Shown: in pieces, positions 1 to 64,000 of the stretch | Position numbering within the stretch: the first letter of the stretch is position 1 | Layout: the number at the start of each line of letters is the position of its first letter | DNA from: Uloborus plumipes | Lineage: Eukaryota > Arthropoda > Arachnida > Araneae > Uloboridae | Assembly (NCBI GenBank): GCA_038373865.1 | Contig: JAXGGA010002840.1 | Location: forward strand, 49,581-113,580 | DNA length: 64,000 nucleotides | Direction: 5' to 3' | Notes under the pieces: model-generated | Told to the model about the DNA's origin: nothing | Database searches by the model: none | Seen by the model: only the letters and a program-made list of their open reading frames with translations | Translations under genes and position numbers: made by a program

Positions 1-589
1 TTCCGTCTTGACAAAATCGCCAAGACGGACCATGGGACGGAAAAAAAATCGATCTCATTCCTTCAATATTTACTTCCAAAGAAAACAAAACTGAAGGTAA
101 TATAAAATCAGATTTCTTATAAAAGTACATTTTAATCATTATTCCAATCCAAAACTATTTGTATCGAAGCCTTTCTTTCTCTTTCTGAATAAACGAACTG
201 CAATGGCATAATTCCTTTGTCGGTGTTGATTCTCTTCGACCCCATCCATTCCCTTCCCATCCCTTAACTTCATCAAATATGACCTACAATTTCGTTTTAA
301 GGATTTCATTTTCTGTGCCTCCTCCTTTAATGTCATCAAAATTGCCCCACCTTATCCTAATATCACTAAACATCGTCTAAAAATAGGTTTTTTGAACTAA
401 AGTCTCGACAAATCCCCCCCCCCCCCACTCTCGATTACTATACTTAAAACTATGATCTTGCTGCTAAAAGTAAAATTAACCCCCCCACCCCCAGCTTAAA
501 CAATTTAATGAAAAATATATGTATTTTATTTGGTTTATTTTCTTTGGTATGCATGGGGGATGGGATCTCAAATATTTTCCGTCTTGGAA
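1..589. other. No gene recognised; C/G-homopolymer-rich DNA
   Basis: I see no supported gene here. The first 30 bases contain a short hairpin with 8-base arms CCGTCTTG and CAAGACGG. Bases 416-427 and 481-492 are C-rich homopolymer tracts of the kind found inside many small repeats in this window. A short minus-strand frame at 139-339 is basic and Lys/Arg-rich but matches nothing I know, and it is not collinear with the transposase remnant upstream of it on that strand. Confidence 0.4.
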
Positions 590-1290
590 GCATGGCCTAA
601 CTTGCACCCATGATCCAGAGTCTGACATCTCTAAACTTGATCCATTTGGTAAACCTTTGGCATACGACGGTTTTTTCCTAATACCCTTCATTATGACAAA
701 GGGAGGGATGGCACTTCCTGTTGCGCTGCTACAAACCGTAGCAGTAACAGTAGACCCCTTTTCTCCTGTCGTGGCGTGGTACACATCCTTTTTGCCTTTG
801 GAAGAAATCACTTTACCAGGTTTAAAAGTTAGCTGCAGTCCAGTTTCATCGGCATTAAAAATTCTTGCTGGTTCTTCTCACAGGTCCAACACATCATACA
901 TTTCCCCAAAAAAATTTCGTACTTCGTCTCTATTGAGACTTCTGGAATGTGCATAGGACAAGCCTTGAACTTTCCTTACTGACAAATTGAGGTGTCTTTC
1001 TAAGAAAGAATGTACCCAGTCATATCCTGCCATGCTTTTGTCTTTGTTGAACCGGTGCGTTAGATTCCTTTTTTCCGCAAATTTAAATACTAGTTTCCTA
1101 ATATCATTTACGGTCATGCCAAACCCCTTGGAATCCAGCAGTAGTAATTGTTCAACCAGTTCCTTTTCCATTGCATCATCTAATGTTGTTCCCTTTCCAA
1201 TTTGCTGGTTTGATACTGCACCTGTTAGTACCCTGATCCCTAATGTACTCCTCAGGACGTCAAATTTTTTGGCCGCAAGGGGGTTTATAC
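590..1290 (-). pseudogene. Broken pogo/Tigger-like (CENP-B/DDE_1) transposase
   Basis: This is a minus-strand remnant of a Tc1/mariner-superfamily transposase of the pogo/Tigger/Jerky type. From about 1290 downward it reads a CENP-B-like helix-turn-helix DNA-binding region (visible motifs IRKLVFKFAEKR and AGYDWVHSFLERH). An in-frame TGA follows at 878-880. Beyond that stop the same frame continues with the hallmark NADETGL around the first catalytic Asp, then VTATVCSSATG, IPPFVIMKG and SLEMSDSGSWV, all typical of DDE_1 domains. Similarity stops near 590, before the second and third catalytic acidic residues, so the copy is truncated as well as interrupted. The start is not preserved: a small MITE-like segment abuts its 5' side near 1290. 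The superfamily call is firm; the exact family is not. Confidence 0.8.
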
Positions 1291-1431
1291 ACATGGGCAA
1301 GGGTTTATACACATTGTAAGTTTTAAAAAAAATGGCAAACACCACGCCCACTTACATGTAAATACATTGATTTTCATAAGTCGGGGGGTGAGGCAAGTGC
1401 CCTCCCTTGGCCACCCTAAATGATGGGCCTG
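1291..1431. repeat. MITE-like fragment, GCCCGTCATT-end family
   Basis: This is one member of a dispersed family whose fuller copies lie at 7206-7358 and 60360-60539. It has the body features (CCACGCCCACTTACATG, a G-run followed by GAGGCAAGTGCCCTCCC) and the right end AATGATGGGCCTG. Its left inverted terminus is missing or decayed where it meets the transposase remnant. Confidence 0.5.
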
Positions 1432-3609
1432 AGTTTTGCAGCAATTTAAAAAAAAAGCACATGTGTTCAAATAGCAAAATAGAATAAAGAATATAATGTT
1501 CTTTTTCAATATACATCAGTTATGAATAAACTTATATGTACCCATAGTTAATATTCAAAAGTCAGTTGAATTTTATAATAATGGTATAGTTTCAAGTAAT
1601 TCAGAAATTATTCTTTATCCTTAAAAGAAAGCCAGGAAAAAATACATCGTCCACGTATTATTAGGTGCTTGTTTGGTCCCTTATGAAAATTATCTAACAG
1701 AGAGTAAATAATTTCATTGCATTTCAAGAAATATTATAAGTGCTGAAGATTGTAATTAAAATGTCTTGAAAGTTAAAATATACTTTAAATCACAAAAAAA
1801 TAATGAAATGTAATGCTTTTCATAAATGTTTAAGCCCAAATGAGAAATTAATGCGAAAATTTCATTTAAAATTTAAATTCAGAACAAAAAAAAATTTTTT
1901 TTTTTTAATTATCTTTTTGTGCACCTCTATGACACAGTACAATTTGAATGGTCTAAGCTTCATGACCCTCCTCTTAAATTAAATACCACATATAAAGGGA
2001 GTGGGTGGTACAGGGACAGCTTTTTGTTGCTGTTTTGATGCTGAAATATTAGTATAACAGTTTAAAGTCAGAACCATTTATGATATGTCAAAGGTGTTAT
2101 CCGAATTATATCACATTTGATCAGAGCCTAACAACTACGAAAGAAAGGGTGGGAATTGTTTTGTCCCCAAAACTTATTTTTGCTTTTAAATAGCCTGAAT
2201 TTCACTTAAAATATTCAAATTAGCATTTAATTGAAAAGAAATGCAGGAGCTCATTCATGTGAGATCCTATGAGAATTAAGATATAATTTTGACATATTGT
2301 CCCCTGTTGTAACCCCCCTCCCATTGTTACATGTCAGATTCTTGTTTCCCCTTTATATATTATGAGGAGAAAAAGTGGTGTTACACTACTTGTTACCCAT
2401 TCTTCCCCCTTATCAAACTTCATGAAAACCCCCTCCATATCCTAGTAATATCATTTGTGGATGCCTTTTTTTATGAAGGCCCCTTCACTCCTCTCATGAA
2501 AGCTCACCTTTTATTTGAAGATTTTTAAAAGATAGAAATTTGACATAGATGTAAAAGAATCCATGTATGGAAAATCAAACAGAATAACAGAAAATGGACA
2601 CAATAACAGTACATAGCCAATTTCCAAAGAAGTTTTAAAACAAGTATATCTAATAAACAATCTAAAATTTTTTACCATATCTAGATTTGTCCAGTAAGAA
2701 AAAATTGTAAAGCAAATTCGAAACTGATTGCAGATATGTTGTAAATGTGAAATGTCTGAAAAAGGATTTGATGTAACTATGTTTTATGTACCTTCAAGGC
2801 ACATGAAAATGAATCAAAAGTATCACATGATAAAATAATCTTAGTTTTAATGTAGCCTGTAGAAAGGAAGTGTAAAAGATTCTGTTAAATAAATAAATGT
2901 TGAGCAAGAAATGATTAAAAATTTTTATGCTTTCGTAAATAGATATCTTAGAATAACGCAACCAATTGTCAAGAATTTGATAATTTGAGTTAAGCATGCA
3001 TTTTTTTTGTTTTTCTATTAATTGTACCAATTAAGCTAAAAATCATGAAACATATTGGAAACTCGGAGCACACAAAAATTGTTCATTGACCTAAAATGCA
3101 GTTGAGGGGAGAATAATAGAGGTTTAAGTTCAATTTCTGTATACTACTGATTGGACCCACAGCCAGAATTTTCTGATTGGGTGAACATTCCTTTTATTTT
3201 ATTACAGTTCTTGCATGTATTTGACTTTCTTTCAGTAAATCTATCATATATGTTGAATGACAGTCATGTAAATCAATCGAAGATGCTTTAAAAAAAAGGA
3301 ACAAGGAAATTTTGAAAAAATAAATCAACTAATGAAACAAAAATGGTTACTTGTCTCTACATGCAAATCTTGCTCTTGAAGTTAAAATTTAGGCTTTATT
3401 TTTTGCAGCTGCAAAACCTTCATTTACTCGAACTGTTTCAGAGTAACTCACACAAGTCTCATTCTAACCACAACAAACATTGAGTAAAAAAAACTGTTCC
3501 TAATGATTTAAACCTTGTATTTAAATATTTTAAATTATTTACTCACATTTTTAAGGTTGTATTGCAAATTAGTAAGCTGTGAGTTATATGCTTGTAGCAA
3601 GCGAATTAG
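1432..3609. other. AT-rich intergenic DNA; one C-rich dispersed-repeat segment
   Basis: No coding region is supported. About 2290-2530 has alternating C-rich and AT-rich phrases (CCCCCCTCCCATTGTTACAT, then AATATCATTTGTGGATGCC) that look like part of a dispersed repeat rather than a gene. The short frames across this stretch lack start context, splice sites or recognisable motifs. Confidence 0.4.
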
Positions 3610-3860
3610 AGTGATGCAGTTTCCCCACTAGATGGAGGCACCTAGGCTCTATTTGATGCGAAACTGCACAATGAATTTAATTTCGCCAAGAGATACTCTG
3701 TGCCTAAGGAGTACTCGAGGGATCTTTTACATGGCGCATGATCGTACGACATGGACGCCGTCAGTTTTCTGCATCTTGGAAATGCACCGACAGGAGCCAG
3801 GTTTGATCCTGCACCTTTGTGCAGGAGAGGCCAGCGTCTTCTATAAAATACATTAAGTAT
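3610..3860 (+). repeat. Dispersed repeat with a tRNA-like B-box
   Basis: A GC-richer segment contains GGTTTGATCC, close to the pol III B-box consensus GGTTCGANTCC, followed by TGCACCTTTGTGCAGGAG. The phrase GGGATCTTTTACATGGCGC before it resembles widely dispersed invertebrate repeats, from memory. No clear A-box or poly(A) end was found, so a SINE origin is only a suggestion. Confidence 0.35.
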
Positions 3861-4500
3861 ATATATACCCTCCCCCCCCCCAGAAAATTTTAAAATGATA
3901 GGCCTGCACTGAAGTCGGAAATTGAAATGAAATTTCCAGGCAAGGAAGTCCTCATTCGAGTTTTACAATTTTGTCAGATACCACTATTTACGTCCGAGCC
4001 CTTCAATTGGAAAAATTTAAATGTCCCACTCTGAAGTAGAGTACATAGAGTTAGGTGCCTCCCCCCCCCCTAGCAGGATTTGTAAGTACGCCTTCCACCC
4101 CCCTATTAAACTGTTTAAAAAAAAATACTTCACCCATGTAAATCTGAGTGCTATTTTCCTGGATCTTGCCCTCCCCCCACGCCGCGGGGGCTCCGGGGAG
4201 GGGGGATTGCTATGTACACCACTGCCACTCTGGCATCTTTCCCCCAATTCGAGTGAAATCCGGCGCACAAGACCTCGCCCCCTATCTTCCGAAATCGGCT
4301 AGCTTGTGCCTCTTGCCTATGCATTCTCCTAGTATCTATGTTTTGTGTTGTGTTCCCCCCCCCCCTTTTTTTTGCTTCGCTTTATGTAATTCAGAAGCTG
4401 AAAAAATGCAAGCGATCAAAAACCAAATAAATATCTTTTTGTCTTTGACAGAGGCACAAACTTCAGCTCGAGTGCTCTCTCCCAGCCTCAGCTCATTTGC

Positions 4501-4545
4501 TGTAGTATTGTTTATTCGAGCAGGCCGAAGGCCTTTTTCTCGGTT
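4501..4545 (+). repeat. Left arm of a 3.3 kb-spaced inverted repeat
   Basis: The segment ending GCAGGCCGAAGGCCTTTTTC is repeated in inverted orientation at 7773-7819, with a 3-base length difference in its AT-rich part. The core AGGCC-GAA-GGCCT is itself a small hairpin. The arms could be ends of a mobile element, or two independent copies of a dispersed repeat. Confidence 0.7.
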
Positions 4546-4559
4546 TGAAAGAGGACAAT

Positions 4560-4925
4560 GGTTCCGAAAAAAGATGAAGTCAGGTGTGAGAGAAGGTGGA
4601 GGTTCTGTTCTGTTCTGATATGTTTGCGGGCAAAGAGATGAAACCTCTTTTTCCCGACATTAATGAAGGCGCCGAGTGATGAATGGCATTGTAGGCATCG
4701 CCGAACAAAGAACGAAACAAAGTTCCTTTCCCGCCCCGACTTTGCTGTTAAGGAGTTGGGGAGACCGCTTGCTCCCTTCACGGCGACCTGGGACTGTTCC
4801 GCACTATGCACGGGGTTTGGGGGTCCTTGAACACGGTTGAGGTTTCTTAACTGATTTCCCTCTCTTTTCGCTCCGCCTCTAAGGCGGAGGCGCTATTAGT
4901 ATCCTAGTTAGATGTCCAATCCCGA
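4560..4925. other. GC-richer segment without a recognised gene
   Basis: Base composition rises clearly above the surroundings. A perfect-looking hairpin CGCCTCTAAGGCGGAGGCG lies near 4874-4892. The minus frame at 4512-4811 has no recognisable domain. This could be 5' leader sequence of the open frame that follows, or part of the element bounded by the inverted repeats. Confidence 0.3.
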
Positions 4926-5228
4926 TTGAGCTCGGGAAAATGGCACTCCTATTCGTCTAATTACCCCATTCAAATGATTGTGCAGATGCAAATTGCTGTT
5001 ATTTCCACTTCGATTGCGATGGAGTTAGAACTGCAAATTGCATTCCTTGAGTTTGTTGTACTCATGTACGATGAACTAGCCAGTCTACAAATGGAGCTGG
5101 ATGAGATTCGAGCAATTCAAGAAAGTAAGGGTGTGGAAGCGAACACCACCGATCTACAGAATCTCCTAGATGAGATATTATTCTCAGTCAATGCTTTTGC
5201 AGAAGCATTGTTGGCAGATGCGATGTGA
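4926..5228 (+). CDS. Unrecognised acidic, helical open frame (possible exon)
   Basis: A 100-codon frame, rich in Leu, Glu, Asp and Ala in its second half, looks alpha-helical (for example LASLQMELDEIRAIQESKG and LLDEILFSVNAFAEALLAD). Codon use and composition look more protein-like than those of other frames nearby. A CAG directly before the Met codon at 4986 could be a 3' splice site. A donor-like GTGAGT begins at 5224, within the last Met codon, so this could be an exon rather than a complete gene. It lies inside the 4.5-7.8 kb block bounded by inverted repeats, so it may belong to a mobile element. I recognise no family and assign no function. Confidence 0.35.
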   Translation: MSSGKWHSYSSNYPIQMIVQMQIAVISTSIAMELELQIAFLEFVVLMYDELASLQMELDEIRAIQESKGVEANTTDLQNLLDEILFSVNAFAEALLADAM

Positions 5229-5807
5229 GTGACCAAAGCATCGATCTCTCTTCTCGTCCTCTCAAAAAAAAAAAAAACGGTCCTTTTCAGGGCCACACAA
5301 ATCAAGTATGAAGGAATGTTTATTGCTTCAGAGGTTCTCGATGGGAAAATGCCTGAAGCATGAATTAAATTACCGTCAAGTAACTTTACTTGATTGTACC
5401 TGCCTGACCAGCAAAACTTAGTTTTGGTAGGAAAACCAATGCAATGTCAAAACGTATGCGAATAACTTTTAATAAATTTAACTTAAAAGTTATTGAAGCA
5501 GTGAATGTATAAGGGAAACGTTTTGATGCGAAGATTTATTGATTTTTTTTAAATGCTGCTTTCAGCACCTTTTGCAACATTACCATAGAGATTTTCTTTA
5601 ACCGTTGCAGAAAGCTCATTAAGTAAGCATGGTTCATTGACATTTAGTTTCGACTGAATAAGGGGTTTGGGCTTGATCGGTCCACTTGTCGCTTGGTTTG
5701 GAGTGAAGTTTGAGAATAAAGGAGATTTTTGTAATGGGGGCAATGATAGACGGCTGTTACGATTGGGCAAGGGGGAAAGCACTGGTTTATCTGTAAGCGT
5801 GAATCGT

Positions 5808-6600
5808 TTGATATGATGATCTGCGGTCAACAGTTACACCAAGGTTTTTAACTATGTAAGTATAAGGAATTCAGTGTTATTAAGTGGGAGACTTGGAAGG
5901 GGGGTAAAGGTTTTCTTTTCACAAAAGGATAGCTCTAGTTTTTTTAAACACTTATTTGGATCCGTTATTTCTTAAACCATTTATCAATTTTAAGGATGTG
6001 TTTTTGCAATCTTTGTTGTGCGAGAAATGATCCGTGATTTTTCATATGTATCATCTTTCTTCAAGGTCGTATATCAGTGTTTATTATGATGGTTTTATGT
6101 AACAAAACCTCATATTTCGCATCCATATAAAACTGTAGGTCTAATCATTTGAAATAAAGATTTTTTTTTTGTTATGTAATAATAGACGACTGTTATGATT
6201 GAGCACGGGTGAAGGAGAGTTTTTGTATTTTGTCTTTAGCAATCTATTCTCTGAATGGGGGGCGGGGGGGGGTGAGATCTGGAAGTTTAGATTCTCTTTA
6301 TCTTCTCTCAATTTAGGGTGTGTTTAATAAATTTGAAAGTTGAGAAATGCTAATAAATTAAAACTTCAGGTCACAAGTTAAGAGTTGTGCCATCGAAAAA
6401 AAATTTGAAAACTTCAAATTGATTTTTTGTGCTGAGAATATTTGAAGGTCATTTAATGTTGAAATTAAATTTAAACAAAACCGAGATGCGATGCATCAAA
6501 AATATTAAATTTGAATGCGAGTTCTCTGAACGGCAAGGAGGAATTCAATGAGAAGCGCTCTGATTGGACTGTCTTTAATCAGACGGAGATCAATTTATCA
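5808..6600 (-). repeat. Repeat unit 1 with LINE reverse-transcriptase remnants
   Basis: This is the first of two diverged direct copies (second at 6712-7750). On the minus strand, near 5815-5850, it reads NLGVTVDRR, and near 6097-6155 it reads RPTVLYGCEI followed by a stop and GFVT. These match the thumb-region motifs LGVTID and YGCEIWG of jockey/CR1-type LINEs, with the Trp codon decayed to a stop. The rest of the unit is AT-rich and non-coding but aligns to unit 2 over hundreds of bases, including CTTTAGCAATCT and GGTCACAAGTTA. Confidence 0.6.
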
Positions 6601-6711
6601 GGAAATTTGTTGTTAATTAAAAAATAATTAAAATGAGGAATATCAAAACCAAGTATGGTAGTGGTATTTTAAACCTTGTTTTTTAAAACCTATCAGTAAA
6701 TTTAGATTAGG

Positions 6712-7750
6712 ATATGATGAATCAAGCGTAAGCCACGGTCAATAGTTACACCAAGATATTTAGGGGGGGGGGTAGTTAAAAAATTCTGTTATTGCTTGTC
6801 ATATCAGCTGTATAATTGTTGTAGAGAGAGGGGGAAAGTGTATACCTCTGAGGTGCGAGGGAAATATTTCTCCTGCTTGTCCGTTTTTTCGGAGATCGAT
6901 GGGCCAGGGGGGGGGGGGGTCTCTTTGGGAAACCAATGTATTTGCATATAAATGGGCGTAGTTTTTCCTGTTTTTAGTATAATTACATTGAAGATATATC
7001 CTTTCCCTCCCGCAATATATTAAATGTTTACTAGATATCGTATATCAATCAATATATCAATTGGATATCAATCAGATATCCGTATATCAATGTAACAAAG
7101 CCTTATATTTCGCATCCATATGAAACTGTAGGTCTGGTCATTTTAAATTAAAGATTTTTTCAATGCAATAATAGACAGCTGTCTATTATTATTACAGCTA
7201 GCTGTCAGGTCCATCATTTAGGGGGGGGGGAGGCGACTTAGAGATATCAATGTATTTTCATATAAGTGGGCGTGATTTTTGTTGTTTTCTGGTGAAATTG
7301 TATTGTGTTTTTACCCTTTGCCCCCCCCCCCCCGAAAAAACTTGGAATGACGGGCCTGACAGCTGTAACGATTGAGCAGGGGGGGGGGGTATATTTTATC
7401 TTTAGCAATCTCTTCTCTGAATAGGTGGGATGAGATCTGGGACTTCAGGTTCTCTTTATCTTGTCTCAATTTAGAGTTTAATAAATGTGAAAGTTGAGAA
7501 AAACCAATTAAATCTTCGGGGTCACAAGTTAGACTTGTGACTTTAAAAAATTTAGAAAATTTAAAATCATGATTTTTTGTGCTAAATAGTTAAAGATTAT
7601 TTAATTTAATGATTAAATTAAATTTAAGCAGAACCGAGATGGGATGTATTTAAAAAATTAAATTTGAATGAGAGTTCCCTGAATGGCATGAGGAATTCAA
7701 CGGGAAGCGCTCTAATTGGACAATCTTAAATCCGATGGAGTCCAATTTTT
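6712..7750 (-). repeat. Repeat unit 2 with LINE remnants, split by a MITE
   Basis: This is the second diverged copy of the 5808-6600 unit. On the minus strand near 6735-6765 it reads KYLGVTIDRGLRLIHHI, a good LINE thumb motif. Near 7090-7150 it reads RPTVSYGCEI, then a stop and GFVT. A small inverted-repeat element (7206-7358) interrupts it; the flanking sequence on both sides matches the uninterrupted unit 1 around AATAGACGACTGTTATGATTG. Confidence 0.6.
7206..7358. mobile_element. 153 bp MITE nested in repeat unit 2
   Basis: The ends are CAGGTCCATCATT and, in inverted orientation, CAGGCCCGTCATT. The interior carries a G-run, an AAGTGGGCGTG phrase and a C-run. The duplicated host repeat at 6.1-6.6 kb supplies an empty-site comparison showing that this is an insertion. 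Partial palindromic ACAGCT sequences flank both sides, so the exact target duplication is unclear. The same family recurs at 1.3, 30.1, 42.1 and 60.4 kb. Confidence 0.7.
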
Positions 7751-7772
7751 CACTGGAGTCTTTGATTGTTCA

Positions 7773-7819
7773 TACCGAGAAAAAGGCCTTCGGCCTGCTC
7801 GATTAACTATACAATACTA
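7773..7819 (-). repeat. Right arm of the 3.3 kb-spaced inverted repeat
   Basis: This is the reverse complement of 4501-4545, running ACCGAGAAAAAGGCCTTCGG and onward, with one short indel. It closes the block that contains the open frame at 4926-5228 and the two LINE-derived repeat units. Confidence 0.7.
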
Positions 7820-8690
7820 CTACTGTTGCATATTTTCTTAAAACTTGCATGTAAAAATTATGCCCAGCTCAAACCCCCTCCCCCCCATGAACCTGGTGTT
7901 TGATCACCCCTATTATTTTTCAAATCCCTCTGCACTGAAGCGTGTACATATCTCGAATGACAGACCAATACTTAAATATGCAGAGCGAATACTGGAAAAA
8001 TAAAAATTCTTCGTAATTTTAAAAGAATGTATGCAATTATACCTTTCTCCGAATTTTAAAAACACCATAACCGTGTCAACCTATTCTCTCTTTACTACGT
8101 AGTCAGTGTCTTTAGTAAGCTGAATGATGTCTCAAATTTTGGTAAAAATATTTAAAATCAGTAGATAAACAAATCAAATAGTATTTATTTTTCTTTATAA
8201 TTCTTTTTCATCTTACGTTTATTTTGGAGAGATTAACATACTCTTTTCTTCCAATGATTTTGTTTTTTATTTTTATTAATTTGAATTTGTATTTGGAAAA
8301 TATCGATAATGACAAAAATTTTAAATCAGCCTCAGTAGACAGTTTCCAAAGTTTAAATTTAAGAAGAAATATCCTTACGGAATTTCATCTTAAATTTAAC
8401 CTTTGGGAAACACGGGTTATTTTTATAAATTCTACTTTTAAGTACCCATTCGAGTTTTCGAAAACAACCAGCTAATTTTAAATATCGGTGGAATCTTCAC
8501 GCTGCGCAAAAAAAATAATGATATTACAAACAAACAAAATTACAACATTGAAATTGCAAAAACAGTTGTCGAAATACTTGAGCTTCGTTTTTGTAGTATA
8601 ACTTCATGCAAAATCAGATCAGTGAAGCGACGATAAATTGCATTAGCCTGAAAAATTTCATTGTCATAAGCATTTTTGAGGTGGCATTGT
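7820..8690. other. AT-rich DNA, nothing recognised
   Basis: I see only AT-rich sequence with short frames (for example 8224-8475, which has a hydrophobic start but no family resemblance) and a C-run near 7880. Confidence 0.4.
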
Positions 8691-8694
8691 TTGG

Positions 8695-8830
8695 CCGGGA
8701 GGAGTATGGTGGATAAGGTCGTTGACCTGCTGACGAAAAGATCCTGGTTCGAGTCGTTTGGCAACTTATCAGCTAAGAGTGTAATTAACATCCTAGTTGG
8801 TTAGCTGCCTTTGGATAAGTTCCGGGAGTA
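8695..8830 (+). repeat. tRNA-derived SINE-like head
   Basis: The phrase GGCCGGGAGGAGTATGGTGG followed by ATAAGG resembles a tRNA 5' half with a degenerate A-box. GGTTCGAGTC, about 45 bases further on, is an excellent pol III B-box. The arms do not form a full tRNA cloverleaf (no pairing acceptor stem visible), so a tRNA-derived SINE or decayed tRNA pseudogene is more likely than a functional tRNA. Confidence 0.5.
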
Positions 8831-9420
8831 TCACCGAAATTTTTTTTTCAGATTTTAATGAATTAATATTAGCTTCACTACCCTATGAAACACTATCGGA
8901 ATGTATCAAATGGCTCTCGTAATATAACAATGCAACCAGAGACGCAAATAAATATAACCGAAACAGATAAATAAAAGTATTTGCGAAAATTATTTATCAA
9001 TTTTACAAATGAAGGAGGGAAGATGCTCATGGGCAAATAAATAAATGAGTAAAATATGCTGAAATACAAACGTAAAAAATTAAAAGCGTAATTGAATAAA
9101 TAAAGATAAAAGGGAAACACAAGAAAATGAAAAGAGCAGGTTTTAAGCTAAATTTCCTAATTAGTTTCTTAGTTTAACTGTTCAAAATAACGAAATAGAA
9201 AAATATTAGCTATTCAAATGAAGAATAATCAAAATGCTTTCGATTAAAATAAAAAATAAACGTAAATAAAATCCACAACGGAGAGAAAAATCGAGAAAAT
9301 TGTGCAAATAGCTATTTGCAGTATTTTCTTGAAATTGTGTGCTTTATTTAAATTGACTTATCATTTTATTCACATGAATCTGTCATTTTTTTTTTTAATT
9401 CCTGTTGTATCTTTTGCTAG

Positions 9421-9524
9421 GACAACGCATGCATTTTAAAGAGATTTTTCCGAAGACTGCGATTTGTACATTAAATATTTTCAACTTCGATGTTATTAAG
9501 CTCCAATTTCCCAAAGAATATAAG
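9421..9524 (+). CDS. Candidate internal coding exon, unknown gene
   Basis: Excellent splice sites bound this 104-base segment: a pyrimidine-rich acceptor ending TTTTGCTAG before 9421, and a perfect donor GTAAGT at 9525-9530. One frame is open throughout when two bases are taken as completing an incoming codon. It reads HFKEIFPKTAICTLNIFNFD in the middle and ends on a codon boundary. The other two frames contain stops. The exon is compatible in phase with the candidate exon at 10236. No family is recognised. Confidence 0.4.
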
Positions 9525-9678
9525 GTAAGTTTTATTATTTTTTAAAAATATACAAACTAAAATTTCGTATTTCAATTGCATGCCGAAAAAATGATTATCA
9601 AATATCGATCTGAGGAATGCATTCAGAATAAGATGGCGCCACTTGTGTGTGTTTTTTTTTAAAGAAACTTCATTGAAG

Positions 9679-9724
9679 TATTCAAATCTCGTTATTGGAA
9701 CACTGCAAGAGAGAATACTAACAG
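9679..9724 (+). CDS. Possible small exon, unknown gene
   Basis: A 46-base segment lies between an acceptor-like TTGAAG preceded by a T-run, and a donor GTAACT. In phase 0 it reads YSNLVIGTLQERILT, open, and leaves one base. Its outgoing phase does not fit the 10236 exon, so it may be an alternative exon or a chance open segment. Confidence 0.2.
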
Positions 9725-10235
9725 GTAACTTTTTTCCTATAAAAGCATTTTTAAAATTATTTTCCTAAAAAAAAATTCCTTTGGAGTAATAATATGTCTA
9801 CCGCAAAAGACATTTTTTTTTAAATTATGCAGTTACCCCGAAATTTAAAAAATATATCGCATTTATGAAAAAAAAAAAAAAATCGGGATTCAATTTCTAA
9901 TGTTTACTTGGTAGTAATCATTATTGTCATAGATTTGAAAACCTTGTAACCCCAAAACATTTATGATCAAACATTGAAAATGTTTGCTGTTTTATAACTT
10001 TGTTCTTATTACTTACATTTTCAATGAAACTTTGCAATACATCGTCAACTCGGTTCGCGAATTCGTGGTCAGTGCTACTTAAGAACTTTGAATTTTTGTT
10101 TTTCATTAAAAAATAAATGGGGTTTGAATATAGTTTTGAAAAAAAAAATATGAAACACAACATAATCTAGTACATAGACTAGAAAAAAAATTGAAATATA
10201 CACTCAAATAATTAAATATTTTTCTTATTTGATAG

Positions 10236-10331
10236 CCTAAAATGACATCGTTTTCCAAATGGATGAAAGACAGAGCCTTGAAAAATCATTGGCTGCTACG
10301 GTTGAATGGAGGAACTCCTCCCTTATTGTAA
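10236..10331 (+). CDS. Candidate (possibly terminal) exon, unknown gene
   Basis: A strong pyrimidine tract and acceptor (TTTTTCTTATTTGATAG) precede position 10236. In phase 0 the frame is open for 31 codons (SKWMKDRALKNHWLLRLNGG in the middle) and ends in TAA at 10329-10331. Phase 0 matches the outgoing phase of the 9421-9524 exon. A weak donor (GTAAAC) overlaps the stop, so this could also be internal. The family is unknown. Confidence 0.35.
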   Translation, partial: PKMTSFSKWMKDRALKNHWLLRLNGGTPPLL

Positions 10332-10392
10332 ACCAGTTTTCTCATTCCTAATGACTCTTTGCAATGATTCCCCTAACCTGAGGCTCTAAAGG

Positions 10393-10670
10393 GGAACCTA
10401 CCCCCCTCTAGGCAAGGGTGGATATAAGGGAGGGGCGATAGATCGATCGCCCCTCCCTTCACCAGTAATTTTTTCGATAATGCAATTCTAAACAAATTTT
10501 AATGTAGTTAGGGGAAGAAGGTTTGGGGTCTCTACTGGAAGTGTTTCAGAATTGAATTCCAAATCCTTTGTGATCAATATTTGTAAACCTCTATGCATAG
10601 TGAAAAGTAAACAAGAAAAATCAATTGCCCTTCCCTTGAAAAATTTCTGGATCCGCCCATGCCTCTAAGG
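10393..10670. repeat. Decayed MITE with GGCGGATCC-type ends
   Basis: The left end GGCAAGGGTGGATATAAG and the inverted right end GGCATGGGCGGATCCAG are related. The interior begins with a GC-rich palindrome around GATCGATC flanked by GGGGCG/CGCCCC. A better copy of the same family is at 22157-22332. Confidence 0.45.
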
Positions 10671-10870
10671 GCCCTTTGCCCCTTGCTAAGACCTACCTGC
10701 CCTTTCTCAGTGGCAGGTAGGAACTTTCCTCAGCTGTTATTTCCTGACTCCTCGCCACTCTCTCTAGTGTACTAGTAGCATACTAGTAGCGATCTAGTAG
10801 CGTACATAGACTTGGAAAGGGGCCTCTGCAAGCTTCGAAAGTGCGTCCCCCACCCCCTATTAAATTATTA

Positions 10871-11542
10871 AAAAAATTTCTGTGTAATTCATAGTGCTAT
10901 TGCAATTTCTTTTTTTTTATGTATGTTTGTTACCTTTGAAAATAAGGGAAACCAATTTATAAAACTTAATTCTGTTGTTGATCTGTCATGTATACAGTGG
11001 CGACTCGTGCCTTAATTTAGTGGGTGGGCCCGCAATTATATGTTTTCCCAGTAATGCTTACATAAATAAAATGAAGGAAACAACAGCGAGTAACTAATGC
11101 TGAGCGACGTAAAATAATATTTAATTCTATTAATACAAATTTGCATTGCAAAATTATCTCATTTGATTTGATACATAGGTTTTATATTTTAAATGTTATA
11201 CCAACCTTAAGCGATCAATGTAATAATAATAACAATATTTTGCACAGACGACAGACTTTCTATACACCACTAATTTTTTACAAAGCTAGCTCTCATAATT
11301 TTGCCATTTTCGGACAGTGAAAATATTCATCACATCAAAAGGGTCATGCCACAAGTCGGCGCCCCTCCTCAAACATTATGGACTGCACTCAAAAAGAAAA
11401 CAAACATTTCTGCCTAAAAACACACCCTCTCTCCCCCTAAAAATTTCGACAATTTGCAACATGACTTTTTGAAAACCTCTATCATCAAATTAAGGAACTT
11501 AGGAGCTCCTAATAATAAGGTAAATGACTCGATATAGGCATG

Positions 11543-11545
<3 letters not shown>
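10871..11545. other. Non-coding DNA before the Penelope-like element
   Basis: No gene is recognised. CAGTGGCGACTCGTGCC near 10997 and AGTCGGCGCCCCTCCTC near 11356 resemble the ends of the CAGTGGCG-type repeat family (compare 22950-23642). The remainder is AT-rich. Confidence 0.35.

Positions 11546-11600
<55 letters not shown>
11546..11600. repeat. (TA)n microsatellite at the 5' side of the Naiad element
   Basis: About 55 bases of alternating T and A, with one phase break, stop precisely where the first element-like sequence begins at 11601. A matching tract lies on the other side (14571-14616). The Ile/Tyr-rich start of the long open frame is only translated microsatellite. Confidence 0.9.
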
Positions 11601-11601
<1 letters not shown>

Positions 11602-11649
11602 AGGTTGTATTGCATAATTTTAACTAATTTGCTTTTGAGTTCTAGTTTA

Positions 11650-14106
11650 CCTAAGGTTGTATTGCATAATTTTAATAACATTTGCACTGTGCCTTTGAAA
11701 ATTTACCGGAGATGTGGGGATAAGAGATGCAAAACTTGTATTTATGCAGAAAAACATCAAATCAATGACAAAGCCGAGGACTACTTTTGTAAATGTGTCA
11801 ATGTTATTTATGCAATTGAATGCTTAACATGTGGTTTAATTTATGTTGGTCAAACAAGTAATAAATTAAGCATAAGAATGAATGGTCACAGGTCTGATAT
11901 AAAGAATTTTCATAAACACAACAAAAATGACATCGAGTTAGAACATTTCCAGGAACATAAATTTGACAATATTAAGATCTTCATTATGGACATAGAGTGT
12001 AATCTAAAAAAGAGACTTAATCTAGAAAGCTGGTATATGGGAAAGCTTAATTGTGTTTATCCATATGGTTTAAACACTTCGTTCCACAATAACAATAATT
12101 CTAACTGCTCAAAATGCGTATATAAAAAGTTTATTTTCAACAATACTAGAAGAAGAGGATGTAGGGGCAAGGGAAATTTTAAACGTAACACGCAAATTCT
12201 TCAAAGCTTCAATGACGTTAATTTCAGTAGTCTTACTATTAATAATCTAAGAAAAATCAAACACATGATAATGTCCTCAAAAAACAGAGCGCTAAAATTC
12301 TTCATTAGAAAACACCTTAATACTTTTTGCTTTAATAACAAAATGGTTCAGGATGCTATTATAGACCTTTTAAAATATAAATTAAACAGCGATGATCTTA
12401 ATCAGTATAACAAAAACCCAATTTTGCCTGTAGAAAACTTTGTGATCTCCTTTAAAAACAAAATGTTTGATTTTATAAATTTTTCCAAAATTTTTGATAA
12501 ATGTAGAGATAGTTTTCCTATGAAACAGCAATGTAATATCCGCAAAGTCTTCAAATATGAAAAAAGTTTAAAAAAACTCATCTGTAACTATAGCTTTTGC
12601 AGCAAAAACATTCACAATATACAAGAAAATGACTGTATTTGTAAGGAACATTTTTATAAAGACTTTATTAATAAAGAACATGGTCATATTATCACAGGTA
12701 ACTTAAATATAATACAGAATGAATCCCTAAAGTATCTCCTAGAAAAAGGCTCAAAATTTCGACCAGATAGTCACTTAAACAAAAATGCAATAATCAGTAA
12801 TTTCAGCAAAGAACTAGACATGTTTATTTTAAAAATCGCGTACAAGTATAGTTGGCCCATTGAAGGCTTTGTCGAATGGAAAAAGAAAATACTTAATGAA
12901 TTTACTTATAGTTACAGTTTATATAATTTTCACCATAAAGATCTTTGCAATTTTATCGATAAAAATCTTAACATGAGTATCAAAAACTTAAAAAAATCCT
13001 TTACTATCACTACAGTCGACAAAGCAAGTAATAACTTTGCAATCATGTGTAAATTTCTTTACAAACAGCTACTTTTAAATGAATATTCCAATATCAACAC
13101 TTATACAATGATTACTGAAGCAGAATCCAGCCTCAAGAAACGGCTACTCGCTTATGATAAAATCTTAAATACAAAGCATCTTAATTTCAGGTTTCCTTTC
13201 CTTTTTATTACAGTCAAATTTCATAAAAATCCAATTAAATTCAGGTTTGTCACAAGTGGTACTCATTCTTATAACGTGAGAGCCGGCTATATTTTCTTCG
13301 AAAAACTTAAAAATATCTTGGAAAAAATTGCTGAAGAAAAAAACTTAATTATTTTGAATAACCAAAAGGTTTTGAACTTTTTAAATAATCGTAATAACAA
13401 TATTTACAGTATCAACACTTTTGACTTCGAAAATCTCTTTACAAATATTCCCCATCATCTAATCTTAGACATCTCTAATAAACTCTACGAAAAGTATGAA
13501 TACTGCATAGGGTCAAAAAGAAGCTACTGGCTAAATTTAGTTAAATTCTGTGTTTTCGAAAACTATCTTTTTAATGGTTCTAATTTTTACAAGCAAATTA
13601 ACGGTATTCCCATGGGTACGTCTTTTTCCAGTGCCTTTGCAAACGTTTTTCTTCATATTTATGAGTCAAATTTTCTAGTCGATAATGATCTTGAGGCCTT
13701 CAGGTACATTGATGACATCATAATTTTTAACAACAGTAACTTCCATAATCTCTACAAGGATATTTATCCAAAAGAACTTTTGCTTAAACAAACAAATAGT
13801 AACAACACTGCTTCTTTTCTCGACATTTATATTAAATTAGAAGATAAAGATGTCAATCTAGCACTGTATGACAAACGTAAAGATTTCAACTTCAAAGTGC
13901 ACTCACTTATCCATTTTCACAGTTGTCTAAGTAAAAAGGTTTTCAAGAACATTATCATCTCCCAAGTTTCCCGATACAAAAAAATTTGCAACAATAATTC
14001 AAATCTAGACTCAGCAATAAGTCAATTAATTGTAACTTTAACTGAAAACTGCTACCCCGCGAATTTGACCAACAGTCTTATCAGTAGCGCATTGAAGAAG
14101 CCATAG
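11650..14106 (+). CDS. GIY-YIG endonuclease / reverse transcriptase, N-terminal-EN Penelope-like (Naiad)
   Basis: An uninterrupted frame (860 codons if read from 11524; about the first 40 are microsatellite or flank) ends in TAG at 14104-14106. Residue positions count from 11524. A Cys cluster CGDKRCKTC (64-72) comes first. The GIY-YIG nuclease has VIYAIEC and LIYVGQT at 94-111, Arg and His in RMNGHRSD (118-125) and the catalytic Glu in LESWYMGKL (167-175). A CxC motif in NDCICKEH (370-377) precedes GNLNIIQNESLKYLL (393-407), a motif conserved in Penelope-type elements. RT motifs: A, FDFENLFTNIP (634-644); B, NGIPMGTSFSS (694-704); C, YIDDI (729-733), with both Asp present. The protein should nick DNA and prime reverse transcription there. 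No in-frame UGA occurs, unlike the selenoprotein Naiads described in spiders and clams. The true start is uncertain: no Met lies between the microsatellite and residue 119, so an upstream start has probably been lost. Confidence 0.88.
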   Translation, partial: PKVVLHNFNNICTVPLKIYRRCGDKRCKTCIYAEKHQINDKAEDYFCKCVNVIYAIECLTCGLIYVGQTSNKLSIRMNGHRSDIKNFHKHNKNDIELEHFQEHKFDNIKIFIMDIECNLKKRLNLESWYMGKLNCVYPYGLNTSFHNNNNSNCSKCVYKKFIFNNTRRRGCRGKGNFKRNTQILQSFNDVNFSSLTINNLRKIKHMIMSSKNRALKFFIRKHLNTFCFNNKMVQDAIIDLLKYKLNSDDLNQYNKNPILPVENFVISFKNKMFDFINFSKIFDKCRDSFPMKQQCNIRKVFKYEKSLKKLICNYSFCSKNIHNIQENDCICKEHFYKDFINKEHGHIITGNLNIIQNESLKYLLEKGSKFRPDSHLNKNAIISNFSKELDMFILKIAYKYSWPIEGFVEWKKKILNEFTYSYSLYNFHHKDLCNFIDKNLNMSIKNLKKSFTITTVDKASNNFAIMCKFLYKQLLLNEYSNINTYTMITEAESSLKKRLLAYDKILNTKHLNFRFPFLFITVKFHKNPIKFRFVTSGTHSYNVRAGYIFFEKLKNILEKIAEEKNLIILNNQKVLNFLNNRNNNIYSINTFDFENLFTNIPHHLILDISNKLYEKYEYCIGSKRSYWLNLVKFCVFENYLFNGSNFYKQINGIPMGTSFSSAFANVFLHIYESNFLVDNDLEAFRYIDDIIIFNNSNFHNLYKDIYPKELLLKQTNSNNTASFLDIYIKLEDKDVNLALYDKRKDFNFKVHSLIHFHSCLSKKVFKNIIISQVSRYKKICNNNSNLDSAISQLIVTLTENCYPANLTNSLISSALKKP

Positions 14107-14275
14107 GTTGGTAGTTCTTACAGTGTTGTTTGAAAGTTCTTGTTTTTGTATTTCTTGTAATTTCATGTCATCTGTTCTATTTGAATTTTATTGATTATGT
14201 ATAGTGTCTTTTGAATTGTATTCTCTCGTGTATATGCATAAATGTATTGGACTTCTAGTGACCTACTGCTTGCTT

Positions 14276-14400
14276 GTGAGATGTCGGGGGCTAAAAGTTG
14301 CATCTTTTTAGGCGTTTTGCCTGCAACTTGCTAGAAACATCTCACTCCACTTTTCCCTACCCTAGGGGGGTCCCCCTGATGAAGGCCCCAGGGTCTTTTG
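14276..14400 (+). other. Structured 3' RNA region of the Naiad: stacked hairpin plus CTGATGA box
   Basis: Perfect 9-base arms GTGAGATGT (14276-14284) and ACATCTCAC (14337-14345) enclose 8-base arms AAGTTGCA (14295-14302) and TGCAACTT (14322-14329). These in turn enclose a GGC/GCC tip. Thirty bases further on, CTGATGA (14376-14382) is preceded by G6/C5 arms and followed by AGGCCC-CA-GGGTCT arms. CTGATGA plus a stem is the layout of a hammerhead core, but the required GAAA box is replaced by TTTTGGG. Naiads are reported to lack canonical hammerheads. I therefore read this as a conserved RNA structure or relic, not a proven ribozyme. Confidence 0.6.
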
Positions 14401-14568
14401 GGAATTTTATTTTTACTTCCGTTTTTAACAGATTTTTCGCAAGGTCTTTTACTTCTAATTAAAAATATGTCTGCTACCAGTTTCAAAGAGCTGCCATAGG
14501 CGCCTTTTGACCTGTGTGGTGAAGTTTATCTTTCTGTTCTATATGATTCTTCAACTACTTTGTTTATG

Positions 14569-14570
<2 letters not shown>

Positions 14571-14616
<46 letters not shown>
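14571..14616. repeat. (TA)n microsatellite between the Naiad 3' end and the LINE 3' end
   Basis: About 46 bases of TA repeat. On the minus strand it sits exactly at the 3' end of the LINE, so it may be the LINE's simple-repeat tail into which the Naiad later inserted. Confidence 0.9.
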
Positions 14617-14618
<2 letters not shown>

Positions 14619-14766
14619 AATGTTGCAATTTCAGTTCATGAAAATACAAATCCTGACAGTGTTAAACTTCAAAATGTCACTTTTATAGCCATGATATTTA
14701 CATTGACTTTCAATTTTAATGAATGTGTATGTTTTTAAATAAATTAGAGTACACTGACTTGACCAG

Positions 14767-15484
14767 TTATGGTCCTACTCGCTTACCAATGTATGGTCGT
14801 ATACTCAAACTAGTGATGAGCTGAATCAAATTATTTTCAGAAAATACGCAATGAGTCTTCTTCTTCTTACTTATCTCAGGTTGTCTAGCTGGGCTAGACA
14901 ACCCCCATAAACCAAAAATGTCTAAAACATCTAAAAAAAGTATAGGGTCTCTAAGGACTTCGTCTTTTGTAAAATTCAAACAGGTCAAGATATGTCCGGG
15001 GGAAGCCACGTCGGCGCAACACCAAGGGCAATTTGGAAAAGTCTTTTTCCACTGCTGAAAGGTGAGTCCCCTCGTGTGCCCACTCAGAATGCGGGAAAAG
15101 GCAGTTTGATATGGTCTTGGAATAATGTTGAAAGTCTCACCTGGTCTTTTGGCAAAATACCAGGAATGGCTAGAGGGGATTTTCATGAGCCGATTGAATT
15201 CAATCCATGCCAGGGATGTAATCTCACTAGATGTGAGCGTTCCTCCTGGGTTAACTCCCTCCTCTGACGCCGACCTGACCAAGAAATCCGCCTTTTCGTT
15301 CCCTTCTACTCCCACATGCGAGGGGATCCATTGGAAATGCACTGTATGTTTGGGTGATAGTCTCTCAAGAAGATTTAGAATGTCTAGGCTAGTTTGATCT
15401 CCAACAGTGCTCCAATTTGAGAGATGCTGAACCGAAGCGCGACTATCGGTCAAAATCCAGATGTCCCTAAATTGGTCCCCCACC
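14767..15484 (-). pseudogene. LINE polyprotein, C-terminal part (second half of RNase H and zinc knuckle)
   Basis: This is the 3' part of the LINE reading frame, separated from the rest by the hAT insertion. It begins in the middle of RNase H: DIWILTDSRASVQHL carries a catalytic Asp, and QWIPSHVGVEGNEKAD carries the conserved His and final Asp. A CPWCCADVASPGHILTC segment (Cys-Cys-His-Cys spacing) follows and resembles the C-terminal zinc knuckle of many LINEs. The frame ends at 14767 and is free of stops. The Met at 15483 is only the first one after the insertion, not a real start. Confidence 0.85.
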
Positions 15485-15492
15485 TCTACTGC

Positions 15493-16893
15493 CAGGGTTG
15501 TTTGATTTCGTCCGGGGTGGAAAAAACCACCGGAAAAAACCTGGAAAAAACCGCCCCGGACGAAATAGCATTTTGTCCATTTTGTTCACTTGAAAAAAAA
15601 TGACAGTTCTTGATTAAAAAATCCAAAGTTTAAAAGAAATGTTTTAAAATATTGATTTTTTTTTCAATGAGGTAATAGTTTTATTATCAAAATTAGCATA
15701 CATAATTATGTATACAAACAAATATTTAATAAACAACAGATATTATAAAAATATAGTATCTGTATAAAATAAATGAACATTAACGATAAGATTTAATGCT
15801 CATGAGAGCACACATCAGCAGTAAATAATTTCAAGATGTTTATTTGTTGTGAAGGAGTTTCATTGCTAACAATAAAAGTGTACATAAAATATAAAAGTAG
15901 AAATAAAAATTTTAAAAAGTTTCAAAATATTAAAAACCCTATGAAGTAAACATTATTTGATGTCAAGAAAGAAAATTTTACCATGAAATGAAACATGTTC
16001 CTATAATAACATAATTGTATCCATAAAACAATGCTGTGTACATAAATATTTTACAATGGGGCAACGTTCATTAAATCCTCAAAAAATATAACGTAGAATA
16101 AATAATGCAGAATAAGAAAAAGGAATTATTTTTACATAAATGAATAAAAGTCACGTTAAATTTTTAAGGATATCCAATGTGCATATCGACAAAAAAATGA
16201 GTAATCGTCAAATGCTTCATCAGCTAGTTGTTAGTCCTTAGAATTTAAGCTTTTATATGCCATTATCAATTTTGATGCAGTTTGTAGTCCTAGCCTATTT
16301 CTAAGCTTGCTTTGTGTCTTGCCAAAATTTGAAAAAATACGTTCAATGCTTGCTGATGAGGCTCACATTGAAAAAGTTGACGTGCAAAACTAGAAATAAT
16401 TTCTTAGTCACCGTATCTCTTCAGTGATTCCCACCATTCTGTTGGCGATAGATTATTTACGATCGCCCCTACTTTTTAAGGGATTGTAATGTGTTAAATA
16501 AATATCTTAGGTGACAGAATACTCTTTAATTTTATTTTAAAAATATGTATTAAAGAAAAACTTTTTTTTCTATTTGTCTACTCTCTATAATAATGTAATT
16601 ACTCTCAATAGTTTTTTCATTATGTTAAATTTTATTTCTTGCTACTAAAACTAGTTAAAAATCAATGGGATAATTGCCATTCTTTTTATTTTTTTTTGTA
16701 TGATAGCATCATTCTATTTTGGGAAATAGGTAATGCAAGAGAGATACTACACTAATTGTATATCATAACATTTTTATACATCAAACGTGTAAAAAAATGT
16801 GTTTTATTTTCATTTCTTCCATTTTGTCCATTTCGTCCACTTCTTCCGGCGTCCCGGACTTTTTGCAAAAAAGTGGACGAAATGACAACCCTG
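15493..16893 (-). mobile_element. 1,401 bp hAT element inside the LINE, 8 bp TSD
   Basis: The element has CAGGGTTGT at both inverted ends, with further subterminal TTTCGTCC similarity. Perfect 8-base direct repeats TCTACTGC (15485-15492 and 16894-16901) flank it. An 8-base duplication plus CAGGGTTG-type ends is diagnostic of hAT. Removing it and one duplication copy leaves the LINE frame continuous. The interior is mostly non-coding except for a decayed transposase C terminus at 16245-16460. Solo ends of the same family occur at 39050-39122 and 41276-41350. Confidence 0.93.
16245..16460 (-). pseudogene. Decayed C-terminal hAT transposase (dimerisation region)
   Basis: Read on the minus strand with frameshifts, the segment gives LSPTEWWESLKRYG, a degenerate SSASIERIFS-like stretch, then a KLRNRLG-like stretch and LIMAYK. 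This is the order of the hAT C-terminal dimerisation domain. Stops and frame changes show it is dead. No N-terminal or catalytic part remains, so the element must have depended on transposase made elsewhere. Confidence 0.65.
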
Positions 16894-16901
16894 TCTACTG
16901 C

Positions 16902-18700
16902 ATACTGTAAACCTCTTCTAATGGCAACCAGCTCTGATCTAAACACGGAACAGTTATCTGGGTTTCTTATTTTAAATTCTTGTACTCCGGAGATTGTGTT
17001 TATATATACCCCACTGCCCGAGACTCCACCCTCACCTTTACTACCATCTGTGTAGATTTTCAGAGAACAAGGTGGGATATTATGGATTGTTTCAAGTGCC
17101 AGTTGCTTAACGAGAGCCGGAATCTCCGAGTTTTTTGTCACAGTTGTTAGGAGCTCTTCATGGAAGTAAATTCCGTCAAGTTCTAATCTGGCCCCTAGTG
17201 GTTTCAACGAGTGACCCTCTATATTCGAAGAAGGGAGATTTATTGTCCTGGCGTAGGAAAAGGGGCTGTGCTTCTTTAGTCGTTGGTTGTTGGTCCAATC
17301 AAGGAGGTAGCCAGAAGTTCTGTTTTGCTCGTTATAGCTAATTAGCTTGTTATAATATTTTGTAAGGCACAGGATTCTTCTCTGGGAAAGAGATGGCAAA
17401 TTACTTTCGTAATCCACAATTTCATTTGGACAACTATGTTGTAGCCCTGTGATGACTCTAGCTGCGCTGCGCTGCACTCTCTCAAGCTTATCCAGGTTAG
17501 TCTTGGAAGCGCAGGAATAAATTGGAAAGCCGTACTCCAGTATTGGCCTAACAAGGGAGATATATGTAGTGCAAAGTGTGCAAGCTTCTGCGCCCCAATC
17601 TCGACCTGATGTATATTTGAGGATATTCAGACTTTGTCTAGCCTTAAGAACTTGTGCTTCAATATATTTATTACTTGTGATTTCCTGATCAAGGATATAA
17701 CCAAGGTATTTGGCATTTTTATTGTAGCTCAATTGAGTTCCACCCATTAAAACTCGAGGCTGGTAATTAAATAGATGTCTGTCGGTTGTAAAAAAGGTAA
17801 AAATAGATTTTGAAGCATTAAAAAATAATTTATGTTGTTCAGCAAAATGGTAAGCCCCATCCAGAGCATTATTAAGTTTAAGCTCAATGTCTTCAATATC
17901 AGGGCTTGAGTTGTAGATGATGATATCATCTGCAAATATGCCCATTTTACAATGTTTGTTAAAGACTTTTTCGATACCAGAGATATATAATGAAAACAAT
18001 ACTGGACTCAAGACCGAGCCCTGCGGAACACCTTGTTTCATTCCAAAAGGATCCGAGAGGGTGTTATTGTACTTAACTCTTATTGATCTATCCCGGAGAA
18101 AATCCAAAATCCACGGGAGTATTTTGCCCTTAATGTCAAAGGAGTCATGCAGCTTAACAATCATTAATTGGCGCCATACTCTGTCAAACGCCCTAGACAT
18201 GTCCAAGAGGATTGATGCAGTGTGATTGGTGGGCTTCATATTTTGTGCATCACGAATGATGTGATAAACAAACAAGATTTTTGGTCAATAGTGCTATGTC
18301 CTCTTCTGTATCCATACTGCTCTCTCGGTATCAAGTTACCAGTATCCAGGTGTAAATTTAGTCTGGCCAAGATTAGTCTCCCCATGAGTTTACACACAAA
18401 CAAGGTAAGAGCAATTGGTCTAAAGCTCCCAGGAGAGCTAGCCTCTTTACAGGGTTTCATTATAGGCACAATGGTTGCTCTTTTCCATTCTCTAGGGAGA
18501 CGGCCCATTCTCCAAGATAGATTGAAAATATCCAAAAGTCTCTGCAGGCCATGAGGCCCCAGATTCCCGATCATGACGCCATGGATACCATCTGGGCCAG
18601 GAGTTTTACGCAGTTCCACAGTTCTCAAAGCCAAATGTAGCTCTTTCAGAGAAAATTCTCTAACAAAAAGTGATCTGCCACAATTAGAAGTGAGGTACTT
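16902..18700 (-). pseudogene. LINE reverse transcriptase and first half of RNase H (frameshifted)
   Basis: Reading down the minus strand from about 18700, the RT fingers appear first: LRKTPGPDGIHGVMI, SFRPIALTLFVCKLMGRLI and EQYGYRRGHSTIDQ. A single frameshift near 18283 moves the frame. The palm follows with ILLDMSRAFDRVWR (motif A), GVPQGSVLSPVLFSLYI (motif B), FADDIIIY (motif C, both Asp intact) and AKYLGYILD (motif E). The thumb region has LVRPILEYGFPIY and LERVQRSAARVITG. RNase H begins with LKIYTDGSKGEGG (catalytic Asp) and FRSELVAIRRGLQY (catalytic Glu), and is then cut at 16901 by the hAT element. Its low decay suggests fairly recent activity. Confidence 0.87.
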
Positions 18701-18745
18701 ATGGGTATAAATTTTCGATTTATTTTTGATGACAACGTCATTTTG

Positions 18746-18820
18746 GTTATGTACACAATGTATGTACATTGTTATGTACACAATGTATGTACATTGTTAT
18801 GTACACAATGAGTACATAAC
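18746..18820. repeat. 25 bp x 3 tandem repeat at the truncated LINE end
   Basis: Three consecutive 25-base units start at 18746, 18771 and 18796. The first two are identical (GTTATGTACACAATGTATGT plus five bases) and the third diverges after its first half. Each unit is internally near-palindromic (GTACACAATGTATGTAC). It abuts the point where LINE similarity ends. Confidence 0.85.
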
Positions 18821-19336
18821 AATATTAAAACACTTATTTTTCGTATAATATAATCTGGATCTTAACTTACCGATTCGAAACACATTAAAATGAAAACATG
18901 GAAAACTGACTAATTTGATTCTGTTTGTCAAAAATATTTGATTAACTGGTAATCAATTTCTTTTCGGATATGTGATTTGATTGACAGTTATGGTAACATG
19001 TTATATGTTAGAAATAAAAAATCTTGTACAATGCCTAGTTTTTCAGAACCATTAGGTACCGTTAGTAAACTTTGATAGAAATTTTTAATTTAACTACATT
19101 GCTTTTAAACAGTATTTAATATTTCATATATTATAAAACTTCAAAAAGTCTATTGCAAAATATAGTTTTAAAATGTTGCAAAATTTTATATCCACGTGTT
19201 TTCTCTATGAATTATGAAGCAATTTGTAAAATAATAAGCTGAATATAGTTTTTATATACAGTAGACTTTGATTCACTCAATATTTTTATGAACGTTCAAT
19301 GTTATAAATTTTGTTTTTTCTAGTTACTGCTTTAAG
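18821..19336. other. AT-rich spacer, nothing recognised
   Basis: No gene or clear repeat is visible between the LINE and the mariner element. Confidence 0.4.
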
Positions 19337-19338
19337 TA

Positions 19339-20255
19339 CCAGGTGTGTAAGTATGAAACCGGAATTTCCCATAAGTGGCCCTAGATGTCGATGTAGTTAC
19401 CCACTCATCATGTCAGCAGTGTCTTGTTATTGTATTGATATCCGACAAAGATTTCCAACTCACAATAACACGAGTTTCATTCAGTAGCATTAGTTTATTA
19501 GAGATAAACATGTCGAGTTTTGTGCCAACAAATTACGATATGCGGACATCACTAGTTTTCTGTTTTCATCTGAAGAAAACCGCAGCCGAATCACATTGAA
19601 TGCTTGTGGAGGCGTATGGTAAGCATGCTTTAGGTAAAACACAGTGTTTCGAGTGGTTCAAATGGTTCAGAAGTGGCGATTTTGACGTGAGGAACGAAGA
19701 ACGTGGAAGACCACCGAAAAAGTTTGAAGACGCTGACCTGCAAGCCTTGTTGGACGAAGACCTGGGGAAACTGTCAATACTGAACGCTTTCGACAATAAA
19801 TGACCAATATGAATCGAGTTTTGAGTGCAAAACGACTAAAATACCAACAAAGACAACACAAGGTGATTTTGCTGCATGACGACGCACCAGCACACAAAGC
19901 AAAATGGGTCCAGGAAACGATAGAGTCGTTCCGTTGGGAGATTCTTTTACATGCGGCTTACTCACCGGACCTTGCCCCATCCGATTATTACATGTTTGCA
20001 TCAATGGGACACGCACTTGCTGAGCAGCGCTTGACTTCTTACGATCTTACGAAACTGTATGAAAATGGCTCGATGACTGGTTTGCCTCAAAAGATCAACA
20101 GTTTTTTTGGTGCGGAATCCACAAATTGCCAGAAAGATGGTAAAAATGTATAGATAGCGACGGACAATACTTAGAATAAGGTACTTTGTATCATATCATT
20201 GCAATAAACGTGTTTTTCCTGCAGAAAAATTCCGGTTTCATACTTACACACCTGG
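19339..20255 (+). mobile_element. Internally deleted Mos1-like mariner, TA-flanked
   Basis: The inverted ends begin CCAGGTGTGTAAGTATGAAA and are near-perfect mirror copies (left 19339-19368, right ~20226-20255). The element is flanked by TA at 19337-19338 and 20256-20257. The end sequence is close to the Mos1 type (mauritiana subfamily), and the coding remnant agrees. At 917 bp it is shorter than the ~1.3 kb of a full mariner because the middle of the transposase gene is deleted. Confidence 0.93.
19510..20179 (+). pseudogene. Mos1-like mariner transposase, deleted and frameshifted
   Basis: The start ATG at 19510 gives MSSFVPTNY, the usual mariner beginning. FCFHLKKTAAESH and MLVEAYGKHALGK (N-terminal HTH) follow, separated by a TGA at a position where relatives have Arg; this is consistent with CGA to TGA decay. 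WFKWFRSGDFDV and LQALLDED follow. About 150 residues are then missing, including the first catalytic Asp region. Similarity resumes with RQHKVILLHDDAPAHKA (second Asp) and LHAAYSPDLAPSDYYMF (third Asp of DD34D). The end of the gene is in another frame: WLDDWFASKD, GIHKLPERW, a stop, then the terminal residues up to 20179. It is non-functional. Confidence 0.92.
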
Positions 20256-20257
20256 TA

Positions 20258-22155
20258 AATTTCTTGTAGAAGGTTAATGTTACGTGTCATTAGATTTAAG
20301 AAAAGTTGCGCAGTAGCAAAATTTTTAAAACATCTAAGTGTTTTTTCGGACATTAAAATCTTTTTGAATGTGATAATATTAGTTGTAGGGATGATCATCA
20401 AAGGGCGGGGGGGGAATACTTCATCGATATTTTAGGGGAGGGTGTTGACCTCTCTTTGGATTACTTTGGTCCTGGATATAAATGTAATAAATTATTCGTC
20501 TGAATAAATGTAGCATTTAGAGCTTAAGAATACTTATTAATTCTCCAAGCATTTATAGTGTCACACCCGGCAGGATGACTAAGTTTCTACAGTTCATACA
20601 ATACTTACAACATTTTTAATATATTAACACAACACTGTGACAAATGAGATTAAATTCAAAGTAATACAAAGAAAATGGCAAACGGTCTACAAGAAAAAAT
20701 AGGCTTCACACAAAAATTTTGAGAATAAGAATCTCTGTTCCCAAACGCAAATTAATAAATAAAATATGCATACATTGTATTACAAATAGGCGAGGGGGGG
20801 GGCAGTAATGAAATTGGCAATCTCTATGCCTGTTAGTAATAGGTGTTGAAAATAAAAAAAGAAAGGCAAAAAAAAAAAAAAAAGAGACATGTTGTCATAA
20901 TCATGCGAAAAAAAAGAAAAAGAAAAAAACGAAGAGCGCGATATGAAAAGAGGCGAATTTTCTCCCTAACACAGGGACTTGACATTCTGCTCCTGTATAC
21001 AGTGAGGAGACACTTTCCACTCTACTGTTTTGGTTAGGGACAAAGGGAAATCTTGGGCCAGCGAAGATGGGCCCACACGTTGAATGTTACAATGGGGTGT
21101 CATCGCTAACCACTCTTCATAATCCAGCCACTGCGATTGGCTAAAAGCGGAGGTGGCCGTGGGCCTACTATCAGCTGGCCCTCAAGCTCTTTCTAAAAGC
21201 CGCGCTAAAATTGATGGAATTTGAAATTTTTCTTGTGCTGTGTTAACGACGTGCAGGGGGGGGGGGAGGGCTGAAGTTTTAAAATATGTTATGTGCCCTA
21301 TGTTTTGTTTTTTGTTTTTTGAACTGAAATACAAAACGATATGTTTTAATTATGTATTTGTTTGTCTTCTGATTTTTCTGGGTGGCCCCGACCCACCAGG
21401 TGTCTGGTGCAGCAAGGCGGGGGCGGTAAAACATTCCCAGAGACCTTGCATCCAACATTATTGGCTATTCATAAAGACCGTTTTGAATTTAAAAATCTAT
21501 TATTTTTTAGTGATGGTAAAACTCAAAAATTTGAATTTCTAAGTGTTTCTTTCAAGCACTTGTCAGTCATTATCATATCAAAAAGAAATTTTCTGCTAGA
21601 TGCAGAATATTAGCTAAAAAGGTCTTATAATGCATAATAAAGCTAAATTCATTATTATTTTTTTCTAAAAGCTATTTTATTACATTAAGTAGTTTGTGTA
21701 GATAATTTGAATACATAATTCTTGTTGCATATAGCTGATTTACAAAACTTTTATTTAAATACTATAAAAAACAAAAGAATACTTATGCTTTTTCTTAAAA
21801 ACGTTTTCTATACATTTTTTTCAAAACTATTTTATAATCTTTAGAACTTTTATAATTGTACTGTAACTCAGAGCCAGACTAGCTTTAGTCTAAAAATGGC
21901 GATTTTTCACATTATTTCTGCATTACATATAGAATCTTACTCTGCGTCGAATCATGAGAACGTTATTCAAAACGAAATTCCTTCAGAACTATTTAGTAGT
22001 GTTAAAAGAGCACGAGTCCTATCCTTTGTACACATCAGACAAATGTTTTTGGGCTCTAATGAAAAGTAACGATAATGGACGGACGTTAGTCCAGTTCTGA
22101 GGTACAATGTGATTCATTCCTGACAGATAATTTGTAATATCGATCAGAGATTAAG
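20258..22155. other. Non-coding DNA with G-runs and one GC-rich, CCAAT-bearing patch
   Basis: No gene is supported. About 21040-21235 is GC-richer than its surroundings and contains GCGATTGGCTAAAAGCGG, with an inverted CCAAT box (ATTGG); it could be a promoter or a repeat. G-runs at 20405, 20797 and 21257 resemble those in the window's MITEs. Confidence 0.3.
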
Positions 22156-22156
22156 C

Positions 22157-22332
22157 AAGGATCCAGGGGGGGGGGTCATGGGGGTCATGACCCCTCCCTT
22201 AAGAGATCAAATATAACATAAAACTGAATTTTTTGGGTCAAACGCCCCCATATTTGCTCAAAAATTACCCTTTAAACTCCCCTTTCAAAAATGACCCCCT
22301 CCTTAACCACAAGCTGGATCCGCCCTAGTCAG
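22157..22332. mobile_element. 176 bp MITE with AGGATCCAG / CTGGATCC ends
   Basis: The left end GCAAGGATCCAGGGGG is mirrored by the right end AAGCTGGATCCGCCC. The subterminal region has a GGGGGTCATGACCCC palindrome, and the interior is AT-rich with repeated C-runs. The family is the same as at 10393-10670. Confidence 0.6.
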
Positions 22333-22949
22333 AGATCTTAACTAATTTTGTTGTTGTAATCTCGTTTAAATTTTTTTTCCTTTTGTTAGATACAACTTTA
22401 CTTTACTACGTTATTATTATTAATTTTTATTTAAATTGTTCTTTCATAATTGTAATGAATGCGCTTGAAATGACTATTTTTTCCTTAGCCGTCTCACTCT
22501 TTTTTTTTTTTTTTTGCAAAGAGTGATCTATTTCTTCCCATATTGGATGTCAAGTTTTTCACTAAGTTCAAAGGCTGTGTGGCTAACCACTAAATCACAT
22601 GGCATTGTAGGTTTCATTCTAAAAATAATCTTTGCTACATTTGCTACATTTCAGCATTTTTTTTTGTTGTATTTGTTTTCTCTTACCTCTTCCCTCTCTT
22701 GTCAGAAAAAATAACACACAAAGTGTAAGAATAGTTCGTTTTGTTACCGAAGAAATTATCCTGACCTGTAATAGCTCAGCGTCTTGTTAATTCTAAGTCT
22801 GGCTCTGGTGGCAACTGGTAACTAAGAAAAAAAAGTTGAATACAATGTCTGTACAATTTATTGAAAATGTAAGAGCGAATGTTTCTCTTGCAAAAAATCA
22901 GAGTGAAAAATCGGTGTGTGTGTGGGAGGGGGAAGAGGGAGTACTCCAC

Positions 22950-23642
22950 CCAGTGGCGCATACTCAGGGGGTGGGCTAATATTGGCTGCAGCCCCCTCCG
23001 AAAATTTTAAAACTAAGTTTTTGCATTTAAGCTTTAATACTTATTTTTCCTTTCTTTCTTTTTGCAGTCACAATATCGAAAAAGTTAAAGGAAAAAAAAA
23101 AGAAAATTAAAAGAAATTAAGAAAAGGTGAAAAGGTATGTTTTTTACTAGTTTTGATTCATATATTTTAGTATGTCACATTTCTGATTATTTTATGTAAA
23201 TTTCGCTAGTTTTTATTGTAAATATACGTTTCAGAAACAACAATTAATGCTTGTTCATTCCTCTAACTCTTTTAATTATATTTAAGCAAATGTGATTGAA
23301 ACTCAGTATTAGGAACAATAGTAAATTTAATCGCAAAATTAATGATATTAAAGCACAAATTTTACAAAATATTTCTAGCATGTGATTCAAGAACATCTCC
23401 ATCAGTAAAGAAAAAATTTCAAACTTTATTTTTATCATTTCCTGTTTTCATCAAATGCTTTTACTTTTTCATAGCAATTATGATTATAAATATAATAATT
23501 ATGTATTTTTATCAGATTAAATTAGGATTGATATCACAAATTCGAAACATTTACTTCCCTTACCAACATTTTATGAGGTGCCCCCCCCCATCTCTAAAAG
23601 TCTCGGTTCAGCCCCCCTGAAACAATTTGCCTATGCCGCTGG
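22950..23642. repeat. Paired ends of a CAGTGGCG-type repeat
   Basis: CCAGTGGCGCATACTCAGGG at the left is mirrored by CCAGCGGCATAGG on the opposite strand at the right, each next to a G- or C-run. The 690 bases between are AT-rich and non-coding. It may be one element or two solo ends. Confidence 0.4.
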
Positions 23643-24082
23643 CTCCTCCTGTGCTTTTGAAATTCCGAGACCTGTGCCCTCCCCCCCCCCCCAAGAAAAA
23701 ACTTTTGGTCACGCTACGCCTATGTTTAGCACAATGCCATAAACTGAGTTTTGAGCAGGTACACCCTAAAAGTATTGGTTGGGGAGAGGGGTAAAGACTT
23801 TATGGAATGAAATTAGCTACATTTTTAAAATAATAATAATATAACCCAAATAGCTAGCATTCTTATGAAACCTGCTCCTTGAACCTTGCCCCCATTCAAA
23901 CTTAGTTTTTTCTTCTAAAATCAAACAGCTAACCATTTTTATCCGAGTGGGACTCGGCCATCCATATCAATCCAATCATTTATGCAAACACTCCATGCAT
24001 CAACAAATCTGATACATTGCTTTTCACAAATTTCCTGAAGTACCAGGTTCATGCAACCAGTCAGTAGATTCAACCAACTCCT

Positions 24083-24354
24083 ATACTGTTAAAACTACAG
24101 GTTGCACAAAGCACCTTTAAGGGTAAAACATAGCACCAGTGGCACCCATGATGGGTGCCACTTGATTCCCTATGTGACCCTTAAATGTGTCATTTTACTC
24201 CCCAAGGTACCCTCGGGGTGCCACATGAAGCCAAAAGGCACCTTCAGGGGGGGGTCATAGGGAGTCAAGTGGCATCCTTCAGGGATAGCCACAGGTGCTA
24301 TAACATTTCACCCTTAAAGGTGCCCCTTCTGCAACCTGTAGTTTTAGCGGTGTA
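24083..24354. mobile_element. 272 bp foldback MITE, (T)ACACYGTTAAAACT family
   Basis: The ends ATACTGTTAAAACTACAGG and its mirror (ATACACCGCTAAAACTACAG) run into long subterminal arms. These contain CACCTTTAAGGGT and GTGGCACCC/GGGTGCCAC hairpins, so almost the whole element can fold on itself. Related copies lie at 30883-31080, 33514-33690 and 35757-35946. Confidence 0.75.
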
Positions 24355-25479
24355 TGCACTCCATACCTGGGAAGTAAGCTAATCACTTGGACATTGGCCA
24401 AAAAGTTGGTTGCTTTGTCCAAGAGGGAATTTCATTCTTTCGAAAACTCCCCATTATTACTGTTGCTTTCATTGTTAGTTCCCTTCCACAAAGTACCCAT
24501 ATCCTCCTTATTAAATATTTCTTTATTCTTTTTAGCTTCCTTGTTTACATTCTTCCCCTGAGCCCCTATTAAACAGCACCAAGCCACCTTACGTGAAACT
24601 CTCCCTATTGAATTTCCCACCTCATGTACCCTTGAATCCCTCAAAATTGCTCCCTTAGTTTCCCAGTCTGGCTCCCTATTCCCTTACTAGTAACTTCCCT
24701 CTTTAACTGCCTCTGAAATATTTCCACCAACTCAGAGCATTTTTTAAGGATTTTTCACTGGGTGACACGGGGCAGTTGTCTGTCATTAAATGTATCTGGG
24801 GGGGGGGGGGGAGGAAAAACTCAAAATAGATATAAAATTAAAAAAAAAAAAAAAAACATTTTTTTTAACATTTTAAATAATATTTAAAAAAAAATTGGAA
24901 AAATTTCCCCAATATTTGTAAAGTTATATTCAATCTAAAAAGATGTAACAAAAATAAAACTTTTTTTTCTTTTCTGGTGGGATAAGTTAAAGGAATGTAC
25001 ATGTGTTACTCTTTTCTTGTAGTTTTTTGCAAAAAGTACAAAAAAAAAAAAAAAAAAACTGTGCAAAGGATTGTGAAAAATATAAATAAATTAATAAAAC
25101 ACTGTACTATATATAAAAAAGAACCACTAGAGACAATCATAAATAGAGCAAATATTTACCCGGTCTCTTTTTTGAAGTTTCATGGCCAATTATAAAAGAA
25201 TGCAATTTTCAGTAACTCTTGTGCTGTTTAGTAAAACTTTTGCTTGTTGTTTATTTATTTTACATGTTATATCCTTTTCATTATTCTCTTTTTTCAATAA
25301 TTTTTCTTTGCTCTTGTGTTTGCATGTTGAAAATATTTATGTGTAATCTAAATAAATACATATAATTTTTTCAGGGATACCATAACTTCTTTTCTGGATT
25401 AATTCAATAGTATAATACATAAACATTAAAAACACAAAAAACAACTCTTTGTAGACAAGATGTTTAGATAGTGCTTTCC
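24355..25479. other. Non-coding; 3' side of the 25.5 kb minus-strand exon
   Basis: No frame here is convincing. An AATAAATAAA sequence on the minus strand near 25255 could be the polyadenylation signal of the exon at 25480-25763. A-runs and a 13-base G-run occur near 24840 and 24797. Confidence 0.35.
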
Positions 25480-25763
25480 TCAGTAAAAATATTTTTTTAT
25501 GAAGTCTCTGTCCCGATACAAGTCTTGATCAGGTTCGTTCAACCTCCTCTGTTTTTTCTGCAAAAATGCTGCAACAGCGGGTCTGGGGTCAAAATTTGCT
25601 GTTCCACTGCCATTAAAGGCGATGTACATGCGACTGTTGAGGGCCTCTCTTGTATAAGAAGATTGTTTTGAGCTCTTCAACACTGTAACAGTTCTTTCGG
25701 GCCCAGCACTAGGTGGACAGAAGGAACAGGTTTTGTTGGAGGCTGTAGAAGAAGCGGTGGAGG
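25480..25763 (-). CDS. Candidate terminal coding exon, hAT/ZBED-like C terminus
   Basis: On the minus strand a long pyrimidine tract (TTTCTTTCTCTTTTTTTCCC) ending AAAAG precedes 25763. The frame is open from there for 93 codons to TGA at 25480-25482, starting with two bases that complete an incoming codon. It reads a Ser/Thr/Ala stretch, CSFCPPSAGPERTV, then YTREALNSRMYIAFNGSG, FDPRPAVAAFLQKKQRR and LYRDRDFIKKYF. The pattern of a short Asn-Gly, Phe-Asp-Pro and Ala-Val segment near the C terminus resembles hAT-derived host proteins (ZBED/ZNF862-like). That is a resemblance from memory, not a proven assignment. The intact frame and good splice site favour a real or domesticated gene. Confidence 0.5.
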
Positions 25764-26170
25764 CTTTTAGGAAGGGGAAAAAAAGAGAAAGAAAGAATTC
25801 CGTTTACAAAAACTAGGAGTGACCAAATGTTGGCATGTTTGCATTTTCTAGGCGACAAATTTTCTTTACTAGGCGACATTAGTGTCACCTAGTCCCTATG
25901 TTAAAAAATGCTCTGCACCAACTAACTCACAGCTCCTGCTCACACCCCTTTTAGTTGATTCCCCCAGAGCTAGTCAGGTTTCCAAATTTAGCACCTTGAT
26001 TTGTAGGTCTGCCACCTCAGCATATTTTATCCTTCCTTTATTAATATTTATTTTAATTCTTTCAATTAATTCTTTTTAATATTTATATTCCATATTAATT
26101 CCTTTATGAAGCTAAATCATCAGTCCCTTCTTCACTCTGACTAAACGTCTGACACAAATCACAGCAGATC

Positions 26171-26336
26171 CAGGGCCTGATTACTAAATGGGCAAATTAG
26201 GATGCGGCATAGGGCCCCCCAAAATTTAGTGGCCCTAAATTCGTTTAATCCTATGCCTGAAATTGTAAAGCCTCAGTACAGGGGGCCCCAAAACAGTATT
26301 TGGCCTAGGGCCCCATGATATCTTAATCGGGCCTTG
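26171..26336. mobile_element. 166 bp MITE, CAGGGCCTGATTA ends
   Basis: The left end CAGGGCCTGATTACTAAATG is mirrored by CAAGGCCCGATTAAGAT on the opposite strand at the right. Both run into a GGGCCCC-type core (AGGGCCCCCC and GGGGGCCCC). A short non-autonomous DNA element is the best reading. Confidence 0.6.
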
Positions 26337-26739
26337 AGCAGACCCACCAATTCCCATTCTCACTTTTAATTTCTCTCATTAAACAAAGGACACCCATTAC
26401 TAATGTACAAAATCCACTGAAAGAAAAAGATTGGTAAGAAAAAATCTGAACAATTTATACTTCAACAATAAAAAAAGAAACAAAAATTAACAGAACAAGT
26501 TCAAAACAGTATGAAGCAGTAGTCCAAATCACCAAGTGCACAAAATATTCTGATATCACAAATTTACTATCGATATTGTTTAGGTGTTTCCTGTGTGAAA
26601 TAGTTGAACTTTGACCCCCCCCCCCCCGGGACAGGTGGGTTTTATCGCTTGCGACCAGGAGGGTGCTCTATTTGGCCGCTGGAACAGATTATGTTTTTAT
26701 CCCAGGGTGCTGACCCCTTTTAATTGAAAAGTATAATGT

Positions 26740-27250
26740 AGGGGAATATTGGTCAAAGTGAAATTCTCAAGATAACTTACCTATTTCGAAATTATCAAAT
26801 TGGAAATATGATCTGAAAAATGCAGTAAATAAGAAAAAAAAACAATGTATTTTGCAATACAACTTGTGTTCAACATTATTTTTCATTTTTGCCAGTTATT
26901 TTGTGCCAAAATTAAAAAAAAAAAGGATTAAAATTTTCACCTCAAAAAACCATGGGACAAAGTAAAAAATAAAATATTTTTGTAATGAAATATTTTCCAT
27001 TTGATTATTAAAACTGTTTTTTTTTCTAAATGAATGTATAAATAAACAAATAATTTAATTAACACCGAAATAATAAGAGAATAATTAAATAAGTGAATAA
27101 AATAGTCAATGAATAATAAAATAAATGAATTAATGAGTAAAAGAATGTAAATGAATTCATAAATGATGAAATATGTAAATCATTTTGTAAATGAATTAAT
27201 AAGTAAACAAAATGAAGTATTGCCCTTTACCCAATACAATCGTGAATGCA
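26740..27250. repeat. Copy 1 of a dispersed AT-rich repeat (GGGACAAAGT / ATGAATAA family)
   Basis: Shared landmarks are CTCAAAAAACCATGGGACAA, then TATTTTCCATTTGAT and a long ATGAATAA-rich tract ending in TTTACCCC/TTTGCCCC phrases. Copies 2 and 3 are at 29120-29880 and 56040-58570; each of those has a different DNA transposon inserted. Confidence 0.6.
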
Positions 27251-27346
27251 TGCATACACTCGTGCATATTCGTTTTGCCATTATAAATAACCATAAAATA
27301 TAAATATACGGTTATCTATATTTGTTTTTCATGTATTTTTTTTTAA

Positions 27347-27389
27347 CTATGACTACTTTACCCCACTCCATGGGGTAAAGTAGTCATAG
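27347..27389. repeat. Perfect 19 bp hairpin
   Basis: Arms CTATGACTACTTTACCCCA (27347-27365) and its exact reverse complement (27371-27389) are separated by CTCCA. The arm contains the TTTACCCCA phrase that marks the end of the neighbouring repeat family, so the hairpin may be a junction of two inverted copies. Confidence 0.85.
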
Positions 27390-27967
27390 ATACATGGTGA
27401 AAAGAAAGAGTCACGAGACTACTTAAATATATATTTTTGGTACTAAACTTCATTGTACCTTGTTCTTTATTAATGTAATGTGAAATAACAACAAAAAATT
27501 GAAGTTTTTAAGAAATTCAGTATACTTATTATCTACCTAAGTTGAAAAAACTCTATTTTATGACCACTTTTCCCCACCAGACACTACTCTTATTAGCCAC
27601 CCTATTTTCTTTTTTAACAAAACCCAAATAGTTAGTATCCTTTTGAAACTTACTCCCTGAACCATGCTCCCTGAACCCCATATTTAAATTTTTTTTTTTT
27701 TTGCCTCTGAAGGCTCTAAAACCAAACCACTAACCATTTGGACCCCTGTAAAACTCTACAACTATCAAAAGTCTGCGGACTGCACGCCTTGCCTCTGGAC
27801 TTTTCATTTTGTTTACTTTTCTCCTGTTTCATTCTGAAATGTACTTTTTACTTTAAATCCAACTGATTCGTGCAGAAAGAGGTTTGAAAAAATTTCAAGT
27901 CAAAAATAGTCTACAGACCTTTTCAAGAATCTAGGATGGGTGCCTAGGATGGAATCTAGGATGGGAT

Positions 27968-28142
27968 AGCATCATGCTGTTTCTGCTACTGGTGTTCTGA
28001 GAAAGGGGTACAGTGGTGTACATAGTACATGGTGGCATGCATACTGCATAGTTATATGGTGGACCATGCCGTGGTACATAGCATCATGCTGTATCTGCTA
28101 CTGGTGTTCGCAGATAGGGGTACAGTGGTGTACATAGCACTC
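27968..28142 (+). repeat. 112 bp-period direct duplication
   Basis: About 60 bases starting AGCATCATGCTGT at 27968 recur at 28080 with few changes, each ending GGGGTACAGTGGTGTACATA. Shorter CTAGGATGG repeats precede it (27935-27967). Confidence 0.8.
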
Positions 28143-28526
28143 CTGTGGTGGTGGTGGGGGGGGGGGTTGCGTACAAGATAGGGCTCATGATCCACAAAAA
28201 TAGCACACTATAAGTTACACGAAAAGAGTATTTTTAATTTAATAAGGGTGGAGGGGAGGGGGGGTGAACTTACAAATCTTGTAGTGGAGCACACGGAAGG
28301 CTATATACGCTACTAGTTTTGTCTCTAACAGTATCTAGTAGTCAAAGAAACAATGTTTAATAGGTTGAAACTCCCCTATCAATATCCACCCATCTCTTCC
28401 CAAATTATAGTTGTGCTTATCAAATCTAAAGTAAATCTTTCACATTATTTTGATTATCATTTTGCGTATGTGTTATTCATTTCCCCCTCAAGCTATCATA
28501 CATTAACAGTTCAATATTTGTTTCAG

Positions 28527-28904
28527 ATGTCAACCAAGCGACCAAGGATTCTTCTCAACGAAAGTGGAGAAAACCAGCAAAGAAGAGAAGGACAAACAAG
28601 GATCCAGTGCAGCATATGCTTCAACACTCGGAGATTTAAGAAGACAGTTACCACAAAATGTGGCCATGTATTCCATAAAGGATGCGTTGACCAATGGCTG
28701 CTTTATAATGAAACATGCCCGTTGTGTCGAGCCTTCATAGGCATAGACACCAACAGAGGACAATTAGAACGGGCACTAGATGAAAACACTGAAGTGCCAC
28801 TTGCATCCCCCCGAGCTCTGAGGCAAAGACTGCCTCTAAAGACATTTTTAATAATTTTTTTATTATTTTGTATCATGATTATTATATTTATAATATATTA
28901 CTGA
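28527..28904 (+). CDS. Small RING-H2 protein with C-terminal membrane anchor (putative E3 ubiquitin ligase)
   Basis: A 125-residue protein. After a basic, polar N terminus, residues ~28-68 form a RING-H2 finger with C-x2-C (CSIC), CGHVFHKGC giving the third Cys, two His and the next Cys, and CPLC at the end. Trp in DQWL before CPLC is the usual E2-contact position. A short acidic linker follows, then a ~20-residue hydrophobic stretch (TFLIIFLLFCIMIIIFIIYY) ending at the stop, as in tail-anchored membrane proteins. The ATG directly follows an acceptor TTTGTTTCAG, so a 5' non-coding exon is likely upstream; the frame is also open further 5', but that part looks intronic. A polyadenylation signal AATAAA lies at 29015-29020. 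Related RING proteins ubiquitinate membrane-associated substrates; the specific target is unknown. Confidence 0.8.
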   Translation: MSTKRPRILLNESGENQQRREGQTRIQCSICFNTRRFKKTVTTKCGHVFHKGCVDQWLLYNETCPLCRAFIGIDTNRGQLERALDENTEVPLASPRALRQRLPLKTFLIIFLLFCIMIIIFIIYY

Positions 28905-29014
28905 TTTAACCATGTTAACTGGTTAATTGGTTAACATCATGTTAAATGCACTTAATACTTTAAGTATTAGTGTAGCCTTTGTTAACACCAGCATACACTA
29001 ATAACTAAATTTTT

Positions 29015-29020
29015 AATAAA
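29015..29020 (+). terminator. Polyadenylation signal of the RING-H2 gene
   Basis: AATAAA lies 111 bases past the stop codon, followed by T/GT-rich sequence (TATTTTGTTAATG), as expected for a 3' end. Confidence 0.55.
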
Positions 29021-29119
29021 TATTTTGTTAATGTTTCGATCTTGATTTAATTGTCATGCATAGGAAATTTACACTGGTAGTGTTTTTTGTAAGTATCAAA
29101 ACAGATAAGTTGTTGTACT

Positions 29120-29880
29120 TGTAGTTGAATGTGGGACAAAGTGATTGTTCTTAAAATCAGTATACATAGAGAAGGACTAATGTATTTTGAAATACAACTA
29201 TTGTTGAAACGTTATTTTTCAATTGTAGGAGTTCTTTTGTGCCTTCAAAAAAAGGTGGAAATTTTTCTCCTCAAAAAACCATGGGGCAAAGTGAAAAATA
29301 CAGTATTTTTCTAGTGAAACATTTTCTATTTGATGAGATACAGTAATTTTCCTTGAATGAATGTGCAAACAAAAGAATAAATGAATAATTATGGAAAAAT
29401 AAACTTACAAATAAAAAAACAAATAAATGAATTTATTAACCTTTTAACTGTCATGCCCGAGATAGTCTCGGGCACAGCTGGATTTCGAAAATGTCACGCC
29501 CGAGTATTACTGGGGGTATTTTTTTTTTTTTTTGAGTGCATCGTATTGTTATACCTGAATATATATCAGGAGACGTTTATTTCGGCTTTATCTCTTTGTC
29601 AAACCCGACTGTTTCTCGGGTTTGTGCTTGGAAAAGTGTTAAAAATCAAAATAACTTGACAGTTAAAGGGTTAATATATGAGTAAAAAAAATTGGGTGCA
29701 TAAAATAGAGAATGAATAACAAAATAAGAGAATGAATGAGTAAATAAGTAAATTAATAAGCAAAAGAATCTGAATAAATTTATAAATGAAGAAATATCTA
29801 AGTGATTTAGTACATTAAAGAATACAGAAAAAATGTATGAACTATTTTACTTTGCCCCATCCACTTTGCCTCACATTTAG
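29120..29880. repeat. Copy 2 of the GGGACAAAGT / ATGAATAA repeat, split by a piggyBac MITE
   Basis: It matches copy 1 through CTCAAAAAACCATGGGGCAA, CATTTTCTATTTGATGAG and the ATGAATAA-rich tract to TTTACTTTGCCCCAT. The element at 29440-29670 interrupts it. Confidence 0.6.
29440..29670. mobile_element. 231 bp piggyBac-type MITE with TTAA target duplication
   Basis: The ends CCTTTTAACTGTCA and, inverted, CCCTTTAACTGTCA are flanked on both sides by TTAA (29436-29439 and 29671-29674). TTAA duplication with CCY-type ends is the piggyBac signature. Two GC hairpins lie just inside the ends: CCCGAGA-TAG-TCTCGGG on the left and ACCCGA...TCGGGT on the right. No coding capacity. Confidence 0.88.
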
Positions 29881-30049
29881 CTGAAATATTACATTGAACA
29901 TTTAAATTCAAAACATGCTAAATATAAACTAAATAATGAATGCACATCAATAGATCTCAATTTATAGTTAAACTGATAATTACAAAAATTTATCATTTTA
30001 TAACAAGAAATATTTTTGAAAAACCACGAATATTACAATAAAGTAGGGG

Positions 30050-30440
30050 TACACAACCTTTTTCAGTGAAGGGTTCAGTGACTTAACAGGAGCTGTATTC
30101 TAGGGCCGCACACAAGCCCATCATTTGGAGGGCTGGTGAAGGGGAATGCCCTCCCCTGACTTTGAGAAATAGTCACTTTTTTTTAAAATACATTTTGTCA
30201 TGTAATTTGAATTGAATACGTATTCTTTGCCTCCTGGAAATTTTAAAAAATGATGGGCCAGTGCTTTGCTGATGTTAACAAGTGTGAGAAAAATGTATAC
30301 ATTACATTTTATTGAAATGTTGAATCTTTTCAATAAATGACTTCCTGGGGGGAAAATAATAACTTGATTAAAACACGAAACTGCAAAGTATTGCATGTGC
30401 GCGATTCGGAGTAAAAAGGTTACCTAACCTTTTTCAGTGA
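30050..30440. repeat. hAT-like ends around a nested MITE
   Basis: AGGGGTACACAACCTTTTTC at 30050 followed by GGGCCGCACA is typical of a hAT-element end. A related CCTAACCTTTTTCAGTGAAG lies at about 30426 in the same orientation. Inside, 30113-30259 is a GCCCATCATTT-ended MITE of the family seen at 7206. No transposase is preserved. Confidence 0.45.
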
Positions 30441-30882
30441 AGAAAATGTTTTGAGCCTCTGATGCTAAGCAGCCTTTCTTATGATAGCTTCTTAGCCATC
30501 AGAAGCTAACAACTTAGCAACATTGCATGTTTTGAGAAAAGGGTTACATGTATGCAATATTTTTGCAATTTTGTGCTTTAATAATGGTGAACTCTATCAC
30601 TTATTAAAACTAAAGACACTAAACATTTTATTTAGCAATACAAAATCAATATGTAATTCTAGCAAAATAAGATTCAAAAAGTACTCTTGGCAGAGCTGTA
30701 AACATTGCAAAAGCAACTAGGACACAGTGCAAAGACAAAATTCCACCATCAGCTGAGAATTTAATACGAATATCAAACAAAATGATGAGTTAACAAAAAA
30801 GTAATCATAATACCAAAAATTACTAACATTATGCAACTAAAAATTCAGGGAATGGCCATGAAATCAAAATTAGCAATTGGAT

Positions 30883-31080
30883 GCACTGTTAAAAATGAAG
30901 GTTGCAATCGGCACTTTAAGGGTGAAAAAGTTGTAACATCAGCGGCACCCCCTCAAGGGTGCTACTTGGCTCCCTTGGCACCTTTAAAGGTGCCAAGGGA
31001 GCCAAGTGGCACCCTTCAGGGGATGCCGCTGATGTTACAAAAAAAAGGTGCCGATTGCAACCTTCAGTTTTAACAGTGTA
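30883..31080. mobile_element. 198 bp foldback MITE, ACACTGTTAAAACT family
   Basis: GCACTGTTAAAAATGAAGG at the left is mirrored by ACACTGTTAAAACTGAAGG on the opposite strand. The centre is a strong hairpin of TGGCTCCCTTGGCACCTTT and its complement, so the element is nearly palindromic throughout. Confidence 0.8.
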
Positions 31081-33158
31081 TTTGATTCAGATGAAACTTT
31101 TTCAGAATTTTTTAAAAAATATTTCCCGTTCTCAAATGACCATATAATTTTGTATTTAGGTAAAATACGTCACCAAGAGCCTCCTGGTGGCGATAACTCA
31201 ATTGTTTTAAAAAGTGCAGATACGACTTCTGTGCTTAGCACGGCAGTATTGGTCTTAGTCAGCATACTAACTTCGAAATTCGAGAATTTTCATGATCAGA
31301 ATACTTCCTTGTATGTATTAGATATAGAAGGAAGTAAAATTGGTTTACCAAAAATAATTTAGGTATTATACGATCAAACTGCTGTACTTCCATCAGCGGA
31401 GTCCAATCTTACTGAAAGTTTGATGAAATAATCTAATAGCTAGTTAAAAGGACTGTCACTTTAAAAATGATAGAAAATACGGGATTAAATTCAGATGAAA
31501 AAATATACATAACTCACCCTTGTTTATAAAGAAAATATATTGATACTGTCTTGTCAAGAGATCAAAAATGTGTTGTTGGAAACTTTTAAACTAGTTCTCA
31601 TCAGTTTTCCCTTTACTAATGAATCCATGAAAAGTTAGTAAAGCACAGTGGTCTAAATTCTTTTAAAAAAACAGAGGAAAAAAATATTTTACTTCATCCA
31701 TTTTATACCCCCCCCCCTTTTAAAGCTGTCACATGTATTTATCGTATCTGGGGGGTGGCACCCGAAATGTGTTTAAAACTTTTTGAAAAATACAAATATG
31801 TTATCTTTCTGAAATTTCGCACAATATTTAAAAGTTATTTTTAATCAATCAAATTTTGTAGCATCGCTTGGGGGAAGTGTGGGGGGGGGGCGTTTGCACC
31901 GGGGGACGCCCTTACATGGGTGACTTTCAAAATGTATCATAAAGCTTCTGAAAACTACCAATATTCCCTTTCTGAAATTTCCACCAAATTTTTCCAGTTT
32001 CGTATAATCTGTGCAACCCACTCTGGGGGGTCGTTTGTACCGCGTGATACCCTTAGGAGAGTGATTTCCATAATATATTAAACAATTTTGAAAAACATAA
32101 ATGTATTGTTTGTAAAATTTCACCTAATATTTAAATTATGCATAATTTAACAAACTCTGTAGTATCACTTCGGAGGAGGGGAGTTGTAGTTCGCACTGAG
32201 TCACTTTGCTGGTATGACTCCCAAATAATTTTGAGAGTTTGTAAAAAATTTCACTTGTTCAGTTATGATTTATATGTCTATTTACAATGACATGTAACTA
32301 GTACAATTTTGAATTCCTTGCTACTTGCAAAGTTTCAATAAATTTCACCTCTAATTAAGTGTAAACTAGGAATTGACCTAAAAGCTAGGATGTTACACTT
32401 CCGTCACCAAATTTCTGAATATGTACATGATTTCTATGAAAGAATGTAATACATTTTTTTACGATCAACTATTTTTATGTGTTTGTGCTTGTCAGTGGAT
32501 TAGTAGATGATCAAAAGCCGTTCCAAAAGTCGGTGTTAGCAAGTGAAAATGCATTGTCTTTTTTCCTCCTTCGCTTTTTCTCTGTCGATTCATGTCAGCA
32601 ATGTATTAACCCAAAAGATTTATTTATCGTTTCTTGAAAATTTTTACAATTCCTTAAAAAACTTTGCCTATTTTTTCTGGATAATTTTTGTCCCAAATAC
32701 CCCTTAAAAGGTCTCAGATTACAGAATATCATACATATAGTTCAAAATTTCCAATACATATTATGCACGTATTTCAAATACATATATTTCAAAAAAAAAA
32801 AAATCCGGACCCCCTCGCTTTTCTCTAAGCACAAATATGCGTCTCATTCCAGTTTTTCGAGGAAGCTTTTATATATATGTCACTTAATATAATTTCGCTG
32901 ACGTAGAATTTCATTTTCAAGTCACTGATTTTGCACTTAAAATAAATTTACATTTTCTTTATGATATAAATTTTAATAAGTGTCTTATGGATGTTGCATG
33001 GATTTCGTTTTTTACGAAAACTTTACATTTTCTTTTTTCTTTACTTTATTTATTTATTTATTTATTTATTTATTTTTTTTTTTTTTTTGCGGTTGATGTC
33101 TTTTTTTTGTAGTGGGGGGGGTGTCACTACTAATTACGGTCCCTTGCTAGCTACGCCG

Positions 33159-33212
<54 letters not shown>

Positions 33213-33513
33213 CATAACATAATATATATGTATATATATATAACAACTAATAATGACACATGAAAAAAAAAAAGCTATTTTGAAAAATATTACATATTTT
33301 TTAATATTTCATTGCTTAAGGCATATGTTTCCAACTTGAAAGTTAAAATTCCTACTTATTAGACTTTTATATGTTAAATGCTCTGCTCTTTTGGCATATT
33401 TTTATGTGTTTTTTGATGTCACATGAAAAGCGTAATTTTAGGGTTTACTTGTTATTTTCAGCAATCTTTTAGCATCGACTTTCCGGTTGCGATATTTCTT
33501 CTTATTTTCGAAG
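31081..33513. other. Non-coding DNA with repeated G/C-run phrases and a (TA)n tract
   Basis: No gene is supported. About 31690-32200 contains three similar ~150-base phrases (G-run, then CGTTTGCACCG- or CGTTTGTACCGC-like, then TTTGAAAA, then TTTCTGAAATTTC), a degenerate tandem arrangement. A TTTA repeat at 33040-33075 and (TA)n at 33161-33240 follow a GCTACGCCGC repeat end. Confidence 0.4.
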
Positions 33514-33690
33514 TACAGTGTTAAAACTACGGGTACCGCAGGGGTACCAATAAGAAAGCTGGGGTTAAAGCAAGCTGCCACTGGATAACATAGCGAATTT
33601 GAAATGCTCTTACCGTACTAAAAGGCCTCTCAGAGGGTGCTTAATGCAAACTCTGGAACGCCATCGGCACCCTTTAGGCTTGCTCATGCT
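33514..33690. repeat. Decayed member of the ACACTGTTAAAACT MITE family
   Basis: Only the left end TACAGTGTTAAAACTACGGG is clear; the right end is not recognisable. The interior has GGGTGC and GGCACCC phrases like those of its relatives. Confidence 0.4.
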
Positions 33691-33699
33691 CAGTGAGAC

Positions 33700-33911
33700 A
33701 CCTCGCAGTGCCAAGAGGCATCTCTGATCGCCTGCGCCTGCGCATTGCGACTAAAGGGTCTCATCATCATCATCAACTATTTGAATGGCGGACATCTTGT
33801 TTACGTCGACACGACAGAATTCTCTTTAGAGTGTTTTCAGTCTTGGATTTCATCTTGAATTTATTACAAAAATGGATTAATTCCTCATTTTAATCTTCGA
33901 ATTCTCACGTA
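33700..33911 (+). promoter_or_regulatory. Promoter-like segment with first-exon donor
   Basis: A GC/CpG-richer island holds CCTGCGCCTGCGCATTGCG, which resembles an NRF-1 site. ATGGCGGACATCTTGT, about 45 bases later, resembles YY1-type initiator elements. A consensus splice donor GTAAGT at 33909-33914 would end a first exon. The downstream partner is unknown; the exons at 39.4-46.0 kb are one possibility. Motif matches are by eye. Confidence 0.4.
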
Positions 33912-34488
33912 AGTACATGCATTTAATCATGGTTCTAAAGATTTCCCAACATATTTACAATCATTTCAAAAAACACAGAAACGTATCTCTGCGCAGCGAT
34001 TCTCTTTTGTTGCTGCGTAGACACCAGCTAGCAAGCAGCAGAACGAAGGGGAAAAGGTTTGAAAAAAAAAAAAACCTCTGCCTGACGCTTTCTTTCGAAT
34101 TTGTTTTATATTTTTTATTTTAATGCCATGATTTGCATTTCGTGCTTTCGTTAATATCTTTCGTTGGCGTTGTTGGTTATTGATAACGAATGCTGTGTTT
34201 GTTATTGCCAGAGCTTACCTTTTTTTTTGTTCCTTCAATTGAAATGAATAGATCGTTAATTAAACACCCCTATCTTTTACTCCATAAGGATATTCAATTT
34301 GTCGAACTATACAAACATACGTATTAATATGTTACTCTTGATTAAAATTTTAGAAGGTAATGAAACGATTCAATTTTTTACTGATCGTATAGTACAACTG
34401 AACATTTTTGATTGTTCTTGAAAGGGATCCATAAAATACCTTCCCTCTTCCTTTTCAGTACAAATAATGCTGTAGTAAATGTCAATTG

Positions 34489-35279
34489 TAGGGATGCACC
34501 GATTAATCGGCCATAATTGACCACTTTGCCGATTATTAATAATCGGCAAAATCGGGCCGATTAATCTGCTGAAAAATATTTTTTAGATATTATTCTTTAA
34601 AGTATACATTCACTAGGAAACTATGATCAAAAATAAAATATTAACAGTAATATAATCCTTACAGTTGATACAAAGTTTTTTTTTAATGAATTCTCCTACT
34701 TTGAATAAATATACATAGACAATGATGCTGCATTTTTCATGTGGCGATAGTTTTCTCCTTAGTACAGTGCTTTCAGATAACCTCTAATTTTCAAAGAATA
34801 AAAGTATTGAATTAAATTGCTACTGATTACTAAAATATACGAATTAAAAGTACTCCTAAATTGGAGTGTTCACCACACACTCCATCACCCTCCTTTTTTT
34901 TATAAATTTTTATTTCCAATTAACATAACTAACAATGGAAGTTAAAAATAAAAGTTAAAGTTTACGACTGCTTTTTTCTTACAAGTAACTAACAATGTGT
35001 GAAAATATTATTGACACTAATATGAAAATTGGTTCTAAGAAATTTGATGAAATATTGAAATTATTTTTTTTGTGAAAACTAGGAAAATGGAAAAAAATCT
35101 TCTCCCAGAAATAAATTACTTACTATTTCTAAACTTGGAATTGTATAACAGATAAAAAACAGTGACGGTTAAAGAAAAAATAATTATCCTTATCATTAAT
35201 CGGCTCAGCCGATTAATCGGCCGATTATCAACAGCCGATTAATCGGTAATCAGCCAATTTGCTTATCGGTGCATCCCTA
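34489..35279. mobile_element. 791 bp hAT MITE with perfect 8 bp TSD
   Basis: The ends TAGGGATGCACCGAT and its mirror (TAGGGATGCACCGATAA) are flanked by direct GTCAATTG repeats at 34481-34488 and 35280-35287. Subterminal regions carry many copies of GATTAATCGGC, in both orientations, likely transposase-binding repeats. The interior is AT-rich and non-coding. Confidence 0.9.
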
Positions 35280-35368
35280 GTCAATTGCATTTTGAAACTA
35301 CTAAGTTGAATCCAAGTCATTAATTCTTTTAAAATATGTTGGAAACGCTGAACTGTGAGAAAATGCCT

Positions 35369-35634
35369 GTAATTGGATGGTGTTATGCAAAAAGGAGTTA
35401 ACCCACAAAACATAAAAAAATGAGTTGTCCAAGTGTGATGGTAAAATATGTTGCTTTCTACATTAAGCAAAAATATTTAAGCCCTATCAGCATTTCATGG
35501 TAACATATCATTGGTATATTGATATAGAGCTCCATGCTTTTTGCCAGAGTTTGTTGACTTTAAAGCCCACTATCTCAAAATCAGGTTTTTGTGGGTTAAC
35601 TCCTTTTTGCATAACACCATCCAATTATAAGTTC
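35369..35634. repeat. Foldback repeat with ~38 bp arms
   Basis: AATTGGATGGTGTTATGCAA and the following AAAGGAGTTAACCCAC (about 35372-35409) recur as an exact reverse complement near 35590-35628. About 180 bases separate the arms. No target duplication was identified. Confidence 0.75.
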
Positions 35635-35756
35635 GATCATTTTCAAATCGGAATTCAAGGGGAAAATTTCCCAAGACTTTGTGAATAAAAATAATAAATA
35701 AAAGTAAACACAATTGAAAGACAAAAACGAACACAGCACAAGCACTGGGGGATCTG

Positions 35757-35946
35757 CAATAGAGAACAGTGAGGGTGCCATTATGCTCTCCTATACGGTT
35801 CCAACCGCGGTGCTTGCTGAATTGAGGGTGCCAGTTTCTCACCCAAGCCAAGGGTCAAACCTCGGCTCTTTACATGGTGCCGCTGGTGCTACAAACGTTT
35901 CACCCCCGGAAAGGTGCCAATCGCAACCGGCAGTTTTAACAGTGTA
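35757..35946. repeat. Member of the ACACTGTTAAAACT MITE family
   Basis: The right end is clear on the opposite strand (ACACTGTTAAAACTGCCGG, then GATTGGCACCTTTCC). The left end near 35757 is decayed, with only GTGAGGGTGCC matching. Confidence 0.5.
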
Positions 35947-36374
35947 CATTAGGGTGGTCACAAAAATTAGTTTTCGAATTTCTTTTGCGGCACCCCCCTA
36001 AAATGTGCCAATGGGCTAGAAAATGAGATTTGCAAAGTTTTAGCTTCATCGGATAATATTAACACGTGCCGCAAAGAGGGTAAAGTTAAGAAAAACAGCG
36101 ATTTTTAGCCAAAAATTGTAGTTTTTCCTCTGTAAAACCAAAGCTATTCATCTTAGACACTTTATTTTGGTCTCATTTTGTAGGAAATTTCATTCTCGTT
36201 AAGTGCTATCCCATTCATTTTTGTTATCATGTCCAAAGTATTTATTTGGCATTTTTCAGGTTAAATCGTACACTCTCAGAAAAGTCGGGTCAATATACAG
36301 TACATTTTCCTTCATTTTTTGACGAAAAATTTCTGTTTCCTTCAAAACGGAAACTTTCGCTCTTTGCTACCGAT

Positions 36375-36504
36375 TCTCAATTCACGCATGCGCAGTTGAC
36401 CTCGACATTCTTCGGCAGCCGGCGGGCGCGGCGCCAAGCAAGGCAAGACCAAGTAAGCTGACAACGGCTTTGTTGTGAAAGGAAAACATCATAATGAGAT
36501 ATGA
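36375..36504 (+). promoter_or_regulatory. Promoter-like segment and possible first exon
   Basis: CACGCATGCGCAGTTG near 36382 is an almost perfect NRF-1 site, followed by a GC-rich stretch (GCCGGCGGGCGCGGCGCC) unlike its AT-rich surroundings. Two donor-like sites follow: GTAAGC at 36453 and a perfect GTAAGT at 36505. The ATG at 36494, just before the second donor, is not in frame with the start in the next candidate exon (39361). Either it is a short upstream frame or the first donor is used. Confidence 0.5.
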
Positions 36505-39358
36505 GTAAGTACTTAATTTCAGAATTGTATTCTAAAAACTATGTAATCGTTCAAACTTGAAAACAGCTTTTAATGGCAGCTTGAAAAAAATATTAATTCA
36601 TGGAATGTTCAGTCTCTGTATTCTGCGAATGGGTAATAGGCGCCATGTTTGAATCTAAATTCCAAACGAAAATTCTTATTTATATCAGCGGTAACTTATC
36701 AGGCCGAATGGAAATGTTCAAAAGCCTACCTCGATTTGTAAATACTAAAGTATGTTTAATAATTTAACCTAAATAATTGTTTTGAAAGTCATATTGTGGT
36801 TTAGAACGCGTTGAACTTTCGAAGTAAATAAATAAAAATGCTGATTCTTACTCATTCGTGGAATTAAAACGACAATCATATGTCTCAGAAACAAACATTT
36901 CCGTATTTTATTGGTACGCATTCAGTTGTTATTTTGGTATGTGTATGCAAAAAATGTAAAATATTTTGTTTTCTTTAAGTTAGCTTTGTTGGAAAATGAT
37001 TGTGCAAATTCGTATGCTAGTCTATTCAGATACACAACCCTGACCTGCCAAAGAACAAATGTTTCACTTGAAATAATTTGTAAAATGAACCTTTTGAAAG
37101 AATTTTTCTGTATGTTATAAAATTGAACAATTGGTATCACTTAATTTTGTTTTTTGAATTTCGAATTCAATGCAGAATCTTCTTTTCAAAACTAATTTTT
37201 TAGACTTCATGAAAATAAAGAGCTGATAAAATGAATCACATTGTATTGTTTGCAACTAAGAGAAACAAAAAAAAGTTTCTTTTTTTCTATATTTTTAATG
37301 AGGGAGAGAATAAAAATAATCCCTTTTTGGAATACTTTCATCAGCAAGAAGCCATCAACACTGAATAACATTGCCTCAATTGCAATAATCATTTTCAAGT
37401 TATGAAAGTGCAGTTGGATATTAAACTGGATATAAGTTTAAAAAATAAGAGTTAAATTAAATTAAATTTTCTCCTCTTTGGTTTCAAAACTTTGTTTCAG
37501 AAACTTATGGTGCAAACACAAACATGCATGTATTAAAAACTTAAATTAAGGATTATGTCTGTGCAATCCATCAATACTAAAGAGGTAATTAGATAGCGAT
37601 ACATTATAGCTAGGAAGTTATATAATGTTTTAAATAAAAATTGATATGTAGGTGAAAAGAAAAATAAAATGTATTACAATTTTAGAAGATCCAGTTGAGA
37701 CGACTATTCCACTGTTACAATACATATTATTTGTCGAAATTTAAGACTGCGATATTTCTTCCTTTTACTCCATATTTTCCTCTTGTTCCAAAAAAGAATA
37801 AATGTTATCAAGGTTAAGCTTTTGACTTATCAGAGCCCTATTAAAAAGAAACCTCTGTGCTCTACTTATAATGACAAGAATGTAAATTTAAAGCTTAGCT
37901 CTTTTGGTTTGTTCAAGTTTGAATTTTATTCAATGTATGTTTTCCGTTTTGGTTGAGTAGCTTAAGCAAACTCAACCATAACTTCATGTGGTATCCTAAA
38001 GTAAATATTAAATTTAAAGAGAAAAATCAAGTAGTCTATATATTTTAAATTCTAACAACTGTTTCAATTAAAAAATATAGTAATACAGGTATTTACTGTT
38101 TTTACATTAGATTGGCTTCCGATTCATAATTGTTAAATTTGATAACTTCTAAGAAAAATATTTGTGCTGATGTGTGAAGTAATATTTTACTTGTATTTGT
38201 TAGATTATGATTAAGGTGACCAGACATCCCACTTCTGGTGAGACAGTCCTACTTTTTGGCTCATTGTCCCCGTGCTTAAATTAAAAGTCCCGTTTTCCAG
38301 TTAATGTTTCGTTAAACGGGCGAAACATGAAACTAGATTTGTTCAACAATTTTTTTGGTATTTATTGTCAAACAAGTTCATGATGTCACGAAAAAAGTTG
38401 AACGTGCGAAAAAAATGTAGAATTGGTTTCAGTTTGTTAGTAACAACTGCATGGAAGGAAGTAAAATTTATTTATTCGACAAATGAAATTTGAACTTCAG
38501 AAAAAACACGTTTTTCAACAGAAACTGGAAAGTTTTCTAGAACAAAGATGAATTTACTTAATCATGCATAAAATTTAGATTTTTTTAATTGGCATTAAAA
38601 GGTTCAAATAAAATTAGCTTCAACAGTTGTGTTTATTAAAAATTTGTTGACTGAAATTCTATATAATGAACAACACTATTATTTTGAAACTTAAGTTCTT
38701 TAGTGGTACATCTGAATTATTACTCTTTGTTTAAAATTTTCTGGCTCCCCAGCCCCTTATTTTGCTTGAAAAATCTGGTCACGTTAATTATAATTTATAC
38801 ATAATAATTTTTCATTAATTTAAAAATACAGTCAAATCGAGTTATTGGTGGTTTTAATTATAATAAGTTTTTACAGCCTTTTCAAGAGGTTGGGACTCAA
38901 TGACAACTTAGAAATATTTGAGTGATAAGGTTTTAAGTTATCGAGACTCGACTATATTTTTACTGAATAGATATTGCAGTAAAATTATAATTTAATTGAA
39001 TTACGTAATGATTGTAAAGCATATTGTACCATAGCTACAATTTTACGTTTGAAGAGGATTTTCATTTTGTCCAATTTCTTCTGGCTTACCGGTCTTTCAA
39101 AAAATCGATAAAATAGTGACCCTGATTCTATCTCCCTTAAAAGTCTGTTGTTATGTAAACTAGTGATTCAACATGCATGCTTCTATATATGTTTATCTCT
39201 TTTCAGACTAAAAAGTTAGAATAGATGATCAAGTTCAAGGAGCTGAAAGATATTTTGTTCACATTTTAACATAAGAAAGTGATTTTAATATGCTTTTTTC
39301 TATATTTTGAGAATCTAAAAATTCAATGATCCTGTACTATTCTTTTTTAAAGCATTAG
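36505..39358. other. Probable long intron with hAT-like MITEs
   Basis: AT-rich DNA with no convincing frame. 38211-38787 is bounded by TTAAGGTGACCAGA and, inverted, TTAACGTGACCAGA, a hAT-like MITE of 577 bp. 39050-39122 matches the right end of the hAT element at 16803-16893 (ATTTTGTCCA, then CTTCTGGC, then GTGACCCTG), a solo end. Confidence 0.45.
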
Positions 39359-39433
39359 AAATGGATATGTTGTTTGGGATCTGTCCTGATAACCTCTTGT
39401 CTGTGACACTTGAATTGCTTGAACTGAGTTCAG
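39359..39433 (+). CDS. Predicted first coding exon of a small unidentified host gene
   Basis: An acceptor-like TTCTTTTTTAAAGCATTAG precedes the exon and a GTAACT donor follows at 39434. The ATG at 39361 (context GAAATGG) opens a 24-codon frame reading MDMLFGICPDNLLSVTLELL and ending with one base over (phase 1). Neither other frame is open. Phase and splice sites fit the 40524 exon. The 5' untranslated exon could come from the promoter-like segments at 33.7 or 36.4 kb. No known family is recognised. Confidence 0.5.
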
Positions 39434-40200
39434 GTAACTTAAGTGTACAAACTTTTAAGCCAAAACTATTTTATCATATTATTCTATTGAATGTATCACA
39501 ATTTATTTAAACTGTCTCTTAGCAGGCACAATATATATAACAAGCGGCTATTTTGTGCTAATTCCTTAATGTCTAATTTTAAGATCAAAATCATTTCGAG
39601 ATATCAAAAGTATTATTTTTTTAAGTTTAAAATAATTGAAGGTTTATTAAGAAATCTGTCATTTTCCTAGATAAGTTATTATCAAACTATACTCTTATCA
39701 AAGAGTAGTTTGGTAGCTGCATGTGAATAATGTTTATTACTTTCAGGGACAAGTCCTTTTTACTGAAACTATGTCTGCACAGAATGTTTGTTTGACATTC
39801 TTTATACTGCCTGTCCGGCAAACATACCGAATATTTAGATTGGCTGAATACTTTAATATTTGGCTACCAAATAGTTTTTAAATTAAAAAATTCAACAGTT
39901 GGTAAATAACTCTTTATACAATGAATGAAATTTGTAGTATTGTATCAACTAATTTTAATAGAGCACAAGGAAGAATGTTGATGTGCCAATCTTTCCATTG
40001 CTCCAGAAAATCACAGTTGAAAATTCATAATTTTCTTCATTGCATAGTAAACTTTTGCAATTTTAACTGATTATTTAGTATTTGGCAGAATTTGGTTTTC
40101 GGAGCATACTTAATACCATCTTAAAAATTTCTACACTGACTAGAAGGTAAAATCTGTCTTTTTCTATATGTTAAATTTATCGTTAGCAATTGTATAATCT

Positions 40201-40327
40201 CCAGAGACGACAGTTTTGCCCTTGTTATGGACTCGCCAGTCTGGAATACTGAAAAAATCTAGCTAAAGGAATATGTCCTCTCATTGCCTGATAAGTCCAT
40301 AACACTGGCTAAACTGCAGTCTCTGGT
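40201..40327. repeat. 127 bp foldback element with ~39 bp arms
   Basis: CCAGAGACGACAGTTTTGCC followed by CTTGTTATGGACT is mirrored by CCAGAGACTGCAGTTTAGCC plus AGTGTTATGGACT on the opposite strand. It lies in the intron between the 39.4 and 40.5 kb exons. Confidence 0.8.
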
Positions 40328-40523
40328 TGTCATAACTGTGCTGTCAGTATATTGCATGTAATTCTCCCTCTGCCCTGGCTAAAATGTAGTTACTTACTAC
40401 TTATTCATTATCTTTGCTCTATGAGAATTCTATATCAGAAGTAACTGCTGGAATCTATGCAGTTATAGATGTAAATAAAATGAAGTCCCACGCTTTGTAA
40501 TGAATTTATAAACTATGTTTCAG

Positions 40524-40564
40524 GATTTTCCTGCACTGATGATGTGGAGAATGAGTGTATTGCT
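40524..40564 (+). CDS. Predicted second coding exon of the same gene (alternative poison-exon form)
   Basis: Acceptor TATGTTTCAG lies at 40523. Entered in phase 1, the frame reads FSCTDDVENECIA and reaches a GTGAGA donor at 40565 in phase 0, which fits the exon at 45685. A second, stronger donor (GTAAGT at 40590) gives a 66-base version that contains an in-frame TGA at 40580-40582; use of that donor would truncate the protein. A further possible 28-base exon (41020-41047, TTTTAG acceptor, GTAAGA donor) is also phase-compatible with the first coding exon. Confidence 0.4.
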
Positions 40565-41047
40565 GTGAGACATATCTTCTGAATTTTTAGTAAGTGTTTA
40601 AAGATAAATTTGTAGTTCATGTTATTTATATTATTCTATTCATATTGCTATTGTCTAAATGCGTGTCACTTTGAATGGAATGAGGAATCTGTACATGTAG
40701 ATATATTTGTCTTTGGCGAGCGAGTCTTGCAAAAACAAGGCCTAGAAACAAGAAACTTAGTATGCATATGTAGTTTTTATCTGATAATGTACACGTAATC
40801 GTTCTTTGTTCGATAAACTAATTAGAAAAAAAGTAATATAATGTTGTATGTGATTTTTAGTACTTTTTATCCAATAGAGCCTGAACTCAATTTTACTGGA
40901 TTTCTAATTGTTAAGTATCTGTAACAATAAAATTTTCCCGAAGATGTTAACTCAGAATTAAACATAAATATTATCGATTCAGCTATGTTAAAGTAGTCTA
41001 AAGATTTTAACTCTTTTAGAGACAATTATAGAGCTAGATAGTCCCAA

Positions 41048-43282
41048 GTAAGAAATAATATTGAAATATATTTCTTAACTTTCTTTTTTATTTTCTTTTT
41101 TGATGAATGTTATTGCATCTTTATTTTTTGAAACAGTATCATACCTCCTGTGTGAACTAGATATAACGTGTGTAATATGATGTGCGCAGAACAAAATCTC
41201 TTAATTTGGGCAGTCTATATAAAAAGTTACTTTTAAAGAGGTGTAATTGCTGAATGTACTTTTTACTATAATTAGGGTTGGAACGTTTTTGCCGAAGGTG
41301 GAGAAAACCGTCCCGGTAAAAATACCTTTTTGCCAAAGTGGCAAAAATAGTTAGCGTTATTTACAAAAAATATCCAAAATTTTTACTAATTTTTACTTTA
41401 AAGTTTTTTTTTTTATTTTTTAAACTGAGAATATTCATTGCATCATTCAACCTACTCTCACAATAAGGCTTCTGTGGTAAATACTATTATATAATTAAGG
41501 GGAGAGTAAATAACTAAAATAGGTCACATGCTTTGGCTTAAAAGTTTTAACAGGGACGTGTCGAAGGGGATTCGAGGTCAATTCCTAAAACCCCTTTTAA
41601 CATGTATAGGCAGAGGCAGGAGCGCCCCGATGGGAGATCACTGACCTCCCAATAATTTCCACATTCAGCACATTTTGCTGACGATTCGCCAATTTGAAGA
41701 CAATATTGCAACATTGAGATTATTTAGTCTTTTCAGTTTTTAGAATTGTTTTTTAAAAGATGCCTAATGTTTTTTCTCACTAAACGTTTAAATGTACAAC
41801 ATGTGTGCATGCTTGTATTTTATCATACGGTAAAATTGGAACTTCATTCAGAAAATTGATAATATCTCCCTTCCCAAAAATTCTAGTTCGGGGCGCCCCT
41901 GGCCATAGGAGATGTTGTATTGCACAAACATGTAAAGTCTTTTATACCCCCCCCCCCTGTTAGTTTTTAACAGGGAAGTCATTCCAGATCTATCCTAAAA
42001 AGGCAATGTAAATTTATAGAGAAATGAACTATAAATAGTATTTATAACATCATAGTGTATAGTAGTGGTTAGAGATAGTAGTTCAGACCCGCCATTTTCA
42101 ATTTTTCCAGGGTTGGGGAGGGGTCACAGGGTTATATTCAATGCGTATTATACCAAAAAAACAACCAAAGCAATAACCATTTATTTGTAAATGCTTTCAT
42201 TTTTATAAATCAGAGGGGGAGAGGCAATTTTCTCCTCCTGACCCTACAATATGACTAGCCTAACTATCTTACTACTGCTCTGAGGCTTAAATTTCTCATT
42301 GTTGCTCTGAGATGCTAGCATGGGATGGAAACGTTATATATTTATACATAACTAGGAGATGGAAACATAGTTTATATGTAACTCGTATTAAACTATGGGT
42401 AACCAATGATGAAAAGTTCATTAAACAGTAAACTCATTAAATTCAATTAAATTTCTTCACTAGAATTGGAATACATACTTGTTTTTCCGAAATTGAATAG
42501 CAAAAACACGTTTTGAAACATTTTTTCCTAATCTATTTCAAGTTTTTTTTTTTCAAGGATTATTTTTAAATACTTTAATTATTTAATTAATACCAATGAA
42601 ATTTCTAAATATAGAGCCATTTTTGGGTCAAAAATTTAGATTTCAAATAAAAGAACTATTCATTGAATTTTTTCCGACCTGGTCTAACAATCTTCCCTGA
42701 GTTAACCTGCAACTGCTGTAAAAATTGGAACAAAATCGGTCGGGTAGTTTTTGAGTTTACTCCGGACACAAATATTTTGGAGTTTGTGTTTTTTATATGG
42801 GTCATTCCAGCAAAAATGGTGCAAATCATGTCCGAGACTTCAGAGTTTTTTAAAATCAATTTTAATAACTACCACCCATTAAAAACTATTTTTAATGGTT
42901 CTCCATTTAATTTTGTGTCATCAAGTATCAATTGATTAGGTATAATCAATTTAGAAAGGACACAAAAAAATTATCTTTGTCAGAAGAAGGGAAAAATGAC
43001 GCGTCCTAGCTTCAAATTGCTAGAATTTTTAATATGATTTAAAATTAAACTGAAATGTAACAACAAAATAAATTACAATGCACTGCGCAAAAGATGCTTC
43101 TGACACCATTTCTGCAGATTATTACGCAAATGAAAAGAATTTCCCCCAAAAACACTATTATTCATTCATCCATGTCCCTAGATTTTTGATGTTGCGAATT
43201 GTCCACTCTGTTACAAGCCTTTTGGAAATAAAATAAAACTTAGCATTCAATCTGATATATTTTTTAAAAAATATAGATAGTA
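41048..43282. other. Probable intron with repeat fragments
   Basis: 41276-41350 begins AGGGTTGGAACGTTTTTGCC and matches hAT left ends. 42090-42250 is a member of the GCCCGTCATT MITE family (ACCCGCCATTTT, then G-runs). 42660-42935 has AAAATCGGTCGGGTAGTTTT, a phrase common in arthropod repeats, and a TGGGTCATTCCA motif. GACATGATTTG at 45278 mirrors 42833, so the Helitron pair may have split an older inverted-repeat element. Confidence 0.4.
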
Positions 43283-44083
43283 CTAGCTGCCAGGGCAGCT
43301 AGATTAGCTTCCTGCGGCATGTTGATGCATAACGTGCCCCTTCTCTAACTTTTACCTCATTTTGAAGTTATATTATTTGATAGAATTTAATGTTCATTCG
43401 ATTTCAAGACATACCACGCACATGGCCCGGCGTTGCACGGGCACTTCGTGCCATGAAAGTAGTAAGGAAATTTTCAAGAAACCACTCCCCGCCAAGGCGA
43501 CTCGCTAACAGGCGCTTCACGCCTTCACTTTTTTCCTGCATCAAAAAAATCATACGAATTATTGAGATGCTACGCGCCTTCAAGATGGTGAGGAGAGTTT
43601 CAGTAAGTTCAGCTCGCTCAAATTAAAAAAGCAGACATAGATACTCAGTTTTTAACATAAGTAGATGGCTTTTCAACAAATGAATGTTTAAAAATATTAC
43701 CAGTAGCTAGCGATAAAAATACTATGTAAGTAACCCGCTTATGAGTTTCGTGTTTGATTTAGTTAAGCCTTCATTCCAAATTCTCATTATCATTGTTATC
43801 ACTGTTTCATAGCAACGACGGTTTGCAAGAATGGATTTCATATTTAATCATTTATTAGGCTTAATCGCTTTAAACTTGACTACTTATTAATTGATATCTT
43901 CGCTAATTAAAATCGTATAATCATATAGATTGAAACTAATGAAGCCTGAAAAATTACCTATCTATCGGTACCTGGTTCGACTTTCAGTTCATTGGCATTC
44001 AGGAGAAATAAGCGTGACATAGAAAGATAGAAGGCAAGATAGAAAGAAAGTTAGAAAGATACTCAGTTTTTAATATAAGTAGA
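43283..44083 (-). mobile_element. Non-autonomous Helitron, tandem copy A (minus)
   Basis: Read on the minus strand, the element starts TCTACTTATATTAAAAACTG (at 44083) and ends GCTGCCCTGGCAGCTAG (at 43283). It has a 5' TC, 3' CTAG and a GC-rich terminal palindrome AGCTGCC...GGCAGCT. There are no inverted ends and no target duplication. A second copy of the 5' terminus lies inside it, ending at 43665. Short perfect hairpins (AGGCG-TGAAG-CGCCT-type, CCGCC-TT-GGCGG, GGCAC-GAA-GTGCC) crowd the 3' third. No Rep/helicase is encoded. Confidence 0.85.
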
Positions 44084-44865
44084 CTAGCTGCCAGGGCAGC
44101 TAGATTAGCTTCCTGCGGCATGTTGATGAATAACGTCCCCCCTCTCTAACTTTTACCTCATTCTGAAGTTATATTATTTGATATAATTTAATGTTCATTC
44201 GATTTCAAGACATACCACGCACGTGGCCCGGCGTTGCACGGGCACTTTGTGCCCTGAAAGTAGTGAGAAAAAATTTAAAGAAACTACTCCCCGCCAAGGC
44301 GGCTCGCTTACAGGCGCTTCACGCCTTTACTTTTTTCCTATATAAAAAAAATCATTCGAATTATTGAGATGCTTCGCGCCTTCAAGATGGTGAGGAAAGT
44401 TTCAGTAAGTTCAGCTCGCTCAAAGGAAAAAAGCAGACATAGACACTCAGTTTTTAATATAAGTAGATGGCTTTTCAACAAATAAATGTTTCAAAATATT
44501 ACAAGTAGCTAGCGATAAAAATTCTACGTAAGTGGCCCGCTTATGAGTTTCGTGTTTGATTTAGTTAAGCCTTCATTCAAAATTCTCATTATCATTGTTA
44601 TCACTGTTTCATAGCAACGACGGTTTGCAAGAATGGATTTCATATTTAATCATTTATTAGGCTTAATCGCTTTAAACTTGACTACTTATTAATTGATATC
44701 TTCGCTAATTAAAATTGTATAATTATATAGATTGAAACTAATGAAGCCTGAAAAATTACCTATCTATCGGTACCTGGTCTGACTTTCAGTTCAGTGGCGT
44801 TCAGGAGAAAGAAGCGTGACATAGAAAGATAGTTAGAAAGATACTCAGTTTTTAATATAAGTAGA
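44084..44865 (-). mobile_element. Non-autonomous Helitron, tandem copy B (minus)
   Basis: This 782 bp copy joins copy A with no intervening base: on the minus strand its CTAG end runs straight into copy A's TC start. The outer flanks of the dimer are A (5') and T (3'), as expected for Helitron insertion between A and T. An internal duplicate 5' end finishes at 44467. Confidence 0.87.
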
Positions 44866-45502
44866 TAACTGCCGTGATTAGCATGCTACATTAAATTATG
44901 TAGTCAACAACCAGGGTGAGCCTAACTCTTTTTTTATGGTAGTCAATTTGAACTGTGGGATGTCCACTGTTACAGTCAATTTCATGATGAAAAAAAGTTT
45001 TTTTTCTCGAAATTGCAGACAGACTTACAGTTTTGGCTGTTTATTCCACTTTATGCTTGTTCTATGATTCTAATTTTTCTTTGTGATTATGAGGATATTT
45101 TTAAAGGCTTATTTGTCCACTCTGTTACACAAAGTAATCAAAATATTTAAATACTTTCATAAATGAGTCATGTACTAGTTATTTACACTTCATTATACAC
45201 AAGTAAATGGAAACTCAATAAAGAAAATATGATTAGTTGCTGGAAATTATTTAAATTGATAATCTTAAGTAAAGAGTTTCAGACATGATTTGTACCATTT
45301 TCGCTAGAACTACCATATATGAAGATAACAGCAAACATTTTTTAAACTTGCAACTAGGGATGGCAATGGTTAGATGGAGCCCTAAAGACCGGATCCGGAC
45401 CAGGAGTCAAGCCACATCTGTCCTAAATTTTTAGATGTAAGGGCAGGAAGGGAATAAAAGGATTGATATTTGCAATGTGTTCCGTTAAAAGTTTCTTTTC
45501 TG

Positions 45503-45510
<8 letters not shown>
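44866..45510. other. Probable intron, right half of a Helitron-interrupted repeat
   Basis: No gene is seen. TTGTCCACTCTGTTACA occurs at both ~43199 and ~45114, on either side of the Helitron dimer, and TTCAGACATGATTTGTACC near 45274 mirrors sequence at ~42830. Both suggest an older repeat now split by the Helitrons. Confidence 0.35.
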
Positions 45511-45533
<23 letters not shown>

Positions 45534-45536
45534 GTA

Positions 45537-45662
45537 TTGTCGTCCCCGCTTAAATGAATAAAGCATCCTGGAACCCATGCCATAGACACAATGTTAAAAA
45601 TCCCTGTTTAATCGAATAATATATCTTGGAACCGACAGTATTTGTTTAAGCGGGGCCAACAG
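45537..45662. mobile_element. 126 bp Tigger/pogo-type MITE at a TA site
   Basis: TTGTCGTCCCCGCTTAAAT at the left is mirrored by CTGTTGGCCCCGCTTAAAC on the opposite strand, with TA on both sides, adjoining a (TA)n tract (45511-45534). CCCCGCTTAA ends are typical of Tigger-like elements. Its right end is 22 bases before the next coding exon. Confidence 0.75.
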
Positions 45663-45684
45663 TATATATATGGGAGTTTTTCAG

Positions 45685-45828
45685 AAGTTAAAAAAGGAGC
45701 AGAGTGCTGCTGCTGAGAAAATTGCATTTTGTAAACAGCATTTTTTTAAGTCACTTGAAAATAGAATAATTTTTGAAGCAATTATTTTCAAAAAAAGAAT
45801 GCTCACTTTTAATGAACTTAAGTTACAA
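45685..45828 (+). CDS. Predicted penultimate coding exon of the small host gene
   Basis: Acceptor GAGTTTTTCAG lies before 45685 and a donor GTAAAA follows at 45829. The 144-base segment is open in phase 0 for 48 codons. It is Lys/Glu-rich and likely helical (KLKKEQSAAAEKIAFCKQHF, then KSLENRIIFEAIIFKKRMLT, then NELKLQ). Entry phase matches the exon at 40524-40564 and exit phase matches the exon at 45937. If the donor is ignored, the frame runs on to a stop at 45867. Confidence 0.6.
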
Positions 45829-45936
45829 GTAAAAGGCGAGAATTCATTACCCAAGCATCAGGCATAGTGCAGCACCCTGCTCAGTTAAGTTTTTATTGTC
45901 TTGTTATAATTTTCTTTTATTTTTCTTTTCTTTTAG

Positions 45937-46040
45937 AGTTTTTGTAGAAATAAAACCAGAAAGAGGAACCATGAGTCGAAAAGAAGAAAGTTGTAGTAAT
46001 ATTGCCTGTATGAATAAATGCCTGTAAAAATAAAATTCTA
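45937..46040 (+). CDS. Predicted terminal exon: basic C terminus, stop and polyadenylation signals
   Basis: A long pyrimidine tract and perfect acceptor (TTTTTCTTTTCTTTTAG) precede 45937. Phase 0 reads SFCRNKTRKRNHESKRRKL and stops at TAG, 45994-45996. The Lys/Arg clusters (KTRKR, KRRKL) look like a bipartite nuclear localisation signal. AATAAA follows at 46013-46018 and again at 46029-46034. With the upstream exons the product would be about 105 residues, probably nuclear. I do not recognise the protein. Confidence 0.6.
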
Positions 46041-46939
46041 CATTCTCTTACTGTAAATCCATCTCCTATTGTTTACTAAGTTATTAAAACAGGTGTCAAT
46101 CATCTTCTACTTATAAGAAGTTACTAAGCACAGCTTTTTGTTGGTGAATCATATGAGTTTAATAACATTTTTTTAGGTCCTGATGCTTAAGTCCTGAGCT
46201 GGTTGCGGCTAATTTTTGACTTGAAGGCATTTCTGAATATGATTGAAAAAAGAAATAGGTTAAATATAAATTCAAGAATACTTTTTAATATCTTAAAAAT
46301 TCCTATTTAAGTGAATAATTGTTTGAAAAAGGTTGTAGGTTGCTTTCAAATACAAATTTCTGATTTTCTCTTGGTATTTTTCTAAATATATTTTATAAAT
46401 ATAGTTATATTAGTATTTATAAAATATAGTTTTCTTCAATTCAGGGTTGTTAAAAAACCGGTTTAAGCCCCAATCGTAATGAGAGCAATTTTTTTTCAGA
46501 GACATCAAGACGTTATTAATTTATTGTCAACAAATGCTAAAATTCATGTAAATTAGATTCTCGTTTGGACTTAATAATTTTACATTTAATTTAATTATTA
46601 AGCGTAAAAATATGCAATTTCATTTCTACATCAGTAAAGCTTTAAGGAAATTTTGTTTGAAAATTTTTTAACTATTAAGATATTAGTACATATGAAAATG
46701 AATGGTGAATTAATGGTAATATGAATTGAATAAAAAAGTTGCATGGATGCAAAAATAAAACTATTTAGCAAACTTAATATTACATTGTAAAAACACATAG
46801 TTTGAAAAAAAAAAAAAAACGATTTGGTCTAAACCGATTAACTCTGCTTCAATCTGTACAAAAATTTTCTTTTTTTTTAAGGGCTGAAAAAAGAAATCCA
46901 TCATTTAAGAGAAACAAAAATAACGAGTTTCTTCGAAAA
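46041..46939. other. Non-coding; hAT-type end and A-runs
   Basis: CAGGGTTGTTAAAAAACCGG at 46443 is a hAT-type left end. A partly complementary ACCGATTAA phrase near 46833 may be its partner. No gene is seen. Confidence 0.35.
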
Positions 46940-47295
46940 ACTCAAAATTTCCTACATCTAACGGAAACGATCGCAACGGACATTGCTTCAAATGACGAAA
47001 TAAATCATTTGTGTAACAGAAACAACCATAACGGACGTTTCTTTAAATAACGGAAAATTACCCTCCCATAACGGAAAAAATAAAGACGGAAATTTCTTCA
47101 ATTAACAGGAGAAAGAACGAAACGGAAATTCGTCAAATGACGGAGCACTTCCCTCTTGTAACGAAAGAAATAAAAACAGAAGTTTCTTCATTTGACAGAA
47201 AAAATAGAAACGGAAATCCGTCAAATATCGTTAATCTTCCGGCAGCACTGCTGCCAAGAAAATTTCCGTCAATTTAAGAAGAAATTTTTGAGAGT
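46940..47295. repeat. Degenerate ~50 bp tandem repeat with ACGGAAA motifs
   Basis: About six imperfect units alternate TAACGGAAA, then ACGGAAATTTCTTCAA or CGTCAAATGACGG, then CCCTCCCATAACGG-like phrases. The block ends with CCGTCAATTT and GAGAGTGTG. Inverted relatives occur at 47880-48000, at 36265-36360 (ACACTCTCAGAAAA, then AAACGGAAACTTTC) and perhaps at the window start, so this may be part of a dispersed element. Confidence 0.6.
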
Positions 47296-49329
47296 GTGTC
47301 ACGTGGTGGCATACAATTTCCAAGCTACAATATTGTAAATACTTATCGTTAGCTTCGGACATCCAAAGAAAAAAAATGACATTACAGGCAATGCTTTGAA
47401 AAGCATATTTGTACGAAACACGAATAAAATTTTCGGTGTTGTAGACGAAATTTTGTATTTACGCTAAATAGTTTCAGCTACAGACGATGAAATGTTCAAA
47501 GAAGTTAACTCTGTGTCTAAAAGTAAAATACCATAGTGGACAAAATTCGGTATTGGTTGCAGAAAACGGAGTACTTTCAGTTGTTTTTGTTACACTGCTT
47601 GAAAATCATTTGGGAAGAAAACTTTATAAGTATCATTATATTACCCATCAGAAGCTCTTTGTGCCAAGGAATCAGATTAGAATAATAAACGCCGATTATA
47701 CAATGTTTCATGATCTTTTCCTTGGCGAAAAGGAAAAGGATGACAAGTTACCCCTTTATTGAAATGTGCGATAGCTATCCAAAGGAAAAATACTCATACA
47801 GTGTTTTGTAATATGTGAGAATGTTTTAAAACACGTACCCTGTTTAAAAAAATCCTGAATTTTCAGAAAGTTTTCTACCGATTTCAACAGAAGATTTCCG
47901 TTTTAGCTTCAAAACGCATTTTTTCCTTAAAAAAAACGGAAATATTCCGTGAATTACCGAGTTAGGAGAGACGAAAACTGAATTTCTCCGTTTTTGTGGT
48001 TGCTGCATTTAAGGGGGATGAGTACTTTTTGAAGAAAATCAACTGAATTTAGCTATTTCACTCTTTATTATCCGGCGCCTAAATAATTTAAATTTAAGAT
48101 TGTGGGGAAAACTATCTTAAACCACTATAAGTCATATCTTTTGCAATAAAACTTCAGTTTCTTTCTCTTAACTTTGGAGAAACAAGATTAATACATTTCG
48201 CATCAATATTGGAATCAAGCTATCCGAAGTTAATGATAAAAATTTACTGATCTTTTCAAATTCTTCGCCTATTACTCTGCAAGACGTTACCGAAAACCCA
48301 AATCGAAATTGTCGACTTGTTGTATCTTGCAACGTTAGAAATCAAGTATAGGAGCTTACTTCAACTGCAAGTCATCCAAATTATATTGATTTTGCAAATT
48401 TGTACGGACTTTTTTTCTTTCAAATTAACATGCTTTAAATGTCTGGTGCTCTAAGTTTGGTTCAAAAATATGTTTGTGGACAAAGATTGTTTGTTTTAAT
48501 GAATGCATAAAAATCAAAATACCGTTGAATGTTGATTGATAGCTCTTAAAGCACTTATATTCTTTAGCTTTTGAAGAACTCATCCTAAAATTAATTACTA
48601 GGTAAAAAAGTTACAAATTCGTAAGCCACATTAAGTACTAACAGTTTAATTTTTGGAATAAAACGTTTCATGTTATTTGTTGCCTAACCCGACTGTCTGA
48701 ACCTGAACCTATAAAAGTGTTTATTAACGGTAACTCTTAAGTTCGGATTTGTTTTAAGTGTATTATTATTATAATCTCCGCTACTCAGACTTGCGTGAAA
48801 AAAAGTACTATTTAAGTTAAAATCACATAGTCAGCCGCCAACAAGTTTTTTTTTTTTTTTTTTTAATTTTGAAAATTATTTCAGCTTGTTGACAAAATTG
48901 AAAATGGCACGCCCACCTTTTCCCCCCCAGATAGTGGCACTCTTCCCAAAAAGGTTGGCCACCCCTGCTGTATATTGAACAGGCACTGTTGAACCGCGTC
49001 GACACGGAAAACATAATTAATGATTTTGCTGCAATTAAATCTGGACGAAAATTTATATGAGGTATGTAAATAAAAAAAATTGGTCTGTACTGGTTTTCTT
49101 TCTCGGGGGGGGGGGATTTTTATCCCCCCCTTTTTTAGAGTGGGGTGGGAGGGCCTCCAAAACTTTTACCGCTTGGGCTGTATGCTACCGTATGCCCCCA
49201 CTTCACTTGATCCGCCTCTGCGAATTCTTCATCCTTTTCATGGCTAAGTTCTCGAAACAGGCGATCATTGAGAGAATTAGCTTTGATCTTGTAAATAGCA
49301 GTAATGACTAATTGTAAGGTTTTTTTGTA
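47296..49329. other. Non-coding or unrecognised DNA with repeat ends
   Basis: The frame at 47487-47762 has no recognisable motif. 47870-48000 repeats the ACGGAAA theme in inverted orientation. 48960 (AGGTTGGCCACCCCTGCTG) looks like a hAT right end (AGGGGTGGCCAACCT inverted). G-runs at 49105 mark another repeat. Confidence 0.35.
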
Positions 49330-49640
49330 AAAAACCACTCAAGTTTTTAGCAGCCAAGTGTTAACGATGAATGACACAATGGATGGTGATCACTTCTGGC
49401 ACTTCTTTTTTAAGGTGTGCAAGACATCCAATGTGACGACTCGACATCGCCGGGACACCATCTGTTACGCAAGCATTCACATTCGACAATGGAGTTTCTT
49501 TTTTCTCAAATTATTCCTTCATCACTTTAAAAATCGACGATCCCTTCGCATCAGTAATCAAAGTTCTGACGAACAACATTTCCTCTGCGATCTCTTTCAG
49601 TTCAGTAATAAACCTCAAGTAAGCTAATAAAATTTGAGCT
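49330..49640 (-). pseudogene. Decayed hAT transposase fragment (ZBED5/Buster-like)
   Basis: On the minus strand, reading down from ~49640, one frame gives FITELKEIAEEMLFVRTL, ITDAKGSSIFKVMKE, then a stop, then ACVTDGVPAMSSRHIGCLA, LKKEVPEVITIHCVIHR and HLAAKNL. The TDGxPxM phrase and the HCxIHR...LAAKnL phrase are the central signature of ZBED5/Buster-type hAT transposases (TDGAPAM and HCVIHR in relatives). A stop after VMKE and another after CVIHR show it is broken. A repeat end (GGTTGGGAATCACTG-like, inverted) lies nearby at 49780. Confidence 0.75.
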
Positions 49641-50124
49641 ATAAATATGTATATTTTTTGAAAGGTCAAGAATTTCGTATTGCCAGGTATCCGAACACCC
49701 GTCTCCCCCTATCGCCCCTCAGAAATTTATAGCCCCTCTGAAGAGTTCGATCACTCCTTTGGGGGCGATCCCCCCTAAGTTGGGAATCACTGATCTAGAC
49801 TACCTCGCTCTCCCTTCCCTCATAAATGGGTTGGTGCACAGACTTAATGTAATAATATTTAAATATTAATTTTTCAAATGAGATCAGGCTACATTTTGTA
49901 TATCTGTAAAAGCTATACACATGTTAGAGACAATGCAACAGTGAAAATTTTATGTATTTACTTTAAAACTACTATCATCATAATTTTTTTATAATGTTTA
50001 TTAATCTTTAATACTTTGGTCTTTTAATTCCCGTTTCTGCTTTCATTATCTGCCAAAAACTGGAACTCAAGATCCTCCACATATGGAAGTACAACTATTT
50101 TTACCAGTACCCAATAATGTTCAA
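49641..50124. other. Non-coding spacer
   Basis: Contains the repeat end CTAAGTTGGGAATCACTGAT (49776) preceded by alternating CCCCT phrases. Nothing else is recognised. Confidence 0.35.
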
Positions 50125-50580
50125 GAATAAAATAATTTTGGAAAAAATAGAACCGACTTCAGTTGGAAATTGCTCTAAAAAGTAAAAAATAATTTTTTTC
50201 TTTGAACACCATCGAAACTACTTTTAAACATAAGTTTTGAAGTCGGCGCAAAAACAATGTATAGAATCATACACAACTATAATTCAACTACATACATTTT
50301 AATGGATCCAGGTTCTTTAAAAGCATTCGCATACTTTTCATTCATTACCACACATTCGTGTAATGGTACAAACATTCTGCTTTTAATTTTCAATGGTTTC
50401 TCCGAAAAATGTTGGCAAAATATGGTTAAATATCATTTGACCTATCGTTTTTGCGCCGACTTCAAAACTTATGTTTAAAAGTAGTTTCGATGGTGTTCAA
50501 AGAAAAAAATTATTTTTTACTTTTTAGAGCTATTTCCAACTGAAGTCGGTTCTATTTTTTCCAAAATTATTTTATTTTAT
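50125..50580. mobile_element. Foldback element with ~130 bp near-perfect inverted arms
   Basis: Arms at 50125-50255 and 50447-50577 are reverse complements with only a few mismatches. They start AGAATAAAATAATTTTGG and end GAAGTCGGCGCAAAAAC, and surround a 191-base AT-rich loop without coding capacity. Both arms carry GAAGTCGG or its complement twice. The arms are much longer than those of ordinary MITEs. A target duplication was not identified. Confidence 0.88.
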
Positions 50581-50759
50581 TCTTTTTAGTGTAAGTGTAC
50601 TTATGAAATAAGGTAATGTTTCCATTACGGAACTTCACCTAATTTTCTTAAGTAAATGCTCCATAAAATAAACTGAAAAAAAAGGAAGAAACTATCAACG
50701 CGTCTAAAATTATAAACGATTGACACTAAAAAATAATCTTTGTTATTCTCTGGTATTTA

Positions 50760-51200
50760 TTTGTGTACTAGCTAAGTCAAAGCCATTTAAATATCAACGG
50801 TTTGTCAACTAACTTATATTTCAAAGCAATTCTAGTTTCTCGTTGTTCATAAGATTTTAACACATACTACGTACGTTACCGCTAATGAGTTTCATGTTAG
50901 ATTTAGTTAAGCCTTGGTTCAAAATTTTCATCATGATTACTATTAATATTGCTGTTGCGAGGCAAAAAATTTTTGCAATAATGGATTGAAAATTTAATCA
51001 TTAAATGGGGAAATGACATGAAATTTACTGTTTTCCATAATAACTCTTTTTCTAGTGAACAAATATCGTCATATGAGTACATGGTACCTAAGTTACACCA
51101 TTTCCTATCGATTTAAAACAAAATCGTCCAAATCGGTTCAGTAGATCAGCTGTTATGTGCGAACAAAACAAAAAAAAACATACGCGTTGAATTGATAACC
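50760..51200 (-). repeat. Old Helitron-related remnant
   Basis: ACTACGTACGTTACCGCTAA through GTTAAGCCTTGGTTCAAAAT and AATGGATTGAAAATTTAATC parallels the 5' half of the Helitrons at 43.3-44.9 kb, with ~20-25% divergence by eye. The downstream AAAATCGTCCAAATCGGTTC and CTCCTCCTTTGTTGAAGCC are phrases shared by many arthropod repeats. Confidence 0.55.
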
Positions 51201-52044
51201 TCCTCCTTTGTTGAAGCCAGTTAAAAAAGGAAAAGGAACGACGAGCCTCAGATTCAATCTCCAAATTTTAACTTTATCTTTTTTTATGCATTGTCACCAA
51301 GCTATACCTCAAAAAAAATTTTTCATGAATGTTTGCTACGTAAATTAACTTGGGAAAATTTAATTGTTGAAATATAGTTACACTTAATTATTTTTGAAAC
51401 AATTAATAGCAAATTGATTAACCCTTTGCTGAAAAATTAATCTTAATGGTTTTTTACTCATTTTAGAAATTCAGTTGAAATAAATAAAAACAAGGAAAAT
51501 AAATATATCATTGGTCAAAACTATTTGGAATAGAATGACTAAATATGACTACTTCTGCGCATTGGAAGTCTTGAAGAGAGATTTATGGTACGGAAGACAG
51601 TTTATTAAAAGCGTAAATAAAAACTGAATCTTTAATATTACAACGAATCATTTCAAAAACTTCCCTTTTTATTCAGATAGCAATTTATATTTGTTTGAAT
51701 TGCAGCTTCTTAAGTTATTTCTGCGCTTTGGTGCGTAACATATATCTAGACAAACCAAACAACAAAACATTCATTTGAGTCGCTTATCCTGAAAAATAAT
51801 AATCAAAACATAATTTATGCAAAATTTTACTTTTCATCACCTGTAACACTAGATGGCGGCAGCTGCTTACTCTCATCTTGCATTGAATGTTGTTTTGAAG
51901 CTCTCTCAAAAGATGGCGCCAAATGACTTTGGTCATCGTGTTAAAATTGTTGCGATAGATGGCGACACATATCAAGAATTATTGCAGGAGTGTCAAATTT
52001 CAACAGCACAATATTTTTCCTAATCTTTTGCGAATGAAATAAAA
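51201..52044. other. AT-rich DNA, nothing recognised
   Basis: No coding or clear repeat signal, apart from three AGATGGCGNC phrases (51854, 51912 and 51957) in different orientation contexts. Confidence 0.4.
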
Positions 52045-52876
52045 TCTACTTATATTAAAAACTGAGTATCTTTCTAACTATCTTTCTTTCTAACTATCTT
52101 TCTTTCTAACTATCTTTCTTTCTAACTATCTTTCTATGTCACGCTTCTTTCTCCTGAACGCCAATGACCTGAAAGTCGAACCAGGTACCGATAGATAGGT
52201 AATTTTTCAAGCTTCTTTAGTTTCAATTGATATAATTATACGATTTTAATTAGCGAAGATATCAATTAATAAGTAGTCAAGTTTAAAGCGATTAAGCCTA
52301 ATAAATGATTAAATATGAAATCCATTCTTGCAAACCGTCGTTGCTATGAAACAGTATAATAACAATGATAATGAGAATTTTGAATGAAGGCTTAACTAAA
52401 TCAAACACGAAACTCATAAGCGGACCACTTACGTAGAATTTTTATCGCTAGCTACTGGTAATATTTTGAAACATTTATTTGTTGAAGAGCCATCTACTTA
52501 TATTAAAAACTGAGTATCTATGTCTGCTTTTTTTCTTTGAGCGAGCTGAACTTACTGAAACTTTCCTCACCATCTTGAAGGCGTGAAGCATCTCAATAAT
52601 TCGAATGATTTTTTTATATAGGAAAAAAGTAAAGGCGTGAAGCGCCTGTAAGCGAGCCGCCTTGGCGGGGAGTAATTTCTTTAAATTTTTTTCTCACTAC
52701 TTTCAGGGCACGAAGTGCCCGTGCAACGCCGGGCCACGTGCGTGGTATGTCTTGAAATCGAATGAACATTAAATTATATCAAATAATATAATTTCAGAAT
52801 GAGGTAAAAGTTAGAGAGGGGGGACGTTATGCATCAGCATGCCGCAGGAAGCTAATCTAGCTGCCCTGGCAGCTAG
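52045..52876 (+). mobile_element. Non-autonomous Helitron, tandem copy C (plus)
   Basis: It starts TCTACTTATATTAAAAACTG after an A and ends CTGCCCTGGCAGCTAG. A CTTTCTAACTAT microsatellite-like block follows the 5' end. An internal duplicate of the 5' terminus begins at 52493. The 3' third is GC-rich with several micro-hairpins. It is the opposite orientation of copies A and B. Confidence 0.87.
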
Positions 52877-53696
52877 TCTACTTATATTAAAAACTGAGTA
52901 TCTTTCTAACTATCTTTCTTTCTAACTATCTTTCTTTCTAACTATCTTTCTATGTCACGCTTCTTTCTCCTGAACGCCAATGAACTGAAAGTCGAGCCAG
53001 GTACCGATAGATAGGTAATTTTTCAAGCTTCATTAGTTTCAATTCATATAATTATACGATTTTAATTAGCGAAGATATCAATTAATAAGTGGTCAAATTT
53101 AAAGCGATTAAGCCTAATAAATGATTAAATATGAAAGCCATTGTTGCATTGCAAAACGTGGTTGCCATGAAACAGTAATAAAAATGATAATGCGAATTTT
53201 GAATGAAGGCTTAACTAAATCAAACACGAAACTCATAAGCGGGCGACTTACATAGTATTTTTATCGCTAGCTACTTGTAATATTTTGAAACATTCATTTG
53301 TTGAAGAGCCATCTACTTATATTAAAAACTGAATATCTATGTCTGCTTTTTTCCTTTGAGCGAGCTGAACTTACTGAAACTTTCCTCACCATCTTGAAGA
53401 CGCGAAGCATCTCAATAATTCGAATGATTTTTTTTATATAGGAAAAAAGTAAAGGCGTGAAGCGCCTGTAAGCGAGCCGCCTTGGCGGGGAGTAGTTTCT
53501 TTAAATTTTTTTCTCACTACTTTCAGGGCACGAAGTGCCCGTGCAACGCCGGGCCACGTGCGTGGTATGTCTTGAAATCGAATGAACATTAAATTATATC
53601 AAATAATATAACTTCAGAATGAGGTAAAAGTTAGAGAGGGGAGACGTAATGCATCAACATGCCGCAGGAAGCTAATCTAGCTGCCCTGGCAGCTAG
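52877..53696 (+). mobile_element. Non-autonomous Helitron, tandem copy D (plus)
   Basis: It begins immediately at the base after copy C's CTAG and ends CTAG at 53696, followed by T. Its internal duplicate 5' end begins at 53312. Sequence is nearly the same as copy C with scattered substitutions and small indels. Confidence 0.87.
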
Positions 53697-56039
53697 TAAT
53701 ATATAATGAAAAAAAAAAGTGAAACTGAAAACAAACGGTAACTATGGTGCAACGAAAGAAAACATGCAATTTGGCATTGCTAAAAGAAAAAAATTGAAAA
53801 TTTTGAAACTGGTACGTTGTGCAAAACATTAAAGCCAAAAAGCTTTTAGATATTAAGTGATAATTTAATTTACGTGATAAAAACGAAAACAAAATTATGC
53901 ATCGTTTTTTCAGAAAAAATACGATATCGTAAAATGGTTTTGTTCATGCATGGGCGAACAATTGTGAAAAATTGCAAATTTTCTCACTTTTATATATTTC
54001 TTTATTAGTTTTAAAAATTATTAATCGAAAAATTAAAAAAACATTTAGGTTTCTGATTAAATACAGCAATTTTTCCCTGAATATCCTATTTTCATACATT
54101 TTTTCAAATTATATCATGCGCGCAAGAAATACTATGTAAATATTTTCACAATCATGCGTCGTTTTAAATTTATCATGAAAAATCTATTTCTAAATGTACA
54201 AACTTATTTGTTTAACAATACAAATTAATATTATCAATTTAAATCTAAAGGCAGTTTAAATTTCAAATTTATGTACTACATAAATTTTAAAGTTTTCAAT
54301 GTTGGTCACTTTTTTTCACTCCCTTTCATTAACATTATGAATCACCAGAATACGTTTTTCAAAAAACATTTCAATTTTAAACGAGTTAAATTTCAACTTT
54401 TAACAAATAGTAGGAAAAACTAATTAAACCAACAAACACATTTAAATAAATGAACAAATTACTAAATGTAAATAAATACACAAACATAAGCGAGTATAAT
54501 ACATGTACGAAACGTATTACACGTAAATTGTTCTATTTGAAAAAAAAAAATGTAAATAATTCATCGTACAAAAATAATGGGATTGAAAAAAAAGTATATC
54601 TTGCACCATATCAGCATATTTAATTAACATACAAAAAAAATTGAATTTTTGCATTTTTGAACTTTGCAAGAACTGAAAAACTTGTTCCGCCAAACCACCC
54701 AACTGACAGGACATGGTAAAGTACAAATGCTCTTGAACAAGCATAAAAACTCTGTAAAGTAACTTACTTTACACAGACAGTTTTTCGGCACAGTAGCTCA
54801 TAATACAGTCAGTGTATGCCAACATTCGGCAAAGTGGAATTGAAGCGAATCAATGTAAATTTTGCTATTGGATCAAAGAAACTGCTTTAATAAATTGGCA
54901 TTTCCATTGACTTTTATTAGTTATAGCAAATCGTTTGAAGTTTTACATCCGATGAAAAGGAATTTTTCAAATATTTCTTATCAGGGATTTTGAAGAAATA
55001 TGACCAGAACGTTTTCACAGAAAAGCTAAATACTGTTCGTTGTTGTCTAAGACACACACACACACATAGTGCGTAAAAATCGACAATTACAGCAATTTAC
55101 AAGTGTATTCACAGCAATAGAGTTAGACTTCCGAAATAGAACTTCGTTTTTCATATTCAGTATAAAATATGATAATATAAGTTGAGTGATCATTAAGGGA
55201 TGCACCACCCTTAAATACTTCTGAATTGGACCTTCTCACCAAGAATTTAATCCTTTCAATAAAATAAATAGAGTTTTATTCCAACAGTTGCAATTCGTAA
55301 ACTGTCGCATTCAGCATAAGAATTTCGCTTTCATCTTGATCTAAATTTCGCGCTAGCCTTCTAGAGATTTAATTTTCTCCTCATTTTCTTCAAAGTTATA
55401 CGCTATTGCTTCTTGTTGGATTCAAATTTGGTCCATATCAAGTTAAATAAGTTTAATACTGTTCCAGTATTTTCTGTGGGAATATAATCATGATTATTCG
55501 TCGTCTTTGAAAAGCTGCAATTTTTATCTTCTCAACTAGAAATTGAATTTCCCTTTTATCAGTTTTTGAAGATCCATTACCTTCTTTTAGGATTTTCATT
55601 GAAGAAAATTTCTTTGAAGAAATAAAATTCGTTCTACCTCTTCGATAAAATAATTTTTCTTTCTATAATTTCAGAAGAGCTGAAATTTATATATTTTCTT
55701 CGTATTTCTTCAAGTCATGCTATTATTCTTTAAAATTTCTGTCAGTTCAGTAACTAATATCCTTGTCAGAACATCTTTTTACTATTAACTATTTTTAAAA
55801 TGTAGAAGAGAAATATTTTGTGGATTGTTTCAAAATGTAATTGATTTTGTAACTATGTTCATGAAAAATTGCTAGTCTCTTTATAAGCAATTTAAAAGCA
55901 AAGAAATGGTTACAACAAAAGCTCTTTATGTTTACATATATCTTTTGTATTCTCAAATTTTGATTTTTCTCAAAAAATTCTATGGGTTCATTATAAGAGG
56001 CCATAAATAACTAAGAGAACTAAAGTAAGGGAATGCGGT
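53697..56039. other. AT-rich DNA, nothing recognised
   Basis: No supported gene. A short (CA)n occurs at 55055-55070. Frames here are short and of low-complexity composition. Confidence 0.4.
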
Positions 56040-56358
56040 GTGAAGTGAAATAGTAAATATTACTTATCTTTTTCGAAAAGAACAAATTTGCTTTGAAAAT
56101 TACAGTACATAAAAAGTGTATTTTACAATAAAACCTGCATTAAATATTATTTTTTCTTTTTGGCTAAAATTTGGACCTTAAAAAAAAAAAACTTTAAAAA
56201 TACGTGGGATTAAGTGAAAACGTTTTTTTTCTGATGAAATATATCCTGTTCGACTATTAATTTTTATTTTTTAAATGAGTGAACAAATAAACGTACAAAT
56301 AGGTACATAAATTATGAACCAATAAGCGATTAAATTAAAAAAAATGCAATTAATTATA

Positions 56359-58429
56359 GGGGAAGACCGCCTATATTGGACCCCCTAAGAACAGGAGGCC
56401 TGTGTCACTCAATGTGAGGCAAAACAAAAATGCAAAATTGGCCATCGTAAGCTAAATTTAATCAGGAACCGCCCTAGGACCTTATATTTTCTGAAAATAT
56501 GAAAATTATTTTTAAAAAAATATCTTATAAAAAGTTGCAAAAGTTCAATTTAGGAATATGTGCGCCTAAATTGAACCATGCGCTTCCTAAATTGGACCGT
56601 ACCAGGAAATCATAGAATAATTTATATTTGAACTATAAATCTTTTTTTGAGAATTTGCAATAGAGTTTCTTTTGCTTCGATCACACTTAGGCAGTGTGGA
56701 TAAACTCAAGGATGGCATTTCATGCACTTAATCATGTTTTGCACTTTATATCGCGAATATTGCAATAGCAATTGTTTTGTGCAGTTACATGCTTCTTCTT
56801 GTGTGACTTTTTCTGTTCTATGCTTCTTTCATACCGCGTTAGAATGATTGCTGAGATAGCCTTCCTTTTTGTTCTTTCTATTTTTAGGTAAGGTGATATG
56901 TGAGCCGGTGCTTTACAAAATCATAGTTGGAGTTGACAATCATGCTTTGATGAGAACTATCAGCTGATTCTGCAGAGCTTGTAGTAATTTAAGTCGTAGC
57001 TGGTTCTTGTACATGGTGTACAACAGTACAACTTACGCCGAACATGTAGTATTTTCACCTTGAGTAATTTCATCTGGACTACTTACCTCTAACTCTGCTC
57101 CAGCCAAGTCAATGCCGTTAAACACATGTTAATTAACAGACCATACTCCTGTTCTTTAGAATCAACTCACAGCATTTGCCATGGTCTTGATTGCGGTTTG
57201 CCCATAAGAGTTACAAAACAGTTCGTCTACGCGATATTGGGTAATGGATTTCATTAGATGTTCTCGCATCCATGCATCACAGGCTCGATTAAAATATGTA
57301 GATAGAGACTGAATAAAGACTTTATCTACGTGCATGGTGTGCTTAAAGAGAAAGCATTATTATATCGCACTCGTTAGCCAAGTTTATTGCATCTATATTC
57401 TTATGTAAGTGCTGTGCATATCTATAATTGGAGGAACATTCTTTTTACATTGCTTGGCTTAACAGTTTTGATGAAATGTTGTATGAATTGTGTGAATTAT
57501 CGTTTGTGATCCAACCTTTTTTTTTTTTTTTTGACAAGCATATTGCTCACCGGGGGTGCTTTTACGATAAGCTTATACATGGAACGTAATCTTTTGAAAA
57601 GAAGCATAGGGAGGGAGGGGGGAGCTAGCAATTCTGTTGCACTCAATGCAGCAAATAGCCAGTGTGTTTCTAACACGTTCACCACTCATTACTGCTCTAA
57701 ACTGGTGTTTCTTTTAAAAATCTTTTCGAACAAATCGAAGAATTTCATTTTTTTCTCGGTAAACCAGCATAAATTTTATTTAAATTCATAACTATGTTAA
57801 ACAACTTGAAACTGCAGCTTAATGGAAAAAGAGAAAAGAAACATATATTTTGAGAATGTGCAGCTTCTAGAAAATGTACTTCATAAAAAAATGTATATCG
57901 TGAATAAGTGTAAAAGTATGCTTAAAATAATCTTAACTACACTATTAAATCAGATGAGTCACTTATTTTATGTTACAATTAATAAAAAGTCTTGCTTAAA
58001 ATCATATTCTTAAATTGGACTACCGGTCCAATATAGGAAAATTTTTTCGGTCCAATAAAGGAAAACGTGCCATTTTTTATTCTTCAGCTTATTTCTCTGT
58101 CAAAAATTATCACAATCGCGCATGTAAATATATAGGTGTAATCCTTATTAAACATAGATTATCATGCTATAACAGCAGTTTACCTCAGTTTACAAGTTTT
58201 AGTACTATCTTACTAGGTACAAGTCCACAAAATAAGATTTTACACGTTTTCAACACAAATCATGCCGTCACTCACGCTACGCTGTTCGAAAACTGCTGAA
58301 ACTTCATACACATTGGTTTTATTCCTAAAACTTTATATTTCTACCGTTAAAGTGTAGCATAGATCTCTGTACTAGATTTTAAACCCGAGGTCCAATTTAA
58401 GCAGTGGTCCAATATAGGCGGTCTTCCCC
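56359..58429 (-). mobile_element. 2,071 bp pogo/Tigger-like DNA transposon with TA duplication
   Basis: Perfect 24-base inverted ends begin GGGGAAGACCGCCTATATTG, and TA flanks both sides (56357-56358, 58430-58431). The interior carries a decayed transposase C terminus on the minus strand. Further copies of GGTCCAAT or its complement lie inside both ends (for example 56590-56600 and 58015-58065), perhaps extra transposase-binding sites. It is inserted in an older dispersed repeat. Confidence 0.88.
57040..57345 (-). pseudogene. Decayed pogo/Tigger-like transposase C-terminal region
   Basis: On the minus strand the segment reads VFIQSLSTYFNRACDAWM, ITQYRVDELFCNSYGQ, then stops, then RTGVWSVN, a stop, and HVFNGIDLAGAELEVS. 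The pattern (plain helix with DAWM, a short ITxYxVxxLxxxxY stretch, then an xTGxWxxN...VFxxxDxAxAELE tail) matches the C-terminal part of DDE_1 transposases of the pogo/Jerky type. At least three stops make it non-functional. The catalytic core is not recognisable. Confidence 0.65.
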
Positions 58430-58570
58430 TACATAAAAGAAAATGAACGAGTGAATAAAATAGTGAATGAATAAGGAAATAAGAGAAAGCATTTGTAAAG
58501 ACATGGCGTTACAAACTGAAAATATTTAATAATTTCACTTCGTCCCGCTAATTCATTTTGTCCCACATTC

Positions 58571-60359
58571 CCTAACTGCAGAAGGAACCACCATTAGTTA
58601 TCTGCTATGTTTTCAAGCAGCATGGAAGTTCTATTTACCTATCTTAAATGTACATAAAAGTTTAAAAATAAATGCGTAAACAAATGTTTTGTTTGTTAAT
58701 TAGTCTGCGGAAATTAAAATACGCTGCGTCAACCCAATACCAACTTAGTAAACATAGTAGTGCATAATAACTTCCTTTCTAAAGAAATGCAACAAGTGCT
58801 AAGCTTGGAAACATCAATTAGAACTATTACTTCACGCAATGTTGGTAATTTTTCTTCTAGAAAGAAAAAAAAAGAGCATATATCAAGCAATACTTTAAAA
58901 TATCAAATGATATGAACATTCTAAACTGACCCGTAAACTGAATGGAGTAAATACTTAATGGAACAATGAATATTACGGAGCTGACAATATTTTTATTTCG
59001 TTACACAAATACCCCTTGTGCAAAATTATTTTCATGAGCAACATTTATTTTCATTGCTCAGCTTTGATCTTCCTTTTAAAATTTAACTTTTTAAAATTTT
59101 AATTAAACATTGTGGTTTTGTTTCTGAAGCATTCTACTTAAAATGCGGAATAGAAAATTATTTTAGAGTACAAATTTTGAAATAAAAAAAAAGGCATTGT
59201 TTTTTTTTTTTTCGGAAAAAAAGGTTTTCAACCTGTTTTCTTTTCTCAAAGGGGAGTTGGTATTTGCAGCCATATTTTAAATATTCATATAACTTCAACA
59301 TTCAAAAAATCTCTAAACTCTTATTTTTTCTAAAAAGAAAAAAAAAAAAAAAAAAAAAAAAACATTTATTGTAGTTATAGCCAAAACAGATTTTTCTGCT
59401 GATGACTTTTTTAATATCCACCCTATTAAGCAGCTTGTTGTTTTACCTTCATCCTCAGTACTGAAGAAATCGTTGAGGAAAGGATATTCTTTATCAGAAA
59501 ATTAAATCTACTTTTTACAGCTTTTAGGAAAAGTCGATCACCATCCGTTTCGTAGGTCTTTGGTAATGTGTAAGAGATCTCACATTAACAGCGAACGGAA
59601 ATTTTCTGGTGCTTCACAAATCGAGGATTTTTTGAATAGTTTTTTTTATATGTATACATATAAAGTACCTTGCACAGTTAAAAATAGAAATTAAAGTTTA
59701 ATTCAGAAATCTATACATTTACAATGATTTCTTTTTCTGCCCCTTTTCAATTAAAAAAAATCAAACTCAAAAGATTTTGCATTATGACCGGGTTATTTCA
59801 AAACTGAATTTTAAAAATACAATTTTGCAAATAGTTGATCAAGAACAAAAGTTAGAACTAAATTATGACAATAGAAATTTAGATCGAGAAAATGTATTCA
59901 AATGCTTACTCATATACTAAGCACACATTTAAATATTTTGTTCAGTTGTTAAATGATTTGTTGCAAAATGCTTTGTCTTTTACTCGTACCAACCCTTTCT
60001 GAAATTTAGCATATTCAAAAGTAAATAATGTCGTTAATTTATTTGCCAAAAAATCTGCTTTTGTTTAAATATATTTTTTTTGTTACTAAAATAATGTTGG
60101 CAGGAGCTATCGCACGACTTTTTTTTTATGAGATGAGATTTTTTTTAAAGGACCAGCGCAAAACTGTTTCTGTAACATTAATTTTGAAGCTGGCAAATAT
60201 TCATAAGGTGAATATTTGTAAAATTTATTTAATATTATGTTTTCAATCTTATTTAAAATTACAATTTCTTATGCCATAAATCAGTGTGAGAAAAACGGCA
60301 GCCCGCGGGTTTTGACCCTTTAATCATATTTCTCGACTCTTGGCCATGTTATTGGGAAA
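58571..60359. other. AT-rich DNA, nothing recognised
   Basis: Only low-complexity sequence, including a ~25-base A-run at 59336-59361. No supported gene. Confidence 0.4.
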
Positions 60360-60539
60360 CAGGTTCGTCATTTCAAATTTTTCCGGGTAGGGGGAGGGGG
60401 GGGGGCAAAGGTGCAAACACAATGCAATTTCATAGGAAAACAACAAAAACTACACCCACTTATATGCAAATAAATTTATTTCTCAAAGCCAAGGGGGAGC
60501 AATCGTCCTCCCCCCGGGCTAAACTAAATGACGGGCCTG
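60360..60539. mobile_element. 180 bp MITE, GCCCGTCATT-end family (best copy)
   Basis: The left end CAGGTTCGTCATTTCAAATT is mirrored by CAGGCCCGTCATTTAGTTTA on the opposite strand at the right. The body has a G-run, AACTACACCCACTTATATGC and a GGGGAGCAATCGTCCTCCCC phrase. It defines the ends used to recognise family members at 1.3, 7.2, 30.1 and 42.1 kb. Confidence 0.7.
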
Positions 60540-61133
60540 TTGGGAAAAGTGCTTAGTTTAACTTTCTGAAAGAAATTGCTTACTTTTCTTACTGATTAAG
60601 GCTTTTAAGTATTACTACTTTGGATTATTTTTTAAATTTTTGTCAGAAAACACTTCGCAATCTTCATTTACCCTATACCGACCATTTATTACCTTAAACT
60701 GGACATAGATAAATTTATGTCAGTAAAATAACGCCAATATCACTTTGATTTTACCGAAGAGGTATATTAGATTAACTAGTATATCAAACTTCTTTTCATA
60801 TAAATTTTAATCAAAGTAAAAAAAAACATCATACGCTTATATGCTTTTTTTCATTTTACCAAACATTCTATCTGTCTGATCACTTCCTCGAAGACAACTC
60901 ATCTGAAACCTGGCTTAACTCTGCTCAAAAAATCCCTAACCTGCCTGATATAAAACCATAGCTCTTTTCAGACTCTAGATGGACTATGATTGTCAGGTCA
61001 GCTACATTTTCGGAATGAAAATAAATAATCCCTTTAAAACGAACTTCCAGGGATCTGAAATTTCGTACGCAGTAACGCGAATTTCGTTGAAGAAGAATTA
61101 AACCAATGTAGTGGAACTTTATTTTGGACTAGA

Positions 61134-61384
61134 AATTGAAGGGGCAAGTGGATAAAGGTGATATCTGACATTTTTTTTAAATTTTAGAAAAGCTTTCAAA
61201 AAATGTGTTGTGTTATTTGTTATTTTTTAATGGATTTTTCTTAGCGGGTAAAACGGGGTCATATTCTTTTAACACATTGAGAGATTCTATGAATTGGAAA
61301 ATGAAAAACATAAGATTTTTTTGAAAGCTTTTTCTAGAAATTTAAACGGTCAGAAAACACCTTTATCCACTTGCCCCTTCAATT
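61134..61384. mobile_element. 251 bp MITE with ~28 bp inverted ends, nested in another repeat
   Basis: AATTGAAGGGGCAAGTGGAT followed by AAAGGTG appears at both ends in inverted orientation, with weaker pairing further in (GCTTTCAAAAAA). It interrupts a sequence of TTCGTTGAA/TTCGTTGTATC phrases on both sides (61080-61130 and 61386-61435), suggesting insertion into an older repeat. Confidence 0.75.
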
Positions 61385-61385
61385 C

Positions 61386-62720
61386 ATTTCGTTGAAACGG
61401 TTATTTCGTTGTATCGGTGTTCGCTGTAACGGGATTAATCAGTATATGAAAGCCCAAATTGCATGATTTGCAATCTGAAAGACGACACGGATTCACACTT
61501 GCTTTCTGTATGGCCTACACTTGTTTCCTCTTGTGTTTATATTACGTTATTAGGAGCCTAGGGTCTTTTGGGGTAACCATGTATCGCAATGTGATTAACT
61601 TTGCAAAGTTGCTTATCAGTTACCTATGTTCTTTTAGTCTTTAAATGTAACCTGGCAAAAGAAATAATAAAAAAAAAATCAATTATTATTATTATTTTTA
61701 AAGTTCATGCTTCACAGCAACATCCAGCAGAGCTACTAGTACCACTTCTTACTCTCAAGCAGATGAGAGTTTCTTCCGCAATTTGTACTAGTTAGCTTGA
61801 AATTTTTAATCTTGGCACTTACACCACTTTACTTCAAGTTTCTTTGCATGATCCTTGATTTTCCATCATTGGAAGATTCTTAAGAACGGCAAATAATAGT
61901 AAAACTTTTCAAAGAGATTATTGCGTAAACATAAAACATGTGTTTCGAAAATACTATTCCCAAAGCATTGAAAATGTTTCTAAAACGAAAAAAAAACTAT
62001 TAAAATCGTTGAAAAATAAAACTTTTGTACCAGCGCCCCGCCCGCCCCCCCTCCCAGTAGATCAAACTTTAAATGAAATGCCCAGAGATCAAATATGCAA
62101 AGCAACGCAAATCTCAAACGACATCTTACGAAAGCGCACAAAGCACCATAAATTGAACGGTTGCATATTTCATTGGCGGTGAAACATTAGCCTCGGATTT
62201 CTCGGGGAAATATCCTTCCCCGAATGGTTAAACACTGAAGAATACAAAATATTCTGATCCCTTCGAAAAGCTTCCATTCAGACATAAATCAAAAAGGAAA
62301 AGAATAGCTACCAAACAGCATCGATTGGGGGGGGGGGGGCGACCGGCACACGGGAGAATCTTTTGTGCAAATACCAGCGGAGCGTTTAACTTCTGAAATA
62401 AAGGAAAATGTCAATAGGTAATAAAAAGTTACTCGACCCTGCAACGAGCACTGCATGTTAAAGTCGGATAAAGAAGAGATATAGCAAAAGTTTCTAAAGT
62501 TCCGAGTTTCGGCTTTTTAAGTGTTGGAAAATAAGTATTTACGACGTAGTTTTAGACTTTCACTTGGATGCTGTTAGGCAATGTTAACTTACACAAAAGT
62601 TTATGGTATTTTAATGTATGTAAATATAATAAAACTTCTTCTCTTCATCAATTCCGTTCCTAGATTACCTGAGTTCACAATTTTAAAAGAGTCGCTTTGT
62701 TTTTTTTTTTTTAATGCATG
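61386..62720. other. Non-coding or unrecognised
   Basis: The frame at 61940-62182 is Lys-rich with a Pro tract (APRPPPLPV) encoded by a C-run; no family is recognised and it is probably not a gene. A 13-base G-run is at 62327. Confidence 0.35.
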
Positions 62721-63074
62721 TACACCGCAAAAAATGAACTGCTGTTTTTACAGTATAATACTGGCAGCTGGGGTTCCATTTTAAAACTGTAAACTGGAAA
62801 GTAATAAACTGTAAAACTAGCAATTTAACAGTTTATTACTGTAAAGTTAGAAATTTTGCAGTTGATTGCCGTAAAGTTTAGCAATATTATACTGCTAAAA
62901 TAACGGTATAATACTGGCAGCCGAGGTTCCACTTTAAAACTAAAATGCACGGTAATAAACTGTAAAATTAGCAATTTTGGAGTTCATTACTGTAAAGTTA
63001 GAAATTTTTACAGTTTATTACTATAAAATTAGCTGTATAATACTGTAAAAACAACATTCATTTTTTACAGTGTA
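62721..63074. mobile_element. 354 bp MITE made of palindromic TTACTGTAAA repeats
   Basis: The ends TACACCGCAAAAAATGAA and, inverted, TACACTGTAAAAAATGAA enclose many copies of TAATAAACTGTAAA and TTACTGTAAAGTTAG in both orientations. Two GGTTCCA(C/T)TTTAAAAC phrases are also present. The ACACTGTAAAA ends relate it to the ACACTGTTAAAACT family at 24-36 kb. Confidence 0.75.
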
Positions 63075-64000
63075 GTCGTGCCAGTTTATAATGAAAATTA
63101 AGCAACTAAATCAAAACTTCGTTATAAGAAAATAAGCAATAATGGGTCATTCCATGTCAAGTGATCCAACGTTTTTTACCTTACATTTTTGTGTTTCTTT
63201 CTTTTTTGGCTCATCAATTGTACCCCTTGAGGTAATCAAAAGTCTCAATTTTTAGATTTTTATCTCTATTATTTTTTCATTTATGAGACTTTAAACTTTG
63301 GAAAAACCCTCGTTTTTCCATGGATAAGGGAATATAATAGGGACCATAACTCGGCACCAAATATAGATAGAGCGATTTTATAAAAGGCATTTTAAAGTAC
63401 GTTAGTTGCCGCTTAATCTGATATGCAACATGACTAATTTGACAAAAATTTTCTTTTTCAAAAAATGAAATTTAAATTTCCAATTTAAATTTCTCGAAAA
63501 ACATATAATGAATTTTTTTGAAAAAATTCTCAAAAATTCTTGTGTATTTGATCTATGTTTGTACAAATTTTTAGATTGGGATCTCAATGGGATCATATTT
63601 TTTTGAATTTTTGAATAAAACTGTATAGGAAAAAAAATGATATTTTTAGATTCTATTTATTTAAATACTAAGTTCTCTTGCTTGTGATGGTCTAAAAAGT
63701 AGTACACAAACATGAATATGTTTAAAGTGAGCTGGCATGAGCTTGTTGATTTGTCAGGTTCACCCCCTCCCCCCTTCCTCCCCCGCACAACCACTCTTTT
63801 TTAATTCAAAACTGTTCAAAATGTTAAAAAAAAACCCTTTGATACAAAATGAATAGTAAACTTATTAAAGTTGGTAAATGGGTTTCCTTATAACTAGACG
63901 AAGTATCCCCCTCCTCCACCCAAATATACTATTAACGCTGTACTATTATGACGTCTAACCTGGGTATTGAATTGACTATTATTTTTATTCTAGATAAGTG
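63075..64000. other. Repeat-like DNA running off the window
   Basis: TGGGTCATTCCATGTCAAGT at 63144 is a phrase I associate with a dispersed arthropod repeat; a shortened form occurs at 42798. AATAGGGACCATAACTCGGC follows. A C-run near 63765 is like others in the window. No gene is seen. Confidence 0.35.

Follow-up and report, generated by a model that had tools for sequence, protein, structure and literature searches.

A 64,000-nucleotide stretch of the genome of the spider Uloborus plumipes (hereafter 'the window'; C2840:49581-113580 in an assembly of 1.42 Gb and 25,906 contigs) almost certainly carries a Naiad-type Penelope-like element (PLE) that inserted recently and is cut short at its 5' end; elements of this type have a GIY-YIG endonuclease N-terminal to the reverse transcriptase (RT). 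The kind of element is already known, and this member of it is new. What is put forward as new is a clade of compact RTs to which its enzyme belongs, 3' ends that adjoin runs of TA, and a pair of 3'-end sites that are used, one of each, in inverted 'twin' inserts (the twin rule and the missing RT insertion may already be published).

The element's protein is encoded by a single open frame at window positions 11602-14106 (+), which contains, in order, the GIY-YIG endonuclease, a CxC linker and the RT. From stop to stop the frame spans 11524-14106 (+; 860 codons); about 26 codons at its start merely read through host DNA and a (TA)n array, ~830 belong to the element itself, and the long stop-free frame noted in the preliminary description is thereby upheld. 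Pfam profile searches matched both domains, GIY-YIG at residues 94-165 (E 4e-7, over the cut-off) and RVT_1 at residues 614-739 (E 7e-7, with a score exactly equal to the cut-off of 29.6 bits). The endonuclease (11803-12075, +) follows a cysteine cluster, CGDKRCKTC (residues 64-72; 11713-11739, +), that was defined by alignment and conservation counts, and harbors the CCHH residues C100-x2-C103 and H141-x3-H145 together with R118 and the catalytic E168 (12025-12027). Across an alignment of 67 rows, R118 is present in 54/54 and E168 in 61/61 ungapped rows, and the residue aligned with H145 is H in 28 rows, C in another 28 and S in 1, with a gap in 10, a spread that the alignment may partly explain. 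The CxC motif of the linker domain (C371 and C373; 12634-12642, +, placed by alignment) is conserved in 65/66 and 66/66 ungapped rows, respectively; the CICK sequence that had been noticed there is indeed present, at residues 371-374 and not, as first given, 372-375. The RT core (13018-13875, +) extends from motif 1 DK (D499) to DKR (K784), with YIDD at residues 728-731 (13705-13716, +) and 57 residues between A and B', the names motif 1, A, B' and DKR being those that we take to apply to this frame.

Scoring of 7994 candidates yielded the 67 relatives. The first of them (P0001-P0013) share 30-49% identity with the query across 92-98% of its length (36-49% across 92-98% for P0001-P0007), with a best E of 4e-220, and the frame is therefore not a product of chance. 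An RT tree of 73 rows, built from 49 of the 67 N-terminal-endonuclease sequences (short or >80% identical ones removed) and 24 of 121 canonical, C-terminal-endonuclease sequences, with RT domains cut by alignment, separated the 49 from the 24 at 100/100 and placed the query inside an eight-row group, also at 100/100. In a second tree of 77 rows, which equals the first plus five rows (four sister families from the same genome) and minus the long-branched P0067, the split (54 vs 23) was again recovered at 100/100, with the compact group now comprising 13 rows at 100/100. The query thus fell outside the C-terminal-endonuclease elements twice, in trees that held no Repbase-named references.

These data also bear on whether the frame might be that of a canonical C-terminal-endonuclease Penelope to which an extra GIY-YIG gene had been added at the front by fusion or insertion. 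A canonical Penelope protein is still matched by BLASTP in both domains, as that idea would have it, with the two matches in crossed order; however, the Pfam profile search listed no further GIY-YIG match at the C terminus of the frame, all 15 of 15 aligned relatives as well as the sister copies display the identical endonuclease-before-RT order, and the RT separates from the canonical group at 100/100, which leaves such a fusion scarcely credible. Nor is the N-terminal GIY-YIG segment a separate insertion, since single matches span from the endonuclease to the end of the RT at six further loci (L004-L008 and C138), and the 15 relatives agree. The permuted order is accordingly borne out by Pfam, by the crossed BLASTP matches, by the relatives and by the RT tree. 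Among viral contigs, 105 stretches matched and 0 were confirmed; genome contigs contributed 70 stretches at two loci, one carrying the label of a nanoarchaeon and the other that of a planctomycete MAG, which are taken as eukaryotic contamination.

Because no row in either tree carries a Repbase name, the label 'Naiad' is drawn from features. The Naiad clade reportedly consists of N-terminal-endonuclease PLEs, and its endonucleases are said to possess a CCHH motif that those of Chlamys lack. A CxC motif between endonuclease and RT marks the N-terminal-endonuclease PLEs, and Naiads are characterized by a microsatellite insertion bias, pseudo-LTRs (pLTRs) and tandem or inverted inserts; to our knowledge, they are without a canonical hammerhead ribozyme. 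The window element and its family have in common with that clade a GIY-YIG domain ahead of the RT, the CxC linker, CCHH-like endonuclease residues, an invertebrate host, a pLTR, inverted inserts and a microsatellite bias. A search with Rfam models listed no hammerhead match up to E 5 in window positions 10500-15500, and none up to E 1 across a set of twelve loci. The window family differs from the clade in being all-Cys rather than Sec, and in an RT with neither of the inter-motif expansions that are found in most N-terminal-endonuclease relatives.

The latter difference defines the compact clade. The A-to-B' interval measures 56-57 residues in 8/8 rows of the query's group and 57-59 in 5/5 rows from its own genome (four families), as compared with 65-67 in P0008-P0015 and 77-93 in 41/42 further N-terminal rows having both marks (the marks are absent in 9/67 rows); the one exception, P0056, has an interval of 53 in a sequence of 654 residues from which later marks are missing. 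Canonical rows (96) have intervals of 50-59. The distance from motif 2 to A is 58-62 residues in compact rows vs 69-73 in 41 long rows. In a predicted structure of P0020, a beta-hairpin (642-645, 650-653) lies between the post-motif-A helix and the next helix, at a point where the query is modelled with a short turn. The query's RT is a member of a compact clade lacking the expansions that other N-terminal-endonuclease relatives have between motifs 2 and A and between A and B'.

A telomerase-type fingers insertion (IFD) is typical of N-terminal-endonuclease PLEs, and in telomerase (TERT) this insertion sits in the A-to-B' interval. On the assumption that the A-to-B' insertion seen here is the published IFD, the insertion was not encountered in the query, whose A-to-B' interval is short where TERT has its fingers insertion; TERT differs further in having no endonuclease. 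The UGA-bearing spider families described below, a type published as Naiads, are likewise without the insertion, and its absence is therefore compatible with Naiad membership. The clade has perhaps shed the insertion, or may retain an early state without it. The compact group is nested within long-insertion rows in the first tree, the long rows were joined in 57% of 200 bootstrap trees in the second, and AU tests did not reject a single clade of long rows (p 0.19), nor did they reject a joining of compact and canonical rows (p 0.22). A resemblance of the linker to the telomerase RNA-binding region is only a lead, in that the alignment begins at about model residue 305 for most telomerase rows and near 460-505 for most other RTs, with the non-telomerase rows 9d4s and 6vug likewise beginning early (311 and 316).

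Selenoprotein Naiads have reportedly been found in spiders and clams. The window frame contains 0 in-frame UGA codons, and the earlier view that the element is not a selenocysteine-rich Naiad holds for its own family; it does not extend to the genome, in which Sec-type sister families reside. UGA is found at C89 and C371 in family S1 (L011, L016), at C89, C103 and C509 in L013, and at C509 in L081. The window family encodes Cys at all of these positions, and the ungapped rows are otherwise Cys there, bar one Tyr at C371. An extra UGA near the C-terminal end of S1 may be its stop codon, and another lies in L016 upstream of the alignable part. These families (S1, comprising L011, L012 and L014-L016; L013; L081) fall within the compact RT clade, and S1 shows the two-site tail and twin rule set out below. 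A SECIS search listed no match up to E 1 in L011, L013, L014, L016 and L081, and so neither supports nor refutes a selenocysteine reading of the UGA families; it gave no match up to E 5 for the window family, and in L080, which has no UGA, it gave a SECIS-like match ~40 nt past the stop with 26.5 of 35 bits (below the curated threshold; E 0.29).

Comparison with other genomic copies located the native start of the protein and showed that the window copy's 5' end is cut. Six sister copies (L017, L018, L019, L020, L021 and L031) carry the window copy's sequence from 11624 onwards and diverge before it; upstream of that position the window copy carries a 24-bp duplicate of 11652-11675 (at 11600-11623, +, from the repeat search and sister copies), which is joined to the left (TA)n target microsatellite (11545-11601, TRF). 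The 30-nt junction at this displaced piece has 1 occurrence in the whole assembly, and the sister sequence upstream of 11624 has been replaced, from which it follows that the copy is 5'-truncated and has no start codon of its own; the displaced piece itself is read as a putative template-switch scar at the truncated end. Native codons restart at ~11623 and continue to a TAG stop at 14104-14106 (ORF 11623-14106, +, by sister copies). The family's native N-terminus, MESKINLNIPHGPSRGLTRGP...VGSTSVKKLP, is present in L017, L021 and L031, with the consensus MESK(I/L)NLNIPHGPSxGL(T/I)RGP...VGSTSVKKLP, and is akin to that of P0001 and its kin; ~47 native codons including the Met, plus the 5' UTR, are missing from the window copy. 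(A repeated ORF start at MSATSFKELP, near 14467, was considered and dropped, the native start being MESKINLN.)

The copy had been described as young and possibly competent. Its youth is supported by four other loci that match the 466-bp 3' UTR at 100% (rounded), with 837 bits vs 841 for the self match. An open frame of ~830 codons in which the catalytic motifs are intact might further suggest a functional, autonomous element, but the native start codon and 5' UTR are absent, no in-frame ATG occurs inside the element before residue 119 (within the endonuclease), and the sole upstream in-frame ATG (11524) lies in host DNA beyond (TA)n, which makes autonomy very improbable: the copy is young but not autonomous. 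The assembly contains at least 55 protein matches to the window element, counting the window and split copies (a lower bound, with 54 candidates scored of 2814 in a first look); among the 55, 43 have at least 95% identity and 29 are stop-free over the length of the match, many of these being truncated. A neighbouring LINE frame (16755-18284, -) has, among the 120 listed of 1611 hits, its best match in Trichonephila clavipes (69%), followed by Araneus, Uloborus and Parasteatoda and, more weakly, a pseudoscorpion, which fits a spider host.

The 3' UTR (14107-14572, +), the end part of which recurs, in other copies, ahead of the 5' UTR as a pLTR, adjoins a right (TA)n target microsatellite (14573-14616, TRF; start 14572/14573); sister copies move the end of the element from 14570, as originally placed, to ~14572. 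Of 59 family 3' ends (matches ending before element position 2855, as in L032, or without a hit, as in L038, being left out), 32 terminate at a long site (14572) and 27 at a short site (14468), within a few bases. The short site, AAAAATAT, occupies 14461-14468 (+), and an optional 104-nt tail (14469-14572, +) leads to the long site, the one used by the window copy. At 56/59 ends the next 40 nt include a TA run with a length of at least 10; the exceptions are L026, a small extra fragment, L034, which has (TGTA)n, and L036, which has A14. The window copy adjoins (TA)n on its truncated 5' side as well. Each site is closed by an AT tract of 4-5 nt, and such tracts could, judging by their sequence, pair with the (TA)n target. 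The template continues beyond the short site with GTCTGC in the window, and beyond the long site with TTTATGC and then on into the 5' UTR in L100, an order repeated in L096, where the ORF follows; both sites therefore look internal to the template. A pLTR-like arrangement was also observed in L011 and L016 of family S1. No pLTR was detected within the window copy itself (11600-11900 against its own 3' region, 20/500 shuffles as high) or between the 5' part of L017 and the window 3' region (282/300 shuffles as high).

Many inserts are head-to-head pairs, with 5' ends joined and 3' ends facing out, and in 21/22 such twins one end is short and the other long (permutation p 3e-5), the sole exception being L031 (long/long). 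End classes were assigned by hand from BLAST tables (for C287 and C1336 from match ends without flank reading), and the count includes tiny partner arms of ~40-140 nt (L021, L033, C11753, C3759, C676, C287 and C1336); it leaves out L034 (arm interrupted), C22193 (contig ends), C1090:66089 (partner interrupted), and C1090:53372, L032 and C12799 (unclear or tiny partners). In S1, whose end sequences differ from those of the window family and whose tail is ~70-79 nt, 5/5 twins examined (C271, C3139, C13175, C920 and L012) are also one short and one long, for a combined 26/27. Nine hand-classed single-arm copies divide into 5 long and 4 short.

Two classes of 3' end would equally arise if the RNA itself had alternative 3' ends, through polyadenylation or cleavage, and RT started at the RNA end, and the use of both classes by single-arm copies agrees with this. 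Such an origin is nonetheless unlikely: L100 and L096 run past the long site into the next unit's 5' UTR, the long class includes sequence beyond the short site, A runs were noticed at only two ends (A14 at L036 and A7 ahead of the TA run at L074), and one of each per twin is not predicted.

The twin rule might alternatively reflect both RTs sharing a single RNA with two start sites, which would be a simple account of it. Identical arms in L026 (0/1815 differences) and adjacent or equal arm starts in L027 (702/703) and L029 (1402/1402, element positions) fit that proposal. Arms differ by 0-0.9% in 11 twins, and at 7/461 positions in a further twin, L020. The partner arm, however, is the closest relative in only 3/11 twins. 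L030 and L034 each have one arm that matches an arm at a different locus without a single difference across the stretch they share, whereas the partner of that arm departs from it at 6/1648 and 8/1111 positions, respectively. Two template RNAs are therefore likelier than one, and a shared RNA is rather doubtful.

The best explanation, and a highly probable one, is a recent insertion of a Naiad-type PLE; the most likely cycle, judged from the structures of the inserts, may be sketched as follows. The RNA would span pLTR-ORF-pLTR, as suggested by copies in which the 3' UTR end and tail also stand upstream of the 5' UTR; the GIY-YIG domain would cut a (TA)n microsatellite, as the flanks indicate; and reverse transcription would begin internally, at either of two RNA sites separated by 104 nt, where a short AU tract would pair with (TA)n, and would run towards the RNA's 5' end. 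Where both target strands are used, one cDNA would start at the short site and the other at the long one, and the cDNA 5' ends would then be joined into the head-to-head twin, a pattern that is observed and for which the joining step is conjectural. Asymmetric dual target-primed reverse transcription of this sort has perhaps an even chance of being what makes the twins. We give similarly balanced credence to the wider proposal that in Naiads one strand of each integration complex's target primes at the upstream RNA site and the other downstream, both sites pairing with (TA)n and each twin thus receiving one tailed and one tailless end, on an RT clade without the fingers insertion. The window copy would be a one-arm product that started at the long site, its cDNA presumably undergoing one template switch near the ORF start, with 24 nt copied, before being joined to (TA)n.

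Several of these properties recur in canonical Penelope/Poseidon PLEs, which have AT-rich targets, pLTRs and inverted inserts and differ in their C-terminal endonuclease and in a tail of 30-40 bp vs 104 here. For the lizard element PAc (Anolis), PMC11167929 describes both strands being cut and extended, RT starting internally, and two start sites that bound a 'tail', as here; in the Adineta vaga Penelope, the tail is optional on one of the inverted repeats (PMC3846280). According to the PAc study, that element has a hammerhead, its RT start has no homology to the target, and the two strands do not differ (PMC11167929), so the AU pairing and strand rule proposed here may not carry over. The PLE steps after internal reverse transcription are there said to await validation still (PMC11167929).

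The manner in which both ends of a PLE are joined is an open question, on which 26/27 one-of-each twins place a quantitative constraint. The best reading of the insert structures is an integration complex with two unequal halves; the twin rule, if true, would mean that the two are not equivalent. Finally, the enzyme occurs within a single genome both with Cys and with UGA codons at matching invariant positions, which offers a natural comparison for the role of selenocysteine.

Immediately downstream of the Naiad-type element, on the minus strand, lies a broken Jockey/BS-like LINE (window 14767-18796), represented by reverse transcriptase and RNase H pieces, with its best match (69%) to Trichonephila. 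Elsewhere in the window are transposase-like pieces on the minus strand (476-1351), which resemble those of a pogo/Tigger-type element, and a plus-strand open reading frame of 191 codons (28329-28904), the product of which, judged by eye, looks like a RING finger protein with a C-terminal membrane helix.

In another contig of the same assembly (G000:C19058:2422-2639), a 32-33-nt piece from the start of the 5' UTR of the window-copy family is present in three copies, at a spacing of 93 bp. The head-to-head twin inserts L025 (G000:C10062) and L026 (G000:C6518) share an identical 5'-5' junction (731/1055); the short and long 3' ends are exchanged between the arms of one relative to the other, and their flanks differ.

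Penelope-like frames with an N-terminal endonuclease were also found in contigs filed as nanoarchaeal (L001, JABSQY010000114.1) and planctomycete (L002, NYSS01000008.1) metagenome-assembled genomes, both of which are probably eukaryotic contamination.

Finally, a SECIS-like match (E 0.29, under threshold) is located at positions 2914-2977 of the Naiad-type locus L080 (G000:C10682), approximately 40 nt 3' of the stop codon of a frame that contains no UGA; this match is possibly a relict of a return from selenocysteine to cysteine.
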